From: Terriglobia bacterium
Lineage (GTDB): Bacteria > Acidobacteriota > Terriglobia > Bryobacterales > Bryobacteraceae
Reading direction: 5' to 3'
NCBI GenBank assembly: GCA_010084195.1
Contig: RGPS01000013.1
Span: 1 to 57,824 of the forward strand
DNA length: 57,824 nucleotides
Shown: one piece after another, positions 1 to 57,824 of the stretch
Position numbering within the stretch: position 1 is the stretch's first letter
How the letters are laid out: each line of letters starts with the position of its first letter
Made by a program: the position numbers and the translations under genes
The notes under the pieces: model-generated
Database searches by the model: none
What the model was told of the DNA's origin: nothing
The model's input: only the letters and a program-made list of their open reading frames with translations

Positions 1-649
1 CGGTAACCTGCGGATGCTGGAGTACGTCGGCAAGAGCGCCCTCGACTTCCTGCGCGCCCGCTTCCCTGATATCCCGAAAACTGCAGCAGCCGCGCTGCTC
101 ATCGAAGGTGAGGACCTGGAAGGGTGGGATGACCGCCTCGAAGCCGCGAGCGCGATGGCCGAAGCCTCCTGGTTTTCCACCGAGCCCCGCGACCGGGAGC
201 GTTTCCGCAAGTTCCGCCATTCACTGCCCGAACTGGTGATCGAATTCGTCACTCGCCACGGCTTCATGAAAATGGGCACCGACTACGCTGTGCCTGTAGG
301 CCGAAATCGCGACATGCTCCGCTACTACCAACGGCGCCTCGAACAGGAATTGCCCGGGCACTACGTCGTTTACGGTCACATCGGCGACGCGCACGTTCAC
401 GTGAATATGCTGCCGGCCAGCTCCTCGCAGGCCGAAACAGCCGCGTCGCTCCTCAAGGAGTTCGCCGCCCAGGCGGTCGAAATGGGAGGCACCGTTTCTG
501 CCGAACACGGACTGGGAAAGCGAAAGGCTGGAATGCTGGCGCTCCAGTTCGCCCCCGAGTACGTCGCCGCCATGATGACTGTGAAGCGACACCTCGACCC
601 CCACTGGCTCCTCTGCCGAGGAAATCTCTTCCCCGCCCCAACCGCATAG
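1..649 (+). CDS. FAD-linked oxidase, C-terminal part (GlcD/D-lactate dehydrogenase type), 5'-truncated by window edge
   Basis: The reading frame is open to the first base of the window, so only the C-terminal part is present. About 215 residues cover the FAD-linked oxidase C-terminal domain of the vanillyl-alcohol-oxidase superfamily. Two diagnostic stretches are visible: the His-rich 'GHIGDAHVHVN' motif and 'GGTVSAEHGLGKRK' near the end. Family members oxidise 2-hydroxy acids such as glycolate, D-lactate or D-2-hydroxyglutarate and pass electrons to quinone or cytochrome; the substrate cannot be told here. It lies 40 bp upstream of an HpcH/HpaI aldolase and an ACS-type permease, which suggests a role in organic or sugar-acid catabolism. 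Confidence 0.85.
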   Translation, partial: GNLRMLEYVGKSALDFLRARFPDIPKTAAAALLIEGEDLEGWDDRLEAASAMAEASWFSTEPRDRERFRKFRHSLPELVIEFVTRHGFMKMGTDYAVPVGRNRDMLRYYQRRLEQELPGHYVVYGHIGDAHVHVNMLPASSSQAETAASLLKEFAAQAVEMGGTVSAEHGLGKRKAGMLALQFAPEYVAAMMTVKRHLDPHWLLCRGNLFPAPTA

Positions 650-650
650 G

Positions 651-676
651 CCACGGCATATCCCCACGGCATATCA
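651..676 (+). repeat. 13-bp tandem duplication in intergenic spacer
   Basis: The unit ccacggcatatcc at 651-663 is repeated at 664-676 with only the last base changed. It fills most of the 40-bp spacer between the FAD oxidase and the aldolase. It looks like a replication-slippage duplication; no function is evident. Confidence 0.7.
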
Positions 677-689
677 TGGTTCGGATACT

Positions 690-1460
690 GTGCAGCCCAA
701 CAAAGTAAAAGCCAAACTCAAAGCCGGGGGAACTGTGAACGGGAGCTATGTACGGCACCCCGATTGCGGCCTTGCGGAAATTCTGTGCCATCTCGGATAT
801 GACTACCTGCTCTTCGATGGCGAACATGCGCCAATCGGCGACCGGGAGTGCGAGAATCTCGTCCGCGTCTGTGAACTAACCGGCGTCACGCCAATCTCCC
901 GCGTCCCCGCAAATCAGACCTGGATGATCAGCCGCCGCCTCGACACGGGCATGCAGGGCATCCAGATTCCCATGGTAAATTCTCGGGCGGAAGCGGAGGC
1001 AGCCGTCAGTGCCGCCAAATATGCACCCCTCGGCATTCGTGGCCTCGCGGGCTCACGCGCCGCCAACTACGGCCAGAAGCCGGGTTTCAACTATCCTGAC
1101 CATGTCCGGTTCTGCAATGAGGAAACCATGGTCATCGTGCAGGTGGAGACACCCCAGGCGATTGATGCCCTCCCCCAGATCATCCAGGTTCCCGGGATTG
1201 ATGTCATCTTCATCGGCCCCACCGATTTGTCGCTGTCGATGGGGCATCCGGGGAACATCCAGCATCCCGAAGTGCAGGCTGCGCTGACAAAAATAACCGA
1301 CATTGTGCTCCCTTCGGACAAAGCCCTTGGCATCCTGGCCGTGACCGCAGAGGCAACTCTCGAATGGCACGAACGAGGAGCGCGCTACATCCTGTCGGTC
1401 TTCGAAAGTCTGATGGCACCCGCAATTCGCAACTATCTGAAAACCGTTCGGGGCGAGTAG
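690..1460 (+). CDS. HpcH/HpaI aldolase family protein
   Basis: A 256-residue class II (metal-dependent) 2-keto-acid aldolase of the HpcH/HpaI/RhmA type, which cleaves 2-keto-3-deoxy acids or 4-hydroxy-2-oxo acids to pyruvate (or a related keto acid) and an aldehyde. Family landmarks are present: 'LFDGEHAPIGD' with His46, Arg71, Glu153 in 'VETPQA' and Asp179 in 'GPTDLS', the last two being the expected metal ligands. The start is GTG at 690. The stop codon shares one base with the GTG start of the downstream MFS gene, so the two are translationally coupled. The exact substrate cannot be decided from sequence. Confidence 0.85.
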   Translation: MQPNKVKAKLKAGGTVNGSYVRHPDCGLAEILCHLGYDYLLFDGEHAPIGDRECENLVRVCELTGVTPISRVPANQTWMISRRLDTGMQGIQIPMVNSRAEAEAAVSAAKYAPLGIRGLAGSRAANYGQKPGFNYPDHVRFCNEETMVIVQVETPQAIDALPQIIQVPGIDVIFIGPTDLSLSMGHPGNIQHPEVQAALTKITDIVLPSDKALGILAVTAEATLEWHERGARYILSVFESLMAPAIRNYLKTVRGE

Positions 1461-2770
1461 TGACACCGCCGCCTGAATTCGAAGAGCGCGTGCGGCGCCG
1501 AGTCACTCGCCGTCTGATGCCGTTTCTGATTCTGGTCTACATCACCGCTTTCCTGGACCGGGCGAACGTGGGAGTAGCAAAACTCGGCATGCAGGGCGCC
1601 CTCGGCTTCACCGAAGAAGTCATCGGCTTCGGCGCGGGTATCTTCTTCGCCGGATATTTTCTGCTGGAGATCCCCGGCTCCCTGATCGTGGAGCGTTGGA
1701 GCGCCCGCCGCTGGCTGGCCCGAATCATGATCACCTGGGGCCTGATGGCCACGCTGACAGGCTTCGCCGGCATGCTGCCAGGCGGCGGCAGTCCCAAATT
1801 TCAGTTTTACGGCCTGCGGTTTCTCCTGGGAGCGGCCGAAGCGGGCTTCTTCCCCGGTGTTCTCGTCTATCTGACGCACTGGTTTCGCCAGGCCGACCGA
1901 ACCCGTGCCAAGGCGTGGTTTATGCTGGCGCAACCTCTCGCCATCGTCATCGGTACACCCATTTCCCGCTGGATTCTGGAGACCGTCCATTGGTACGGTC
2001 TGCCCGGATGGCGCTGGGTTTTCATCCTGGAAGGCCTGCCCCCGGTTCTAATGGGGTTCATCACTCTCTGGTTCCTGCCGGATCACCCAGCGGATGCGAA
2101 GTGGCTCCCTCCCGACGAACGCGAATGGCTCGAAACGGAACTGGAGCGCGAACGTAAAGACCGCGAAGCCACCGGATCTACCAGCATTCTTGCCGCCCTC
2201 CGCGAACCCAGAACAACGCTGCTGGCAATAGCCTTCTTCCTGATTGTCACGGGCAATCAGGCCATATTGTTCTTCCTCCCCACCATCACCAACAACATGA
2301 AGACCATTTCTGTTGCCTGGCGCACAGTGGTGGCAACCGCACCCTACGTCTTCAGCATCTTCGGCATTCTGCTCAACGGCTATTGGGCACATCGAACGGG
2401 CAAGAAGAGGCTGCACACGGCGCTTCCCATGTTCCTCACTGCATTCAGTCTGGGAATGGCCATTCTTGCCGGGAACAACCTGGCACTGGTCATCACATTT
2501 TTCTGCCTGCTCGGCCTGACCTTTCAGGCATACCTGCCGGTGTTCTGGAGCCTGCCCCCGGCCTTTCTGGGAAAGTCCGGCGCCGCTGCGGCCATCGGCA
2601 TCATCAACTCGGTTGGAAATCTGGGCGGTTTCGTCGGACCCTACCTCTTCGGCTACCTGAGGGACACCACGGGGAGTTTTGAGACGGGCATGTGGTGCCT
2701 GGTCGGCTCCATGATCCTGGCCGGAACCTTCGCAGCCTCCGTTCGGGTGGAGGAAAACGTGAGAAAATGA
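1460..2770 (+). CDS. MFS transporter, anion:cation symporter (ACS) type
   Basis: A 436-residue major facilitator with about twelve hydrophobic segments. The N-terminal 'LDRANVG' and following 'GYFLLEIPGSLIVERW' are typical of the ACS family, which moves sugar acids (galactonate, glucarate), phthalate or tartrate with protons. I start it at GTG 1460, overlapping the aldolase stop by one base; an in-frame ATG at 1364 lies inside the aldolase gene and would add a non-hydrophobic shadow sequence. Its TGA overlaps the next ATG (ATGA). Its place between the aldolase and a periplasmic cytochrome suggests uptake of the acid degraded by this operon. Confidence 0.85.
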   Translation: MTPPPEFEERVRRRVTRRLMPFLILVYITAFLDRANVGVAKLGMQGALGFTEEVIGFGAGIFFAGYFLLEIPGSLIVERWSARRWLARIMITWGLMATLTGFAGMLPGGGSPKFQFYGLRFLLGAAEAGFFPGVLVYLTHWFRQADRTRAKAWFMLAQPLAIVIGTPISRWILETVHWYGLPGWRWVFILEGLPPVLMGFITLWFLPDHPADAKWLPPDEREWLETELERERKDREATGSTSILAALREPRTTLLAIAFFLIVTGNQAILFFLPTITNNMKTISVAWRTVVATAPYVFSIFGILLNGYWAHRTGKKRLHTALPMFLTAFSLGMAILAGNNLALVITFFCLLGLTFQAYLPVFWSLPPAFLGKSGAAAAIGIINSVGNLGGFVGPYLFGYLRDTTGSFETGMWCLVGSMILAGTFAASVRVEENVRK

Positions 2771-4434
2771 AGCCCATAATGCTGCGTCCTTCCCTGCTGC
2801 GTCCTTCCCTGCTTGTCGCCCTTGCCACCGCCAGCCTGCTGTGCGCCGCTGCGCCTGAAACCATTCCCTTCCCTGCCGACTATCGGGAGTGGGTATTCCT
2901 GAGTTCCGGCCTTGGCATGACCTACGGCCCCCTGGCTACGCCCCCGGCAAACCCTTCATTCGACAACGTTTTTGTCAAACAAGCCGCCCACAAATCTTTC
3001 CTGCAAACCGGGAAGTGGCCGGACGGGACCATGTTTGTACTGGAAGTCCGTGGTTCTACCTCCCAGGGCTCCATCAACAAAGGCGGTCACTTCCAGACGG
3101 AAGCAGTTGTGGGAATTGAAGCTGAAGTGAAGAAGGACGGCAAGTGGACGTTCTACGGCTTCGGAACCGAGCAAAAACCGGGCAAGATATTCCCCTCGAG
3201 TGCATCCTGTTACGCCTGCCATTCCACCAACGCCGCCGTTGACAATACCTTTGTCCAGTTCTACCCCACACTGCTCCCCATCGCGAAAGCGAAAGGAACT
3301 TTGCGCGCGTCGGCAGAAGGTCTGAAGTTTGCCGAACACACCATCGCTACAGATCTGAAGGGCGGCTACCAAACCGTGGTCGCCGATCTGAATCGGGATG
3401 GCAAGCCGGATATCATCGCCCTCGCCTCCGGCCTCACAGAATTAGCCTGGTACGAGAACCCCACCTGGGAACGCCATGTCCTGGTTTCGAACTTCCCCCG
3501 CTCCATCAATTGCGCCGCAGAAGATATCGATGGTGACGGAATCCCTGAAATCGTGGTGGCATGGGCTTTCGAAAACGATGCCGCCAAAAGCCTCGGCAAA
3601 GTGGGCGTGCTCACCCACGGGGCCGACCCGCGCCAGCCCTGGACTCTTCGTGAAATTGACAAGATTCCCACGTCCCACCGCATCCGCTGGGCCGATATCG
3701 ACGGCAGCGGCAAAAAAGTGGCCATCAACGCCCCTCTGACCGGGGTAAAGGCTTCACCGCCGGAATACACCCAGGACCATGCCCCGCTGGTCTTCTACCG
3801 CCCAGGCGACTGGAAGCGGCAAGTAATCAGCGACGCGAATTTGGGAGTCCAGCATGGAATATTCGTCACCAAATGGAACCCAGGCGACAAACAAGACAGC
3901 TTGATCACCTCCAGCTTTTCCGGTCTTCATCTCCTGCAGCGAGAAAAGAATGGCGCCTGGACAAGAACCGAGTTGACCAAAGGTGACGCTGGTGCCTGCC
4001 CGAAGTGCGGTTCCAGCGATGCAGCCGTCGGCTATCTCGGACACGACAAGTTCATAGCCGCCATCGAAGCCTGGCACGGCACCCAGGTGGCAGTGTACTC
4101 ACAAAAAGGCAAAGCCTGGCAACGAACGGTGATTGATGATTCTCTCACCGACGGGCATACGGTTTCAGCAGCAGATCTGGATGGCGACGGCAGGGATGAG
4201 ATTGTGGCGAGTTTCCGGCAGGGAACAAAGAGCGTATTTCTCTACAAGGCACGGGCGAATGGCTGGGACAAGCAGCTTCTCGATTCGGCGATGGGTGCCG
4301 CCGCCTGTAGCATCGCTGACCTGAACGCCGATCACACCAACGACATTACCTGCATCTCAGGAACAACGCTAAAGTGGTACCAGAACCTCAGCCCTGCAAC
4401 CATGTCGTCGCAGGAACGGTCAAAACGTAAATAA
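2767..4434 (+). CDS. secreted cytochrome P460-like / FG-GAP (VCBS) repeat fusion protein
   Basis: A 555-residue exported protein. After a signal peptide (about residues 1-28) comes a cytochrome P460-like domain ending in one c-type heme site, Cys148-x-x-Cys151-His152. From about residue 190 there are several calcium-type FG-GAP/VCBS repeats, seen as 'DLNRDGKPDI', 'DIDGDGIPEI', 'DLDGDGRDEI' and a degenerate 'DLNADHTNDI', suggesting a beta-propeller. A CPKCG pair lies between the later repeats. The ATG at 2767 overlaps the MFS stop; a longer frame from 2692 would lack a signal peptide. The pairing of a heme domain with a propeller is unusual. A periplasmic electron-transfer or sensing role linked to the upstream oxidase is inference. 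Confidence 0.75.
   Translation: MKPIMLRPSLLRPSLLVALATASLLCAAAPETIPFPADYREWVFLSSGLGMTYGPLATPPANPSFDNVFVKQAAHKSFLQTGKWPDGTMFVLEVRGSTSQGSINKGGHFQTEAVVGIEAEVKKDGKWTFYGFGTEQKPGKIFPSSASCYACHSTNAAVDNTFVQFYPTLLPIAKAKGTLRASAEGLKFAEHTIATDLKGGYQTVVADLNRDGKPDIIALASGLTELAWYENPTWERHVLVSNFPRSINCAAEDIDGDGIPEIVVAWAFENDAAKSLGKVGVLTHGADPRQPWTLREIDKIPTSHRIRWADIDGSGKKVAINAPLTGVKASPPEYTQDHAPLVFYRPGDWKRQVISDANLGVQHGIFVTKWNPGDKQDSLITSSFSGLHLLQREKNGAWTRTELTKGDAGACPKCGSSDAAVGYLGHDKFIAAIEAWHGTQVAVYSQKGKAWQRTVIDDSLTDGHTVSAADLDGDGRDEIVASFRQGTKSVFLYKARANGWDKQLLDSAMGAAACSIADLNADHTNDITCISGTTLKWYQNLSPATMSSQERSKRK
2781..2810 (+). repeat. 15-bp perfect tandem duplication in signal-peptide region
   Basis: The unit gctgcgtccttccct occurs twice in direct succession (2781-2795 and 2796-2810). 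It is in frame and duplicates five residues (LRPSL) of the signal peptide of the P460-like protein. This probably arose by slippage and is tolerated because it only lengthens the signal peptide. Confidence 0.85.
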
Positions 4435-4450
4435 ATTCTGCGCCTGTTAT

Positions 4451-4482
4451 GAAGCGGACGGCCTCCGGGTTCCGTCCGCTTC
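4451..4482 (+). terminator. strong hairpin, likely transcription terminator
   Basis: An 11-bp perfect stem (gaagcggacgg at 4451-4461, its complement at 4472-4482) encloses a 10-nt loop, 17 bp after the P460-like stop. There is no clear T-run after the stem, so it is only a probable intrinsic terminator. It closes the 1-4434 operon and separates it from uvrB. The rest of the 250-bp gap holds the uvrB upstream region. Confidence 0.55.
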
Positions 4483-4618
4483 TGGGTCTGATGTTCCTCC
4501 GAACAATCGCACCCCCCGAGCCGTTGTTAAGCACCGGTTCTTGCAGCGATGGCAACCTCAGAGTAACCATCGCCTAAGCTTTTCTCCGGATCTTTTAACT
4601 GAGTGTAGTGCGGCTGAA

Positions 4619-4633
4619 CTCTTTTGAAAAGAG
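4619..4633. promoter_or_regulatory. 15-bp perfect palindrome upstream of uvrB (candidate operator)
   Basis: CTCTTTTGAAAAGAG is a perfect inverted repeat (7-bp arms, 1-bp centre) about 50 bp before the uvrB ATG. uvrB is a classical SOS-regulon gene, so a LexA-type or other repressor site is possible. The sequence does not match the E. coli or Bacillus LexA boxes, and the assignment is inference. Confidence 0.35.
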
Positions 4634-4672
4634 ACTTAGTACCCGGTACCCGCCGCCCGAATTTCAGCAGGT

Positions 4673-4678
4673 TATAGA
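4673..4678 (+). promoter_or_regulatory. -10-like hexamer 6 nt before uvrB start
   Basis: TATAGA ends six bases before the uvrB ATG, with no Shine-Dalgarno sequence between them. It is one of six genes in the window with a -10-like hexamer at this distance, a spacing expected for leaderless transcripts. The match to TATAAT is only 4 of 6. Confidence 0.3.
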
Positions 4679-4684
4679 ACCCAT

Positions 4685-6662
<1,978 letters not shown>

Positions 6663-6691
<29 letters not shown>

Positions 6692-7499
6692 ATTTGCGCT
6701 GGTCGGCGCGGGCCCCGCTGCCACCAGCCTTGCGGGAGCGCTTGCCCATGGCCCTGGCCGCCTCGGACCCGTCGTCGGGGTCTCTTACCGCGTGGCCAGC
6801 AGGCTCGCTAACTCGCTCGGGATAGGAACCCCGGCCCGCGACACAGCCGCCCTGCGGAACACAGAACTTATTCTTTTCCATGCGCCGTTGCAGCAAATGA
6901 AGATCCTGGCAGACCAGTTTGAGCACGCCGGCATCAACTGGTCCGGAAAGAACCTCATCTTCGTGGACTGCGACAGCAGCCCGATGGAAAGAGCCCCGAT
7001 GTCGAATGCATCCTTTGCCTGGATCACAAAATGCCCAATTCCAGGCCGTCTGGCCGTAGGCGGCTCGGGAACTGCACGGGTCGCCGCCATCCGCCTCGCC
7101 TCCGCCCACGATCGCCGTCCCCTGATTGTCCCCGCTACGGCCAGAAGCGCCTTTCAGGCTGCCATGCTCCTCGGCGGAGCGGCGCTCACTCCCCTGATCG
7201 ACAGCGTGGCGCACATTCTGCGAGGGACAGGGATGCTCGACAAGGTGGCGTCCCAAACCGCTGTGGCGTTGTTTACAGCCACCATTCAGGCGTACGCAAG
7301 GTCAGGACGCCAAAGCTGGGAATGGCACGTTCATGAGCCGGATATTGACACCCTGGAAAGCCACCTCAATTCCCTGCAGCCAGCAGAATCTCGTGTCCTG
7401 CGAGAGCTCCTGCTCCTCGGCTTTGAACGCTTCCAGCGGCACAGTGAATCCGCTGAGGCCCTGCGCAGCAGCCTGGCTCCGGAATTGCCACCGGAGTGA
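6663..7499 (+). CDS. Rossmann-like / DUF2520 domain protein
   Basis: A 278-residue protein with an N-terminal dinucleotide-binding fold (beta strand followed by '[13 protein letters not shown]', residues about 14-26) and an alpha-helical C-terminal half typical of DUF2520. Such proteins resemble F420- or NADP-dependent reductases of the ketopantoate-reductase superfamily, but no reaction is established for this subfamily. The ATG at 6663 lies inside the end of uvrB, giving a 29-bp overlap; an in-frame TTG at 6675 is an alternative. trpS follows 40 bp downstream. Confidence 0.75.
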
Positions 7500-7539
7500 G
7501 GTAAGCGGCCTGTTAACATAACGTTTTCCCCAAACACTC

Positions 7540-8532
7540 ATGACTCCGCGCGTCCTGTCGGGCATTCAGCCGTCCGGCAACCTCCATATCGGCAATTATC
7601 TCGGTGCCCTCGGGAACTGGGTAAAGATTCAGCACGACTACGAAAGCATCTTCTGCATCGTCGATTTGCACGCCATCACGGTCTACCAGAAGCCCGAAGA
7701 ACTGCGGTCCAAGGTACGGGAAATCGCCGCCCTGTTCCTCGCCGCCGGTATTGACCCGCGACACTCCCGCATCGTCGTGCAGTCTGCCGTTGCGGCGCAC
7801 GCCGAACTCGCCTGGCTCCTCACCTGCGTCACCCCGATGGGCTGGCTGGAACGCATGACGCAGTTCAAAGCTAAGGCAGCAGCGCAGGAATCCGTCGGCG
7901 ACGGGCTCTTCCAGTACCCCGTTTTGATGGCGGCCGATATCCTGCTCTACCAGGCCAATATCGTTCCGGTCGGCGAAGACCAGATGCAACATCTGGAACT
8001 CGCCCGCGACATCGCCCAAAGGTTCAACTCGCTGTACGGCGACACCTTCACCATGCCTGCAACCCGCCTCCCCCTGGTCGGTGCCCGGGTGATGGGCCTT
8101 GATGAACCCACCACCAAGATGAGCAAGTCCGCCTCAGGAACCGGCCACGCCGTAGCCCTTCTGGATCCTCCCGAGCGCATCAAAAAGACCATCATGCGCG
8201 CCACCACCGATTCAGGTTCCGGCGTGGATTTTGAAACCATGGGCCCTGGCGTTCAAAACCTGCTTAACATCTTCCAGGCTTTCTCGGACTGGACGAACGA
8301 CCAGATGAAGGCCCATTTCAGCGGTATGCGCTACGGCGACCTGAAGAAACAGGTTGCCGAGATGACCATCTCGAAGCTGGAACCCATCCAGAAACGCTAC
8401 GCCGATATCACCGCTGACCCCGCTTATCTGGAAAGTATCCTCAAAGACGGTGCCAATGCCGTCCGCCCCACTGCCGATGCCACCGTGCGCCTCGTGAAGG
8501 AACGCATGGGCATCTACACCGAAACCGCCTAA
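7540..8532 (+). CDS. trpS: tryptophanyl-tRNA synthetase
   Basis: A 330-residue class I aminoacyl-tRNA synthetase charging tRNA-Trp. The HIGH-type motif reads 'GNLHIGN' (13-19) and the KMSKS loop is intact at 193-197. 'SGIQPSG' at residues 7-13 is the usual TrpRS signature before HIGN, and length is typical for the compact bacterial enzyme. The ATG at 7540 has no obvious Shine-Dalgarno sequence. The stop TAA forms part of the TAAAAT hexamer placed before larE. Confidence 0.97.
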   Translation: MTPRVLSGIQPSGNLHIGNYLGALGNWVKIQHDYESIFCIVDLHAITVYQKPEELRSKVREIAALFLAAGIDPRHSRIVVQSAVAAHAELAWLLTCVTPMGWLERMTQFKAKAAAQESVGDGLFQYPVLMAADILLYQANIVPVGEDQMQHLELARDIAQRFNSLYGDTFTMPATRLPLVGARVMGLDEPTTKMSKSASGTGHAVALLDPPERIKKTIMRATTDSGSGVDFETMGPGVQNLLNIFQAFSDWTNDQMKAHFSGMRYGDLKKQVAEMTISKLEPIQKRYADITADPAYLESILKDGANAVRPTADATVRLVKERMGIYTETA

Positions 8533-8535
8533 AAT
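8507..8535 (+). promoter_or_regulatory. candidate larE promoter (leaderless type)
   Basis: TGGGCA (8507-8512) and TAAAAT (8530-8535) are separated by exactly 17 bp, and the larE ATG begins six bases after the -10. Transcription would then start at or next to the start codon. The -35 lies in the trpS coding end and matches the consensus only 4 of 6. Confidence 0.4.
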
Positions 8536-8541
8536 GAGAAT

Positions 8542-9357
8542 ATGACGCCGCAAGCCAAACAGGAAAAACTGATCGGACTGCTGCGCGACATGGGCGACGT
8601 CATCGTCGCCTACTCGGGCGGGACTGATTCCGCCTATCTTGCGTGGGCCGCGAGGGAAGCCCTCGGGGATCGTGCCGTCGCGATTACCGCAGATTCGGCC
8701 TCCATTCCAGCCTCCCACAAAGCCGACGCCGAAGCTTTCGCCCAACAGTTCGGCATCCGCCATGAGTACGTGGAAACGCGCGAATTCGAAAACCCCGACT
8801 ACATCCGCAACGACGCCAACCGCTGCTTCCACTGCAAAGACGAACTCTTCACCGTCCTGGAGCAGGTCGGGCTGCAACGTGGTTTGGCCAACATTGTGTA
8901 CGGCGTCAATCAGGACGACCTCGGCGACTATCGCCCGGGCCAGCGCGCGGCCAAACTACATTCCGTCAAGGCCCCCCTCGTGGATGTGGAATTGACCAAG
9001 GCCGAAATCAGGGAGCTATCCCGCGAAGCCGGTCTGCCCACCTGGGACCGTCCGGCAGCCGCCTGTCTGAGCTCCAGAATTCCCTACGGAACGCCCGTCA
9101 CCATCCAGAACATAAAGACCGTAGAGGTGGGTGAAGAGGAACTAAAGGCCCTCGGCTTCCGCCAATTCCGGACTCGATTCCACGGAGAACTCGTCCGCAT
9201 CGAAATTGCCCGCGAAGAGCTGCCAAAAGCCCTGAACCTCGAAATGAGCGGCAAGCTCACTGCCATATTCAAGGCTCTCGGATACAAGTACGTAACGCTG
9301 GATCTGGAAGGCTACCGACAAGGGGCCATGAACGAAGTCCTGCCCATCCTGCAGTAG
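8542..9357 (+). CDS. larE: LarE-type ATP-dependent sacrificial sulfur transferase
   Basis: A 271-residue PP-loop enzyme of the LarE family, which sulfurates a pyridinium dicarboxylate to make the nickel-pincer (NPN) cofactor of lactate racemase and related racemases/epimerases. The PP-loop is 'YSGGTDS' (24-30). 'CFHCK' (Cys95, Cys98) and Cys175 in 'AAACLSSR' are visible; the last aligns with the sacrificial cysteine of the characterised enzyme, and the presence of all three recalls the [4Fe-4S]-type LarE. No larB, larC or larA is nearby, so the cofactor partners must be elsewhere, or the protein acts in another sulfur transfer. Confidence 0.85.
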   Translation: MTPQAKQEKLIGLLRDMGDVIVAYSGGTDSAYLAWAAREALGDRAVAITADSASIPASHKADAEAFAQQFGIRHEYVETREFENPDYIRNDANRCFHCKDELFTVLEQVGLQRGLANIVYGVNQDDLGDYRPGQRAAKLHSVKAPLVDVELTKAEIRELSREAGLPTWDRPAAACLSSRIPYGTPVTIQNIKTVEVGEEELKALGFRQFRTRFHGELVRIEIAREELPKALNLEMSGKLTAIFKALGYKYVTLDLEGYRQGAMNEVLPILQ

Positions 9358-9436
9358 GACCTCGGGAAGCATTCCGGCTTGGGCATCCCCGGATGACTCT
9401 CAAGTCTTATTTCCGAGTCGCCGATTGCCCGCGAGA

Positions 9437-9453
9437 GCGGACAGCGCGTCCGC
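9437..9453. other. small GC hairpin after larE
   Basis: gcggac (9437-9442) and gtccgc (9448-9453) form a 6-bp stem with a 5-nt loop, 80 bp after the larE stop. It may help to end transcription, but there is no T-run. The interval 9358-9543 otherwise shows no convincing gene. Confidence 0.25.
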
Positions 9454-9543
9454 CGGGCGTTATATGGATTCTGTGCGGGAGTATTGCTGGAAACAGCCTG
9501 GGCGCGGCTGGCTTCGGGCCACCCAGCAGGTCAAGAGACACCC

Positions 9544-9771
9544 ATGACTCACAGAATCTGCCGAGTTACAGCCTTTGGGATCGCCCTGGCACTTGCGGGC
9601 GGCGTTCGAGGACGCCACCGACCAGGTCATCGACTTCGAACCCGTCTTGCGAGGTGAACTTGTATGCCCGATTGCAAGACCGCCTTCGCCGAGATGGCGT
9701 CTGTCGGCCTGACTGCCAACCTATGGTTTGGAGCTAATCCCGAAGCCGCCCACTGGCTGCGTGATGTGATA
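9544..9771 (+). pseudogene. DUF2442 family relic with three frameshifts
   Basis: Reading across three frames reconstructs a DUF2442 protein. 'MTHRICRVTAFG' starts at 9544. 'LRAAFEDATDQVIDFEPVL' begins near 9593 one frame later, 'LYARLQD' lies near 9660 in the next frame, and 'AFAEMASVGLTANLWFGAN' from 9682 is in a fourth segment. Together these follow the family pattern (hydrophobic strand, F-x-D-G-x-x-x-V-I-D-F-x-P-V-L, G-E-x-Y-x-P-L-x-D, F...V, trailing W-x-N-G-A-like segment). Each break is a +1 change, so the gene cannot work. Its 3' end overlaps the convergent ABM gene. DUF2442 proteins often sit next to DUF4160 partners; none is seen. Confidence 0.55.
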
Positions 9772-10137
9772 ATCACCGAACGAAGCAATGAGCGGACGCC
9801 CTTTTGCGATTGCCCCCTTGACCGAGGGTAGTTCCAGTGAAGCTTTGTGGCTGGCTTCGGAATCCCAGACCTCAGTAACCCAGAGCGCGTCAGCATCCCC
9901 AGGATCATTCGCCACCACGTAGCTGAGACACCCGGGCATTGCACTCACCCCTGCCAGCAGAATAGCGACCAAGTCGTCGCGCTTTCCCGCCACGGCTTTC
10001 ATCTTGCCGATTAACCCGTACATCGTGCCGCGCTCGCCTGCAGCCGTCTCACATTCAGCCGTCTCACATTCAGCAACGCTCCCGCCCAGAAGCCCAACCG
10101 CCACTGATGCCAGGGCCGTCCGCCTCAGGATTTTCAC
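9721..10137 (-). CDS. secreted ABM-superfamily (antibiotic biosynthesis monooxygenase) protein
   Basis: A 138-residue protein whose last ~100 residues form the dimeric ferredoxin-like ABM fold of the YgiN quinol-monooxygenase type ('MYGLIGKMKAVAGKRDDLV...', then 'PGCLSYVVANDPGDADALWVTEVWDS'). The first ~37 residues form a signal peptide or membrane anchor and contain a duplicated 'ECETA' pentad. The ATG at 10137 overlaps the upstream hydrolase stop (ATGA). Starting instead at the internal Met39 would remove the signal peptide and give a normal-sized cytosolic ABM protein. Substrate unknown. It is the last gene of a minus-strand trio with a GT2 and a hydrolase-like protein. Confidence 0.7.
   Translation of the reverse strand: MKILRRTALASVAVGLLGGSVAECETAECETAAGERGTMYGLIGKMKAVAGKRDDLVAILLAGVSAMPGCLSYVVANDPGDADALWVTEVWDSEASHKASLELPSVKGAIAKGRPLIASFGDYHITQPVGGFGISSKP
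10041..10070 (-). repeat. 15-bp perfect tandem duplication
   Basis: cagccgtctcacatt is present twice without interruption (10041-10055, 10056-10070). On the minus strand it encodes the repeated 'ECETA' in the signal-peptide region of the ABM protein. It is in frame and appears recent, because the two copies are identical. Confidence 0.85.
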
Positions 10138-10709
10138 GCGAGCTTCTCACTAAGCCACAGCTTGCACATCGAAAAATCCGACGGACTCAAATCGTGCCCG
10201 GTTTCTGCGACCGCATAATCCACATCGGCACCAACATGCGACAGCAAACGTGCCAACTGTTCAGATTCCCCCGCCGGCATCGTCGCATCCCCTTCCCCAC
10301 CCGCCACCAGAATCGGCAGACTCGAAATCTTCGGCAACGGGTTCGGCTCCACCACGCGCTGCGGCCGCAACAGAATCGCGCCCGCCAGCATCCCGGGATG
10401 CAACAAAATCAGAACCGAGGCCAGATTTGCGCCATCCCCGTACCCCAGCGCAAAAATTCGCCCCGCATCCAGTTTGTACTCCTCAATCGCGTGCCCCAGC
10501 CAGTGCGCAAACGCCGCAGCATCTGCAACCACCTCCTCCGCCTCCGCACTCAAAGGCGAAAGCCTGGGACTCAGCGCCGCTGCGCCAGGAGCAATCGCCG
10601 GATAGATCGGCAGAAAATCCTTCTCATCGCCGCCTTCGCCGTGAAGCAACAGCAGCGTGGCACCGGTAGTTCCGGGAGTAAATACATGGTGTTGCGGTGA
10701 GTGAGCCAT
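10134..10709 (-). CDS. alpha/beta-hydrolase (carboxylesterase/phospholipase-like) lacking the nucleophilic serine
   Basis: A 191-residue protein following the YpfH/carboxylesterase pattern: 'LLHGEGGDE' oxyanion region (22-29), the helix after the nucleophile elbow, 'LVAGGEGDATMP' with the likely acid Asp141, and 'ETGHDLSPSD' with the likely base His172. Where relatives have G-Y-S-N-G-A-N, this protein reads G-Y-G-D-G-A-N, so the nucleophile position (residue 91) is glycine. It is therefore probably not a serine hydrolase; it may be a binding protein or pseudoenzyme. It lies 7 bp downstream of the GT2 gene and overlaps the ABM gene by 4 bp, so the three form an operon. Confidence 0.75.
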   Translation of the reverse strand: MAHSPQHHVFTPGTTGATLLLLHGEGGDEKDFLPIYPAIAPGAAALSPRLSPLSAEAEEVVADAAAFAHWLGHAIEEYKLDAGRIFALGYGDGANLASVLILLHPGMLAGAILLRPQRVVEPNPLPKISSLPILVAGGEGDATMPAGESEQLARLLSHVGADVDYAVAETGHDLSPSDFSMCKLWLSEKLA

Positions 10710-10716
10710 GGCTTTT

Positions 10717-11445
10717 TTAGCGATAGAGCCCGCGAAGGCTGTTGATCCTTACTTTTGCCAGTTCCCAGAACGCAGTGGCACCGCTCCAGATACTGAGCTT
10801 GCTGCCCTCCGCGTTATCCCATCGAACCGGAACCTCGGCGATACGGTTACCCAGACGGCTGGCGATGAAGAGCACTTCCACATCGAACCCCCAGCGCTCC
10901 AGAGTCTGCCGTTTGAAAGCCTCTCGCGCCACATCACGACGAAACAGCTTAAATCCGCACTGGGTATCCGAGATGGGCAACCCAATCGTCAGCCGCATCA
11001 CCGCGTTAAAAAAACGCCCCGATGCCTCCCGAAACGCGGACTGGTGAACGCCTACCAATGACCTGTCCAAAGCCCGGGAACCAATCGCAACCTGAGCGTC
11101 CTCCCGAACAATCGCAGACCACAGCTTGTCCAGTTCTTCAATCGGAGTAGAGAGATCGGCGTCACTGAATAGACACCAGTCAAACTTCGCGTCCAGCATG
11201 CCGTGGCGCACAGAATACCCTTTGCCTCGGTTGCCAGGGTTATTCAGAACCCGAATGTTCAGATGTTCCGACGCAAAAGCCTTGGCTCCGGCAACAGTGG
11301 CATCTCTGGAACCATCGTCCACGACGATAATTTCGTGCTGCTCCCAGGCTGCGGTAGCGAAGTATGTCTCTATTTTGCGCAGAGTCTCGGGGAGCCGGGA
11401 CTCTTCGTTATAGGCCGGAATAACGATGGAAATGGCGCGCGTCAA
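10717..11445 (-). CDS. family 2 glycosyltransferase, dolichyl-phosphate beta-glucosyltransferase-like
   Basis: A 242-residue GT-A enzyme transferring a sugar from a nucleotide donor to a polyprenyl phosphate or similar acceptor. Seen are 'VIPAYNEESRLPETL' (9-23), 'VDDGSRDAT' (42-50), the metal-binding 'DADLSTP' (95-101), 'DTQCGFKLFRRDVA' and a C-terminal 'RWGFDVEVLFIA', all typical of the Alg5-like subfamily. There are no C-terminal membrane helices. The start is TTG at 11445; no better ATG exists before the first strand. It is divergent from lysS and shares the 80-bp control region. Confidence 0.85.
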   Translation of the reverse strand: MTRAISIVIPAYNEESRLPETLRKIETYFATAAWEQHEIIVVDDGSRDATVAGAKAFASEHLNIRVLNNPGNRGKGYSVRHGMLDAKFDWCLFSDADLSTPIEELDKLWSAIVREDAQVAIGSRALDRSLVGVHQSAFREASGRFFNAVMRLTIGLPISDTQCGFKLFRRDVAREAFKRQTLERWGFDVEVLFIASRLGNRIAEVPVRWDNAEGSKLSIWSGATAFWELAKVRINSLRGLYR

Positions 11446-11468
11446 AAAGGTTCAGGGGGACGAACACT

Positions 11469-11474
11469 TATAAT
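11469..11474 (+). promoter_or_regulatory. consensus -10 (TATAAT) for lysS
   Basis: A perfect TATAAT lies in the 80-bp gap between the divergent GT2 and lysS genes, 51 bp before the lysS TTG. No good -35 is seen at 16-18 bp. On the opposite strand the same AT-rich patch reads TATTATAAG, so it may also serve the GT2 gene. Confidence 0.45.
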
Positions 11475-11525
11475 AGCGGATTACCCCTCAGTTGCAGATT
11501 TAGAGATTGGATCGGAGCCCCCCTT

Positions 11526-13046
11526 TTGTCGCTGGAAGACGAGTTGTTTGAAGCGCGTGCCGCGCGCGTGAATGAGATTGAAGCCCTTGGCTACAGGCCT
11601 TTTGGCAAGCGCTTCGACTTCTCCCACACCGTTCCGGACATCCTCCGCGACTTTACCGGCAAGGCTGCCGAGGAACTGACGCCCGAAGGCCAGCCGCCAG
11701 CGGTTCGCGTCCGCATCGCCGGTCGCATCCAGACCGTCCGCCGCATGGGCAAGGCCGGCTTCATGCACATCCAGCAGAATGGTGGCCGCCTGCAGCTCTA
11801 CGTCCGCAAGGATGCCGTCCCGGAGCGCGACTACGCCCTCTTCAGCCTGCTCGACCTCGGCGACATCATCGGAGCCGAAGGCTACCTCTTCATCACCCGT
11901 ACCGGCGAACTCAGCGTTCATGTGGAATCTCTCGAATTCCTCTCCAAAACCCTCCTCGCCATGCCCGAAAAGTTCCACGGTCTGGAAGACGTGGAAACCC
12001 GCTATCGCCAGCGCTACCTGGATCTGATCTCAAACAGCGAAGTCCGCGATGTTTTCGTCACCCGCGCCAAAGTCATCTCCTCCATCCGCCGGCAACTCGA
12101 AGACCGGGGCTTCATCGAAGTGGAAACCCCCATGATGCAGGCCATCTACGGCGGTGCCGCCGCGCGACCCTTCGTCACCCACCACAACACGCTCGAACTC
12201 GATCTGTATCTCCGCATCGCGCCCGAACTCTACCTCAAGCGCCTCATCGTGGGCGGCCTCGAACGCGTTTACGAGATCAACCGCAACTTCCGCAATGAAG
12301 GCATCTCCACCCGCCACAACCCCGAATTCACCATGGTCGAGTTCTACCAGGCCTATACCGACTACCGGGGCCTGATGGATTTCACCGAAGAGATGCTGAA
12401 GACCATCGCCATTGACTCCACCGGCAGCCCGGTCGTCCGGTTCGGCGAGGTCGATCTCGATTTCGGCAACATCCGCCGCATGACCATGCGCGAAGCCGTG
12501 ATTGAATTCTGGGACGGTGACGACAAACCGACCGCGCACCAGGTCCGAGACCCCGAATGGCTTCGTTCTTTCACCGGCAAAGCGACGCCCGGCGAAGGTC
12601 TTGCCCATCTCTTCGAGGTTCATGCCGAGAAGAAGCTCATCCAGCCCACCATCATCTACGAGTTCCCCATCGAGGTGTCCCCCCTCGCCAACAGCAACCC
12701 CGACGACCCCACCATGGTGGACCGCTTCGAAATCATCGTCGCCGGCATGGAAATCGGCAACGCCTACACCGAGCTCAACAACCCCATCGAACAGCGCAAG
12801 CGTTTCGACGGCCAGCTCGACATGCGTGAACGCGGTGACGACGAGGCTCACCAGATGGACGAAGACTACCTGCGCGCCATGGCATACGGCATGCCCCCCA
12901 CTGCCGGCGAGGGTCTCGGCATCGACCGCATCGTGATGCTGATGACCAATCGCCAGTCCATCCGTGACGTCATCCTGTTCCCGCTGCTCCGCCCTGAAGG
13001 TGAAATCGGCATGGCGGCGAAGCTCCGCAAGCTGTCTGAGGGCTAA
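11526..13046 (+). CDS. lysS: lysyl-tRNA synthetase, class II
   Basis: A 506-residue class II enzyme that charges tRNA-Lys. The N-terminal OB-fold anticodon-binding domain includes 'VRIAGRIQTVRRMGKAGFMHIQ' type strands. Class II motif 1 ('FIEVETPMMQ'), motif 2 ('FRNEGISTRHNPEFTMVEFYQAY') and motif 3 ('GEGLGIDRIVMLMT') follow in order. The length is typical. The start is TTG at 11526, preceded by a perfect TATAAT about 50 bp upstream. The stop is one base before the TTG start of a LolC/E-type permease, so the two are probably cotranscribed. Confidence 0.96.
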   Translation: MSLEDELFEARAARVNEIEALGYRPFGKRFDFSHTVPDILRDFTGKAAEELTPEGQPPAVRVRIAGRIQTVRRMGKAGFMHIQQNGGRLQLYVRKDAVPERDYALFSLLDLGDIIGAEGYLFITRTGELSVHVESLEFLSKTLLAMPEKFHGLEDVETRYRQRYLDLISNSEVRDVFVTRAKVISSIRRQLEDRGFIEVETPMMQAIYGGAAARPFVTHHNTLELDLYLRIAPELYLKRLIVGGLERVYEINRNFRNEGISTRHNPEFTMVEFYQAYTDYRGLMDFTEEMLKTIAIDSTGSPVVRFGEVDLDFGNIRRMTMREAVIEFWDGDDKPTAHQVRDPEWLRSFTGKATPGEGLAHLFEVHAEKKLIQPTIIYEFPIEVSPLANSNPDDPTMVDRFEIIVAGMEIGNAYTELNNPIEQRKRFDGQLDMRERGDDEAHQMDEDYLRAMAYGMPPTAGEGLGIDRIVMLMTNRQSIRDVILFPLLRPEGEIGMAAKLRKLSEG

Positions 13047-13047
13047 G

Positions 13048-14283
13048 TTGGCATCCTTTGAACTCACGGTAGCGGGTCGCTATCTCCGTGCCCGGCGCGG
13101 GGAGAAGGTAATCCCCGTCATCACCGTGATTTCAATCGCCGGAGTGGCAGCGGGCGTTATGGCTCTGGTGATCGCGCTCGCTGTCAACAACGGCTTCCGC
13201 GGAACCCTCCAGCGAAGTCTGCTCGGGGCCACGTCGCACGTCGATATCGTGGAAAAGGAACCAGGCGAGGGCATTGCTAACTGGAAGCAACTATCCCCGC
13301 TGCTGGGCAAACTGCCGCATGTCACCGGCGTATCACCCGCAATCTATGACCAGGTCTTTCTGAGCGGCCCCAAAGCCGCAAAGGGAGCCATCGTCAAGGG
13401 TATCGACGTGAAGAGTGAACTGGCTACCAATGATCTTCTGCGTAAGCTGAAAGCCGGCTCCGTTGACCGTCTGACGGAGGACGACAACGGCCTCCCCGGA
13501 GTCATCCTGGGGTCACGCCTGGCTGACGAATCCGGGGCCGTGCTCAACAGCGTCGTCACCCTGATGAGCCCCCAGGGCAATCTCACACCCTTCGGTCCGG
13601 AAGCCAAATCTCAGCGCTTCCGGGTCGTCGGAATCTTCGAATCCGGCTTCTACGAACTCGACCAGATCTGGTCCTATGCCCCCATGGCTTCGGTCCAGAA
13701 GTTGCTCGGCATCGGCAATGTGGTGAACGAGATCGAGCTCCGCGTCGACGATATTTATCTGGCTGAATCGGTAGGCCTCCAAGCCGCAAGGGTCGCAGGG
13801 CCCCGCTACGTGGCCACGAATTGGCAGGAAAAAAATAAGGGCCTGCTCAACGCACTAAAGATGGAGCGCATTGTCACGGCAATCACCATCGGCCTCATCG
13901 AACTCGTCGGGGCCCTCAACATCCTCATTACGCTGACCCTCATCGTGCTCACCCGCAGCAAAGACATTGCCGTCCTCATGGCCATGGGTGCCCGACGGGC
14001 GCAGATTCGACGGATCTTCATGCTGCAGGGAGCCCTGATCGGAGCCCTGGGAACGCTGCTGGGCCTGCTGATCGCCTATCTCTTCTGTCACTTCGCCAAT
14101 ACCTACCGCTGGATCCCCCTCGACGAATCGATTTACGCCCTCAGCTTTGTCCCGTTCGAGCCCGGAAAATGGGATGGCATTTGGGTCGCGGCGACCGCGA
14201 TGGGCGTCAGCCTGGCCGCAACTCTTTACCCGGCACGCAACGCAACCCGCGTCACACCAGTCGAGGTTCTACGATACGAATAG
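13048..14283 (+). CDS. LolC/LolE-type lipoprotein-releasing ABC transporter permease
   Basis: A 411-residue FtsX-superfamily permease. One transmembrane helix at about residues 20-45 is followed by a large periplasmic MacB-PCD-like domain and three helices in the last third, one carrying 'LTLIVLTRSKDIAVLMAMGARRAQIRRIF', characteristic of LolC/LolE. With a LolD ATPase such proteins extract lipoproteins from the inner membrane. I start at TTG 13048, one base after the lysS stop; the frame upstream lies within lysS and has no hydrophobic meaning. lysS followed by lolC/E is a common arrangement. No lolD is present in the window. Confidence 0.85.
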   Translation: MASFELTVAGRYLRARRGEKVIPVITVISIAGVAAGVMALVIALAVNNGFRGTLQRSLLGATSHVDIVEKEPGEGIANWKQLSPLLGKLPHVTGVSPAIYDQVFLSGPKAAKGAIVKGIDVKSELATNDLLRKLKAGSVDRLTEDDNGLPGVILGSRLADESGAVLNSVVTLMSPQGNLTPFGPEAKSQRFRVVGIFESGFYELDQIWSYAPMASVQKLLGIGNVVNEIELRVDDIYLAESVGLQAARVAGPRYVATNWQEKNKGLLNALKMERIVTAITIGLIELVGALNILITLTLIVLTRSKDIAVLMAMGARRAQIRRIFMLQGALIGALGTLLGLLIAYLFCHFANTYRWIPLDESIYALSFVPFEPGKWDGIWVAATAMGVSLAATLYPARNATRVTPVEVLRYE

Positions 14284-14287
14284 GCTC

Positions 14288-14293
14288 CAAAAT
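14288..14293 (+). promoter_or_regulatory. -10-like hexamer 6 nt before nth start
   Basis: CAAAAT ends six bases before the nth ATG, and the interval has no Shine-Dalgarno sequence. It matches TATAAT 4 of 6, so on its own it is weak. It is listed because the same spacing recurs at several genes here. Confidence 0.25.
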
Positions 14294-14299
14294 TCACAA

Positions 14300-14965
14300 A
14301 TGCCTTCCGCCCAAAAACCCAAAAATAAAACAGAGCGGGAAGCGCGCGTCAAACGCATCCTCGAACTCCTCGACGAAGCCTATCCCAACGTCACCTGCGC
14401 CCTCCATCACACCAATCCGTGGGAACTGCTCGCCGCCACCATACTCTCGGCTCAGTGCACCGATGTCCGCGTCAACATAGTCACGCCGGGCCTGTTCGCC
14501 AAATATCCCACCCTCCAGGACTTCGCCACAGTTCGCCCCGAAGTCCTGGCCGAAGACATCAAGTCCATCGTCTTCTTCAACAACAAAGCCAAATCGCTGG
14601 TCGGCGCCGCCAACCGGATCCTCAATGAGTACGGCGGCGAGGTCCCGAAGACCATCGAAGAGCTGGTCACCGTCCCTGGTGCCGCGCGTAAGACCGCCAA
14701 CGTCGTCCTCGGTACCGTCTTCGGCATCGCCTCCGGAGTCGTCGTCGATACCCACGTCCAGCGCCTGTCCAATCGCCTCGACCTTACAAAAAATACCGAC
14801 CCCGTCAAAATCGAACAGGACCTGATGAAGATCATCCCGCAGAACAAATGGATTCAGTTCTCGCACCAAATGATCCACCATGGCCGCGGACCCTGTGTTG
14901 CACGGAAACCAAAATGCAGCGAGTGCAACATGACTTCCGTGTGTTACTCCACCGACCGCACCTAG
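14300..14965 (+). CDS. nth: endonuclease III (DNA glycosylase/AP lyase)
   Basis: A 221-residue base-excision-repair enzyme removing oxidised pyrimidines. The helix-hairpin-helix is 'VPGAARKTANVV', with catalytic Lys131 and Asp150 in 'VVVDTHVQRLSNR'. The C-terminal [4Fe-4S] cluster ligands are complete: Cys199-x6-Cys206-x2-Cys209-x5-Cys215. The hairpin has Ala-Ala where the E. coli enzyme has Val-Gly. I use ATG 14300, 16 bp after the permease stop; an in-frame ATG at 14147 lies inside that gene and would add an unrelated extension. Confidence 0.95.
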   Translation: MPSAQKPKNKTEREARVKRILELLDEAYPNVTCALHHTNPWELLAATILSAQCTDVRVNIVTPGLFAKYPTLQDFATVRPEVLAEDIKSIVFFNNKAKSLVGAANRILNEYGGEVPKTIEELVTVPGAARKTANVVLGTVFGIASGVVVDTHVQRLSNRLDLTKNTDPVKIEQDLMKIIPQNKWIQFSHQMIHHGRGPCVARKPKCSECNMTSVCYSTDRT

Positions 14966-14986
14966 ATCCCACATGAGCGTCCAGAC

Positions 14987-15571
14987 ATGAGCCTTCGAAT
15001 TACAGGGATGTTGGCGATGACGGGTGCCCTGACCGGCTTCTTCGTCGGCCTGGCCGTTCCTCATAACTACGAAGCCCACGCCACGCTCCGCTTCATCCGC
15101 CCTGCAGGGCTTCCCCAGGATATGTATGACCGCGAGTCGCACACGCTGGCGGACTCTGCAGCTGCCCGGGCGATGTCCGCCGAAGAGCTCTCTGCCTTCA
15201 TTGCCGGTAACGCCCGGCTCCGCGAAATGCTCTCCGCCGACCCGCTTGATGACATCATCGAGAGACTTCGAAAAGGCACGCACATCGAGTTCGCCACTCT
15301 GCCTGGCCACTTCAATGGCCTCTCTGTCCGGTACGAAGACGAAGTTGCGGGAGTGGCCATGGATATGACCCGCGACCTGGCTCTGCAGGTAGCCGCTCTG
15401 GCAAAAAGCTCCAACGTCCGGGCCGACGGCAAGGAAGTTACCGAACTCGCCGGCTTTCCCGTGGTGGTGCCCACGGGAGCGACCGTGCCCTATACGACGG
15501 CCTTCGGTCTTCTTGCCGGCCTCGCCGTGGGCGCGTTTACCTGGCTCGGCTCCCGAAACAGGCATCCGTAG
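14987..15571 (+). CDS. small Wzz-like (chain-length-determinant-like) membrane protein
   Basis: A 194-residue protein with an N-terminal membrane helix (about 5-25), a predicted periplasmic middle part and a second helix (about 165-187). The layout, with 'AHATLRFIRP' just after the first helix and a Pro/Val-rich stretch before the second, resembles a shortened Wzz/Wzc-N domain involved in polysaccharide chain-length control. I cannot confirm this by motif. It sits 21 bp after nth, and no polysaccharide genes are adjacent. Confidence 0.55.
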   Translation: MSLRITGMLAMTGALTGFFVGLAVPHNYEAHATLRFIRPAGLPQDMYDRESHTLADSAAARAMSAEELSAFIAGNARLREMLSADPLDDIIERLRKGTHIEFATLPGHFNGLSVRYEDEVAGVAMDMTRDLALQVAALAKSSNVRADGKEVTELAGFPVVVPTGATVPYTTAFGLLAGLAVGAFTWLGSRNRHP

Positions 15572-15639
15572 TCACGTCGGAATTTGCGGGGCCCCGTCTC
15601 ACTCTCCCTCCCGAGACGCAACTTTGTCTTTCCCAAGCT

Positions 15640-15645
15640 TATAAT
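15640..15645 (+). promoter_or_regulatory. consensus -10 (TATAAT) 7 nt before DUF885 start
   Basis: A perfect TATAAT ends seven bases before the ATG of the DUF885 lipoprotein gene, which would give a leaderless or nearly leaderless mRNA. A matching -35 at normal distance is not obvious. Confidence 0.45.
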
Positions 15646-15652
15646 TCACCCC

Positions 15653-17404
15653 ATGCGCACTTTTGTAATCGTACTGGCCCTGTTAGCGATGGGTGCCTGT
15701 TCCCGCAAACCGGCGGCGGAGTTTTCAAAGCTGACAAACGAAGCCACCTGGAAGATCCTGTCGTTCAATCCCGTCAACGCCTCAGCTCAGGGCCTGCACC
15801 AGTTCGAGAAAACTAATTTCGACACCGAACTGGACGATCTCCGCTTCCCCTCCATCCAGAAGCAGCGCAACTATTTGGTGGAATTGCACAAGCGCATGAC
15901 GGAGTTCGACAAGGATGCCCTGTCGCCCGAAGATCGTGCCGACTATGAAGTGATCGCCACCCAAATCGGCCTGGCGCTTTTCGACACGGACATCGCCCAA
16001 ACCTGGCAGCACAGCCCGCAAACCTATGTCGAACTGGTGGGCACCGCGCTGTTCAACCCCATGGTTCTCGAATATGCGCCAAAGGAAGAGCGCTTCCGTC
16101 ACATCATTGCCCGCATGGAAAAACTGCCCGGCTTCCTCGATACCGCCCGCCGTCAGCTTGCAGACTCCCCCCAAATCTGGATCGAGGTAGCCAAAGAAGA
16201 GAACCAGGGCAACATCGCCCTCGTCGACAAAACACTTCGTGAAGCCGTCCCCGAAAGCCTGAAATCGTCGTATGACGCCGCCGCCTCCACCGCGCTCGAT
16301 TCCCTGCGGGCCTTCAGCCGTTTTCTGGAGACTGATCTCCCCAACCGCAGGCGCGGAGGCAGCGCCGACTGGCGCCTCGGGACCGACAAATACGCCACGA
16401 AATTTAAACTCGCCCTCGCCACCGACCGCACGCCGGATCAGGTCCTCGCCGACGCCGAAGGCCGCCTCAAGGCCGTCCGCAACACCATGCTGGAACTCGC
16501 AACGCCGCTGCACAGCAAGTGGTTCCCGGCCCATTCAAACGACACCGATAAAGTCATCCGCGAAGTCCTCGACCATATCGCGCAGGACCACTCTACGCCC
16601 CAATCTTACTTCGCCGACGCCGGTAAATATCTGGAGGAAGCCCGCAATTTCGCCCAGTCGAAAAACCTGCTCACCCTGCCCGCCGGAGCCAACCTCCAGG
16701 TCATCCCCACCCCTGAATTCTTCCGGGGCATTTACGGAGTGGGCGGCTTCAACCCTGCCCCGGTTCTGGAACCGAACCTGGGAGCCTTCTTCTGGATCAC
16801 GCCCGTCCCCGCCACATGGTCGAAAGAGCGCGTCGAATCCAAACTGCGCGAATACAACGCCTGGAACCTCCGCCTCCTGGTAGTCCACGAAGCCATGCCC
16901 GGCCATTACGTGCAGGGCGAATTCGCCAACGCAGTCGAACCCAAACAGCGCCGCATCCTACGCGCCGTCTTCGCCAACGGCCCCAATGTTGAAGGCTGGG
17001 CCCAATACATCACCCAGGTCATGCTCGACGAAGGCTATCTCGACCAGGCCCCCGAAATGCGCCTCACCATGTACAAACAGGAACTCCGCGTCGATGCCAA
17101 CGCCATCCTCGATATCCGCCTCCAGACCAACCGGATGACCGACGATCAGGCCATGAATCTAATGGAAAACCTCACCTTTCAGGAACACGAAGAAGCCGTC
17201 GCGAAACTCCAGCGGGCCAAGTTATCTTCCACCCAGCTACCCACCTACTTCACCGGTTGGCGCGATTGGCTGCGCGTCCGCCAGCATGTAACAGCGAACG
17301 GCAAAAACTTCACCCTTCGCGACTTCCATGACCGGGCGCTCAAAGAGGGAGCCGTCCCGCTCCCGGTGCTGGCACAGCTCCTCACCGGCAAACCGTTAAA
17401 TTAA
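15653..17404 (+). CDS. DUF885 family lipoprotein (putative metallopeptidase-like)
   Basis: A 583-residue DUF885 protein. The N-terminus is a lipoprotein-type signal peptide with the lipobox Cys at about residue 16 ('LLAMGAC'). Around residue 411 is the family hallmark 'HEAMPGHYVQ', a HExxxGH-like zinc-site candidate. Biochemical roles are poorly known; a cell-envelope peptidase is likely from family structure. ATG 15653 was chosen because it begins the signal peptide and follows TATAAT; an upstream in-frame start at 15584 would bury it. The end of the gene is duplicated about 207 bp downstream (see the repeat at 17354). Confidence 0.8.
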   Translation: MRTFVIVLALLAMGACSRKPAAEFSKLTNEATWKILSFNPVNASAQGLHQFEKTNFDTELDDLRFPSIQKQRNYLVELHKRMTEFDKDALSPEDRADYEVIATQIGLALFDTDIAQTWQHSPQTYVELVGTALFNPMVLEYAPKEERFRHIIARMEKLPGFLDTARRQLADSPQIWIEVAKEENQGNIALVDKTLREAVPESLKSSYDAAASTALDSLRAFSRFLETDLPNRRRGGSADWRLGTDKYATKFKLALATDRTPDQVLADAEGRLKAVRNTMLELATPLHSKWFPAHSNDTDKVIREVLDHIAQDHSTPQSYFADAGKYLEEARNFAQSKNLLTLPAGANLQVIPTPEFFRGIYGVGGFNPAPVLEPNLGAFFWITPVPATWSKERVESKLREYNAWNLRLLVVHEAMPGHYVQGEFANAVEPKQRRILRAVFANGPNVEGWAQYITQVMLDEGYLDQAPEMRLTMYKQELRVDANAILDIRLQTNRMTDDQAMNLMENLTFQEHEEAVAKLQRAKLSSTQLPTYFTGWRDWLRVRQHVTANGKNFTLRDFHDRALKEGAVPLPVLAQLLTGKPLN

Positions 17405-17536
17405 ACTGCTGCTCGCGGCCTGCGCGCTCATACGCCGAAGCCAGATCAAGCCAACAGCTTGGCGCGAAGTCCGCAGCGGCGGCCTTCAGCCCGCTATCGA
17501 AGACTCCCGCTTCGCCAGGCGCACCTCCGCATCCTC
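17354..17536 (+). repeat. decayed tandem duplication spanning DUF885 end and moeA start, copy 1
   Basis: This segment runs from the last codons of the DUF885 gene to 17536 and matches 17561-17734 along its length. Shared blocks include 'cacagctcctcaccggcaaa', a 'gcgcgaagt..cgcagc' block and 'cttcgccaggcgca..tccg'. In copy 1 the DUF885 end is the working one, while the moeA-like part has lost its start and frame. The gap 17405-17617 therefore contains a dead moeA 5' copy followed by a dead DUF885 3' copy. Confidence 0.75.
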
Positions 17537-17560
17537 CAGAAAGTATGGACGACGATTTCA

Positions 17561-17734
17561 GTCCCGCTTCCCGTACTCGCACAGCTCCTCACCGGCAAAC
17601 CGCTAAACTGATACTCGGTGCCTACTCTCTCCTTCGCCGATGCCCGAGCAACCGTTCTGCGCGAAGTTCGCAACGCAGGCTTCCTCCCCCCCATCGAATC
17701 GGTTCCGCTTCGCCAGGCGCATCTCCGCATCCTC
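17561..17734 (+). repeat. decayed tandem duplication, copy 2 (dead DUF885 end, live moeA start)
   Basis: Copy 2 of the direct duplication. The stretch 17561-17610 repeats the DUF885 gene end almost letter for letter but belongs to no complete gene. The part from 17618 is the true moeA 5' end. Small indels shift the offset from 207 to 198 bp along the pair, so the event is not recent. Confidence 0.75.
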
Positions 17735-18805
17735 GCCGAAGACATCGCCGCAGATCGTGATCTGCCGCCCTTCCACCGTTCCGTCCGCGATGGTTTCGCT
17801 GTCCGCGCCGCCGACCTGCCTGGAACCTTCCAAATCATCGGTGAAGTCGCCGCCGGTGCCGTTTTCCCCAGCACCGTGACCTCAGGCACCGCCGTCGAAA
17901 TCATGACCGGAGCACCAATGCCGGAAGGCGCAGACTGCGTGGTCATGATTGAACACTGCACAGTCTCCGGTGACACCGTCACCACCGACCGCATCATGAC
18001 ACCAGGCACGCACATCGCCCCACGCGGCTGCGAGGCGCTGCAAGGCACCCCTCTGCTTGCCGCAGGCTCGCGTATCGACTACCCCGCAATAGCCCTTCTC
18101 GCGTCCACCGGACACCCCACGGTGCAGGTCTACCGCAAACCCCGAGTCGCCATTCTCGCCACCGGCAACGAAATCGTGGAAGTCGACCAGACACCCGCCC
18201 CCCAGCAAATCCGAAACTCCAACGCCCAGTCTCTGGCTGCCCAGGTGGAACGTGCCGGCGGCGAAGCGGTGATTTTGCCCATCGCCCCTGATACCGAACC
18301 CGAAACCCGTGCCCTCATCGAACAGGGTCTGCAGGCCGATCTCCTCGTCCTCTCGGGCGGAGTCTCCGCCGGCAAATACGATGTCGTGGAACCGGCCTTC
18401 GCCGCGCTGGGAGCCGAGTTTTTCTTCGACCGCGTCCGCATCCAGCCTGGCCAGCCCCTCGTCTTTGGCCGCGCCCAGGGGAAGTTCTTCTTCGGCCTCC
18501 CCGGTAACCCCGCCTCCACCATGGTCACCTTCGAAATCTTCGCCCGGGCCGCCATCGAACTGCTCAGCGGAGCCACCGACGCTCCCCTGTACCTCACCCT
18601 GGCCAAACTCACTCAACCCTTCCACCACAAGCCAGGGCTGACCCGCTTTCTCCCGGCCATTCTCAGTTGCACCGAAGTCACACCTGTGGCCTGGCAGGGC
18701 TCCGGCGACGTGCCCTCTCTGTGCCTCGCCAATGCCTACATGGTTGTCGATTCCGACCAGGCCGACTATACCGCCGGTGACCTGATTCCCGTACTTCTGA
18801 AATAA
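17618..18805 (+). CDS. moeA: molybdopterin molybdenumtransferase MoeA
   Basis: A 395-residue enzyme inserting molybdate into adenylylated molybdopterin. Characteristic segments: 'DLPPFHRSVRDGFAV' (about 48-62), 'GAPMPEGADCVVMIE' (about 100-114), 'VAILATGNEIVE', and the MoCF-domain stretch 'VRIQPGQPLVFG' with 'FGLPGNPASTMVTFEIF'. The start is GTG 17618, lying within copy 2 of the tandem duplication; an upstream decayed copy of the first ~45 codons is non-functional. It is followed by moaC after 9 bp and mogA, forming a cofactor operon. Confidence 0.95.
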   Translation: MPTLSFADARATVLREVRNAGFLPPIESVPLRQAHLRILAEDIAADRDLPPFHRSVRDGFAVRAADLPGTFQIIGEVAAGAVFPSTVTSGTAVEIMTGAPMPEGADCVVMIEHCTVSGDTVTTDRIMTPGTHIAPRGCEALQGTPLLAAGSRIDYPAIALLASTGHPTVQVYRKPRVAILATGNEIVEVDQTPAPQQIRNSNAQSLAAQVERAGGEAVILPIAPDTEPETRALIEQGLQADLLVLSGGVSAGKYDVVEPAFAALGAEFFFDRVRIQPGQPLVFGRAQGKFFFGLPGNPASTMVTFEIFARAAIELLSGATDAPLYLTLAKLTQPFHHKPGLTRFLPAILSCTEVTPVAWQGSGDVPSLCLANAYMVVDSDQADYTAGDLIPVLLK

Positions 18806-18814
18806 CGAACCCAA

Positions 18815-19276
18815 ATGACCCAACTCTCGCATTACGACGAAGCCGGAAACGCCCGCATGGTGGACGTGGGCGCAAAACAGGAAACCCGCCGCACCGCGAA
18901 GGCCCACGCCTTTGTGAAAATGTCGGCTGAGGTCCTGGCTGCCCTGCCCAATAATCCCAAGGGCGATCCTCTCGCCGTCGCCAAAGTCGCCGGCATCCTC
19001 GCCGCCAAGCGGACCTCGGACCTGATTCCGATGTGCCATTCCCTGCCCCTGTCCTTCGCCGACGTGGAAACCACCATCGAAGCCGACGGCATTCGGGTCA
19101 TCGCCACCGCCACCACTTTCGCGCAAACCGGCGTCGAAATGGAAGCTCTCACTGCTGCTTCTGTCGCCGCTCTCACCCTCTACGACATGACGAAAGCCCT
19201 CGACAAACGCATCGAGATCCAGGATATCTGGCTGCTGGAGAAAACCGGCGGCAAGAGCGGGGACTTCAAAAGGTGA
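18815..19276 (+). CDS. moaC: cyclic pyranopterin monophosphate synthase MoaC
   Basis: A 153-residue enzyme that, after MoaA, completes formation of cyclic pyranopterin monophosphate in molybdenum-cofactor synthesis. The signatures '[11 protein letters not shown]' (about 70-80), '[23 protein letters not shown]' and the conserved Lys/Asp of the last motif are present. Length is normal. Its TGA overlaps the GTG start of mogA. No moaA, moaD or moaE is found in this operon. Confidence 0.96.
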
Positions 19277-19749
19277 CTCGCGCCGCCGTCCTCACCATCA
19301 GCGATAGTTCCTTCGAGGGTCTAAGAGTAGACCGCTCCGGCCCCGCCGTGGTGGAACGCCTCAAGGCCTCCGGATTTGAAGTCATCTCCCATCGCCTCGC
19401 TCCCGATGAGCGCGACCAGATCGCCACCGTGCTCAAAGAACTCACCGCCACGCCCGAGACTGCCGTCTTCACCACCGGCGGTACCGGCGTCACCCCCAGG
19501 GACATCACCCCAGAGGCCACCCGCGACGTTATCGAGCGGGAAATCCCCGGCTTTGGCGAGCTAATGCGGGCGTCCGGCCTCAAATCCACACCGAAAGCTG
19601 TACTCTCCCGCGCTCTGGCCGGAACCCGCAACGGGTGCGTCATCGTAAACCTGCCCGGTTCTCCGAAAGGCGCGGTAGAGTCTCTCGATGCTATTTTGGG
19701 ATTGGTCCCCCACGTGCTGGACCTGATCAATGGACGCACTGGTCACTAG
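19273..19749 (+). CDS. mogA: molybdopterin adenylyltransferase (MogA/MoaB family)
   Basis: A 158-residue MoCF-fold protein that adenylylates molybdopterin before MoeA acts. '[19 protein letters not shown]' is the phosphate/molybdopterin-binding loop and '[13 protein letters not shown]' the second signature. The start is GTG 19273, overlapping the moaC stop by four bases; the longer frame from 19033 lies inside moaC. MogA and MoaB cannot be separated reliably by eye. The stop lies 16 bp before the VWA gene. Confidence 0.9.
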
Positions 19750-19765
19750 AACCAGAGGAGATGGC

Positions 19766-20842
19766 ATGAAGCTATTGACGTTGGCATCGCAGGCATTTCT
19801 GGCAGTGGCCGTATTCGCCCAGGCCCCACAAGGTGGCTTGACGGTGGACATCGAAACGCCCATCATCAAGACCTCCGTCACCAACATCGTCGCACCGGTC
19901 CTCGTCACTGACCAAAGCGGCAACATTGTTGACGGCCTGCAACCCCACCAGTTCCGCCTCTTCGACAACGGCAAGGAGCAGAACATTCAGGTGGACGTGT
20001 CCTACGAACCCATCTCGCTCGTCATCGCCATCGAGTGCTCTTCCCGTGTGGAAGCGATCCTCCCCCAGATCCGGCATTTAGGTTCATTAGTTCAGAGCAT
20101 TATTGGTATCCAGGGCGAGGCCGCAGTTCTCAAATTCGATGGCCGCATCATGGTCACCCAGGACTTCACCAACGACCCCGACAAGGTCAAACTCGCCATC
20201 AATCGCATCCAGCCCGGCAGTTCCGGCAGCCGCATGATCGACGCCGTCGACCGCGGTGTCTACATGCTCCGGAACCGCCCCAGGAGCAACCGCAGAATCA
20301 TCCTCGTCGTGAGCGAAACCCGGGATGACGGCAGCGAAATCAGGCTCAAGACTGCCCTGATGGACGCCACCCTGCAAAACGTCATCATCTACAACGTCGA
20401 TATCACCCAGTTGGCCGTCCGCCTCACAGAAAAGCGCCCCGACGGCGTAGCCCCCCGCATGGATGCCAGCGCGATGCGCGCCCCGATGGGCATGGCCAAC
20501 ACCCCCACAACGATGGAACAGAATTTCGGCCAACAAAACCGGGCCCAGTTTGTTCCCCTGCTCAAAGAAATCTACATCGATGCCAAGGGGATTTTCATTA
20601 AAGACGCAGCCACCCAGTTTTCGCGCGCTACCGGCGGGCATGAGTTCATGTTCCTCCGCCAAAAGGGTCTGGAAGACGCCGTACAGCGGATCGGTACCGA
20701 ACTCCACAGCCACTACATGATCAGCTACAAGCCTTCCAATGGTGCTGAGGGTGGCTATCACAACATCGAGGTGGTCGCAAACCGCTCCGACCTGATCTGC
20801 AAAACCCGCCCCGGATACTACATCGGCGGCGGCCAGAACTAG
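19766..20842 (+). CDS. secreted VWA-domain protein (acidobacterial VWFA-related family)
   Basis: A 358-residue exported protein with a signal peptide (1-19). Before the VWA domain stands the typical lead-in 'IVAPVLVTDQSGNIVDGLQPHQFRLFDNG', as in the acidobacterial VWFA-related family. The metal-adhesion site is degenerate: where D-x-S-x-S is expected, residues 90-94 read E-C-S-S-R. The conserved 'HYMISYKP...GYHNIEV' C-terminal strand pattern is present. A good Shine-Dalgarno GAGGAG (19755-19760) supports ATG 19766 over the in-frame ATG 19730, which is inside mogA. The role is unknown, probably envelope-associated. Confidence 0.85.
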   Translation: MKLLTLASQAFLAVAVFAQAPQGGLTVDIETPIIKTSVTNIVAPVLVTDQSGNIVDGLQPHQFRLFDNGKEQNIQVDVSYEPISLVIAIECSSRVEAILPQIRHLGSLVQSIIGIQGEAAVLKFDGRIMVTQDFTNDPDKVKLAINRIQPGSSGSRMIDAVDRGVYMLRNRPRSNRRIILVVSETRDDGSEIRLKTALMDATLQNVIIYNVDITQLAVRLTEKRPDGVAPRMDASAMRAPMGMANTPTTMEQNFGQQNRAQFVPLLKEIYIDAKGIFIKDAATQFSRATGGHEFMFLRQKGLEDAVQRIGTELHSHYMISYKPSNGAEGGYHNIEVVANRSDLICKTRPGYYIGGGQN

Positions 20843-20904
20843 CCAAGGTGCGGCTTTCATCTGGCCTGAGTCCCCGTTTGAGTCCTCGGGGCGGACGGAC
20901 GCAT

Positions 20905-20910
20905 CACAAT
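20905..20910 (+). promoter_or_regulatory. -10-like hexamer 6 nt before ABC transporter start
   Basis: CACAAT ends six bases before the ATG at 20917 and no Shine-Dalgarno sequence is seen. It matches the consensus only 4 of 6 and there is no clear -35 at 17 bp. It is listed as part of the recurrent spacing pattern. Confidence 0.25.
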
Positions 20911-20916
20911 ACAGAT

Positions 20917-22752
20917 ATGACTGCTGCGCCGGTTTCCGGCCCGACTAAGGCGAAGAAGCCCCCCACAGAACGCCTTCGAAAGATTTGGCCGGAAGTCCGG
21001 TCCCTTGTAGTCCCCCGGCGAAATCTGCTGCTTGGTGGCTTTGTTCTGATTGTAATTGGCCGCATCTGCGGTCTTGTTTTGCCCCTCTCCTCGCGCTACC
21101 TGATTGACGAAATTATCGGCAAGAACCACTTTCAAAATCTTGTGCCGCTGACTCTGGCTGTTCTCGGTGCCACTGCCATTCAGGCCTTATGCGCTTTTAC
21201 CGTCTCCCAGTTGCTTTCTGTGGAGGGCCAGAAAGTGATCGCCGAACTTCGCCAGAAAGTTCAGGAACACATCGGCAGACTCCCGATCACCTACTACGAC
21301 TCCAACAAAACCGGCCAGCTTGTTTCCCGCATCATGAGCGACGTGGAAGGTGCCCGAAATCTGATTGGAACCGGCATCATCGAGTTCTTTGGCGGGATTC
21401 TGACCGCCGTCGCATCCCTCATATTTTTGTTGCGCATCAGCCCCCTCATGACAGGAATCGCCTTCGCGATCGTAGTCTCATTCGCCCTGGTGATGGGTAG
21501 TGCCTTCAAAAAAATCCGGCCCATTTTTCGCGAACGCAGCAAGATCTACGCCGAGGTTTCAGGCCGCCTGACCGAGTCCCTGGGTGGCGTTCGTGTCATT
21601 AAGGGCTACCACGCTGAAGAACGAGAAGCCCGGAGTTTCAGCCTCGGCGTGAACCGACTGTTTGAGAATGTCCGCAGCAGTCTCACCGCTATGTCCCTCA
21701 TGTCCCTGTCAGCCACCATTCTGATGGGTTTTGTAGGTGCCCTGGTGATGTACATTGGCAGCAAGGAAATCGCTGCCGGCAGCATGACGCTCGGCGGCTA
21801 CGTGACATTTGTAGCCTTCCTGGCTTTCCTCGTCGCCCCCATTATTGGCATCGTCAACATCGGAACGCAGCTTACCGAAGCGCTCGCAGGCCTCGAGCGG
21901 ACCCACGATGTTCTCATGGAACGCCCGGAAGATGAGGATCCGGAGAGGGTTCTCACGTCCGGCACCATCCTCGGCGATGTCGCATTCCAGAATGTAAAGT
22001 TCTCCTACGCCGAGGGCAAAGAGGTTCTCCACGGCATCTCGTTCCATGCCAGGCCAGGCACGGTAACGGCTTTCGTCGGACCTTCCGGCTCCGGAAAGTC
22101 CACTACTATTGGCCTCATTGCGGCGTTTCACAAAGCCACTGGCGGCACCATCACGGTGGATGGCCAGAACCTCAATGAACTCAAACTCGGTAGCTATCGC
22201 GGTAACCTGGGTGTCGTGCTGCAGGAGACATTTCTCTTCGACGGCTCTGTTCGCGACAACGTCATGTTCTCGCGCCCGGAGGCGACCGAAGCCGAATTCC
22301 TCGAAGCCTGCCGCATCGCCCGCGTGGACGAATTCGCCGAAAAGATGGAAAGCAGCTATGCGACCATCGTCGGCGAACGGGGCGTGAAGCTCTCCGGCGG
22401 TCAGCGCCAAAGACTATCCATCGCCCGCGCCATCCTCGCAAACCCCAGAATCCTGATCCTGGATGAAGCCACCTCCAGCCTCGATTCCGAGTCGGAGGCC
22501 ATGATCCAGGAAGGCCTCAACCACCTCATGAAGGGCCGCACAACTTTTGTGATCGCCCACCGCCTCTCTACCATTCGCCGCGCCCACCAGATCCTCGTGA
22601 TTGAAGGGGGCAATATCGTGGAAGAAGGTACGCACAACGAGCTGTTCGCCCGGCAGGGCCGGTATTGGGATATGTACACACGCCAGCATCGGCTCGATGA
22701 AAATCTGTTCCTCGCCCCGGGTGAAGGCGATCAGGTACCGGAACTCGCGTGA
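20917..22752 (+). CDS. ABC exporter, fused permease-ATPase (MsbA-like)
   Basis: A 611-residue half-transporter working as a homodimer. The six-helix permease domain spans about residues 35-330. The ATPase domain follows with Walker A 'GPSGSGKST', the signature 'LSGGQRQRLSIARA', Walker B 'ILILDEATSSLD' and the H-loop 'FVIAHRLSTI'. Such exporters flip lipids (lipid A) or export drugs or peptides; the substrate is not deducible. ATG 20917 was preferred because the upstream frame (from 20848) is not conserved-looking and a -10-like hexamer lies just before it. The STAS gene follows 22 bp downstream. Confidence 0.92.
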   Translation: MTAAPVSGPTKAKKPPTERLRKIWPEVRSLVVPRRNLLLGGFVLIVIGRICGLVLPLSSRYLIDEIIGKNHFQNLVPLTLAVLGATAIQALCAFTVSQLLSVEGQKVIAELRQKVQEHIGRLPITYYDSNKTGQLVSRIMSDVEGARNLIGTGIIEFFGGILTAVASLIFLLRISPLMTGIAFAIVVSFALVMGSAFKKIRPIFRERSKIYAEVSGRLTESLGGVRVIKGYHAEEREARSFSLGVNRLFENVRSSLTAMSLMSLSATILMGFVGALVMYIGSKEIAAGSMTLGGYVTFVAFLAFLVAPIIGIVNIGTQLTEALAGLERTHDVLMERPEDEDPERVLTSGTILGDVAFQNVKFSYAEGKEVLHGISFHARPGTVTAFVGPSGSGKSTTIGLIAAFHKATGGTITVDGQNLNELKLGSYRGNLGVVLQETFLFDGSVRDNVMFSRPEATEAEFLEACRIARVDEFAEKMESSYATIVGERGVKLSGGQRQRLSIARAILANPRILILDEATSSLDSESEAMIQEGLNHLMKGRTTFVIAHRLSTIRRAHQILVIEGGNIVEEGTHNELFARQGRYWDMYTRQHRLDENLFLAPGEGDQVPELA

Positions 22753-22774
22753 ACCTGGTATCCTGAAGTACACC

Positions 22775-23122
22775 ATGTCATTGAGTCTGTCTACCTACGT
22801 AATTGAACCGGATATCACGGTGGTCACCCTTGCCGGCAAGATGACGCTGGGGCGAGATGGCAGCTTCGAAGCCATCGTCTCCACTTTGGTGGCAGAGCGT
22901 GCCCGCAAGGTAGTTTTTGACCTGAGCGAACTCGGCTACATCGATTCGGCCGGCATCGGCCAGCTCATCCACTCCGTAACCAGCCTGCACAAGGCGGGGG
23001 GCAGTTGTCGCGTTGCCGGTACCAAGGGTCTGGTGCGCAGTGTCTTCCACATCACCCGCGTCGATACGGTCATCGCATTTACCGACACCCTCGCGGAGGC
23101 TTGCGCTTCACTCAGCGCGTAA
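22775..23122 (+). CDS. STAS-domain anti-sigma factor antagonist
   Basis: A 115-residue single-domain STAS protein of the SpoIIAA/RsbV type. The phosphorylation loop reads 'GYIDSAGIGQL', with Ser58 as the expected target of an HPK-like anti-sigma kinase. Such proteins release a sigma factor by binding its anti-sigma factor in partner-switching systems. No kinase, phosphatase or sigma factor is nearby. ATG 22775 was chosen; the upstream frame lies inside the ABC transporter gene. Confidence 0.88.
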   Translation: MSLSLSTYVIEPDITVVTLAGKMTLGRDGSFEAIVSTLVAERARKVVFDLSELGYIDSAGIGQLIHSVTSLHKAGGSCRVAGTKGLVRSVFHITRVDTVIAFTDTLAEACASLSA

Positions 23123-23127
23123 ATATT

Positions 23128-23595
23128 ATGCAGGTTCTTCAGGCAGGCCGTTTTAAGTTTCTTTTCCTCGAAGTGGAAGCTGAACTGATCAGCGCAGCCG
23201 CTTCCCAATATGGATTTGAGGCCAGCATCCAGGATTCTGACCGTAGCATCATTGTCGACCTGGCCATCAAGGATCACAGCGTCCCCCTGCTGCTTTTTGA
23301 TGCCTCCGACCCGGCGAACCTGGGGTGGTTCTCACGTTGCCAGTTTTACGTGGATGGCCGCACCGGCGCCGTTCTCCAGACGCCCATCAGCATTGCCAAC
23401 AAGCGCGACCGGGCCGGTAAACCCGTGAACGGTGGCTTGCGCGTGCGGATTTCACGGGAATTACCCGCCACCTTCCGCCTGCCGGGAAAGATGCAACTCA
23501 CCGAACAGGTCTTCTACGGCATGTTCACAAATTTCCTGCAGGCCCTGACAAAGACCGGTGTCGCCGTCTGTGGCGTCCGGCTTCGCGATCAATAA
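23128..23595 (+). CDS. hypothetical protein
   Basis: A 155-residue soluble protein that I do not recognise. It has alternating strand/helix character, no signal peptide and no obvious catalytic motif. ATG 23128 is 5 bp after the STAS stop, so the two are probably cotranslated, and its end overlaps the next ABC ATPase gene by 38 bp. A role linked to the STAS protein is possible from position alone. Confidence 0.6.
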   Translation: MQVLQAGRFKFLFLEVEAELISAAASQYGFEASIQDSDRSIIVDLAIKDHSVPLLLFDASDPANLGWFSRCQFYVDGRTGAVLQTPISIANKRDRAGKPVNGGLRVRISRELPATFRLPGKMQLTEQVFYGMFTNFLQALTKTGVAVCGVRLRDQ

Positions 23596-24544
23596 TAAAT
23601 CCGGCTTCGCCATTGAAACCGAAGGTTTAACCCGCGTCTTCCGTAACCGCTGGGCCAACACCGAACTCCGCGCGGTCGATAACGTATCCCTGCAGGTCCC
23701 CGAAGGCTGCACTTTTGGCCTCCTTGGTGCCAACGGAGCGGGCAAAACTACGTTCGTCAAGATGCTGCTTTCCAGCGTCCACCCCACGTCGGGCACCGCC
23801 CGTATCTTCGGGCGTCACGCGCAGGACGCCTCCTCCCGTCGCTCCGTCGGTTACCTCCCCGAAAACCACCGTTTCCCCACCTATATGACCGGCTGGGGCA
23901 TGCTCGATTTCTACGGCGCGCTTTCCGGCATGGATTCGGCCAGCCGCAAACGCAAAATCCCCGAAATGCTGACCACCGTCGGCCTCGACGAACGAGCCTG
24001 GCATACACGGCTCGGCAAATACTCCAAAGGTATGCTGCAACGCGTCGGCCTCGGCCAGGCCATGCTCCACGCCCCCCGCCTGCTCGTCCTCGACGAACCC
24101 AGCGATGGTGTCGACCCCGTCGGACGCAAACAGATCCGCGATGTCCTCCAGGCTCTCGAACAACAGGGGGTCACCATCTTCCTGAACTCACACCTCCTCG
24201 CCGAGGTCGAACTCTTCTGCCACGACGTCGCAATTATCCAAAAAGGTAAGCTCTCGCTTTCCGGCTCCGTGAAGGACCTTACCAGCAGTGGAGGCTACCG
24301 CGTCACCGCCTGTGAAGTTCCCGAAGCTCTGATCTCCGAACTGGCCACCCGGTCGAAAGCCCACTCCGTGGAGCATGGCCTTCTGGAACTCATGTTCAGC
24401 ACCCGCGAACAGGCCAACAGTGCCGTCGATTCTCTCCGCGCCAACCAATGCGAGATCGAATCGCTGAATGCCATTCGCAGTACGCTCGAAGAAGTCTTCA
24501 TCCGAACCGTTTCTGAAAAACCGGAAGGCGTCACCGACAAATGA
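23558..24544 (+). CDS. ABC transporter ATP-binding protein (ABC-2 / NatA type)
   Basis: A 328-residue ATPase with Walker A 'GANGAGKTT', the Q-loop region 'VGYLPENHRFP', signature 'YSKGMLQRVGLGQA', Walker B 'LLVLDEPSDGVDP' and H-loop 'LNSHLLAEV'. The C-terminal extension of about 90 residues is typical of CcmA/NatA-type proteins paired with ABC-2 permeases. The start is uncertain: GTG 23558 or GTG 23570, both within the preceding gene. The stop overlaps the permease ATG by four bases. Confidence 0.9.
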   Translation: MSPSVASGFAINNKSGFAIETEGLTRVFRNRWANTELRAVDNVSLQVPEGCTFGLLGANGAGKTTFVKMLLSSVHPTSGTARIFGRHAQDASSRRSVGYLPENHRFPTYMTGWGMLDFYGALSGMDSASRKRKIPEMLTTVGLDERAWHTRLGKYSKGMLQRVGLGQAMLHAPRLLVLDEPSDGVDPVGRKQIRDVLQALEQQGVTIFLNSHLLAEVELFCHDVAIIQKGKLSLSGSVKDLTSSGGYRVTACEVPEALISELATRSKAHSVEHGLLELMFSTREQANSAVDSLRANQCEIESLNAIRSTLEEVFIRTVSEKPEGVTDK

Positions 24545-25362
24545 ACGCAACCCTGGCTCTCATCCGCGACACCTTCCGCGAAGCCTTCGCCCGCCGCATT
24601 TTCTGGGGTTTCTTCGGCTGCTGCACAGCCCTGCTCCTGTTCCTGATCTTCATCCTGCGCGTGGACGTCGTCCAGGGCGCGCTCGCCACCATCTCTATTT
24701 TTGGCAACAGCCTCCCCAGCACCAACGTGGAGAACCTGGTGCAGCAGACGCAAAGCGTCATTGCCATGGTCCTCTACTTCGCCGGCATGGCGCTCTCCGT
24801 TTTTGCGTCTGCCGGCCTGGTCTCCTCTGTCTTTGAACCCGGGCGCATTGAATTGCTCCTCTCCAAACCCGTATCCCGCACCCATTTGCTTTTAGGGCGT
24901 TACGCGGGCAATGTGCTGGTGGTCGCCGCCAACATCCTTTACCTTGTGGTGGGCTCCTGGGTGATCTTTGGCATCAAAACCGGCGTGTGGGGTCTTGGCT
25001 TCCTCATTTCCAGCCTCTGTACAATCTTTGTCTTCAGCGTCCTGCTCGCCGTGATTGTCCTCGTCGGCGTCATCTGGGACTCTGCTGCGGTCGCCATCAT
25101 GGTGACTTTCGCCATCATGATCCTGACGCCCATTCTGGCGCAGAAAAACACCCTCGAACGCCTGCTGAGTTCGGAATGGTCCCGCGACGTGGTCCGTGTT
25201 CTCTACTACACGCTCCCCAAGACTTCCGACATCAGCATCATCATCCGGCACCTCATCCTCAATCAGCCCGTCGAGAGCTGGATGCCGGTCTGGAGCACCG
25301 GCCTGTTCGGGATCGCGGTCCTCGGCCTTGGGCTCTGGCGATTTAACAAACGGAGCTTCTAA
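24541..25362 (+). CDS. ABC-2 type transporter permease
   Basis: A 273-residue membrane protein with about six hydrophobic helices and no ATPase motifs; it partners the preceding ATPase (ATGA overlap). The N-terminal 'LIRDTFREAFARRIFWGFF' amphipathic start and 'VFEPGRIELLLSKPVSRTHLLLGRY' loop are typical of ABC-2 permeases, which export drugs, polysaccharides or sodium. The TAA shares its last base with the ATG of the next gene. Confidence 0.88.
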   Translation: MNATLALIRDTFREAFARRIFWGFFGCCTALLLFLIFILRVDVVQGALATISIFGNSLPSTNVENLVQQTQSVIAMVLYFAGMALSVFASAGLVSSVFEPGRIELLLSKPVSRTHLLLGRYAGNVLVVAANILYLVVGSWVIFGIKTGVWGLGFLISSLCTIFVFSVLLAVIVLVGVIWDSAAVAIMVTFAIMILTPILAQKNTLERLLSSEWSRDVVRVLYYTLPKTSDISIIIRHLILNQPVESWMPVWSTGLFGIAVLGLGLWRFNKRSF

Positions 25363-26294
25363 TGCGCCTTGTTCTCCTCCTTTTCGCCGCCACCACCCTG
25401 TTTGCTCAGCCCCGGATCGACAACGTCCTCATCCGTATGGTGCCGCCCGGCAGCACCTCGCTGGTCGGTGTCAACATGGAGCGGATGAAGGCAACCGCCT
25501 TCTATCGAAAGCTTGTGGAGCAGCAACGCATGCCGCAGGTCGACAAGTTCGCCGAGGAAACGGGCTTTGATCCCCGACGGGACGTTCGCGAACTGCTCTA
25601 CGCCAGTACCCCGGAGGGTAGTGTCCTGCTGGCGCGCGGTCGCTTCAAACTCACCACAAACCCCGCGTCCCAAGCCAAACTTGTTCGCTACGGCAGCTAC
25701 AACATCTGGACCCTGGAAAATTCGGGCTTTTGCATTCTGGACCAGACTCTGGCAGCTGCCGGCGAACTGAAGGCGCTGGAAGCCGCCCTCGATGAATGGA
25801 CCAGGGGCCAACACAAAGCCGCCCAGCCTCTTCTGGCTATGTCGAAGGGTGTTGCGCCCACCGCAAATCTGTGGGGCGTCTCAACCGGCTTCGCGGGCTT
25901 TCTTGCCAGCGTCCTCCCAAAGGGCGGAGTCTCCGGAGGCATTGATTTCTCCAGAATCTTCACCGGCATGAAGTCGTCCTGGTTTCAGGCGGACTTCGCG
26001 ACCGGTTTGCGCCTCGACCTCCGCGGAGCCACTGCGACCGATACCGACGCCATCGCACTTCGCGACATGGCCAAGGGTCTGATCGGTTTCGGGCGCCTCA
26101 GTGTCCCCGAAAACCAGCCCGAAATGCTGAAACTCTGGGATGGGATTTCGGTCGAACAGGAAACCCGGAACATTACAATCCGGGCCGATATTACCCCCGC
26201 CCTGCTCGATAAACTGGTGCAAATGCTGAATTCCGTGCCCGCTGGACGAGGGGGACGTGAGGTAGCAGGACGCGGCCCCGGCATTAAACTCTAA
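25362..26294 (+). CDS. hypothetical secreted protein (acidobacterial type)
   Basis: A 310-residue protein with a signal peptide (about 1-15, 'FAATTLFAQ'). It is rich in strands and helices, with no recognised domain. Its start overlaps the ABC-2 permease stop by one base, so it is probably the third member of that transporter operon and may be a periplasmic partner. I do not recognise the family; similar orphans are common in Bryobacterales. Confidence 0.65.
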   Translation: MRLVLLLFAATTLFAQPRIDNVLIRMVPPGSTSLVGVNMERMKATAFYRKLVEQQRMPQVDKFAEETGFDPRRDVRELLYASTPEGSVLLARGRFKLTTNPASQAKLVRYGSYNIWTLENSGFCILDQTLAAAGELKALEAALDEWTRGQHKAAQPLLAMSKGVAPTANLWGVSTGFAGFLASVLPKGGVSGGIDFSRIFTGMKSSWFQADFATGLRLDLRGATATDTDAIALRDMAKGLIGFGRLSVPENQPEMLKLWDGISVEQETRNITIRADITPALLDKLVQMLNSVPAGRGGREVAGRGPGIKL

Positions 26295-26347
26295 TGCCCC
26301 GCTCTGGTGCACCCTCGTGTAGTACACTTGAGGATTAGCGCGCATTT

Positions 26348-26361
26348 CAGACACGTGTCTG
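26348..26361. promoter_or_regulatory. 14-bp perfect palindrome upstream of rplS
   Basis: CAGACACGTGTCTG is a perfect palindrome 39 bp before the rplS ATG, directly followed by gcggccgc, another palindrome. It may be a binding site or form a leader hairpin for L19 autoregulation; neither can be shown. The 106-bp gap otherwise holds no gene. Confidence 0.3.
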
Positions 26362-26400
26362 CGGCCGCGCCGATCACCCTAACAGGCAAGGTTTTCCCAA

Positions 26401-26778
26401 ATGCAGAACCAGTTGTTGTCCAAATACATCGCGAAGCACCGTAGAACCGACACCCCGGAGTTTCGCCCCGGCGACACAATCCGTGTCCACGTAAAGATCA
26501 AGGAAGGCGACAAAGAACGCCTCCAGGCGTTTGAAGGCGTTCTGCTTGCCCGCAAGAACACCGGGATGGGAGAAACCATCACGGTCCGCAAGATCAGCTT
26601 CGGTCACGGTGTGGAGCGTATCTTCCCCCTCAGCGCCAGCGTCGTTGACCACATCGACCGCGTTCGTACCGGCAAGGTTCGCCGCGCGAAGATTTACTAC
26701 CTCCGTGCGCTCAAGGGCAAGGCTGCTCGTCTGAAAGAGCGGACCACCACCGTTTCCACCAAAGCTCCCCGCCCGTAA
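26401..26778 (+). CDS. rplS: 50S ribosomal protein L19
   Basis: The 125-residue L19 protein at the 30S-50S interface. The family signature '[27 protein letters not shown]' region (residues about 21-47) and '[10 protein letters not shown]' are clear. It is followed 13 bp later by rnhB, a widespread gene pair; trmD, often upstream, is absent here. Confidence 0.98.
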
Positions 26779-26791
26779 TTCTCAACTCCAA

Positions 26792-27475
26792 ATGCCCAAA
26801 GGCACGCCCCTGCACTCCGAAAAAAACTGGAAGTGCCAGGGCGTGCTCGAGGCGGAGCTCCGTGTGCGCGGTTACCACTACGTCGCCGGAGCCGATGAGG
26901 TTGGTCGTGGGTGTCTCTTTGGTGCTGTCGTGGCGGCTGCCGTGATCCTCTCCCCTGACGCTCCAATTCGGGGTCTGAACGACAGCAAGCAGATAGAAGC
27001 GGAAAAACGCGTGATTCTGGCCGAACGAATCCGCGAGCGGGCCGTCTCGTGGTGTGTGGCCTCCGTAGATGCCGTAACCATCGACCGTATCAATATTTAC
27101 CAGGCATCCCGCCTCGCCATGAAGAACGCCATCGCTGGTCTCTCTCGCCAACCTGATTTCGTCCTCGTGGATGCCGTCCCGCTCGACATCTCTATTCCCC
27201 AACAACCCATCATTCAGGGCGACGCTCGTTGCCATGCCATTGCTGCTGCATCCATTCTGGCTAAGGTCCACAGAGATCAAATGATGCGGACATGGGACTC
27301 TTTTTATCCCGAGTATGGCCTTGCGAATCATAAGGGCTACCATGCCCCGGAACACATTGCTGCTCTCCGAAAATTCGGCCCTACCCCACAGCACCGCCTG
27401 AGTTTCGACCCGATCGGACACATGGCCTTCTTTTCTCCTCTGGCGAGCACACAACTGGAGATGTTCCCGTCATGA
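26792..27475 (+). CDS. rnhB: ribonuclease HII
   Basis: A 227-residue enzyme cutting RNA in RNA-DNA hybrids and removing misincorporated ribonucleotides. The acidic active site is visible: Asp35-Glu36 in 'GADEVGRG' and Asp127 in 'LVDAVP', with 'LNDSKQ' and 'VHRDQMM...GYHAPEH' further on. Length is normal. Its TGA overlaps the ATG of the next small membrane protein gene (ATGA). Confidence 0.96.
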   Translation: MPKGTPLHSEKNWKCQGVLEAELRVRGYHYVAGADEVGRGCLFGAVVAAAVILSPDAPIRGLNDSKQIEAEKRVILAERIRERAVSWCVASVDAVTIDRINIYQASRLAMKNAIAGLSRQPDFVLVDAVPLDISIPQQPIIQGDARCHAIAAASILAKVHRDQMMRTWDSFYPEYGLANHKGYHAPEHIAALRKFGPTPQHRLSFDPIGHMAFFSPLASTQLEMFPS

Positions 27476-27813
27476 CTCCCCTGGATGAAGAGCACCCACA
27501 TCCCGAGCCCGCGGACGAGCCTCCGGCACCTCCTGCCTCAAGCTGGTTTTCCCGTCTGACAGCGGTTGTCTTCATCGTGTTTTGTTTCGAAATTGGCCTG
27601 TTTCTGCTGATCTATCCGTGGACCGATGCCTGGACCGACAATACACTTTCCCTTCTCGGTCGCGGACAGTACCAGATCCCGCTGCGCCAACTCTGGAACG
27701 ATCCCTACTTCCGGGGCACAGTCAGCGGCTTCGGCATCCTGAACTTTTGGATCGCGCTGTCGGAGCTGTTCGCTATGTTTCGTGGCCCCGTCGAAACCAA
27801 AGCCAACCTCTGA
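27472..27813 (+). CDS. small membrane protein, hypothetical
   Basis: A 113-residue protein with a Pro/Glu-rich N-terminus and two likely transmembrane helices (about 29-50 and 85-104). The ATG overlaps the rnhB stop by four bases, arguing for a real gene. No family is recognised. Confidence 0.65.
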   Translation: MTPLDEEHPHPEPADEPPAPPASSWFSRLTAVVFIVFCFEIGLFLLIYPWTDAWTDNTLSLLGRGQYQIPLRQLWNDPYFRGTVSGFGILNFWIALSELFAMFRGPVETKANL

Positions 27814-27830
27814 ACATCCACAACGTTAGT

Positions 27831-28685
27831 ATGCGGGGACTTCGCTACATTCTGATGCTGTCAGCCGCCTTCCAGGCGACCGCAGCAACCAGCTACGATC
27901 AGGCTCTGGCGCTCTACAGCAAGACCGACTACGCCGGTGCCATCGCCATTCTCCGCACTCTGCCGGAAACCGCCCAGTCTCTGGAATTGATGGGCCGGGC
28001 TTACCTCATGAACGCGGAGTTCAGGAAGGCCAGCGACGCCCTCGAAAAAACCGTCGCCAAGGCCCCCCAAAACTCCATGGCCTGGACCTGGCTGGGTCGC
28101 GCCTATGGCCGCCGTGCGGAAACCGCCTTCGCCCTGAGTGCCCTGCCCCTCGCCGGCAAGACACGGGACTCTTTTGAAAAGGCTGTCCAGTTGGACCCAG
28201 GTAACCGGGAAGCCCTGAACGACCTCTTCGAGTTCTACATTGAGGCACCCGGCATGATCGGCGGGGGCCACGACAAAGCCCGAAAACTCCTCCCCCTGAT
28301 TGCCAAAAACGACCCGGCAGAAGCGGAATTTGCCCTTGCCCGCTTAGCTGAAGAAACGAAGGAACACAAGAAAGCCGAAGAGCACCTCCGCGAAGCCGTC
28401 GCCAGGGCCCCCATGGAGGTCGGTCGTGTTCTCGACCTGGCATCTTTCCTGGCCCGCCGGGGCCGCCTGGACGAGAGCGAAAAGGCCTTCCTGCAGGCCG
28501 AGAAAATGGCACCTTCCTCACCCAAAATTCTCTTTTCCCGAGCAGAGGTTCTCATCAAGGCCAACCGCGACCTCGCAAACGCCCGTAACCTGCTCAAGAA
28601 GTACCTCGCCGCCCCGAATCTGACACCCGACGACCCGCCGCGCTCGGAAGCCCTCAAGCTCCTGCGCAAGGCGCAGGGGGCGTAG
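27831..28685 (+). CDS. secreted TPR-repeat protein
   Basis: A 284-residue protein with a signal peptide (about 1-18) and several tetratricopeptide repeats ('ALALYSKTDYAGAIAILRTLPETA', 'ALEKTVAKAPQNSMAWTWLGRAY', 'HLREAVARAPMEVGRVLDLASF'). It likely forms a periplasmic protein-protein interaction scaffold. ATG 27831 begins the signal peptide; the in-frame extension from 27582 overlaps the previous gene. It ends 4 bp before the MacB-like permease gene, so the two may act together. Confidence 0.75.
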   Translation: MRGLRYILMLSAAFQATAATSYDQALALYSKTDYAGAIAILRTLPETAQSLELMGRAYLMNAEFRKASDALEKTVAKAPQNSMAWTWLGRAYGRRAETAFALSALPLAGKTRDSFEKAVQLDPGNREALNDLFEFYIEAPGMIGGGHDKARKLLPLIAKNDPAEAEFALARLAEETKEHKKAEEHLREAVARAPMEVGRVLDLASFLARRGRLDESEKAFLQAEKMAPSSPKILFSRAEVLIKANRDLANARNLLKKYLAAPNLTPDDPPRSEALKLLRKAQGA

Positions 28686-28689
28686 ACCA

Positions 28690-29898
28690 ATGAGGTTTGG
28701 AGAAGCCCTCGGCTTCAGTCTGCAGGCGCTTCGCCAGAACCCCGTCCGCTCCCTGCTCACGGGCCTCGGCATGATGATCGGGACCGCTTCGGTCATCCTC
28801 GTCGTCACCATTTCCTTAACCAGCCAAAGCTATATCCTCGAACAGATTGAAGGCGTAGGGTCCAACATGATCTTCGCCTCCTACGAAGTTGGCTCCCAGC
28901 AATCCTCTGCCGAAGTCAACGCCGACTTCGTCAAGATGTCCGACATCCAGGCCGTCCGCGAACAGTTCGCCAATCGCATCGTGGCCGCCACCGGTATCGA
29001 AAGCAACATCGACTCCATGTTTATCGATGGCCGCGAGGAACGCCTGCTGGTAATCGGTTCCGACGAGTATTACCAGCCGGTCCGGAATCTCGCCGTGCTC
29101 GCCGGGCGTTTCCTCGAACCTGGCGACGTGACGCTGCGCCAAAAGGTAGCGCTGCTGACCGAGAAGCTGGCCAAACGTCTTTACGGCAGCCAGGAAGCAG
29201 CCATCGGCCAGAAGATCAAGATCCACAGCCTGCAGTTCACCGTGATCGGCACGTTCAAGGAAAAAGTGGAGAGTTTCGGGCAGTCGGAACTGAACGCCGA
29301 GACCGTCCTGATTCCCATCACGGTCCTCCAGTACTTTATCCGCGTAGAGCGGATTGACCCAATGTACGTTCAGGTCCGCCAGCCGCAGGACGTGGAGCCG
29401 CTGACAAGGCAAGTGACCCAACTCCTCGAATCCCGCCATCGTGCCGGAGCGAAGTACAAGGTGGAGAACCTCAACGCCATCCTCGACGCGGCGAAGTCTA
29501 TCGCCGGAATTCTGAGCCTGGTCCTAGTGTTGGTTTCGACCATCGCGCTGGCCATCTCCGGCATTGGCATCATGAACATCATGCTGGTGACGGTCACGGA
29601 GCGAACGCGAGAGATCGGAGTCCGCATGGCGATCGGAGCCTCCCGCCGCGAGATTCAGGTCCAATTCCTGATGGAAGCCACGCTGATCAGCCTGACCGGA
29701 GGAGTCGTGGGCATCATCGTAGGAGTCGCCGGCCCCCTGAGCGTCCAGCTTTTCGTGGACAACATCAAAATCCCCATTTCGATCTGGTCGATAGTGATCG
29801 CCTTCGCCGTTTCCTCGCTGGTCGGCCTCGTCTTCGGCATGCTCCCTGCTAACCGTGCCTCCAGGCTCAACCCCACTGAAGCCCTGCGCTATGAATAA
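28690..29898 (+). CDS. MacB/FtsX-type ABC transporter permease
   Basis: A 402-residue permease with one N-terminal helix (about 20-42), a periplasmic MacB-PCD domain and three C-terminal helices containing 'LVTVTERTREIGVRMAIGASRREI', the MacB family signature. It ends in the typical 'LNPTEALRYE'. The cytosolic ATPase is not fused and no ATPase or adaptor gene is adjacent. Mechanotransmission (MacB-type) rather than transport is possible. It converges with the TonB-dependent receptor gene 18 bp away. Confidence 0.88.
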   Translation: MRFGEALGFSLQALRQNPVRSLLTGLGMMIGTASVILVVTISLTSQSYILEQIEGVGSNMIFASYEVGSQQSSAEVNADFVKMSDIQAVREQFANRIVAATGIESNIDSMFIDGREERLLVIGSDEYYQPVRNLAVLAGRFLEPGDVTLRQKVALLTEKLAKRLYGSQEAAIGQKIKIHSLQFTVIGTFKEKVESFGQSELNAETVLIPITVLQYFIRVERIDPMYVQVRQPQDVEPLTRQVTQLLESRHRAGAKYKVENLNAILDAAKSIAGILSLVLVLVSTIALAISGIGIMNIMLVTVTERTREIGVRMAIGASRREIQVQFLMEATLISLTGGVVGIIVGVAGPLSVQLFVDNIKIPISIWSIVIAFAVSSLVGLVFGMLPANRASRLNPTEALRYE

Positions 29899-29916
29899 GC
29901 AGAACCTCCGCGACTT

Positions 29917-32900
29917 CTAGTAGTTGAACTTCACCCCCAGCTGAATCACGCGGGGATCCAGCTGGTTCAAAACGCTCCCGAAATTCGGCTGATTGATAAT
30001 GCGACCAACGATATTGTAATTGGGGTGGTTCGCCAAATTGAAAAACTCCACGCGAAGCTGAGCGCTTAGCTTCTCCCGAATCCGAATCGTTCGAGCCAGC
30101 GTGATGTCCACGTTGACCAGGCCCGGTCCGACAACCGTATTGCGACCTATTGCACCGAACTGAAACGCGGGTGGAGCCACAAAAGCTCCGGTGTTGAACC
30201 ACCGCGCGGTCCTGCGCTGCGCGGAGTCCAAAACATAATTCTGGCCGGCCACAGGGTTTGCCCGGATCAGAATTCCACCCGTTCCACCCCCGATTCCCGC
30301 TGTATCCCCCGCCAGATTGATCGTGAACGGAAAGCCCGCCTGCATCGACCAAATCCCGGAGACCTGCCACCCTCCGAACACCATCCCGCCAACGCCGGAC
30401 GAGAGGAGATTCCGCCCCTTACCAAATGGGAGATCGTACACAAAACTATTCACCCACCTCTGCCGGACATCGAACGACGCCAGCGCCCTTTCCGCTGAAA
30501 GATTGTAAGAATTTTGCGGAGGAGAGTTTTCAGAGCCATTCGCCCCACCGGAATTCCGGTACTGGGGAGCATTTGAAATCGCTTTGGAGAAGGTGTAGGA
30601 ACTCAGAAGCGAGAATCCACGCGCGAATCGCTTTTCCAAACGTACAAAACCCGCATGATAATTCGACTGCGCCGACATCTGATAGACATTCACCTGCTGA
30701 ACCGGCACCGATGTGCCCTGCACAGTAATGTACGAGGGAAACACGACGCCCGCATCATAGACAAGTCCCGCATATGGTCGGCGAGGATCTACCGCCGCGG
30801 ACCCCGGCTGCGAGTTGTTCGGCTGTACATTCTGCTGCAACTTGATTCCAAGTGTTGCCATATACCCGGCTTCAACCAAAACATCCTTTGCCAGTTCTCG
30901 CTGAATCGTCAGCGACCACTGGGGCGAATAGCTGGTCCTCTGGTGCAGATCGATCGAGCCCTGCGTAACCGCTGTCGTTCCCACTACCGCCCCGCTGAAC
31001 GGATTGAAATTTGTGATGGAAGGCACGAAATTGCCGGCCGTCAGAGACTGCGAGATATTCCGGGGGAGCGTAATCGCCATCTGATACAGACCGTTATTAT
31101 CCGTTGAAGCGTAGAAAAGTCCCGCTCCGGCCCGAATCACCGTACGGGGCATCACCGTCCACGCCACACCGATACGTGGTGCCCAATTGTTTTTATCGGT
31201 ATAAGCGCACCCTCCGGGATACGCGCCCAACCCGCATACGAACAAGGTGGGTCTGGCGCTCGCCAAAATCCCGCTCGCAAAGATTGCCTGCGGCGAGGGA
31301 ACCTTACTGAAATCCAGGCTCGACAGGCCGTTGTGCTTATCTGAAACGGGCGGCGCAACCTCGTACCGCAACCCCAGGTTGAGGGTCAGATTCGACCGAA
31401 GCCGGATGTCATCCTGAAAGTAAATTCCGGCAGAATTCTGCCGTCCGTAAAGCGTTTTCGGCCCTATGGTCCGTGATGCCTGCGTCGTAAGCCCCAGCAG
31501 CATGGAGGCCAGCGCACTGCCTGTGTTGTCATTGGCCGCCGTCCGGGTTGTGTAGCCATTCGTGAACGTGAACGTCCCCAGCGGATTCGGATTCTCGAAT
31601 CGGTTGTACTCGATCCGCATAACATCCGCACCAAATTTCAGAGTCTGGCGGCCATGCTGCCACGAGAAATTATCATAGATCTGGTAGGTGTTGTTCCGCG
31701 CCAGTACCGTTCCCCCACCCTGCGTTCCCGTGTAGGCCCCGGCGCCACCCATCGTGGCATAGCCGGAAGGAAGAAAGCGAGGCAGAGCCTGGCTGGCCCC
31801 GCCCACGGTGAAGACAGGCTCCGGCAGACCATTCAGATAGCGCAACCGGTTGAAGCCGAAACGAATTTCATTCGCCTTGTTGGCGCCGAGTGATTGAGTA
31901 CTGCCCAGCGCGGCATTCTGCGCCCGCACACCTCCCACCTGATACCGATTGATGACTACATCCGGCAGAACATTGTTTTCATCCGACACAGAGTAACGCC
32001 CAAACGTCGAAATGTTCGCTTTCAGGATGTAGTCCATTCGAATGGAATAGTTATTCGAATCCTGCCGCTGCACCTCGCTGCCATTCACAAAGTTCGCAGT
32101 GCCAACATTCGGGAGTGGCAGCACAGCCATCGCCGCAAGAGTTGCCGGATTGAGCCGGCTCGAGGGAATCACTCCCCCCGGAAACGGATCGCGAAGCGAA
32201 GCGCTGCCATTGGCACGCGTGGTGGCTGGATCGAAGATGCCCGCAGCCAGTCGGCTGAAATCCCCTGTTCGCTCCAAACCTGTCGGGACTGCAACGGTTG
32301 TCGGCACGGCACCTGCGCTACGCAGCCGAAGCGCCTCATATCCGCCAAAGAAAAAGAGCCTGTCGCGAACCAGGCGCCCCCCGGCCGTCCCGCCAAACTG
32401 ATTCCTCTGGTTCCGGGCCAGTTTCGAAACGATGGAGTTGAAGGGCCGCGAATCGAGTTCCTGGTTCCGCAAAAACTCCCATGCGCCGAAATGGTAATCG
32501 TTCCCACCCGACCGGGTCGCCACGTTGATTTGAGCGCCGGAAGCTCGTCCGTACTGCGCACTGAACTGTCCGGTTTGCACCTGAAACTCAGAAATTGTGT
32601 CCAGGATTGGCACGTAGCTGATCGCGTTGTAATCCGGGTCCGTGTTGGCAGCACCATCCAAAAGGAAGGCGTTGTTGTTGGTACGTCCACCCGAGGAACT
32701 GATACTCCCCACCTGGTTGAGACGTACCGAGTTTTGCTGCACCTGCCGCCCGCCGGCATTGGCCCCCGGCACCAGCAGCGCCAATTGGATGAACTGTCGC
32801 CCATTCAGGGGCAGCGCCCCGATCTTCTCCTGGCTGATGACCGTACCCTGAGCCGCTGATTCCGTATTCAGCATGGAAACATTCGCCTCAACCTCAACAG

Positions 32901-33255
32901 ATTCGGCCACGCTTCCCAACGCCAGTTGGGCGTTCATCGTCGATTCCTGCGCCACCTGCAAAGTGAGGGAAGTTGCAACAAATCGCTTGAATCCGGGTGC
33001 CTCCACCGCCATTTCATATACCCCGGGCGTCATCAGCGCGAACAGGTAGTGCCCATCGGCGGTCGTACTTGTCCGCCGCTCTCCCCCGCGCCCCTTTGCC
33101 TTGACCGTCACCACCGCTGACATAACGCCGGCACCTGTTGGATCTGACACCAGGCCGGACAGCGAAGCCTTATCTGTCTGGGAAAGGACCAGACCGGCAG
33201 TGCAGCAGACGAGGACCAGATACCGAAGCGTTTGGGTGAAACAAGATTTATACAT
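29917..33255 (-). CDS. TonB-dependent receptor, Oar-like with carboxypeptidase-regulatory-like domain
   Basis: A 1112-residue outer-membrane protein. After a signal peptide (about 1-25) a carboxypeptidase-regulatory-like (CarboxypepD_reg) domain is visible ('LSGLVSDPTGAGVMSAVVTVKAKG'). A plug region ('LPLNGRQFIQLALLVPG', 'AFLLDGAANTDPDYNAISYVP') and a long beta-barrel follow, ending in an aromatic C-terminal strand. Acidobacteria hold many paralogs thought to take up carbohydrates or other large substrates. ATG 33255 is used; the in-frame Met five residues earlier is equally possible. No TonB, SusD or enzyme gene is adjacent, so the substrate is unknown. Confidence 0.9.
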   Translation of the reverse strand: MYKSCFTQTLRYLVLVCCTAGLVLSQTDKASLSGLVSDPTGAGVMSAVVTVKAKGRGGERRTSTTADGHYLFALMTPGVYEMAVEAPGFKRFVATSLTLQVAQESTMNAQLALGSVAESVEVEANVSMLNTESAAQGTVISQEKIGALPLNGRQFIQLALLVPGANAGGRQVQQNSVRLNQVGSISSSGGRTNNNAFLLDGAANTDPDYNAISYVPILDTISEFQVQTGQFSAQYGRASGAQINVATRSGGNDYHFGAWEFLRNQELDSRPFNSIVSKLARNQRNQFGGTAGGRLVRDRLFFFGGYEALRLRSAGAVPTTVAVPTGLERTGDFSRLAAGIFDPATTRANGSASLRDPFPGGVIPSSRLNPATLAAMAVLPLPNVGTANFVNGSEVQRQDSNNYSIRMDYILKANISTFGRYSVSDENNVLPDVVINRYQVGGVRAQNAALGSTQSLGANKANEIRFGFNRLRYLNGLPEPVFTVGGASQALPRFLPSGYATMGGAGAYTGTQGGGTVLARNNTYQIYDNFSWQHGRQTLKFGADVMRIEYNRFENPNPLGTFTFTNGYTTRTAANDNTGSALASMLLGLTTQASRTIGPKTLYGRQNSAGIYFQDDIRLRSNLTLNLGLRYEVAPPVSDKHNGLSSLDFSKVPSPQAIFASGILASARPTLFVCGLGAYPGGCAYTDKNNWAPRIGVAWTVMPRTVIRAGAGLFYASTDNNGLYQMAITLPRNISQSLTAGNFVPSITNFNPFSGAVVGTTAVTQGSIDLHQRTSYSPQWSLTIQRELAKDVLVEAGYMATLGIKLQQNVQPNNSQPGSAAVDPRRPYAGLVYDAGVVFPSYITVQGTSVPVQQVNVYQMSAQSNYHAGFVRLEKRFARGFSLLSSYTFSKAISNAPQYRNSGGANGSENSPPQNSYNLSAERALASFDVRQRWVNSFVYDLPFGKGRNLLSSGVGGMVFGGWQVSGIWSMQAGFPFTINLAGDTAGIGGGTGGILIRANPVAGQNYVLDSAQRRTARWFNTGAFVAPPAFQFGAIGRNTVVGPGLVNVDITLARTIRIREKLSAQLRVEFFNLANHPNYNIVGRIINQPNFGSVLNQLDPRVIQLGVKFNY

Positions 33256-33263
33256 GGTTGAAC

Positions 33264-33638
33264 CTACCAAGGTCGCAAACCACGGTTAGAGCAAAATGAC
33301 GGACGGCAAATCACTTCTTCGCATCGCCCCGGTGTATCCACGCACGAGCCGCCACCAGATCTGATCCAGCCCTGCCTGCCCCGTTCCTGCCACTCCCATT
33401 CATCTGCATCGAAGACATTTGGGCTGACTCCGGATAACAGAAGTTCATCGCAGCCCGGTTCCCCCGCCTTACAGAACGCATCTGCCCAGCCTGCGCGCGG
33501 AGCCCGCCACCGCGTCAATCGGAGCGTGTCTCCCTCCACAGTCAACTCGACCGTATTGGGCAGACTGCATTACTCCAGAATTGGCTTGGGAATCCGGATC
33601 CCCCGGGAGTTCCAAAATCGGATGATTTTAGTCGTCAC
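33264..33638 (-). pseudogene. MazE/AbrB-type antitoxin with in-frame stop
   Basis: From GTG 33638 the frame reads 'VTTKIIRFWNSRGIRIPKPI', close to the AbrB/MazE N-terminus (usually I-G-N-S-R-G-I-R-I-P-K), then a TAA at codon 23 (33570-33572). The same frame continues with 'VELTVEGDTLRLTRWRAPRAGW' in two parts and ends its antitoxin-like tail with 'DADEWEWQ', the usual C-terminus of this family. A single premature stop, changed residues (F-W for I-G) and a run-on past the normal end show it is decayed. Confidence 0.6.
33286..33399 (-). pseudogene. possible MazF/PemK toxin N-terminal relic
   Basis: A 37-codon frame directly downstream of the broken antitoxin reads '...QIWWRLVRGYTGAMRRSDL' and ends in '...PSVILL'. 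It resembles the start of MazF/PemK toxins (E-I-W-W, then R-L-D-P-T, G-E-I-R-K, R-P-x-V-I-L) with lost key residues and an early stop. The similarity is short, so this is a suggestion supported mainly by its position after a MazE-like gene. Confidence 0.35.
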
Positions 33639-33760
33639 AGTAACTGCATTGTACTCACAGTTCCTGAATAGCCCACGCCATCACCACACGTCCACTTTGT
33701 CCCGCCGCCGAAGCCTTTCCCTGCCCCGCTCCATCTAAATCTGTGAACCCCACAACAAGA

Positions 33761-33776
33761 AAGTGCGTACTTACTT
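33761..33776. promoter_or_regulatory. tetR/RND operator, distal copy
   Basis: aagtgcGTACttactt is an imperfect 16-bp palindrome centred on GTAC, just upstream of the -35. It has the same plan as the copy at 33795 (consensus AAGTAAGTACTTACTT) with its centre 34 bp away. TetR-family repressors commonly bind such paired palindromes in front of their own gene. The interval 33639-33760 shows nothing else. Confidence 0.55.
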
Positions 33777-33786
33777 ACTTGGATGC

Positions 33787-33815
33787 TTGCAAATAAGTAA
33801 GTACTTGCTTACAAT
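33787..33815 (+). promoter_or_regulatory. promoter of the tetR-RND operon (leaderless type)
   Basis: TTGCAA (33787-33792) and TACAAT (33810-33815) are separated by 17 bp, a near-consensus sigma-70-like promoter. The tetR ATG starts six bases after the -10, so the mRNA would be leaderless or nearly so. The proximal operator (33795-33810) fills the spacer, so repressor binding would block RNA polymerase. Confidence 0.65.
33795..33810. promoter_or_regulatory. tetR/RND operator, proximal copy
   Basis: aagtaaGTACttgctt is a 16-bp palindrome with one mismatched pair, centred on GTAC and lying between the -35 and -10 elements. With the distal copy it gives a second inverted relation (gtacttactt at 33767-33776 and aagtaagtac at 33795-33804). 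Confidence 0.65.
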
Positions 33816-33821
33816 CAAAAT

Positions 33822-34487
33822 ATGGCCACCGCACCGCCCCCTGTCACCGGCGCCCCGCACCCCCGAATGGCGGCGGAGGACCGGCGACGCCAACTTATCG
33901 AGACCGCTATCGACCTCTTTTCCCAAAAAGGCTTCGCCGGCACGACAACCCGTGAAATCGCGGCGGCAGCGGGCGTCAATGAAGCCATCATTTTCCGCCA
34001 TTTTGCAACCAAGCAGGATCTCTACAAGGCCATCCTCGACTACCAGTGCAATGCTTCGGGCAAAAACGAGTGGATGCAGGAACTCGACACTGCCATGGAC
34101 GCCAATGACGACGAGGGCCTGATCCGAACCGTTATCACCCACATGATCGCCTTCCACCGCGAAAACCCTCGCTTCCAGCGCCTCATGCTCCACGCTGCGC
34201 TGGAAGGTCACGAAATCGCCATCATTCACCACAATCAGGTAAAGCTGCCGGTGGGCGCGAAGCTCATCGAGTACATCGAACGTCGCCAGGCCGCTGGTGC
34301 CATCCGTCCCGGTAATCCCAACGCCGTGCTTTTTGCACTCGCCGGCATGCCGCAATTCTACGCGTTACAGAAGTACATCTATCAAGCGTCCGACTTCCCG
34401 TTAACCGATGAACAGGTTGTCGATTCCTTCGTCCGCATTTTACTTGACGGACTACGCAACAGCACTACAGGGGAACCAAAGCTGTGA
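33822..34487 (+). CDS. TetR/AcrR family transcriptional regulator
   Basis: A 221-residue repressor with an N-terminal helix-turn-helix ('TTREIAAAAGVNEAIIFRHF' and 'TKQDLY', residues about 43-70) and a helical ligand-binding domain with a C-terminal TetR-type dimer region. It is the first gene of the RND efflux operon and most likely represses its own promoter through the GTAC-centred palindromes upstream. Inducers are probably substrates of the pump. The TGA overlaps the GTG start of the adaptor gene. Confidence 0.92.
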   Translation: MATAPPPVTGAPHPRMAAEDRRRQLIETAIDLFSQKGFAGTTTREIAAAAGVNEAIIFRHFATKQDLYKAILDYQCNASGKNEWMQELDTAMDANDDEGLIRTVITHMIAFHRENPRFQRLMLHAALEGHEIAIIHHNQVKLPVGAKLIEYIERRQAAGAIRPGNPNAVLFALAGMPQFYALQKYIYQASDFPLTDEQVVDSFVRILLDGLRNSTTGEPKL

Positions 34488-35770
34488 AACAAACGAAGCC
34501 ATTTCTACTGATCGCTCTCTTGACCATGGTGGTCATCCTCTCCGCTTGTTCGGGGAAATCGACCGCCGACAAAACCGCGCCTGCCGAGAAAGCCGCCGCC
34601 GTCGCCGTCACCACCGCACCCGCCATCGAGAAGATGGTGGCCTCCGGATTTGAACAAACAGGCTCATTCGTCGCTGACGAAGCCTCCGATATCGGCCCGC
34701 TCGTTGCCGGTCGGGTCCTCACCACCCCCGTTGACGTGGGCGCGTGGGTCAACAAAGGCGATGTGGTCTGCGAACTGGACCACAAAGACGCCCAGCTTCG
34801 GCTCGATCAGGCCAGAGCCCAGCTCGCCCAGGCCAACGCCGCGATCCGCCAGGCGCAAACTCGCATCGGCTGGAACGCCGGGAGCTTCGACGCCGAGAAA
34901 GTGCCGGAAGTGGCCGCTGCCCTGGCAAACATGAAATCCGCCCAGGCCCAGGCACGGCTCGCCGCAGCAGACGCAACGCGATACGCAAATCTGGTAGCCA
35001 CTGGCGATGTTTCGAAATCCGCAGCGGACAAAGCCAGAACCGCTCAGGAGACAGCCGAAGCCCTGGCCAATGCCGCGAAGCAACAATATGAAGCCGCCGC
35101 CAACGCCGCCCGCCAGAGCTTCGAGGTTGTGTCCACCCAACAATTTTCCCGCGACAGCGTCACCGCACAACTCGCCATGGCCGAAAAGGCGCTGGCCGAC
35201 ACCACCATCCGGGCACCCTTCGACGGCTTCATTACAGCACGTCCTATTGCGGCAGGTGAGTACGTCGCAGTCAGCAACAAGATCGCCACCATCATGCGGA
35301 TCTCCACCCTGAAACTCGAAATTCAGGCCCCGGAACAGCGTGCGTCCCAGGCGCAGGTTGGCAACGTTGTCATCGCCAAAGTCGCCGCCTACCCAGGCCG
35401 TGAATTCACTGGCAGGATAGCCGCCATCAACCCCTCGGTGGACCCCACCTCCCGCGCCTTCGTCCTCCGCGCTGTCTTCGACAATAAAGATTCAGCCTTG
35501 AAGCCCGGCATGTTCGCCACTGCCTTCATGCGTCAGCCCGGCGAAACCCCGGCTGTCTACGTCCCGAAAGCCGCCGTTGTCCGCGACAAGACCACCGACT
35601 CCAACCAGATCTTCGTTATTGAAGCCGGCGTCGCTCATCTTCGTGTCGCGCAGATCGGCGAAGAGACGGACGGCATGATCCGCGTCGTGGCCGGCGTGAA
35701 AACAGGCGAAACCGTCGCCCTCACGGGCCAGACCAGTCTCTTCGAAGGAGCAGCCGTCACCGCGAAGTAA
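34484..35770 (+). CDS. RND efflux membrane-fusion (periplasmic adaptor) lipoprotein
   Basis: A 428-residue HlyD/AcrA-type adaptor. The lipoprotein signal ends at 'ILSAC' (Cys22). Lipoyl-like halves are seen around 'IGPLVAGRVLTTPVDVGAWVNKGDVV' and 'IRAPFDGFITARPIAAGEYV', separated by a long alanine/glutamine-rich coiled-coil hairpin; beta-barrel and membrane-proximal domains follow. It links the inner-membrane pump to the TolC channel. The GTG at 34484 overlaps the tetR stop. Confidence 0.93.
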   Translation: MKQTKPFLLIALLTMVVILSACSGKSTADKTAPAEKAAAVAVTTAPAIEKMVASGFEQTGSFVADEASDIGPLVAGRVLTTPVDVGAWVNKGDVVCELDHKDAQLRLDQARAQLAQANAAIRQAQTRIGWNAGSFDAEKVPEVAAALANMKSAQAQARLAAADATRYANLVATGDVSKSAADKARTAQETAEALANAAKQQYEAAANAARQSFEVVSTQQFSRDSVTAQLAMAEKALADTTIRAPFDGFITARPIAAGEYVAVSNKIATIMRISTLKLEIQAPEQRASQAQVGNVVIAKVAAYPGREFTGRIAAINPSVDPTSRAFVLRAVFDNKDSALKPGMFATAFMRQPGETPAVYVPKAAVVRDKTTDSNQIFVIEAGVAHLRVAQIGEETDGMIRVVAGVKTGETVALTGQTSLFEGAAVTAK

Positions 35771-35786
35771 GCGGAGACCCTTCCCC

Positions 35787-38700
35787 ATGCACGCACTCGC
35801 AAAACTTTGCATTCGAAGGCCCGTATTCGCGACGATGCTGATTCTCTCGCTCGTCGTCGTCGGTATCTTCTCGTACTTCAGTCTCGGCGTCGATCTGTTC
35901 CCCAAGGTCGATATTCCTACCGTCGTCGTCACCATCGCCAATCCCGGCGCGTCGCCCGAGGAAGTGGAAACCGAAATCACCCGCAAGGTGGAAGACGCTG
36001 TCAACACCATCAGCCAGATTGATGAAGTTCGCTCGATTTCTTCCGAAGGTCTCTCCACTGCCGTCATTACCTTCGCGCTCGCCAAGGACGGGGACATAGC
36101 CCTGCAGGAAGTCCAGAGCAAGGTCAACCTGATTGAGAATGACCTGCCCCAAACGGTGAAGCGCCCCGTCATCCTCAAGTTCGATCCGGACGCTGCTCCC
36201 GTAATGCAGATCGCCATTTCAGCGCCCCGCAACCTCCGGGACCTGACAGCCATCGCCGACAAGCTCATCAAGCAAAAGCTGGAGAACTCCAAGGGCGTCG
36301 GCCAGATCCGCATCATTGGTGGCGCCCGTCGTGAAATCCATGTCGATGTGGATCCCAGCCGCCTGCGCGCCTGGGGCCTGACCATCTCTGACGTCTTCAA
36401 CGCGGCCCGATCCCAGAACCTGGAACTACCCGCCGGCAGTCTGCAAACAGGCTCGCGCGAAGTCACGGTCCGCACCACGGGCCGGATTACGAGCCCGTCA
36501 GAATTCAATCAGATCGCCGTCGCCTCCAAGGGCCCCTACGTTGTCCGCATCAATGACATCGGCAATGCCGAGGATAGTTATGAAGAACCCCGCACTGCCG
36601 CACGCCTCGATGGTGTCTCGGCGGTCACCTTGCTCGTCGCCAAGCAATCCGGCGAAAACTCCGTCTCCACTGCTGCCGGCGTCCGCGCCCGCATGAAAGA
36701 GATTCAGGAGACGTTGCCCAAAGACGTGAAGATGAGCGTCGTCGCGGATCAATCCGTCTTCATTGAAGCCGCCATCAGCAACATCAATCACCACCTGGTG
36801 CTGGGCAGTATTCTGGCCTCGGTTATCATCTTCATCTTCCTCGCCAACTGGCGCACCACGCTGATCGCCTCCATCGCGATTCCCACCTCCATCGTGTCGG
36901 CCTTCGGCCTGATGGCTGCCATGGGGTTGACGCTCAATCAGATCACCATGCTTTCCCTGACGCTGATGGTCGGCATCGTAATCGACGACGCCATTATCGT
37001 GCTCGAGAACATCTTCCGCTACATGGAAGAAAAGGGCATGGGCCCCGTCGAAGCCGCTATCAAGGGCACGGGCGAAATCGGCCTGGCCGTTATGGCGACA
37101 ACCCTTTCGCTGCTCGCCGTCTTTCTTCCCGTCGGCTTCATGGGTGGCATCGTGGGCCGCTTCATGAGTTCCTTTGGCTTCACCGCCGCCTTCGCCATTG
37201 CGGTCTCCCTGCTGGTTTCCTTCACGCTGACACCGATGCTCACGGCGCGCTTCGTGCCCGCCCCGAAACCGGGCCACACTTCCTCCAAAGAAAGTGTTCT
37301 CTTCGCCTGGCTCGACAAACATTACACCAGCATGCTGAAGTGGGCCATGGCCCATCGCAAGACGATGCTGGCCTTCAGCGGCCTCACCATCCTCAGCATT
37401 GTCCCGCTGTTCATGTTCGTCGGTAAGAACTTCCTGCCCACCGACGACCAATCGCAGTTCAACGTTCTGGTCCGCGCCCCGGAAGGAAGTTCGCTCGCAG
37501 CCACCACTGCCCTCACTGAACAGATCTCGCAGGAGATTCGTCGCCAGCCGGGCGTCCTGCACACCCTGTCCACCACGGGCGGCACTGCTGACCGGTCCGC
37601 CAACAACTCCAGCGTCTTTGTGAAGCTGACCGACGTGGACCAGCGCGACCGCAACCAGTCCCAGCTCATGCAGTCTACCCGCAACCTTCTCAAGAAATAC
37701 CCGAAGGACATCCACACGGGCGTCGAACTGGTGTCAGCCGTGGGCGGCAACCAGAGCAACGCGGAAATCCAGTTCTACATTGAAGGTCCCGACCTGGCCA
37801 CGCTCGGCAAATACTCCGACATCCTTCTTGCAAAGATGAAAGGTCTGCCCTACGTGACCGACGCTGACTCCACACTTCGCTCCGGTAAACCAGAAGTGCG
37901 CCTCACCATCAATCGCTCCAAAGCAGCTGACCTGGGCGTCTCCGTCCTCGATATCGAACAAGCTCTCAACACCCTGGTTGCCGGGCAGGTTGCCTCCACG
38001 TTCAATGCCGGTGACGAGCAATATGACGTCCGCGTCCGCGCCTTCGAAAAGTTCCGCAACACCGAAGAAGGTTTGGCCGCGATGAGCGTTCCGTCTCGCA
38101 CCCGAGGCTCCGTTCGGCTCGATGAAATCGTAACTCTGGCCAACGGCAACGGCCCGTCCTCCGTCAATCGCATCAACCGGCAACGCCAGGTCACGCTGAC
38201 CTGCAACGTTCTGCCGGGAGGTTCGCAGACAGCTGTTCTCAGCGCGCTGCAGGAAGCTGCCGCCACCCTGAACATGCCGTCCGACTACCGTGCCGGCATT
38301 ACCGGCCCCTCGAAAGAACTCGGCCGGGCCGGCTACTACTTCATGCTCGCCTTCGCGCTCACCTTTATCTTCATGTACATTGTGCTCGCGGCTCAGTTTG
38401 AGTCATTCATCCACCCCATCACGATTCTGATGACCCTGCCCCTTGCCGTTCCCTTCGGCATCCTCTCCCTGCTGGTGACGGGCCAGACCGTGAACATCTT
38501 CTCGGGTCTTGGCTTGTTGCTGCTCTTCGGCATCGTGAAGAAGAACGCCATTCTGCAAATCGACCATACAAATGGCCTCCGTGCCCTGGGAATGCCCCGC
38601 TATGACGCCATCATTCAGGCCAATCGTGATCGCTTGCGGCCCATTCTGATGACCACCATCGCGCTCGTCGCCGGCATGTTACCGCTCGTACTTTCCAGCG

Positions 38701-38897
38701 GGACCGGTGCCGCGACGAACCGCTCCATCGGCGTCCTCGTCGTGGGCGGCCAGTCGCTCTGCCTTTTACTCACACTGCTCGCAGTCCCCGTCTTCTACTC
38801 ATTCTTCGAAGATCTACACGAATTGTTCGGACGGTTTCGAGAGAAGGTCTTCGGCGCTACACCCGTTGTTGCTCAGATTGAAGGAGAATCCCTGTGA
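35787..38897 (+). CDS. RND family inner-membrane efflux pump (AcrB/HAE-1 type)
   Basis: A 1036-residue proton-driven trimeric pump with twelve transmembrane helices and two large periplasmic loops. The proton-relay aspartate pair is intact in 'VGIVIDDAIIVLEN' (around residue 400) and the conserved lysine in 'FGIVKKNAILQIDH'. The start 'LCIRRPVFATMLILSLVVVG' is typical. Substrates (drugs, solvents or bile-type compounds) cannot be told. The stop overlaps the GTG of the first TolC gene. Confidence 0.95.
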   Translation: MHALAKLCIRRPVFATMLILSLVVVGIFSYFSLGVDLFPKVDIPTVVVTIANPGASPEEVETEITRKVEDAVNTISQIDEVRSISSEGLSTAVITFALAKDGDIALQEVQSKVNLIENDLPQTVKRPVILKFDPDAAPVMQIAISAPRNLRDLTAIADKLIKQKLENSKGVGQIRIIGGARREIHVDVDPSRLRAWGLTISDVFNAARSQNLELPAGSLQTGSREVTVRTTGRITSPSEFNQIAVASKGPYVVRINDIGNAEDSYEEPRTAARLDGVSAVTLLVAKQSGENSVSTAAGVRARMKEIQETLPKDVKMSVVADQSVFIEAAISNINHHLVLGSILASVIIFIFLANWRTTLIASIAIPTSIVSAFGLMAAMGLTLNQITMLSLTLMVGIVIDDAIIVLENIFRYMEEKGMGPVEAAIKGTGEIGLAVMATTLSLLAVFLPVGFMGGIVGRFMSSFGFTAAFAIAVSLLVSFTLTPMLTARFVPAPKPGHTSSKESVLFAWLDKHYTSMLKWAMAHRKTMLAFSGLTILSIVPLFMFVGKNFLPTDDQSQFNVLVRAPEGSSLAATTALTEQISQEIRRQPGVLHTLSTTGGTADRSANNSSVFVKLTDVDQRDRNQSQLMQSTRNLLKKYPKDIHTGVELVSAVGGNQSNAEIQFYIEGPDLATLGKYSDILLAKMKGLPYVTDADSTLRSGKPEVRLTINRSKAADLGVSVLDIEQALNTLVAGQVASTFNAGDEQYDVRVRAFEKFRNTEEGLAAMSVPSRTRGSVRLDEIVTLANGNGPSSVNRINRQRQVTLTCNVLPGGSQTAVLSALQEAAATLNMPSDYRAGITGPSKELGRAGYYFMLAFALTFIFMYIVLAAQFESFIHPITILMTLPLAVPFGILSLLVTGQTVNIFSGLGLLLLFGIVKKNAILQIDHTNGLRALGMPRYDAIIQANRDRLRPILMTTIALVAGMLPLVLSSGTGAATNRSIGVLVVGGQSLCLLLTLLAVPVFYSFFEDLHELFGRFREKVFGATPVVAQIEGESL

Positions 38898-40555
38898 AGA
38901 ATCGACATCTGATTCTCCCGTTCGCGCTCGCCGCCACCGCCTTTGCCCAGACGGGACAAATCGACGCACCGCGCATCGGCATCCTCGGCGAAGCAAAGCT
39001 TACCGTCAACGAAGTCATCGAACGAGTCCTGACCGGCGACACGGAACTTACCGTGTCGCGGATCACCAAACAGGAAGCGGTCCTCGGCCTCCGCGCGGCA
39101 CAGGGCATCTTCGATCCCCGCCTCGGCTTCACCGGACGCCAGTCCCGGGTCATCGCCCCCGTCAGTTCCTCGCTGGGAGGTGCCACCAACGGCAAGCTCA
39201 CCAACAAAGAGTTCCTCGCAGACCCCTCATTATCCGGCCTGTCCCCCATCTTCGGTGGCTCCTACAGGCTGGATTTCTCGAACTCCCGGCAACGGACCGA
39301 CAGTGCCTTCGCCACGCTCAACCCCCAATTTCTGACTACGCTCTCCCTCACTGTCAATCAGCCTCTGGTTCGCGGTCTTCGATACGACGACAACCGCCAC
39401 CGTATCCAGGTGGCGCGCCGGAACATCCACCTGTCTTCCGAACAATTCCGCCAGCGCCTCATCGACATCGTGACCCGCGCCGTTCAGGCCTGGTGGGAAC
39501 TGGATTTCGCCTACCGCAATCTGGACGTCCAGAAAGAGGCCGTTCGCCTGGTCGAACGGCAGGATGCGAGCAATCGCCGCCTTGTCGAACAGGGCCTTCT
39601 GGCCCCCGTCGATGTGGTGCAGACCCAGACGCTGCTCGCTACCTTTCAGCAAAACCTCTACACCGCACAGAGCAACCTGACTGCCTCCGAAAACGCCCTC
39701 AAGGCACTCATGCTGCCCGAGCGCACCGATCTGATGTGGGGCATGGCTCTGGTGCCGGAACGGACCGCAAACACGGCAAGCTTGTCACTCACTCTCGATG
39801 AAGCCATCAAACAGGCACTGGCCAACCGCCCGGAGCTGAAACAGGCCGATATCGCTCTCGACATGAACCGGCTGGATGTGAAACTCGCACGGGAACAAAC
39901 GAAGCCACAGGTTGACGCCTTTGCCACCGTCGCAGCCAACGGCCTCGCTGGTAAATTGATCACGCAGTCCGGGGCCAACCCTTTCAGCTCTGCCTTTGGC
40001 CCCATCATCGGCCAGATCAACCAGCTTTCCGCCGTGAACGGTTTGCCCCCCGTCCCCGCAATTTCATTTGGTGGCGGTACCGTTCCGCCGATTTTTGTGG
40101 GCGGCTATGGCCAGTCGCTCAATGCCCTGGGTACCGGGCACTTCACCACTGCCGTCGCCGGAATCACCTTTAGCCTCCCCCTGCGGAACCGGACCGCTAC
40201 CGCACAAGCAGCCATTTCAGCCGCCGAAGGCAAACGTCTCACCACGCAGCACCACCAGGTGGAAATGGCAATTGAGCAGGATGTCCGTAACGCGCTCCAG
40301 TTTGCAGTTTCCAATGATGCCCGGCTGGCGGCGGCCCGAAAAGCCCTCTCCAATGCCCAGGAGCAATTCGAGAGTGAACAGCGGCAATTTCAGGCCGGAA
40401 CCTCGTCGGTATTCCTCGTCCTGCAACGCCAGACAGACCTCGTGAACGCACGCACGCGCTCCATCCGTGCCGAGGCAGACGCGGGCGAAGCAACCGCCAA
40501 TCTGGACCGCGCCCTCGCCCGTACCCTGGAGACTCGTAAGATTGAGGTGAAGTAG
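38894..40555 (+). CDS. TolC family outer-membrane efflux protein (first copy)
   Basis: A 553-residue outer-membrane channel with signal peptide (1-18) and two repeated TolC halves rich in long helices ('VEMAIEQDVRNALQFAVSNDARLAAARKALSNAQEQF'). It is longer than usual because of an insert in the first half and a Gly/Pro-rich loop around residues 370-410. GTG 38894 overlaps the pump stop (GTGA), so it is the dedicated exit duct. Confidence 0.9.
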   Translation: MKNRHLILPFALAATAFAQTGQIDAPRIGILGEAKLTVNEVIERVLTGDTELTVSRITKQEAVLGLRAAQGIFDPRLGFTGRQSRVIAPVSSSLGGATNGKLTNKEFLADPSLSGLSPIFGGSYRLDFSNSRQRTDSAFATLNPQFLTTLSLTVNQPLVRGLRYDDNRHRIQVARRNIHLSSEQFRQRLIDIVTRAVQAWWELDFAYRNLDVQKEAVRLVERQDASNRRLVEQGLLAPVDVVQTQTLLATFQQNLYTAQSNLTASENALKALMLPERTDLMWGMALVPERTANTASLSLTLDEAIKQALANRPELKQADIALDMNRLDVKLAREQTKPQVDAFATVAANGLAGKLITQSGANPFSSAFGPIIGQINQLSAVNGLPPVPAISFGGGTVPPIFVGGYGQSLNALGTGHFTTAVAGITFSLPLRNRTATAQAAISAAEGKRLTTQHHQVEMAIEQDVRNALQFAVSNDARLAAARKALSNAQEQFESEQRQFQAGTSSVFLVLQRQTDLVNARTRSIRAEADAGEATANLDRALARTLETRKIEVK

Positions 40556-40561
40556 CCAATC

Positions 40562-40789
40562 ATGAAAACCGTCATTGCCCGCCTCGACTCCGAAGCCACC
40601 CGAGATCTCGCCGTCCTGGCAGAAGACCTCGGCTGGACCTCGTCGCGCATCATCCGGACAGCAATTCACCTGTTGGCCGAGTCCCGTCGTGTGGGCCTTG
40701 CCCGGAAACCCAAGGGCCTGCGCAAGTTCAACGCAAGCATTCCGGGGTCGGGACCGAGCCGGAAACGCCGAGACCAGCTCGGCATATAG
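40562..40789 (+). CDS. small ribbon-helix-helix protein
   Basis: A 75-residue protein whose first half 'TVIARLDSEATRDLAVLAED' plus 'LGWTSSRIIRTAIHLL' fits the Arc/CopG ribbon-helix-helix DNA-binding fold; the tail is basic ('RKPKGLRKF...SRKRRDQ'). It lies 6 bp after the first TolC gene and 32 bp before the second. It could be an operon regulator or an orphan antitoxin; no toxin is adjacent. Confidence 0.6.
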   Translation: MKTVIARLDSEATRDLAVLAEDLGWTSSRIIRTAIHLLAESRRVGLARKPKGLRKFNASIPGSGPSRKRRDQLGI

Positions 40790-40821
40790 ATCTCTATCAG
40801 GCTGGGTGCTACCAATAGTGC

Positions 40822-42099
40822 ATGCGCATTTTCTGGTTGCTCACCGCCCTTGCGTCCGCCGCCCACGCTGAAACCTGGTCCCTGAACCTGAAACAGGCCC
40901 TCGACCGCGCCATGTCCCAAAGTCAGGAGGCTGTCATCCTGCGCCTCGACGAGCTCAAGGCTGCAACCGCAGTTCGTATCGCCAGGGATCCCTTCACGCC
41001 GCACGTCGGCCTCGGAAGCGGCCTGGCCTACAGCAGCGGCTTTCCACTCAGCATTGAAGGCTCAGCACCCGCCATCATCCAGGCCAAGGTCACGCAGTCC
41101 ATGTTTAACAGGCCCCAGTCCCTCGCGGTGGCCCAGGCCCGGGAGAATGCCCGAGGCGCTACGTTCGCGGCAGGGGAGCGGTCCGATGAAATCGCCTTCC
41201 GCGTCGCCTCGCTCTTTCTGGACGCCCAGCGTGCCGCACAGCTCGCGGGCGCCGCCCGTCGTCAGGTGGAGAGCCTGGCGAAGGTATCGGCCTCAGTGAG
41301 TGCCCGGGTGGATGCTGGCCGTGAGCTTCCGGTGGCGCTGTCAGAAGCGGCGGTCAATCGCCTTCGCGCCCAGCAGAGGGTTCAGGGGCTGGAAGCGGAG
41401 CGCGACTACGCGGAGCGGAGTCTGGCTGTGGCGCTCGGCTACCCCGCAACCGATTCCGTTCGGCCAGCGGAAGGCGAACCGCAGGTCATCACCATTCCCA
41501 CCGATGAGCAAACGGCGACCGCAACCGCCCTCGCCGAAAGTAAGGAACTCCGTCGCCTCGAATCCAACTACCAGGCTTCCGCCCTGGGGCTGAAGGAGAA
41601 CAAGGCGCAACGGCTACCCAAGGTGGATCTGGTGGCCCAGTATGCGCTCCTCGCCCGCTACAGCAACTACGACGAGTACTTTTCGAAGTTTCAAAGGCAC
41701 AACTGGCAGCTGGGTGCTTCCATTCAGTTGCCGGTGCTCGCAGGAGCAGCCCTCGACGCCTCCATCTCCCAGGCCGAAGCCGCACAGCACCGCGTGCGTG
41801 CCGAGTTGCAGCAGGCGCGAAGCCGCATCACCCTGGCGATGCACCAGAGTTACCAGGATGTGGAAAAGGCCAAACTGGCAACGCAGCTGGCCAAGGCTGA
41901 ACTGGATCTGGCCCACGAACAGCTCTCCATCCTGCTGGCCCAGATGAATGAAGGTCGAGCCACCCTGAAACAGATTGAAGAAGCCCGCTTTGTGGAAGAA
42001 GAGCGCTGGATCGCATTCTACGATGCTCAGTTCAGTACCGAGCGGGCCAGGTTGAATGTACTGCGGCAGACCGGCGAACTAATGGCCCGCCTGCGATAA
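40822..42099 (+). CDS. TolC family protein (second copy)
   Basis: A 425-residue TolC-like outer-membrane efflux protein with signal peptide (1-16) and long coiled helices ('RARLNVLRQTGELMARL', 'VRAELQQARSRITLAMHQSYQDV'). It is shorter than and clearly different from the first TolC, so it is not a recent duplicate. It probably belongs to the same operon. Its 3' end overlaps the convergent esterase gene by 21 bp. Confidence 0.85.
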   Translation: MRIFWLLTALASAAHAETWSLNLKQALDRAMSQSQEAVILRLDELKAATAVRIARDPFTPHVGLGSGLAYSSGFPLSIEGSAPAIIQAKVTQSMFNRPQSLAVAQARENARGATFAAGERSDEIAFRVASLFLDAQRAAQLAGAARRQVESLAKVSASVSARVDAGRELPVALSEAAVNRLRAQQRVQGLEAERDYAERSLAVALGYPATDSVRPAEGEPQVITIPTDEQTATATALAESKELRRLESNYQASALGLKENKAQRLPKVDLVAQYALLARYSNYDEYFSKFQRHNWQLGASIQLPVLAGAALDASISQAEAAQHRVRAELQQARSRITLAMHQSYQDVEKAKLATQLAKAELDLAHEQLSILLAQMNEGRATLKQIEEARFVEEERWIAFYDAQFSTERARLNVLRQTGELMARLR

Positions 42100-43764
42100 C
42101 ACTTTTTGCGCCGCCGCAAGACCACCGGCAACCTGAATCCCGGGTATGTCCAGGTACTGCAAAAAGTCGTCGTCGGTCCCCTGGAAGCCCTTCAGGTCTA
42201 CCTTCAGCTTCACCTTACCGGGCGCGATGGCGGCTGCAAACTCAGCCTGCACCGAAGCTGCGGTGCCAACACCCACAAGCTCCACCAGAGTGCCTGGGTA
42301 CTTCGCGCCCAACCAGGCCAGACCCGTCAGAACATCCTGAACTCTGGCCTGGTCGTCGGTGCGATTGAACGCGGCAAAGTGCTTCACGCCGCGCTCTCGC
42401 GCCCGAATCGAACGCCCGGTCTGGAAGACGTCCAGCACCATCCCCGGGCGCCCTGCGGGAATGTCCGCTTTCGTCCCCCCGATCACCAGAACCGGACTTC
42501 CCTGCCCCGCTACGAAACTGTATGGCACCCGGGTCCCTTCCCACAACAGGACGGAACCGTCGTCCGTCACTGCTTGGCCAGGCCACACAGCACCAATCGC
42601 TCGGGAGAGCGCCGCTTGCGGGTCGGTTATTCCGGTTCGTTGCCGCCACATCCCGGCCACCTGGGCGTAGCTCACCGCCCCCCCGGGTAACGGGCGTCGC
42701 GACGTGGCCAGCATGTCCTGCAGCATCGGGACCTCGGCGTTCTTCTCAACGAACTCGCCTGCCGCCGGGTCCTGTAATATGTGCTTCCCAAAGAAGCGAT
42801 AGACAAACTCACGGTTCTGCTTGTTGTAGTTATGCGGAGCGTCCAGGTGTACGTTGGCGACGTTGTCCGGCTCGCCGTAGAGCGCATAAATACTGCGGAT
42901 GGCCGGTAGCTCCTCGGAAGGTACATTCTTCGTCCAGTCTCCGGTGGCGGACACCAGCATCATCGGACGAGGCGCCGCCATGGCTGCGATCTCCACGTTG
43001 TTCGTTTCATAGCGAAGACCGGGTGCGTTCTCGCAGAAATCGCCGCCCTGCATGATTCCTGAAACCATGTTGACGGGCGCCAGGAATTTCACGCGATCAT
43101 CAAGCGCAGCAGTCAGGAAGGTCTGGGTAGCACCACCCGACGCCCCGGTCATACCGATGCGTGCGGGATCCACGTCGTCCAGCGAGGCAATGAAATCAAT
43201 CGCCCGAATCGTGTTCCATACCTGCAGCCCTGCCGGACCGAAGCCCCAAAGACGGTCCGCCGGAGTCCCGAAAGCGTGTGGGGTCTGCAGGGTGTCGTTG
43301 TAGCCAACCATGTCCCAGGCGAAAACCACGTAGCCCTGACGCGCCAGGTTTGAGCCCAATTGCGGCCCAGAATAGAGGGGCTGGTTCTCCAGTCGCCCAT
43401 ACTGCCAGTGGCCGTGCGGATTGAGCACCGCAGGGTGCTTTCCGCCCGTCAGCGGCCGATACAGATTGCCGCCGACAAAATACCCGGGCATGGCCTCGAT
43501 CAGGACCTTTTCAATCGTGCAGTCCCGCGTTGTTATCTTGCCGAAGACCTGAGCGTGAAGCGGATTCTTCGCGGGCATCGGGTCCAGGCCCAGGGCCGTC
43601 TGGATCTGTGACTTCAGAACCCCGCGACGCTGCTCCCACGCCGCGCGCGTCTTATAGACAGGCATGGCCAAATGCGAGTCCGTATGGAGGACGCGCGTGT
43701 TCCGAACGTCCTCCTGACCCAAAAGAATCAGCGAAAAAAGGAGAGCAAGAGCGCAGGGCTTCAT
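42079..43764 (-). CDS. secreted alpha/beta-hydrolase, acetylxylan-esterase-like
   Basis: A 561-residue exported hydrolase with signal peptide (1-16). The nucleophile elbow is 'GMTGASGGATQT' (Ser209), preceded by 'GYVVFAWDMVGYNDT' and followed by 'DAPHNYNK', which may hold the catalytic His. The family includes acetylxylan and cephalosporin C deacetylases and large secreted esterases of acidobacteria and planctomycetes. A C-terminal domain of about 200 residues is unassigned. It starts 27 bp after the dapD stop on the same strand and may be cotranscribed, although its function is unrelated to lysine. Confidence 0.8.
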   Translation of the reverse strand: MKPCALALLFSLILLGQEDVRNTRVLHTDSHLAMPVYKTRAAWEQRRGVLKSQIQTALGLDPMPAKNPLHAQVFGKITTRDCTIEKVLIEAMPGYFVGGNLYRPLTGGKHPAVLNPHGHWQYGRLENQPLYSGPQLGSNLARQGYVVFAWDMVGYNDTLQTPHAFGTPADRLWGFGPAGLQVWNTIRAIDFIASLDDVDPARIGMTGASGGATQTFLTAALDDRVKFLAPVNMVSGIMQGGDFCENAPGLRYETNNVEIAAMAAPRPMMLVSATGDWTKNVPSEELPAIRSIYALYGEPDNVANVHLDAPHNYNKQNREFVYRFFGKHILQDPAAGEFVEKNAEVPMLQDMLATSRRPLPGGAVSYAQVAGMWRQRTGITDPQAALSRAIGAVWPGQAVTDDGSVLLWEGTRVPYSFVAGQGSPVLVIGGTKADIPAGRPGMVLDVFQTGRSIRARERGVKHFAAFNRTDDQARVQDVLTGLAWLGAKYPGTLVELVGVGTAASVQAEFAAAIAPGKVKLKVDLKGFQGTDDDFLQYLDIPGIQVAGGLAAAQKVLSQAGH

Positions 43765-43791
43765 CCCTACGAATGTACTACCGCAGTCAGC

Positions 43792-44628
43792 TTATCGCAG
43801 CAGATCTTCTAACTGGATCCGCGTGCCGGTCTTCTCATCGCGATACTTCACGATGACAGGAGTGTAGAGCGAGATACCCCATTCCTTGCCCGTGCCCGAC
43901 GAAACCGGGCGGGAACCAGCCACCACAACAGCACCTTCGGGAATCATGAGAGGCTGCTCATCCGTGGCACGATACACTTCACCACGCACCAGATCGTAGA
44001 CGGGGGTCGAGCGATTCAGGATGGTACCCGTCCCCAGGACTGCACCCTTCTTCACCACGGTGCCTTCGTAGACCCCGCAATTCCCACCGATCATGACATC
44101 ATCTTCCACAATCACCGGCATCGCACCCACGGGTTCCAGCACGCCGCCAATCTGCGAAGCCGCCGAGATATGGCAGTTCTTCCCGATCTGCGCACAACTG
44201 CCGACCAGCGCGTGCGAATCCACCATAGTCCCGTCGCTGACATACGCGCCCGCATTGATGTACATGGGAGGCATGCACGTCACGCCGCGCCCAATAAAGC
44301 AGCCGTCACGAATACTGGAGCCACCGGGGACGATGCGCACGCCGTCGGACAACCCAATCTGCCGCACCGGGTAAGTGGACTTGTCCAGAAACGGCTGCCG
44401 CGCCGGGTCAATCGACATATCCACAATCCCGCCCAACCGGAAACCAAGGAGGATACCCTTCTTGACCCAGGCGTTCACCCTCCAGCCTGTAACCTGCGAC
44501 GAATCCGGCTCCGCAGCGCGAATTTCACCGGCATTCAGCGCGGCCTTGAAACGGGCGAACAGCGCGAAGTGCTCCGGCGTGTACTGCTCCGGCTTGTTAT
44601 CAAAAATCTGCTCAATGGCTTGCTGCAT
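43792..44628 (-). CDS. dapD: tetrahydrodipicolinate N-succinyltransferase DapD
   Basis: A 278-residue trimeric left-handed beta-helix enzyme that succinylates tetrahydrodipicolinate in lysine/diaminopimelate synthesis. Hexapeptide repeats run through '[34 protein letters not shown]' (in parts) and '[33 protein letters not shown]'; '[13 protein letters not shown]' precedes them. I start at Met 44628, 14 codons inside the longest frame, since this gives the usual N-terminus and a 17-bp overlap with the dapA end. It is the last dap gene of the operon. Confidence 0.93.
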
Positions 44629-45511
44629 GCATGGTCTCCAACAATCCAACTTCTTCCAGTACTGCTTCAATCTTCGCCTTGTTGGCGTCGGTGGGCGGCA
44701 CCATGGGCAGGCGGAAATTCGGCTCCAGCAGGCCCATCTTGTACATACCCCACTTCACCGGACCAGGGTTGGCTTCCACGAAATTCACCTGCATCAGCGC
44801 GAAGTACTTTCGCTGAATCGCCCGCGCGCCGGCGAAGTCGCCCGAGTTTGCCAGCCGTGCCAACTCCGACATCGCTCCCGGAATCTCATTAGAAACCACC
44901 GAGATAATGCCATGGCCACCGGCCGCGATCAACGGAATGGTAATCGCATCATCGCCCGAAACCATGATGAAGCGGTGGGGCAGACGGTGCACAATCTCAG
45001 CCATCTGCGAGATATTGCCCGAAGCTTCCTTCACGCCGATAATCTGGTCAATTTCAGCCAGCCGCAGCATGGTCGTGGGGTCAATATTGAGGCCGGTTCG
45101 GCCCTGAATGTTGTAAAGCATGATCGGGATACTAATCGCATCCGCAATCGTCTTGTAGTGCTGATATAAGCCTTCGGGTGTCGGCTTGTTGTAGTACGGC
45201 GTCACTGAGAGCACGCCATCGGCCCCCAGTTTTTCGCATTCGTGCGCGAGTTCTGCCACTTCCCGGGTGTTGTACCCGCCGGCACCAGCCAGCACCGGAA
45301 CTTTTCCCTTCGCTTCTTCCAGCGTGATCGCCACCACGCGAAGATGCTCGTCCCGCGTCAGCGTCGGACTCTCGCCCGTCGTTCCGCACGGAACTAAAAA
45401 ATCAATGCCCTGCTCCAGTTGCCGGCGAACCAATCGCCGCATCGCAACTTCATCAAGACCTCCGTCAACAAGGAACGGAGTAACCAGCGCAGTTCCGCAT
45501 CCAGTAAACAT
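44612..45511 (-). CDS. dapA: 4-hydroxy-tetrahydrodipicolinate synthase
   Basis: A 299-residue TIM-barrel aldolase condensing pyruvate with aspartate semialdehyde. The Schiff-base Lys161 ('GVKEASGN'), Tyr133 ('[10 protein letters not shown]') and Tyr107 ('YYNKPT') of the catalytic set are present, as is 'PCGTTGES'. A purine-rich Shine-Dalgarno sequence precedes ATG 45511. It is in the dap operon, 27 bp after dapB. Confidence 0.96.
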
Positions 45512-45538
45512 GTACCACCTCCAGAACGGCTTCCGCCG

Positions 45539-46225
45539 TTAGAAACAAATGTCGCCGAACTCGTGAAAGCCGGACTTCCCAACCACCCACTCGGCTGCCT
45601 TCACGGCACCAAGCGCAAAGCCTTCTCTGCTCCTCGCGGTATGGCGAAGAGTAATTGTATCGGCCGCACAATCAAAACCAATTTCATGGGTACCCGCAAT
45701 GGTGCCTGCACGGTTCGAACCCACGTCGACAGGCTTCTGGTACCCCGACTTCTTCATCTCTTCCACCAGCTTCAGAAGGGTCCCCGAAGGCGCGTCTTTC
45801 TTCGCCGAATGGTGAATTTCCCAGGCCCAGGCCTCGTACTCCGGAGCGCCGGAAAGCAGCTTGGCCGCCTCTGCCACAATGCGAAAAAATGCGTTTACCC
45901 CAACCGAGTAGTTAGGGCTCCACACCAGCCCAATACCAGCCTGATCCACCACACTGCAAACATGGTCCATGCGATCCACCCAGCCCGTCGTACCAATCAC
46001 CTGGTTCACCTTCAGGGCCGCAATGCGTTCGATGTTCTCTACTGCCGCATCGGGAATCGAGAAGTCAATCGCGACGTCGATGCCGCGAAAGTTCTCTGCT
46101 GTAATCCCCGCGAAGCCCGAGTTGTTAAACTCGTCCAGCTTCAGGCCAATCTCGTGACCGCGATCCATCGCGATGCGCTCAATCATCCTGCCCATCTTGC
46201 CGTAACCAACAATTGCGATGCGCAT
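45539..46225 (-). CDS. dapB: 4-hydroxy-tetrahydrodipicolinate reductase
   Basis: A 228-residue NAD(P)H-dependent reductase, somewhat shorter than the ~270-residue E. coli enzyme. The Rossmann loop 'GYGKMGRMI' starts at residue 7, and the catalytic/substrate motif 'EIHHSAKKDAPSGT' is intact. 'GTTGW' and 'SPNYSVGVN' are also present. It lies 3 bp after the lysC stop. Confidence 0.94.
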   Translation of the reverse strand: MRIAIVGYGKMGRMIERIAMDRGHEIGLKLDEFNNSGFAGITAENFRGIDVAIDFSIPDAAVENIERIAALKVNQVIGTTGWVDRMDHVCSVVDQAGIGLVWSPNYSVGVNAFFRIVAEAAKLLSGAPEYEAWAWEIHHSAKKDAPSGTLLKLVEEMKKSGYQKPVDVGSNRAGTIAGTHEIGFDCAADTITLRHTARSREGFALGAVKAAEWVVGKSGFHEFGDICF

Positions 46226-46228
46226 ACT

Positions 46229-47599
46229 CTAGTCAAAGACCTCCGGATCCGGATCCTGGAAGAATTCGGTGTGCAGCGCTTCCACCGCCGTACGAACATC
46301 TTTTCCCGCCACCACGACGCCCAGATTCAACAGGGAGGCGCCCTGCGAAATCATCCGGACGTTTACGTTTCGCAGAGCCTGAAACACACTGGCAGCCACA
46401 CCCGGAGTATTGCGAATATTCTCACCCACCAGACAGACAATCGCCTGATCGGTTTCGGTAGAGACCTCAGCAAACTCACTCAGCGCGGCGGTAACTTCTG
46501 CCATACGGGCCGGGTTATCAATCGTCAGCGACACACTAACTTCACTGGTAGCGATCATATCGACCGATGTTTCGAAGCGGTCAAACACTTCGAAGATGCG
46601 CCGCAGGAAGCCGTGCGCCATAAACATCCGGCTCGACTGAATATTCACCAGTGTGATATTCCGCTTGCAGGCTATCGACTTCACCGCATTGCGGCAGGGA
46701 ACCGGGTTCGCGACGATCGTGGTCCCGGGGACTTCGGGGCGTCGCGAGTTCAGAATCAACACCGGAATATTCCGTTCCACCGCAGGAATCACGGTGGCAG
46801 GATGCAACACCTTCGCCCCGAAATACGCCAGTTCGGCGGCTTCGGCAAACGAGATACTCTTCACCCGATGGCCACCGGGCAGAATCGTGGGATCGGCAGT
46901 TAACATCCCGTCCACGTCAGTCCAGATCTCGATAGCCTCGGCGCCGATACCCGCCCCGACAATCGAAGCCGTAAAGTCCGACCCGCCGCGGCCGAGGGTA
47001 GAGGTAACCCCATCTTCCGTGGCACCAATAAAACCGCCCATCACGACCACCTTTTCGGCGGCCATAGCGGGGATGACAGCTTCGAGCTTCTTGTATGTCT
47101 GCTCAAATAGCGGTGCCGCCTGCGTATGGCGCTTGTCCGTAACAATCACCTTACGGGAATCAAGATGGACCGCAGGCAGGCCGTAATGATTAAAAGCCAG
47201 CGTAACAACGTAACTCGACAGCCGCTCACCATAACTGGAAATAGCATCAATCGAGCGGGGCGTCAGTTCCCCGATGACAGCGATGCCTTTCACTAATTCG
47301 GTAAGTTCCTGAAAGTGATCGTCCAGAACCCTGTCCAGTTCCGCACGGTGTTCCAGCGGCACCACCAGCCGGGCTTCACGAGAATGAAAATCCCGCAGAT
47401 CGTGAATCTGCCGGATGTATTCATCGCGCTGCCCGGCGATTGCTGCATTGGCAATAGCGAGCAGTTTGTTGGTTGTCTTTCCCATCGCAGAAACGACCAC
47501 GACGGGTCTGCGCGCCAGGCGACCTTTAACAATGCCGGCGACACGCTCAATGGCGGCTGCCGATTCGACGGACGTGCCGCCGAACTTCATGACCAGCAT
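46229..47599 (-). CDS. lysC: aspartate kinase
   Basis: A 456-residue monofunctional aspartokinase catalysing the first step from aspartate to lysine, threonine and methionine. 'MKFGGTSV' opens the kinase domain and 'GGSDFTASIVGAGIGAEAIEIWTDVDG' (two adjoining stretches) marks the substrate site. Two ACT-type regulatory domains lie in the last ~150 residues, suggesting feedback inhibition, probably by lysine. The ATG shares its A with the upstream asd TAA (TAATG). Confidence 0.95.
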   Translation of the reverse strand: MLVMKFGGTSVESAAAIERVAGIVKGRLARRPVVVVSAMGKTTNKLLAIANAAIAGQRDEYIRQIHDLRDFHSREARLVVPLEHRAELDRVLDDHFQELTELVKGIAVIGELTPRSIDAISSYGERLSSYVVTLAFNHYGLPAVHLDSRKVIVTDKRHTQAAPLFEQTYKKLEAVIPAMAAEKVVVMGGFIGATEDGVTSTLGRGGSDFTASIVGAGIGAEAIEIWTDVDGMLTADPTILPGGHRVKSISFAEAAELAYFGAKVLHPATVIPAVERNIPVLILNSRRPEVPGTTIVANPVPCRNAVKSIACKRNITLVNIQSSRMFMAHGFLRRIFEVFDRFETSVDMIATSEVSVSLTIDNPARMAEVTAALSEFAEVSTETDQAIVCLVGENIRNTPGVAASVFQALRNVNVRMISQGASLLNLGVVVAGKDVRTAVEALHTEFFQDPDPEVFD

Positions 47600-48645
47600 T
47601 AGCCCAACAACCCTTCAGAGTGAATCAGCTCCGCATTCAACACAGCCGCCCCGGCTGCGCCGCGAACCGTATTGTGCCCCAGCGCGACAAACTTCCAGTC
47701 GAATACCGGGCACTTACGCAACCGACCAACAAACGTGACCATGCCGCGCTCACGTTCCACATCTTTACGGGGCTGCGGACGATCCTGCTCCGCCAGATAC
47801 TGCACCGGGAACTTCGGAGCCGACGGCAGCTTCCTTTGCTGCGGGACGCCCTGAAACGTTTCGAAAGCATTGCGCAGATCCGCTTCCGTAGGCTGAGATG
47901 AAAACTCCACAGACACGGTTACGGTGTGTCCATCGATGACAGCTACGCGGTTACAGTGAGCACTGACTTTGGCAGCCAGCGGTGCAATATGATTGCCCGC
48001 GAAAGTACCCAGGATCTTCTGTGTTTCTTCCTGAATTTTCTCTTCTTCGCCGCCGATGTACGGAATCACGTTACCGAGAATATCCATGGAAGGAACTCCC
48101 GGATAGCCCGCGCCTGAAACCGCCTGCAGCGTCGTGGTTACCACCTTCGTGATGCCGAACTGCACCAGCGGAGCCAGGGCCATCGTCAATACGATGGTGG
48201 AGCAGTTCGGGTTGGTAACAACAGCACCCTTCCAGCCACGACCAGCCTGCTGGCCTGCAATCAGCTTCAGATGGTCCGCATTAATCTCCGGAACAATCAG
48301 CGGCACGTCATGATCCATCCGGTGATTCTTCGAATTCGATACCACCATGTGACCAGCCGCAGCAAAGGCCTGTTCAATCTCCGTAGCAACTGAGGCATCC
48401 ATGGCTGAAAACACCAGCTTCGGGGCATTGCCGGGCTTCGAGTCCGACACCGTCAGGCGAGCCGCCGACTCCGGCGCAGAACCCCCGAGATGCCACTTCG
48501 CAGCCTCGGTGTAGCGTTTGCCCGCCGAGCGTTCGCTCGCTCCGAGCCAAGCCAGTTCGAACAACGGATGGCCTTCAAGAAACTTGATGAAATGCTGTCC
48601 CACCATGCCGGTGGCGCCGAGAATGCCTACTTCGATCTTGCTCAT
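47599..48645 (-). CDS. asd: aspartate-semialdehyde dehydrogenase
   Basis: A 348-residue NADP-dependent enzyme reducing aspartyl phosphate. 'GILGATGMVGQHFI' is the nucleotide loop, the active-site cysteine is in 'NPNCSTIV', and 'SGAGYPGVP' follows. The form resembles the archaeal/fungal-type Asd subfamily more than the enterobacterial one. The ATG overlaps the dapE-like stop (ATGA). Confidence 0.95.
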   Translation of the reverse strand: MSKIEVGILGATGMVGQHFIKFLEGHPLFELAWLGASERSAGKRYTEAAKWHLGGSAPESAARLTVSDSKPGNAPKLVFSAMDASVATEIEQAFAAAGHMVVSNSKNHRMDHDVPLIVPEINADHLKLIAGQQAGRGWKGAVVTNPNCSTIVLTMALAPLVQFGITKVVTTTLQAVSGAGYPGVPSMDILGNVIPYIGGEEEKIQEETQKILGTFAGNHIAPLAAKVSAHCNRVAVIDGHTVTVSVEFSSQPTEADLRNAFETFQGVPQQRKLPSAPKFPVQYLAEQDRPQPRKDVERERGMVTFVGRLRKCPVFDWKFVALGHNTVRGAAGAAVLNAELIHSEGLLG

Positions 48646-49649
48646 ATACCCTGCAGTTGCCTGACCATTCTTTGATAGATTTCAACCGCGTCCAGCAGTT
48701 GTTGTTTCGGTACCCTTTCGTCGAGCGTGTGCGCGACGTGTATCGTGCCCGGGCCAAACAGGAGCGGTTGCCCCCACTTGCCTCCGAACGCCGGAATATC
48801 GGTTGTATAGGCGACCACCGTAGTGGGCAGCCCTTCCACAGCCGTTAACCGCAGTGCCGGAATCTCCAGCACAAAATTGAGTTCCACCTTACCCGCCACA
48901 GCCGCTTCCAGAGCCTTGCGGGTAGCCGCAGAATCGCCGACGAGGCGGATGAAAATCTCGGCCCGCGCTTCATCCGGAATCACATTCGGCGCTCGCCCGC
49001 CCTTGATCACACCAATGTTCAGGGTGCTCGGTCCCAGAATGTCGTCCACAGGTAACTCAACGGCGCGAATCGCCTGTAACGCATCCAGTAACTTGTTGAT
49101 GGCAGAATCCCCCAACTCGGGATACGCCGAGTGCGCCATCTTGCCCCGCGCCACTAACTCATAGCGAAGCGCACCCTTCGACCCCAACGCTAACTGGTTC
49201 TCCGTAGGTTCGCCGTTAATTACAAACTTCGAACCCCGGGGATTCGCCGCCGCATGATACGCCCCCGCGGAATTACGCTCTTCACCAACCACAAACAATA
49301 GCCCGAAGTTACGCGTGCCAGCCTCCAGCAACCGCGTGGCCGCCGTAATCATGGACGCAATAATGCCCTTGGTATCGCACGCCCCCCGGCCCCATATATT
49401 GTCGTCATCTTCCCTGGAAGGGATGAACGGTGGCACGGTATCCATGTGCGTGGATAAGGTAACCACAGGCTCCCCGAACGAAGCAAACACATTCCAGCGG
49501 TCCGGCTCCACTTCGAGGCGTTCCAGCTTGCCATCAAAGCGAGCACACAGTTCACCCAGATAGTCCGACAGGAAATGCCCGACGGCAAGCTCTTCCGGGG
49601 TTACTGAGGGGATGTCAATTAATTTTCGCGTGAGCTCAAATACATGCAT
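48642..49649 (-). CDS. dapE: M20 family metallopeptidase, probable succinyl-diaminopimelate desuccinylase
   Basis: A 335-residue di-zinc deacylase. Metal ligands and the catalytic pair are visible: His68 and Asp70 ('THMDT'), Asp92 ('GACDTKG'), Glu123-Glu124 ('VGEERN') and Glu147 ('INGEPT'). The M20 family also includes ArgE and LysK, but the position at the head of an operon with dapD (succinyl branch) favours DapE. ATG 49649 is preferred over a second ATG four bases downstream, which is out of frame. Confidence 0.85.
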   Translation of the reverse strand: MHVFELTRKLIDIPSVTPEELAVGHFLSDYLGELCARFDGKLERLEVEPDRWNVFASFGEPVVTLSTHMDTVPPFIPSREDDDNIWGRGACDTKGIIASMITAATRLLEAGTRNFGLLFVVGEERNSAGAYHAAANPRGSKFVINGEPTENQLALGSKGALRYELVARGKMAHSAYPELGDSAINKLLDALQAIRAVELPVDDILGPSTLNIGVIKGGRAPNVIPDEARAEIFIRLVGDSAATRKALEAAVAGKVELNFVLEIPALRLTAVEGLPTTVVAYTTDIPAFGGKWGQPLLFGPGTIHVAHTLDERVPKQQLLDAVEIYQRMVRQLQGI

Positions 49650-49977
49650 AAAAGGCCGTTTCGACAGCTTTCAGCAGAGTTGGATCGCGTGAGGAGAGTG
49701 AGGGACCTGCAGGTAAAACAATCACTGTCCCGGAAGCGCTCCACCCGAACCACTTGCGGTTCAGGTGACAGTGACGGAGTTTCAACTCACGTCCCCAACC
49801 GCCCGGCCCCATCAGGCCAAACGATTTCGGCGGACGACCCCCAGCGAATGCCTCCCGTGAAAGCGGGAACTGCTGACATCTGCACCTGGCCGCCGCACCT
49901 CTACCAGAAAACTCAGGATAACACGCATACTTCTTTACAATGCCAATCGTGATATCCTCCGCACAAGGAACCCACGA
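49650..49977. promoter_or_regulatory. 328-bp divergent intergenic region between dapE and the DLH gene
   Basis: No convincing gene lies here; open frames in it are short and lack family features. It must carry the promoter of the dap operon (minus) and that of the hydrolase (plus). A TACAAT at 49936-49941, 36 bp before the hydrolase ATG, is a fair -10 but lacks a good -35. A nested inverted repeat sits at 49722-49774. Confidence 0.5.
49722..49774. other. nested inverted repeat (8-bp outer, 5-bp inner stem)
   Basis: TCACTGTC (49722-49729) pairs with GACAGTGA (49767-49774). Inside, GAACC (49747-49751) pairs with GGTTC (49758-49762). Both stems are perfect. This could be a structured leader of the dap operon or a protein-binding site; no known riboswitch is recognised. 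Confidence 0.35.
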
Positions 49978-50889
49978 ATGCAATCAGACAGACCCAAGAT
50001 GCCGACAGAGGCAGTCAAGCTCTACAACCTGTTCATCCATGGCGACATCAATCGCCGCGACTTCATGGACGGCCTGCAGAAAATCGCCACCGCCAGCCTC
50101 GCAGTCGCCACCATGGTGGAGGCTCTCATGCCGAACTACGCGGCAGCCCAGCAGATCGCCCCCACTGACAACCGCATCAAGGCTTCTTACGAAACCATTC
50201 CTTCACCCAATGGCAATGGGACCATCAAGGGCTATTTCGTCCGCCCCATCAGCGCCGATACCCGCAATGCGATGCCCACCAAGCTGCCTGGCATTCTGGT
50301 AGTCCACGAAAATCGGGGCCTGAATCCTCACATCGAAGACCTTGCTCGTCGCATGGCGATGGCGAACTTCATGGCATTTGCTCCGGATGGCCTCACCTCG
50401 CAGGGCGGCTTCCCTGGTGATGACTACCGTGGTGGAGAGTTGTTCCGAAAAGTGGACGGAAAGAAGATGGCCGAAGATATGGTCGCCTCTGCCCTCTGGC
50501 TGAAAAACCGCCCCGATTGCACGGGCAAGATCGGCGTCACCGGCTTCTGCTACGGTGGTGGCATTTCCAACACGCTGGCGGTTCGGCTCGGAGCCGATCT
50601 GGCTGCAGCAGCGCCCTTCTACGGTGGCCCGCCCGCCAAAGAAGACGTTGCGAAGATCAAGGCAGCAGTCCTCGTCCACCACGGCGAACTGGATACCCGT
50701 CTGGCGGCAGGCTGGCCCACGTATGACGCTGCACTGAAAGATGCCGGTGCTCCGCACGAAGGCTACATCTATCCTGGAGCGGTACACGGCTTCAATTGCG
50801 ACGCGACACCAGAGCGCTACAACAAAGCGGCCGCAGACCTCGCCTGGCAGCGCACCATCGACTGGTTCAACAAGTACGTTCGGGGCTAA
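49978..50889 (+). CDS. Tat-exported dienelactone hydrolase family protein (YghX-like)
   Basis: A 303-residue alpha/beta-hydrolase of the dienelactone-hydrolase family. The N-terminal region has a twin-arginine-like motif 'NRRDFM' (25-30) and a hydrophobic stretch ending near 'AAAQQ'. Catalytic residues are visible: Glu111 ('VVHENRG'), nucleophile Cys191 ('GFCYGG'), Asp239 and His270 ('GAVHGF'). Substrate unknown. Its TAA overlaps the stop of the convergent Uma2 gene. Confidence 0.85.
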   Translation: MQSDRPKMPTEAVKLYNLFIHGDINRRDFMDGLQKIATASLAVATMVEALMPNYAAAQQIAPTDNRIKASYETIPSPNGNGTIKGYFVRPISADTRNAMPTKLPGILVVHENRGLNPHIEDLARRMAMANFMAFAPDGLTSQGGFPGDDYRGGELFRKVDGKKMAEDMVASALWLKNRPDCTGKIGVTGFCYGGGISNTLAVRLGADLAAAAPFYGGPPAKEDVAKIKAAVLVHHGELDTRLAAGWPTYDAALKDAGAPHEGYIYPGAVHGFNCDATPERYNKAAADLAWQRTIDWFNKYVRG

Positions 50890-51425
50890 GCTTCGAAGAT
50901 CGAATCGACAGCAAGGCTGCCTCCGAACATGAGCGGGATTTCATCCCCCGCTTTGTAGCTCCGGGGGCGGCCTTCCTGTTTTGAGACGCGCACCTGGCGG
51001 CGTTTTGGATCCACAACCCAGAATTCCAGGGTTCCGTTTTCGAGACACAGTTGTTCGCGGTCCAGCATTTCAGAGGCTGAATTTGAGGGCGAGAGAACTT
51101 CGACGACAAGTTCGGGAGCGCCTTCCAGATAGCCGTCGTCCGAACTGGCTGCCAGACGTGCCTTAGTAACAAAGGCGACATCCGCAATTCGGTAGTTACG
51201 GCCACCGGGGGTTCGAAATCCGACCTCCGTTAAAACCCGTCCGGCAGCGCGGAAGCGCGGAACGAGATTATCGGTCAGGTTGCCTTGAATAAGGGTATGT
51301 CCGAGCTTCGGTGGGGGCACTGAGATTACTTCTCCGTGGTGGAGTTCAAGACGATCACCATTCGTCGGGTCGGGCAGTTGCTCGAACTCAGCGAAAGTCA
51401 GCAGGGCGGTGGCGGTCGCGGTCAT
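50886..51425 (-). CDS. Uma2 family protein (PD-(D/E)XK nuclease fold), first copy
   Basis: A 179-residue Uma2 (DUF820) protein. The fold's acidic residues are Asp82 ('IADVAFV') and Glu109 ('LVVEVLSPS'), with the family ending 'EFWVVDPKRRQVRV'. Uma2 proteins occur in many copies in Cyanobacteria, Deinococcus and Acidobacteria; their function is not established. It is followed upstream by a second Uma2 gene on the same strand. Confidence 0.85.
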   Translation of the reverse strand: MTATATALLTFAEFEQLPDPTNGDRLELHHGEVISVPPPKLGHTLIQGNLTDNLVPRFRAAGRVLTEVGFRTPGGRNYRIADVAFVTKARLAASSDDGYLEGAPELVVEVLSPSNSASEMLDREQLCLENGTLEFWVVDPKRRQVRVSKQEGRPRSYKAGDEIPLMFGGSLAVDSIFEA

Positions 51426-51461
51426 TGCGTTGTCCTGTTCCTGATTGTAGCCCGAAACCGC

Positions 51462-52031
51462 TTAGAGCTCCACCCGAGCATATAAGCGGCTCAGCGACAG
51501 CCGGCAGCCGACACTGGCACATTCCACTTCCTCCGGCAGGTCGATATACTCGCGCATCAACCACGTTCCATCAGCTTGCCGGGTATGGTGCTCCACTCCA
51601 ATTCGGTCCTGCCGAATCAGCAAGTATTCAGCGAACGATGGCAGCGAGCGATAATACTCAAATTTCTCAGCGCGATCATAGTTGCTTGTAGAGGGTGAGA
51701 GAACCTCGATTATCAAAGTTGCATCGGTAACTGTATCCCTGCGTTCATCCAGAAACTGCTGCGACCCGCAAGTCACCAGAATATCGGCGTAAGTATACAC
51801 CTGATGGGCCAGGCTGTAGAGACGGAGGTCCGTTGCGAAGGGCTCACAAGGCGAGTCCACCAGCGCCGCATCCAGGCTTGTGAGCGCATTTCTGACAATT
51901 CGCGCATGATTGGCAGTTGCGCCGGCCATAGCGAACATGCGCCCGCCGATGTATTCGCTTCGGTGGGGTGCCTCGCGTTCGATGGCGAGGTATTCGTCAG
52001 GCGTCAGAAAGGTGGAGACTGGAAAGGCCAT
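51462..52031 (-). CDS. Uma2 family protein, second copy
   Basis: A 189-residue Uma2 protein with the N-terminal 'LTPDEYLAIEREAPHRSEYIGG' type start, 'MAGATANHARIVRNA', Asp83 ('YADILVT') and Glu109 ('LIIEVLSPS'). It differs strongly from its neighbour, so the pair is not a recent duplication. The 36-bp gap between them suggests cotranscription. The 72 bp upstream to the acyltransferase end hold nothing notable. Confidence 0.85.
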   Translation of the reverse strand: MAFPVSTFLTPDEYLAIEREAPHRSEYIGGRMFAMAGATANHARIVRNALTSLDAALVDSPCEPFATDLRLYSLAHQVYTYADILVTCGSQQFLDERRDTVTDATLIIEVLSPSTSNYDRAEKFEYYRSLPSFAEYLLIRQDRIGVEHHTRQADGTWLMREYIDLPEEVECASVGCRLSLSRLYARVEL

Positions 52032-52103
52032 GGAGTCGGTACCATAATCGCACTCTCCAGCCCCGTTTCTGGTGCCCGTACTTCGGAACTCCCTTCATGG
52101 ACG

Positions 52104-53153
52104 TTAGTCCCTACCCCCAAAACGTAACGAACCGGCATACCGCTGTGCCGGTCTTTCCACCAGCCGGTACAGCGCATATGCAGCGCCCACGCTCACCAAC
52201 CCAGCCACAAGAATGGCAACAAGGCTGGTGAAGTTTGAGCGTGGCAAGCGCTGTGCCAGATTGATAATTCGCCCCCCGATCGGCACGTGGATCAAATAGA
52301 GCGAATAGCTAATGGTGCCGAAGAAAGACAGCGCTGGACGGGCTAACCCCGCGCCAACCCACATTGGCGCGAACACAATCACCCCCGCAGTCCCGAGGCA
52401 AACCACCATACTTCCTGCCCCCAGCCCTGTATAAACCATCCCCGCGGCACTCAGCAGCACCAGCATCGTTTCTTTCGCAGAGCTCACTCTCGCGGTGAAC
52501 TGAAACACCGCTATTCCAATAACGAACTGGGCCAACTGGCTCGTGAGCGCCGCGTCAGCGGGTCGCCAGAATGATGCGGCGAGCAACACGGCCACCGCGC
52601 CCAGGCGCACTCCTCTGCGCGGGCTCGCAATCAGGGGATAAACAACCGCAATCAGCACGTAAAACTGGCACTCCACCGCCAGCGTCCAGAACACCGGATT
52701 GAGCCACTGCTGATGAACCAATGGAGTCAGGTAGCCCAGGTGCCATCCAATCTGAGCCAGATCCAGTCGAAATGGCTGTCCCCGATAGCCAGGTACCAGC
52801 GTCGATAGCCAGGCCAACAGCACCACCAGCAGGATCGTAATCAGATATGACGGCTCAATCCGCACCACCCTCTTCCACAGGAACCGCCGGAAGGTCCCCG
52901 CATTCAACTGATACCCCGCACGCCACAATGACCACGGCAGAATGAAGCCGGAGATGACAAAAAACACATCTACCCCGTAAAAACCGAAACCTCCGATACT
53001 CTTCAGTATCGGAGGTGCGTAAAACTCGGTATTCCCTACAGAAAAATGAAACAGAGCCACCGCTAACGCCGCCAGACCACGCAGCGAATCGATGACCGGA
53101 ACCCTTTCTGAATCTAGTATTTCGGCACGCTGGGGTCCACCGTGTCGCTCCAC
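52104..53153 (-). CDS. acyltransferase family 3 (OafA/YrhL-like) membrane protein
   Basis: A roughly 349-residue integral-membrane acyltransferase with about ten helices. Typical segments are 'VIDSLRGLAALAVALFHF' near the N-terminus with the catalytic-type His, 'GVDVFFVISGFI' and 'RIEPSYL'. Such enzymes O-acetylate polysaccharides, lipids or antibiotics. The start is unclear: no ATG lies near the first helix, so I use GTG 53153, which overlaps moeZ by 40 bp; another non-ATG start is possible. It is the last gene of the cysM-moeZ operon, which may not share its function. Confidence 0.75.
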   Translation of the reverse strand: MERHGGPQRAEILDSERVPVIDSLRGLAALAVALFHFSVGNTEFYAPPILKSIGGFGFYGVDVFFVISGFILPWSLWRAGYQLNAGTFRRFLWKRVVRIEPSYLITILLVVLLAWLSTLVPGYRGQPFRLDLAQIGWHLGYLTPLVHQQWLNPVFWTLAVECQFYVLIAVVYPLIASPRRGVRLGAVAVLLAASFWRPADAALTSQLAQFVIGIAVFQFTARVSSAKETMLVLLSAAGMVYTGLGAGSMVVCLGTAGVIVFAPMWVGAGLARPALSFFGTISYSLYLIHVPIGGRIINLAQRLPRSNFTSLVAILVAGLVSVGAAYALYRLVERPAQRYAGSLRFGGRD

Positions 53154-54277
53154 TTCGTGATGCCGCCCGTCATGTTCAGAACACTGGTAAAGCCGTTGGC
53201 CCGCAGAATATCGCAAGCCTTAGCGCTCCGTCCCCCCATCTTGCAATGGATCACAATGTCGTCGGCAGCATTCAGTTCACCCAACCTGTTCGCCACCTCG
53301 GCCAGCGGAATCAGAACAGAACCAGGGATCTTCGCAATCTGGTACTCATGCGGTTCGCGAACGTCCACCAGAACGAACTTGTCGCCCCGGTCCTGCTTCG
53401 CTTTTACTTCGGACGGCTGAATTTCGCCGGGTGCATTCACGTGTGTTTCCTCCACGGGTGCCTGTTGCGGCACGCCACAAAATTGGTGATAGTCGATCAG
53501 TTTCGTAATGGTCCGATGGTCACCGCACACCGGGCATTCCGGATTTTTCCGAAGTTTCAGTTCACGGAACTTCATCTCCAGAGCGTCATACAACAGCAGG
53601 CGCCCCACTAACGGCTTGCCCGTGCCCAAAATCAATTTCACGGTCTCGGTGGCCTGAATCAGGCCAATCACTCCAGGCAAAATCCCCAGCACTCCGCCTT
53701 CAGCGCAACTCGGCACCAGCCCCGGAGGCGGCGGCTCCGGATACAGGCAGCGATAGCACGGCCCCCCCTCGTAAGCGAAAACCGTCGCTTGCCCTTCGAA
53801 CCGAAAGATGGAACCATACACATTCGGCTTGCCCAACAGCACGCAGGCATCATTCACAAGATAACGCGTAGGGAAGTTATCGGTACCATCCACCACGTAA
53901 TCGTAGTCCTTGATGATGTCCAGAGCGTTCTCACTCGTCAGCGCCACTTCATGCCGTTCCAGCTGCACGAAGGGGTTAATATCCCGCATGCTCTCAATCG
54001 CGGAATCGATCTTCGGGCGCCCAACATCCTTGGTACCGTGAATCACCTGGCGTTGCAGGTTGGTGTAATCAACAACGTCGAAATCAACCAGGCCGATTCG
54101 ACCAATCCCCGCTGCCGTCAGATAAAGCGCCAGCGGAGCCCCCAGGCCCCCGGTCCCCACCAGCAGAACGCTCGCCTGCTTCAGTTTCAACTGGCCTTCC
54201 ATACCCACTTCGGGCATGATCAGGTGGCGGCTATAGCGAAGAATCTCTTCGTTGGAAAGTGTTACTTCAGCCGACAT
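53114..54277 (-). CDS. moeZ: MoeZ/ThiF-type sulfur-carrier adenylyltransferase with rhodanese domain
   Basis: A 387-residue fusion. The E1-like adenylation domain has 'LVGTGGLGAPLA' (39-50), 'DFDVVDYTNLQRQ', zinc cysteines (CYRC, CPVCG) and the conserved Cys in 'PSCAEGGVLG'. The C-terminal rhodanese domain carries the persulfide Cys in 'HCKMGGRS'. It would adenylylate the CysO C-terminus and convert it to a thiocarboxylate. ATG 54277 lies inside the last codons of cysO, giving an 11-bp overlap that encodes cysO's extra tail. Confidence 0.9.
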   Translation of the reverse strand: MSAEVTLSNEEILRYSRHLIMPEVGMEGQLKLKQASVLLVGTGGLGAPLALYLTAAGIGRIGLVDFDVVDYTNLQRQVIHGTKDVGRPKIDSAIESMRDINPFVQLERHEVALTSENALDIIKDYDYVVDGTDNFPTRYLVNDACVLLGKPNVYGSIFRFEGQATVFAYEGGPCYRCLYPEPPPPGLVPSCAEGGVLGILPGVIGLIQATETVKLILGTGKPLVGRLLLYDALEMKFRELKLRKNPECPVCGDHRTITKLIDYHQFCGVPQQAPVEETHVNAPGEIQPSEVKAKQDRGDKFVLVDVREPHEYQIAKIPGSVLIPLAEVANRLGELNAADDIVIHCKMGGRSAKACDILRANGFTSVLNMTGGITKWSDTVDPSVPKY

Positions 54278-54551
54278 GCTTTCCGCCTGCAATACTCGGA
54301 ACAATCGACAAAGTGTCGGAATCCGTTACCGCCGTGGCCTCTTTACCCGTGTACCGGATATCTTCGTCGTTCAGGTAAACATTCACGAAGCTGCGCAGTT
54401 TGCCCTCATCGTTATAAAGATTCTTCTTCAGCTCCGGGAATCTGGCGATCAGCGCTCCCATCACTTCGCCGACGGTCGCACCGGGCAATTCAACGTTGTC
54501 ATTTTTCTCCGCAAACTGCCGCAGCGGAGTGGGGATTAAGATTCGGGCCAT
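54267..54551 (-). CDS. cysO: CysO-like sulfur-carrier protein (MoaD/ThiS, ubiquitin-like) with masked Gly-Gly
   Basis: A 94-residue beta-grasp protein. 'FVNVYLNDEDIRYTGKEATA' closely follows the pattern of mycobacterial CysO, the thiocarboxylate sulfur donor for cysteine synthesis. Such carriers must end in Gly-Gly; here Gly89-Gly90 is followed by Lys-His-Val-Gly. Those four codons overlap the moeZ start. Activation would need removal of the tail, and the adjacent JAMM protease is the likely enzyme (precedent: QbsE/QbsD in Pseudomonas). It overlaps the protease gene by 16 bp. Confidence 0.88.
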   Translation of the reverse strand: MARILIPTPLRQFAEKNDNVELPGATVGEVMGALIARFPELKKNLYNDEGKLRSFVNVYLNDEDIRYTGKEATAVTDSDTLSIVPSIAGGKHVG

Positions 54552-54961
54552 GTAAGTTCCTCTTTTTCAGCGTGTGTCTGTTCTGCGTTTGGCAGCCAGC
54601 TGTTCGCGTGATCAAACGACCCGTTCTGGATCGACAGCACGACGAACGAATACCAGGGGCACGAATTCTTCAGGTCAGTCTCTGAAAAATAGGCCCCGCA
54701 ATCGGGGTGTGAATGATAAATGCCGATCATATCCAGCCCGAGCCGCCGGGCTTCGCGATCAGCCTTCAATAAATCTTCCGGACGAAGCTCGTAGCGCGCC
54801 GCCTGCGAGCCCTGCGAGACATTGTCCAGCAGCATCGCCACAGTAACGACTTTGTTATCGCCATCAACGGTGCCAAGCATCGCCCCGCAGCATTCATTCG
54901 GATAAACAGCCTGCGCGTGATTAACCATCTCGCGCCACGGCGCGCGTTCTATATGGACCAT
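54536..54961 (-). CDS. mec: Mec+-like M67 (JAMM/MPN+) metallopeptidase
   Basis: A 141-residue zinc protease. The JAMM motif is complete: Glu23 ('PNECCG'), His83-x-His85 ('YHSHPDCGAYFSETD'), Ser93 and Asp96. In Mycobacterium the orthologous Mec+ releases cysteine from the CysO-cysteine adduct. In other ThiS-like systems a JAMM protease trims extra residues to expose Gly-Gly; here it may do both. It overlaps cysM by 13 bp and cysO by 16 bp. Confidence 0.9.
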   Translation of the reverse strand: MVHIERAPWREMVNHAQAVYPNECCGAMLGTVDGDNKVVTVAMLLDNVSQGSQAARYELRPEDLLKADREARRLGLDMIGIYHSHPDCGAYFSETDLKNSCPWYSFVVLSIQNGSFDHANSWLPNAEQTHAEKEELTWPES

Positions 54962-55890
54962 GAATCAGTACCCATTTCGGGATCATCCCAGAAGTGTTCC
55001 GTCAAATACTTGTCCGCACCATCGCAGAGAATGGTCACAATCACCCCACTCTTGCCCTGAGCATGCAGTTCGCGCGCAACAGTTAATGCCGCATGAACAT
55101 TCCCGCCGGCAGAGATGCCCACCAGGACGCCCTCTTCGCGCGCCAGCCGCCGTACCATCTTATATGCGTCTTCGGTCTCAATCCACAAATTGCGGTTCGC
55201 AATCGTGTCATCGTAAATCCGGGGCACAATTGCCGTCGGCATATGCTTCGTGCCTTCCAGGCCATGGAAACCCGTCGCCGGCTGCGCCGAGATGCACTCC
55301 ACTCCGGGAACATCCTGCTGCAAACGCCGTGCAGTCCCCACAAAAGTGCCACTCGTGCCCAGCAGCGTCACAAAGTGTGTCACCCGGCCCGCAGTCTGCT
55401 CAATAATCTCAGGCCCCGTCGTATTGAAATGGGCACGCCAGTTGGCATCGTTGCTGTACTGGTCCGGATAGAAATAGCGGTCCGGATCAGCGTGGTAAAT
55501 CTCCCGAACCCTCCGAATTGCCCCGTCCGACCCCTCTTCGGCTGCCGTCAGCACAAGTTCCGCCCCATACGCCTTCAGGATGCGCTTCCGTTCGGGCGAC
55601 GCGTTCTTCGGCAGGCAGAGCTTCACTTTATAGCCCCGGGCCGCCCCGATCATCGCATAAGCGATGCCCGTATTCCCGCTCGTGGAATCGATCAGGACCT
55701 TGTCCGCCGTCATCGCCCCCGAATGCTCCCCTTCGAGGATCATGTTCAGCGCCGGGCGATCTTTTACCGAGCCGCCAGGGTTGAAATACTCAGCCTTGCC
55801 GTAGATCTCAATGCCAGGCAAGCCCGCCGCAATCTTGTTCAGACGCAGCAGTGGCGTCTTGCCGATATTGCCGGTGAGGTCATGTGACAT
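54949..55890 (-). CDS. cysM: PLP-dependent cysteine synthase (CysM type)
   Basis: A 313-residue fold-type II enzyme. The PLP lysine is Lys43 in 'NPGGSVKDRP'; 'STSGNTG' (69-75) binds substrate, and 'LGTSGTFVGTARRL' and 'GISAGGNVHAAL' bind the cofactor phosphate and pyridine regions. Given the linked cysO, mec and moeZ, it probably uses protein thiocarboxylate (with O-phosphoserine or O-acetylserine) rather than free sulfide; the substrate is inference. ATG 55890 is used, though an in-frame ATG 15 bp upstream exists. It heads the operon. Confidence 0.9.
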   Translation of the reverse strand: MSHDLTGNIGKTPLLRLNKIAAGLPGIEIYGKAEYFNPGGSVKDRPALNMILEGEHSGAMTADKVLIDSTSGNTGIAYAMIGAARGYKVKLCLPKNASPERKRILKAYGAELVLTAAEEGSDGAIRRVREIYHADPDRYFYPDQYSNDANWRAHFNTTGPEIIEQTAGRVTHFVTLLGTSGTFVGTARRLQQDVPGVECISAQPATGFHGLEGTKHMPTAIVPRIYDDTIANRNLWIETEDAYKMVRRLAREEGVLVGISAGGNVHAALTVARELHAQGKSGVIVTILCDGADKYLTEHFWDDPEMGTDSWSI

Positions 55891-55903
55891 GGGGAATCTG
55901 AAC

Positions 55904-55928
55904 AATCTCTATCTTACAATTAGAGATT
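55904..55928. promoter_or_regulatory. inverted repeat between divergent cysM and GT9
   Basis: AATCTCTA (55904-55911) and TAGAGATT (55921-55928) are perfect 8-bp arms with a 9-bp spacer, in the 71-bp control region shared by cysM (minus) and the GT9 gene (plus). The centre contains TTACAAT, which may serve as a -10. It is a good candidate operator, possibly for a cysteine- or sulfur-responsive regulator. Confidence 0.45.
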
Positions 55929-55961
55929 CAATTTCAGCCCCCTTCGATTCAGACCCTCACC

Positions 55962-56699
55962 ATGCGCCGACTTTTGATCCGCCCCGGTGCCATCGGCGAC
56001 TTTATTGTCAGCCTGCCTGCTCTCGAAGCGCTGCGCGCCGCCTACACAGAAGTCTGGTGCGCCGAACAGAACGTCCCGCTGGCGAAGTTTGCCGACCGGG
56101 CCCTGTCGCTGGGCACCTCGGGCCTGAACCGTCTGGGCCTCCTTCCGGCAGACGATGTCATCGCCCGGCTGCGCACATTTGACAGCATCGTTTCCTGGTC
56201 AGCCACCGGCAGGGAGGAGCTTCTCCGCCTCGGCCTGCCCGTTACGTTCCTGCCCGCTTTACCCCCCCACGGAAGCCACGCAACAAGCTGGTACAACCAA
56301 CAGGCGAGGCAACTCGGAGCGGCCCGGATCACCTGGAATCCCTCGATTTCGTGTCCACAGCGGCAGCGTACGTTCGCGGCGATTCACCCGTTTGCCAGCA
56401 GCCCGGCGAAACGCGCGCCCCTGGAGCTATTCCGCCAGCACGCCGCACGCCTGGCCGAACACATGCCTGTCCACTGGCTCGCCGGACCCGACGAAGACCT
56501 GCCCGGAGCGATCCGCATCCCCAACCTCTACGACCTCGCCTGCTGGCTGGCAGGTGCGAAGGTCTATCTCGGCAATGATTCCGGGATCTCTCACCTCGCC
56601 GCTGCGGTCGGGACGCCAACCTTGGCTCTGTTTTCAGCCACCAAACCGCGCGACTGGTCACCCCGCGGCACCGTCCATGCCGTCCGGCTGTCGTTGTAA
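55962..56699 (+). CDS. compact family 9 glycosyltransferase (heptosyltransferase-like)
   Basis: A 245-residue GT-B-type enzyme, about 80-100 residues shorter than usual heptosyltransferases. 'LLIRPGAIGDFIVSLPALEALR' (4-25) is the N-terminal signature and 'AKVYLGNDSGISHLAAAVGTPTLALFSATKP' (two adjoining stretches) the C-terminal donor site. Both domains are therefore present in shortened form. It probably acts in lipopolysaccharide or glycan assembly. It converges with the broken PIN gene. Confidence 0.85.
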   Translation: MRRLLIRPGAIGDFIVSLPALEALRAAYTEVWCAEQNVPLAKFADRALSLGTSGLNRLGLLPADDVIARLRTFDSIVSWSATGREELLRLGLPVTFLPALPPHGSHATSWYNQQARQLGAARITWNPSISCPQRQRTFAAIHPFASSPAKRAPLELFRQHAARLAEHMPVHWLAGPDEDLPGAIRIPNLYDLACWLAGAKVYLGNDSGISHLAAAVGTPTLALFSATKPRDWSPRGTVHAVRLSL

Positions 56700-56777
56700 A
56701 GGCCGGGCGGGTCCGGCTGGTATGCATGAAGAAGGCAAAGACTGGCAGCCGAGGGCTCTCCATGTTCGCCGCCGTCG

Positions 56778-57166
56778 CTAAGGCTCTTTTGAATCGGTGT
56801 TCCGAGTGGCAATCACCAAACCACCACATTGAGCGGTCGCAGCCAGAAACGCGTCCATCGGATTGAGAGTAGTGCCCTCCCTGCTCGCCTTAGCCACAAT
56901 CACGCCCCAGACCTCCGCCACTTCGGCGTCAACGGGCAGCGTCCGGCCCTCAAATCTGACCCGAACGTCCCATCGTAACCACCGCTGCAGCCGCTCCCGC
57001 CTGGCGCCATGATCCAGCCTCTCGATCCCACGGCCAAGCTCAGCAATAGAGATCACACTCAGAAAAACTGAATCTCCGTCAACCGTGGCAAGCCAATTGA
57101 CCACACTGAGGTCTGGCCGGGGTTGGTCCACTCCGAAATGACATTCGTGTCGAGAAGAACTTTCAC
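56778..57166 (-). pseudogene. VapC/FitB-like PIN-domain toxin with two frameshifts
   Basis: GTG 57166 (overlapping the antitoxin TGA) begins 'VKVLLDTNVISEWT', the PIN N-terminus with its first catalytic Asp. Near 57121-57128 the frame shifts by one base, and the domain continues in another frame as 'PRPDLSVVNWL', 'SVISIAELGRGIERL' and 'NPMDAFLAATA', holding the other acidic residues. A second shift just after 'IATRNTD' cuts the C-terminus; the shifted frame reads 'DFKRA' as relatives do. The toxin should be inactive unless the shifts are sequencing errors. Confidence 0.7.
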
Positions 57167-57423
57167 AACTCAATCGCGGGTGCCAGCTCAGACCGCTCAA
57201 GAACCAGTCCCGCGCCAGGCAGGGGAGAGGCAGCGAAAAAATCAGCCAGCGTGCCGCTTCGAATGCTCTTCCGCTCCCACTCTTCAGTCGAGACAATGAC
57301 AACCGCGCTCGCGCCATCGCGAGTGATTACTTGGGGTCCAACCCGGATCGCCTGGTCGACGACTTCCCCCAAGTGGGCCGTAGCGTCGGCCAGACTCCAG
57401 CTTTCAGAGGTAATTGGCGTCAT
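57163..57423 (-). CDS. Phd/YefM-type antitoxin
   Basis: An 86-residue antitoxin: 'SWSLADATAHLGEVVDQA' and 'VITRDGASAVVIVSTEEW' form the Phd/YefM DNA-binding fold, and the C-terminal ~30 residues would neutralise the toxin. ATG 57423 has a strong Shine-Dalgarno sequence (GGAGAG), so I prefer it to the in-frame ATG 48 bp upstream. It is intact although its PIN partner is frameshifted. It probably autorepresses the pair through upstream inverted repeats. Confidence 0.85.
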   Translation of the reverse strand: MTPITSESWSLADATAHLGEVVDQAIRVGPQVITRDGASAVVIVSTEEWERKSIRSGTLADFFAASPLPGAGLVLERSELAPAIEL

Positions 57424-57474
57424 ATCATTCTCTCCTTCAGCCGTCCGATTCGAAAAGCCGTCTGCGGGCAAATT

Positions 57475-57511
57475 AGTGGGTCACATCCCCCGAGACTTTA
57501 TTTTACCCACT
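57475..57511. promoter_or_regulatory. inverted repeat upstream of the antitoxin
   Basis: AGTGGGT (57475-57481) and ACCCACT (57505-57511) are perfect arms offset by exactly 30 bp, followed by TTTTT. The three-helical-turn spacing would suit binding of two antitoxin dimers. On the plus strand it could also be a poor terminator. The rest of 57424-57631 shows no gene. Confidence 0.3.
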
Positions 57512-57631
57512 TTTTCAATAACATCCCGCCCCTCAGCCAAGATCTTGCAAACCCCGCCTGCTAACTCTCAAACCAGGGAAGCCAAAAATCCACGCTCCCC
57601 AACAACATCCAACAAAGAAAGAGAGCCACCG

Positions 57632-57824
57632 ATGTCCAACAAATCGCAGAACGGCGCCAACACCCCCATCTCCGCCAGCAAACACCTGGCCAACATAGCC
57701 AACGCCCTCCACTCCACTGGCCCGCGTACCGAAGCCGGCAAATCCAAATCCTCCATGAACGCCCGCCGCCACGGCCTAACCGGCCAGTTCTACGTCATGA
57801 ACGAAGCCGACCGCCTCGCCTACA
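57632..57824 (+). CDS. hypothetical protein of the 'ARRHGLTGQ' family, 3'-truncated by window edge
   Basis: The first 64 codons of a gene that runs off the window. 'LHSTGPRTEAGKSKSSMNARR' with the following 'HGLTGQFYVMNEAD' matches a family abundant in Acidobacteria and Planctomycetes, often in many copies. Its function is unknown. The start codon ATG 57632 follows a GAAAGAGAG stretch as a ribosome-binding site. The remaining length cannot be judged. Confidence 0.6.
   Translation, partial: MSNKSQNGANTPISASKHLANIANALHSTGPRTEAGKSKSSMNARRHGLTGQFYVMNEADRLAY

Follow-up and report, generated by a model that had tools for sequence, protein, structure and literature searches.

An Acidobacteriota CysO-type sulfur-transfer operon whose carrier protein is probably made as a pro-protein

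Precedents for the operon and for masked carriers

The mycobacterial CysO, CysM, Mec+ and MoeZ proteins belong to the same four protein families as the operon considered here. In two other systems, QbsE/QbsD of Pseudomonas (thioquinolobactin) and HcyS/HcyD of Wolinella (homocysteine), a JAMM protein removes residues that lie past the Gly-Gly of the carrier. The end products and partner enzymes of these two systems differ from those of the operon described below.

Operon type 4c of Iyer 2006 combines ThiS/MoaD, E1-rhodanese, JAB and cysteine synthase genes and lists "Acidobacteria: Susi", and the same paper proposed that JAB proteins free carriers that are fused to other proteins (PMC1779556). 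The whole type 4c gene set is present in our cluster, which also comes from the same phylum. We take "Susi" to be Solibacter usitatus. In the portions of the paper considered, however, there is no mention of masked ends of separate carriers, of carrier-E1 fusions in operons of this type or of a relation between tail and E1.

Carriers fused to a partner enzyme also occur in molybdopterin synthase. In M. tuberculosis, a protease yet to be identified reportedly cleaves MoaX behind Gly82, which is required (PMC4326299), and DRJAMM of Deinococcus is reported to cut a MoaD-MoaE fusion (PMC8832034). Both carriers are freed after Gly-Gly, with a JAMM protein named for Deinococcus, but the fusion partner is MoaE and not an E1. 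The idea of a pro-carrier is therefore not new in kind, and given the 2006 proposal and the QbsE/QbsD and HcyS/HcyD pairs, it is older than an earlier, sequence-only reading of this locus suggested, although that reading did name QbsE/QbsD. Work on Granulicella mentions a gene product annotated cysO (PMC7315648), which may or may not be the counterpart of this carrier. A literature search by titles and opening lines, with subscription journals mostly outside its scope, found no tailed or fused CysO and no cysteine-codon tails in Acidobacteriota.

The operon and its carrier

The window, which is the whole 57,824-nucleotide stretch analyzed, contains on its minus strand, in 5' to 3' order, genes for a CysM-like enzyme, a JAMM protease, a CysO-like carrier and a MoeZ-type E1-rhodanese (Table 1). 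Successive genes overlap by 13 (cysM/JAMM), 16 (JAMM/carrier) and 11 (carrier/E1) nucleotides, and the cluster is where the sequence-only reading had placed it. The operon is flanked by an Acyl_transf_3 gene and a divergent Glyco_transf_9 gene. Carboxylate AMP-ligase or siderophore genes, which are typical of QbsE/QbsD-type clusters, are absent from positions 50500-57824.

Table 1. Features of the operon and their positions in the window
Feature	Coordinates	Strand	Basis
CysM-like PLP enzyme (cysteine synthase / O-phosphoserine or O-acetylserine sulfhydrylase)	54949..55890	-	313 aa; Pfam PALP PF00291 5.5e-64
JAMM/MPN+ metalloprotease (Mec+-like)	54536..54961	-	141 aa; Pfam Prok-JAB PF14464 1.1e-24
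JAMM active-site codons Glu23 to Asp96 (E23, H83-x-H85, S93, D96)	54674..54895	-	Residues read in sequence
CysO-like ThiS/MoaD-fold carrier, putative pro-form	54267..54551	-	94 aa; Pfam ThiS PF02597 3.3e-12, residues 4-90
Gly89-Gly90 codons, expected mature C-terminus	54282..54287	-	Last residues of the matched chain in the CysO alignment
Tail Lys-His-Val-Gly, removal expected (stop codon 54267-54269)	54270..54281	-	Sequence
E1 ATG start codon within tail codons (11-nt overlap)	54275..54277	-	+4 after second Gly codon
MoeZ-type E1-rhodanese	53114..54277	-	387 aa; Pfam ThiF PF00899 1.2e-82 and Rhodanese PF00581 4.1e-18
ThiF domain of E1	~53528-54235	-	Calculated from residues of Pfam match
Rhodanese domain of E1	~53144-53416	-	Calculated from residues of Pfam match

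The carrier ends in PSIAGGKHVG and thus extends four residues past Gly89-Gly90, which confirms the observation that first drew attention to this locus. Its best solved relatives are mycobacterial CysO (3dwg, E = 3.5e-16) and 4n6e (3.7e-16). The alignment with CysO is nearly full length up to Gly-Gly, where both matched chains stop, whereas the window carrier continues. The JAMM protein is the only PF14464 match in its own genome, and its complete active site (Glu23, His83, His85, Ser93 and Asp96) is as originally described. The locus therefore has a ThiS/MoaD-fold carrier closest to CysO, a Mec+-like JAMM protein with an intact active site and an E1 with a C-terminal rhodanese domain, as in the CysO pathway, but not a free encoded C-terminal Gly-Gly. 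As in QbsE/QbsD-type systems, residues follow Gly-Gly and the JAMM gene adjoins that of the carrier. The top NCBIfam model for the first gene product is TIGR01138 (cysM; 347.9 bits, below the 394.2 cut-off), and its solved relatives include the CysM proteins of E. coli and M. tuberculosis. It has a Lys near the site of the Arg at position 220 of mycobacterial CysM, and sequence alone is indecisive on O-phosphoserine specificity.

These features make it probable that the operon serves a CysO-type sulfur transfer in which the carrier is made as a pro-protein and trimmed by the JAMM protease, with the chemistry and the coupling predicted from homology and gene arrangement. The JAMM protease would first cut after Gly90 and remove Lys-His-Val-Gly. 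By homology, the E1-rhodanese would then adenylylate the freed Gly-Gly and convert it to a thiocarboxylate, from which CysM would transfer the sulfur to an activated serine to give carrier-cysteine. By analogy with Mec+, the same JAMM protein may cut again after Gly-Gly, thereby releasing free cysteine.

Carrier ends among relatives

We surveyed Acidobacteriota carriers whose gene lies just downstream of one for JAMM, 265 distinct carriers in all. Tails of 1 to 31 amino acids follow Gly-Gly in 149 carriers, 115 are in frame with E1, and one ends in a bare Gly-Gly. When the carriers are clustered at 90% identity, masking is seen in 212 of the 213 that result. The alignment of C-termini proposed in the sequence-only reading thus reveals that orthologs do not all end in Gly-Gly, because 264 of the 265 are masked. 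Gly-Gly itself is retained in every case, within PSIAGG (216), PSVAGG (36), PAIAGG (12) or PAVAGG (1). Carriers of relatives with the same operon end in AGGAHVG, AGGKNVG, AGGSHVG and AGGKNVR, so the window tail is not an assembly error. A sequencing or frameshift artefact that conceals a true Gly-Gly end has a negligible chance of explaining tails or fusions in all relatives but one, and is ruled out.

The tails have little in common with one another. The 149 tailed carriers have 117 distinct tail peptides that begin with 18 different residues, which excludes a fixed tail signal. The five catalytic residues of JAMM are kept in 189 of 190 relatives examined; the other, L121, lacks the first part within the fetched stretch. 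On a tree of 244 E1s, at least 21 changes between fused and separate carrier and E1 are required. The extent of masking, the preserved JAMM sites and these state changes are as expected if the protease cuts after Gly-Gly. They favor the proposal in the sequence-only reading of a pro-protein version of the CysO pathway, although the four-residue tail to which it called attention is not special, because both length and sequence are free. If the protease removes whatever follows Gly-Gly, the tail is free to change in sequence, to lengthen, to take up other signals or to continue into E1 as one frame.

Gene fusion sometimes extends further. JAMM and carrier share one open frame at two loci, and at one of these (L135) E1 is included too. 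Among 110 carrier-E1 linkers, 4 contain ATG, 81 contain GTG or TTG without ATG, and 25 contain none of the three codons; at fused loci, E1 may therefore also be started separately from a linker codon.

Several carriers limit the rule. L307 has JAMM upstream and E1 108 nucleotides downstream, yet ends in a bare Gly-Gly, so a tail is not obligatory. Acidobacteriota carriers that end in Gly-Gly and lack JAMM are paralogs, several of which lie beside a threonine-synthase-like gene; the association with JAMM is thus partly phylogenetic. Outside Acidobacteriota, sampling was confined to plasmid records. Carriers end in AGGI in Aliarcobacter, where E1 is next, and in AGGRS in Burkholderia, and those of Nonomuraea, Tsukamurella and Piscinibacter end in a bare Gly-Gly. 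A Pseudanabaena record includes a JAMM gene and no carrier within the fetched stretch. The JAMM-linked actinobacterial carriers L246 and L248 are bare, so an adjacent JAMM gene is not enough to predict a tail. L248, from Tsukamurella, has the arrangement JAMM-CysO-CysM, and an E1 gene is absent from the 6.3 kb that was fetched.

A cysM gene is found within 1500 nucleotides upstream of 226 of the 265 JAMM-linked carriers, and this linkage bears on two other possible functions. The top NCBIfam model for the carrier is that of archaeal SAMP1, a protein modifier (60.7 bits against a cut-off of 60), and that for the JAMM protein is a desampylase (60.6 bits, under the cut-off of 130). Perhaps, then, activation by E1 prepares the carrier for isopeptide conjugation, JAMM both matures it and, as a desampylase would, takes it off its targets, and CysM is a side partner; conjugation was predicted for JAB-associated E1s in Iyer 2006 (PMC1779556). 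However, the frequent presence of cysM, the lack of an E2 gene among the operon's four and the rank of CysO as the top solved match of the carrier make a modification system quite unlikely.

Alternately, the carrier might mainly serve a sulfur product other than cysteine, such as in tRNA thiolation, molybdopterin or a secondary metabolite. The E1 scores above the cut-offs of two MoeB models (477.6 versus 449 bits for PRK08762, and 313.5 versus 266) and is below those of the MoeZ-type models PRK07411 (604.7 bits) and PRK07878 (MoeZ; 508.2 bits), and mycobacterial MoeZ is reported to serve both cysteine and Moco (PMC3227635). The genome also has a CysE match over its cut-off (247.8 bits). CysE is matched at some level in 387 of 396 genomes and over cut-off in 34, this one included, so a missing CysE route was discarded as support for the cysteine pathway. 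Because of the cysM linkage and the Mec+-like JAMM protein, a main role outside cysteine synthesis is unlikely.

Tails, E1 start codons and cysteine codons

Within the group of the window, the E1 start codon lies within the tail at 31 of 47 placed loci and no more than 12 nucleotides from the stop codon at 12 more. Across Acidobacteriota, E1 adjoins 271 of 292 masked carriers, in contrast to bare Gly-Gly carriers, of which 7 of 8 are without an adjacent E1. Tail and E1 are thus linked. The 11-nucleotide overlap in the window would couple translation of E1 to that of the carrier, and the tail, which has no fixed sequence, would be where the operon puts the E1 start signal. The tail seems to have a second use, as a signal that governs the gene after it. 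The 21 masked carriers that have no adjoining E1 count against a view based purely on coupling. Counted from Gly-Gly, E1 starts at +1, +4, +5, +7 and further offsets that fall in differing frames, which speaks against a conserved programmed frameshift into E1.

The tail might instead be a mere by-product of gene overlap that is trimmed by JAMM or any carboxypeptidase and is unseen by selection. In the window and at the 31 loci of its group, overlap with the E1 start does explain the letters of the tail, and tail sequences are free. A zero-length tail, however, also fits an ATGA overlap, yet only one case (one change) occurs among the 136 separate carriers that the tree includes. On the same tree, tails of length 1 occur at 19 tips (at least 12 changes) and tails of length 2 at 21 tips (at least 15 changes). 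Also, in the cysteine-rich tails of two families, described below, codon use is biased the other way from that in the operon's enzymes, and such tails are hard to call neutral. A tail that lacks a role of its own is accordingly somewhat doubtful.

Cysteine-rich tails occur in other families of the class and not in the window. In family f2, the tail Cys codons are 82 TGT and 12 TGC, as against 84 TGT and 818 TGC in the operon's enzymes; related loci are not independent in these counts, so p-values come out too strong. Tail Cys is absent at 12 of 54 placed f2 loci. All 11 tails of family f90 have TGT as the second Cys codon, whereas the first is split between TGT (5 tails) and TGC (6 tails), so the TGT bias is due to the second codon.

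In one family, a covarying hairpin starts at the stop codon of the carrier. The f90 hairpin model, built from 11 sequences, has 9 matches with E up to 1 among 97 other loci. Only one of these is at a carrier stop codon (L332, E = 0.5); seven lie 570-669 nucleotides downstream of it, beyond the start of E1, and the last lies 810 nucleotides upstream. The hairpin was therefore rejected as a general element. Fold energies of the carrier-E1 gap give a modest signal: the mean z is -1.2 for f2 loci with Cys tails (14 of 41 below -2), -0.37 for Cys-free f2 loci (1 of 8) and -2.14 for f90 loci with Cys tails (5 of 10). No known RNA family was found in the gap at gathering score among 20 loci, and a consensus scan of the gap of L167, the sole relative scanned, found no intrinsic terminator.

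It is possible, though we propose it tentatively, that the pro-tail serves as a regulatory site encoded within a protein. Tails coded by Cys codons, mostly the rare TGT, might act as a cysteine sensor, and the window might represent another form of such a regulatory tail, in which the E1 start codon is buried. The ribosome that finishes the carrier would read the cysteine supply and slow when charged tRNA-Cys is scarce, which would keep the hairpin open and raise E1 expression. With ample cysteine, the hairpin would form and E1 would remain low, and JAMM would afterwards remove the sensor peptide. Mycobacterial polycysteine leader ORFs place runs of Cys codons before sulfur-metabolism genes (Canestrari 2020, as described in other papers). 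These leaders are separate short ORFs, whereas in relatives of the window a functional protein ends in the Cys run. Among the 21 masked carriers that lack an adjoining E1, 10 also have cysteine in the tail (L152, L194, L198, L199, L203, L209, L286, L288, L292 and L293). Cys tails thus do not need E1, which counts against a sensor, as do the Cys-free f2 loci and the restriction of the f90 TGT bias to the second Cys codon. In L108 and L145, Cys directly follows Gly-Gly and could instead mimic carrier-cysteine for JAMM. The link between tail and E1, as well as the Cys-rich, TGT-coded tails and the stop-codon hairpin of relatives, go beyond the sequence-only reading.

Eukaryotic ubiquitin and its relatives are pro-proteins. 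If our interpretation is correct, the operon family would offer a natural experiment in how ubiquitin-like carriers become pro-proteins. A post-translational cut would lift protein constraint from a gene's final stretch, which evolution would then reuse to control the next gene. Start-codon overlap, cysteine-codon sensing and run-on into the next enzyme would then all be found in one operon family of a single phylum.

The operon and its proposed pathway

The operon in the window carries cysM, a JAMM protease gene, a gene for a CysO-like carrier and a gene for a MoeZ-type ThiF-rhodanese protein (E1), and successive genes overlap by 13, 16 and 11 nucleotides. Carrier residues 4-90 align with mycobacterial CysO. 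The sequence-only reading had held that the carrier's Gly-Gly is masked and that the JAMM active site is complete, and both claims are borne out: the matched CysO chain ends at Gly-Gly, beyond which Lys-His-Val-Gly extends the window carrier, and all five active-site residues named earlier are found. The organism's own genome contains no PF14464 match besides the window JAMM gene, and one carrier match at E 1e-4 or below.

Features of the window, and relative loci with a hairpin at the carrier stop codon
Feature	Position or loci	Strand
cysM, JAMM protease, ThiS/MoaD-fold carrier, ThiF-rhodanese protein	55890-53114	minus
Uma2-family gene, adjoining the next	50886-51425	minus
Uma2-family gene	51462-52031	minus
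PIN-domain protein	56778-57317	minus
Phd/YefM antitoxin, in a frame overlapping the PIN-domain gene (probable toxin-antitoxin pair, 56778-57429)	57163-57429	minus
Hairpin, family f90	L324, L326, L327, L328, L331, L333, L334, L336, L339, L340, L360	

The order of the genes, the tail, the catalytic residues and the pattern seen in relatives are observed directly; we infer the pathway chemistry, all of it, from CysO, CysM, Mec+ and MoeZ (PMC3227635). JAMM would trim the pro-carrier back to Gly-Gly, the E1-rhodanese would then make the carrier thiocarboxylate, CysM would make carrier-cysteine, and JAMM would finally release cysteine. It is reasonable that the same protease would perform both cuts, because both are hydrolysis past the same Gly-Gly. 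A cysM gene is linked in 226 of 265 JAMM-linked relatives (JAMM gene at most 600 nt upstream of the carrier, same strand). The organism's own genome also has a CysE match above the cut-off, so the classical route may coexist, and the carrier may contribute to other products. The pro-protein reading of the carrier is likely. Precedents are QbsE/QbsD and HcyS/HcyD, in which tails are trimmed by JAMM proteins, and the pro-carrier system as a kind is a variant of known systems. This operon type appears in Iyer et al. 2006 with 'Susi' as an Acidobacteria entry, and JAB proteins are proposed there to release carriers fused to other proteins (PMC1779556); M. tuberculosis MoaX requires a cut after Gly82 (PMC4326299), and a Deinococcus JAMM protein cleaves MoaD-MoaE (PMC8832034).

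Masked carriers across Acidobacteriota

Relatives came from a phylum draw of carriers (matches at E up to 1e-4 in 191 of 396 genomes), a class draw (355 of 399 genomes, E 1e-15 or lower) and a scan for relatives of JAMM that yielded 69 loci and, unlike the carrier searches, selects JAMM by design. A portion of these matches was retrieved, namely 30 loci for each draw, 24 from a JAMM search and 200 chosen regions. The pooled set of 360 loci gave 340 carrier rows of at least 60 bits, 307 of them distinct and 302 of these from Acidobacteriota.

Gly-Gly is kept in all 265 JAMM-linked carriers, of which 149 extend beyond it by 1-31 tail residues, 115 continue in frame into E1 and one (L307) is bare; the tail noticed in the sequence-only reading is thus real. 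Clustering at 90% identity leaves 213 clusters (122 tailed, 90 fused, 1 bare). The 37 remaining Acidobacteriota carriers comprise 21 tailed, 9 fused and 7 bare, and the seven bare ones are paralogs, several judged by eye to adjoin a threonine-synthase-like gene. CysO-like paralogs so placed (L197, L163 minus strand, L207, L199 and L209, again by eye) have bare Gly-Gly or one added Cys, in loci without JAMM.

Tail sequence is free, the 149 tails being 117 distinct peptides with 18 different first residues; in fusions, the first residue past Gly-Gly is Ser, Ala, Thr or Val in 106 of 115. Parsimony counts on a midpoint-rooted FastTree tree of 244 E1 proteins give at least 21 interchanges between fused and separate states, versus 69-89 in 200 label shuffles, and the minimum number of changes is 12 for tail length 1, 15 for length 2 and one for length 0. 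At the extreme, JAMM, carrier and E1-rhodanese share a single 619-aa open frame (L135), and in L319 JAMM and carrier share one. A fusion is defined as an open frame that no stop interrupts; its linker may still hold a separate E1 start: among 110 linkers, 4 contain ATG, 81 contain GTG or TTG but no ATG, and 25 contain none. Taken as a whole, this pattern fits a cut linker, not a working end.

Four carriers (L108, L145, L293, L294) are encoded with an AGG-Cys end, the sequence of the expected carrier-cysteine product. A further tailed carrier is found near an E1-like gene in L196, L198 and L202, whose genomes have three JAB matches, none within these loci.

The tail and the start of E1

E1 is adjacent or fused in 271 of 292 masked Acidobacteriota carriers versus 1 of 8 bare ones. 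In the window, the E1 ATG sits within the tail codons, four bases past the second Gly codon. The window's group consists of its own family and the JAMM-relative-scan loci, roughly half of the latter being named as Bryobacterales, Bryobacteraceae or Solibacter. Of the 48 tailed loci here, 47 allowed the E1 start to be located: 31 lie inside the tail, 12 more at most 12 nt past the stop and 1 before Gly-Gly (L042). Because E1 adjoins masked carriers and mostly starts inside or near the tail, the best reading of the tail is that it represents the E1 start region translated in the carrier frame, and it could persist because JAMM would remove it.

Other phyla supplied few records. In Aliarcobacter, the order is cysM, JAMM, insertion element, carrier (ending AGGI) and E1, whose frame begins at the carrier stop codon and whose rhodanese part is preceded by a second insertion element. 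This operon, interrupted by insertion elements, is on Aliarcobacter cibarius plasmid pACIB (L245), where a rhodanese and a family 2A encapsulin with cysteine desulfurase cargo follow downstream. Gly-Gly is bare in Tsukamurella (JAMM, CysO and CysM, with E1 absent from the stretch) and in Nonomuraea.

Cysteine-codon tails and a stop-codon hairpin

In family f2, from the same class, Cys makes up 94 of 461 residues in 54 distinct JAMM-linked tails, 38 of which have at least one; examples are L122, L147, L167, L177, L270 and L282. In family f90 (loci among L324-L360) it makes up 22 of 100 residues and occurs in 11 of 12 tails. Counted by cluster, tail Cys is found in 33 of 46 (f2), 10 of 11 (f90) and 0 of 39 (window's group); by residue, Cys makes up 0 of 27 in the tails of the window's own family and 1 of 116 in those from the JAMM-relative scan. 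The enrichment in f2 is confined to the tail, with Cys at 0 of 2310 positions in the 30 residues preceding it and at 5 of 520 (JAMM), 0 of 488 (CysM) and 0 of 544 (E1) in the last eight residues of the enzymes. TGY occurs at 94 of 461 codons in frame and at 2 of 407 and 10 of 407 in the two other frames. The f2 tails mostly use TGT, the rare Cys codon: TGT 82 and TGC 12, as against TGT 84 and TGC 818 in cysM, JAMM and E1 of the same loci (Fisher p 2e-59, uncorrected for relatedness); f90 tails have TGT 16 and TGC 6, against 21 and 111.

A Cys tail and E1 overlap are nearly mutually exclusive. The gap before E1 exceeds 12 nt in 57 of 59 Cys-tailed loci, and Cys-free loci show overlap or at most 12 nt in 51 of 75; in f2, of the 42 Cys-tailed loci with a placed E1 start, 41 have it 60-222 nt past the stop.

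The 11 f90 loci with Cys tails share a stem whose first position is the final base of the carrier stop codon. Standard pairs fill 90.8% of its pair cells, and 15 cells changed on both sides versus 5.9 +/- 1.9 when shuffled (0 of 500 shuffles reach 15); sliding the partner by 1-3 columns loses most of this signal. The second Cys codon is TGT in 11 of 11 tails, and the first is TGT or TGC yet always Cys (11 of 11), which points to decoding rather than RNA sequence. A similar stem is found in L332, of another family.

These features suggest the hypothesis, best supported in f90, that the tail acts as a cysteine sensor. It stays a hypothesis because folding of the f2 gaps exceeds that of shuffled sequences only to a modest degree, Rfam matched no family among 20 loci searched (nor in nine of the eleven hairpin loci, besides L339 and one other), and a terminator scan of one locus gave no intrinsic terminator. 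Against it, some Cys tails have no adjoining E1. Mycobacterial cysteine-codon leaders are separate short ORFs, according to PMC1262725 and to papers citing Canestrari 2020.

As far as literature searches show, widespread Gly-Gly masking in the Acidobacteriota CysO-type operon is new, as are its carrier-E1 open frames, the connection of the tail with the start of E1, and Cys-codon tails accompanied by a hairpin at the stop codon. The surprising part is that a throw-away tail would be used for control of the next gene.
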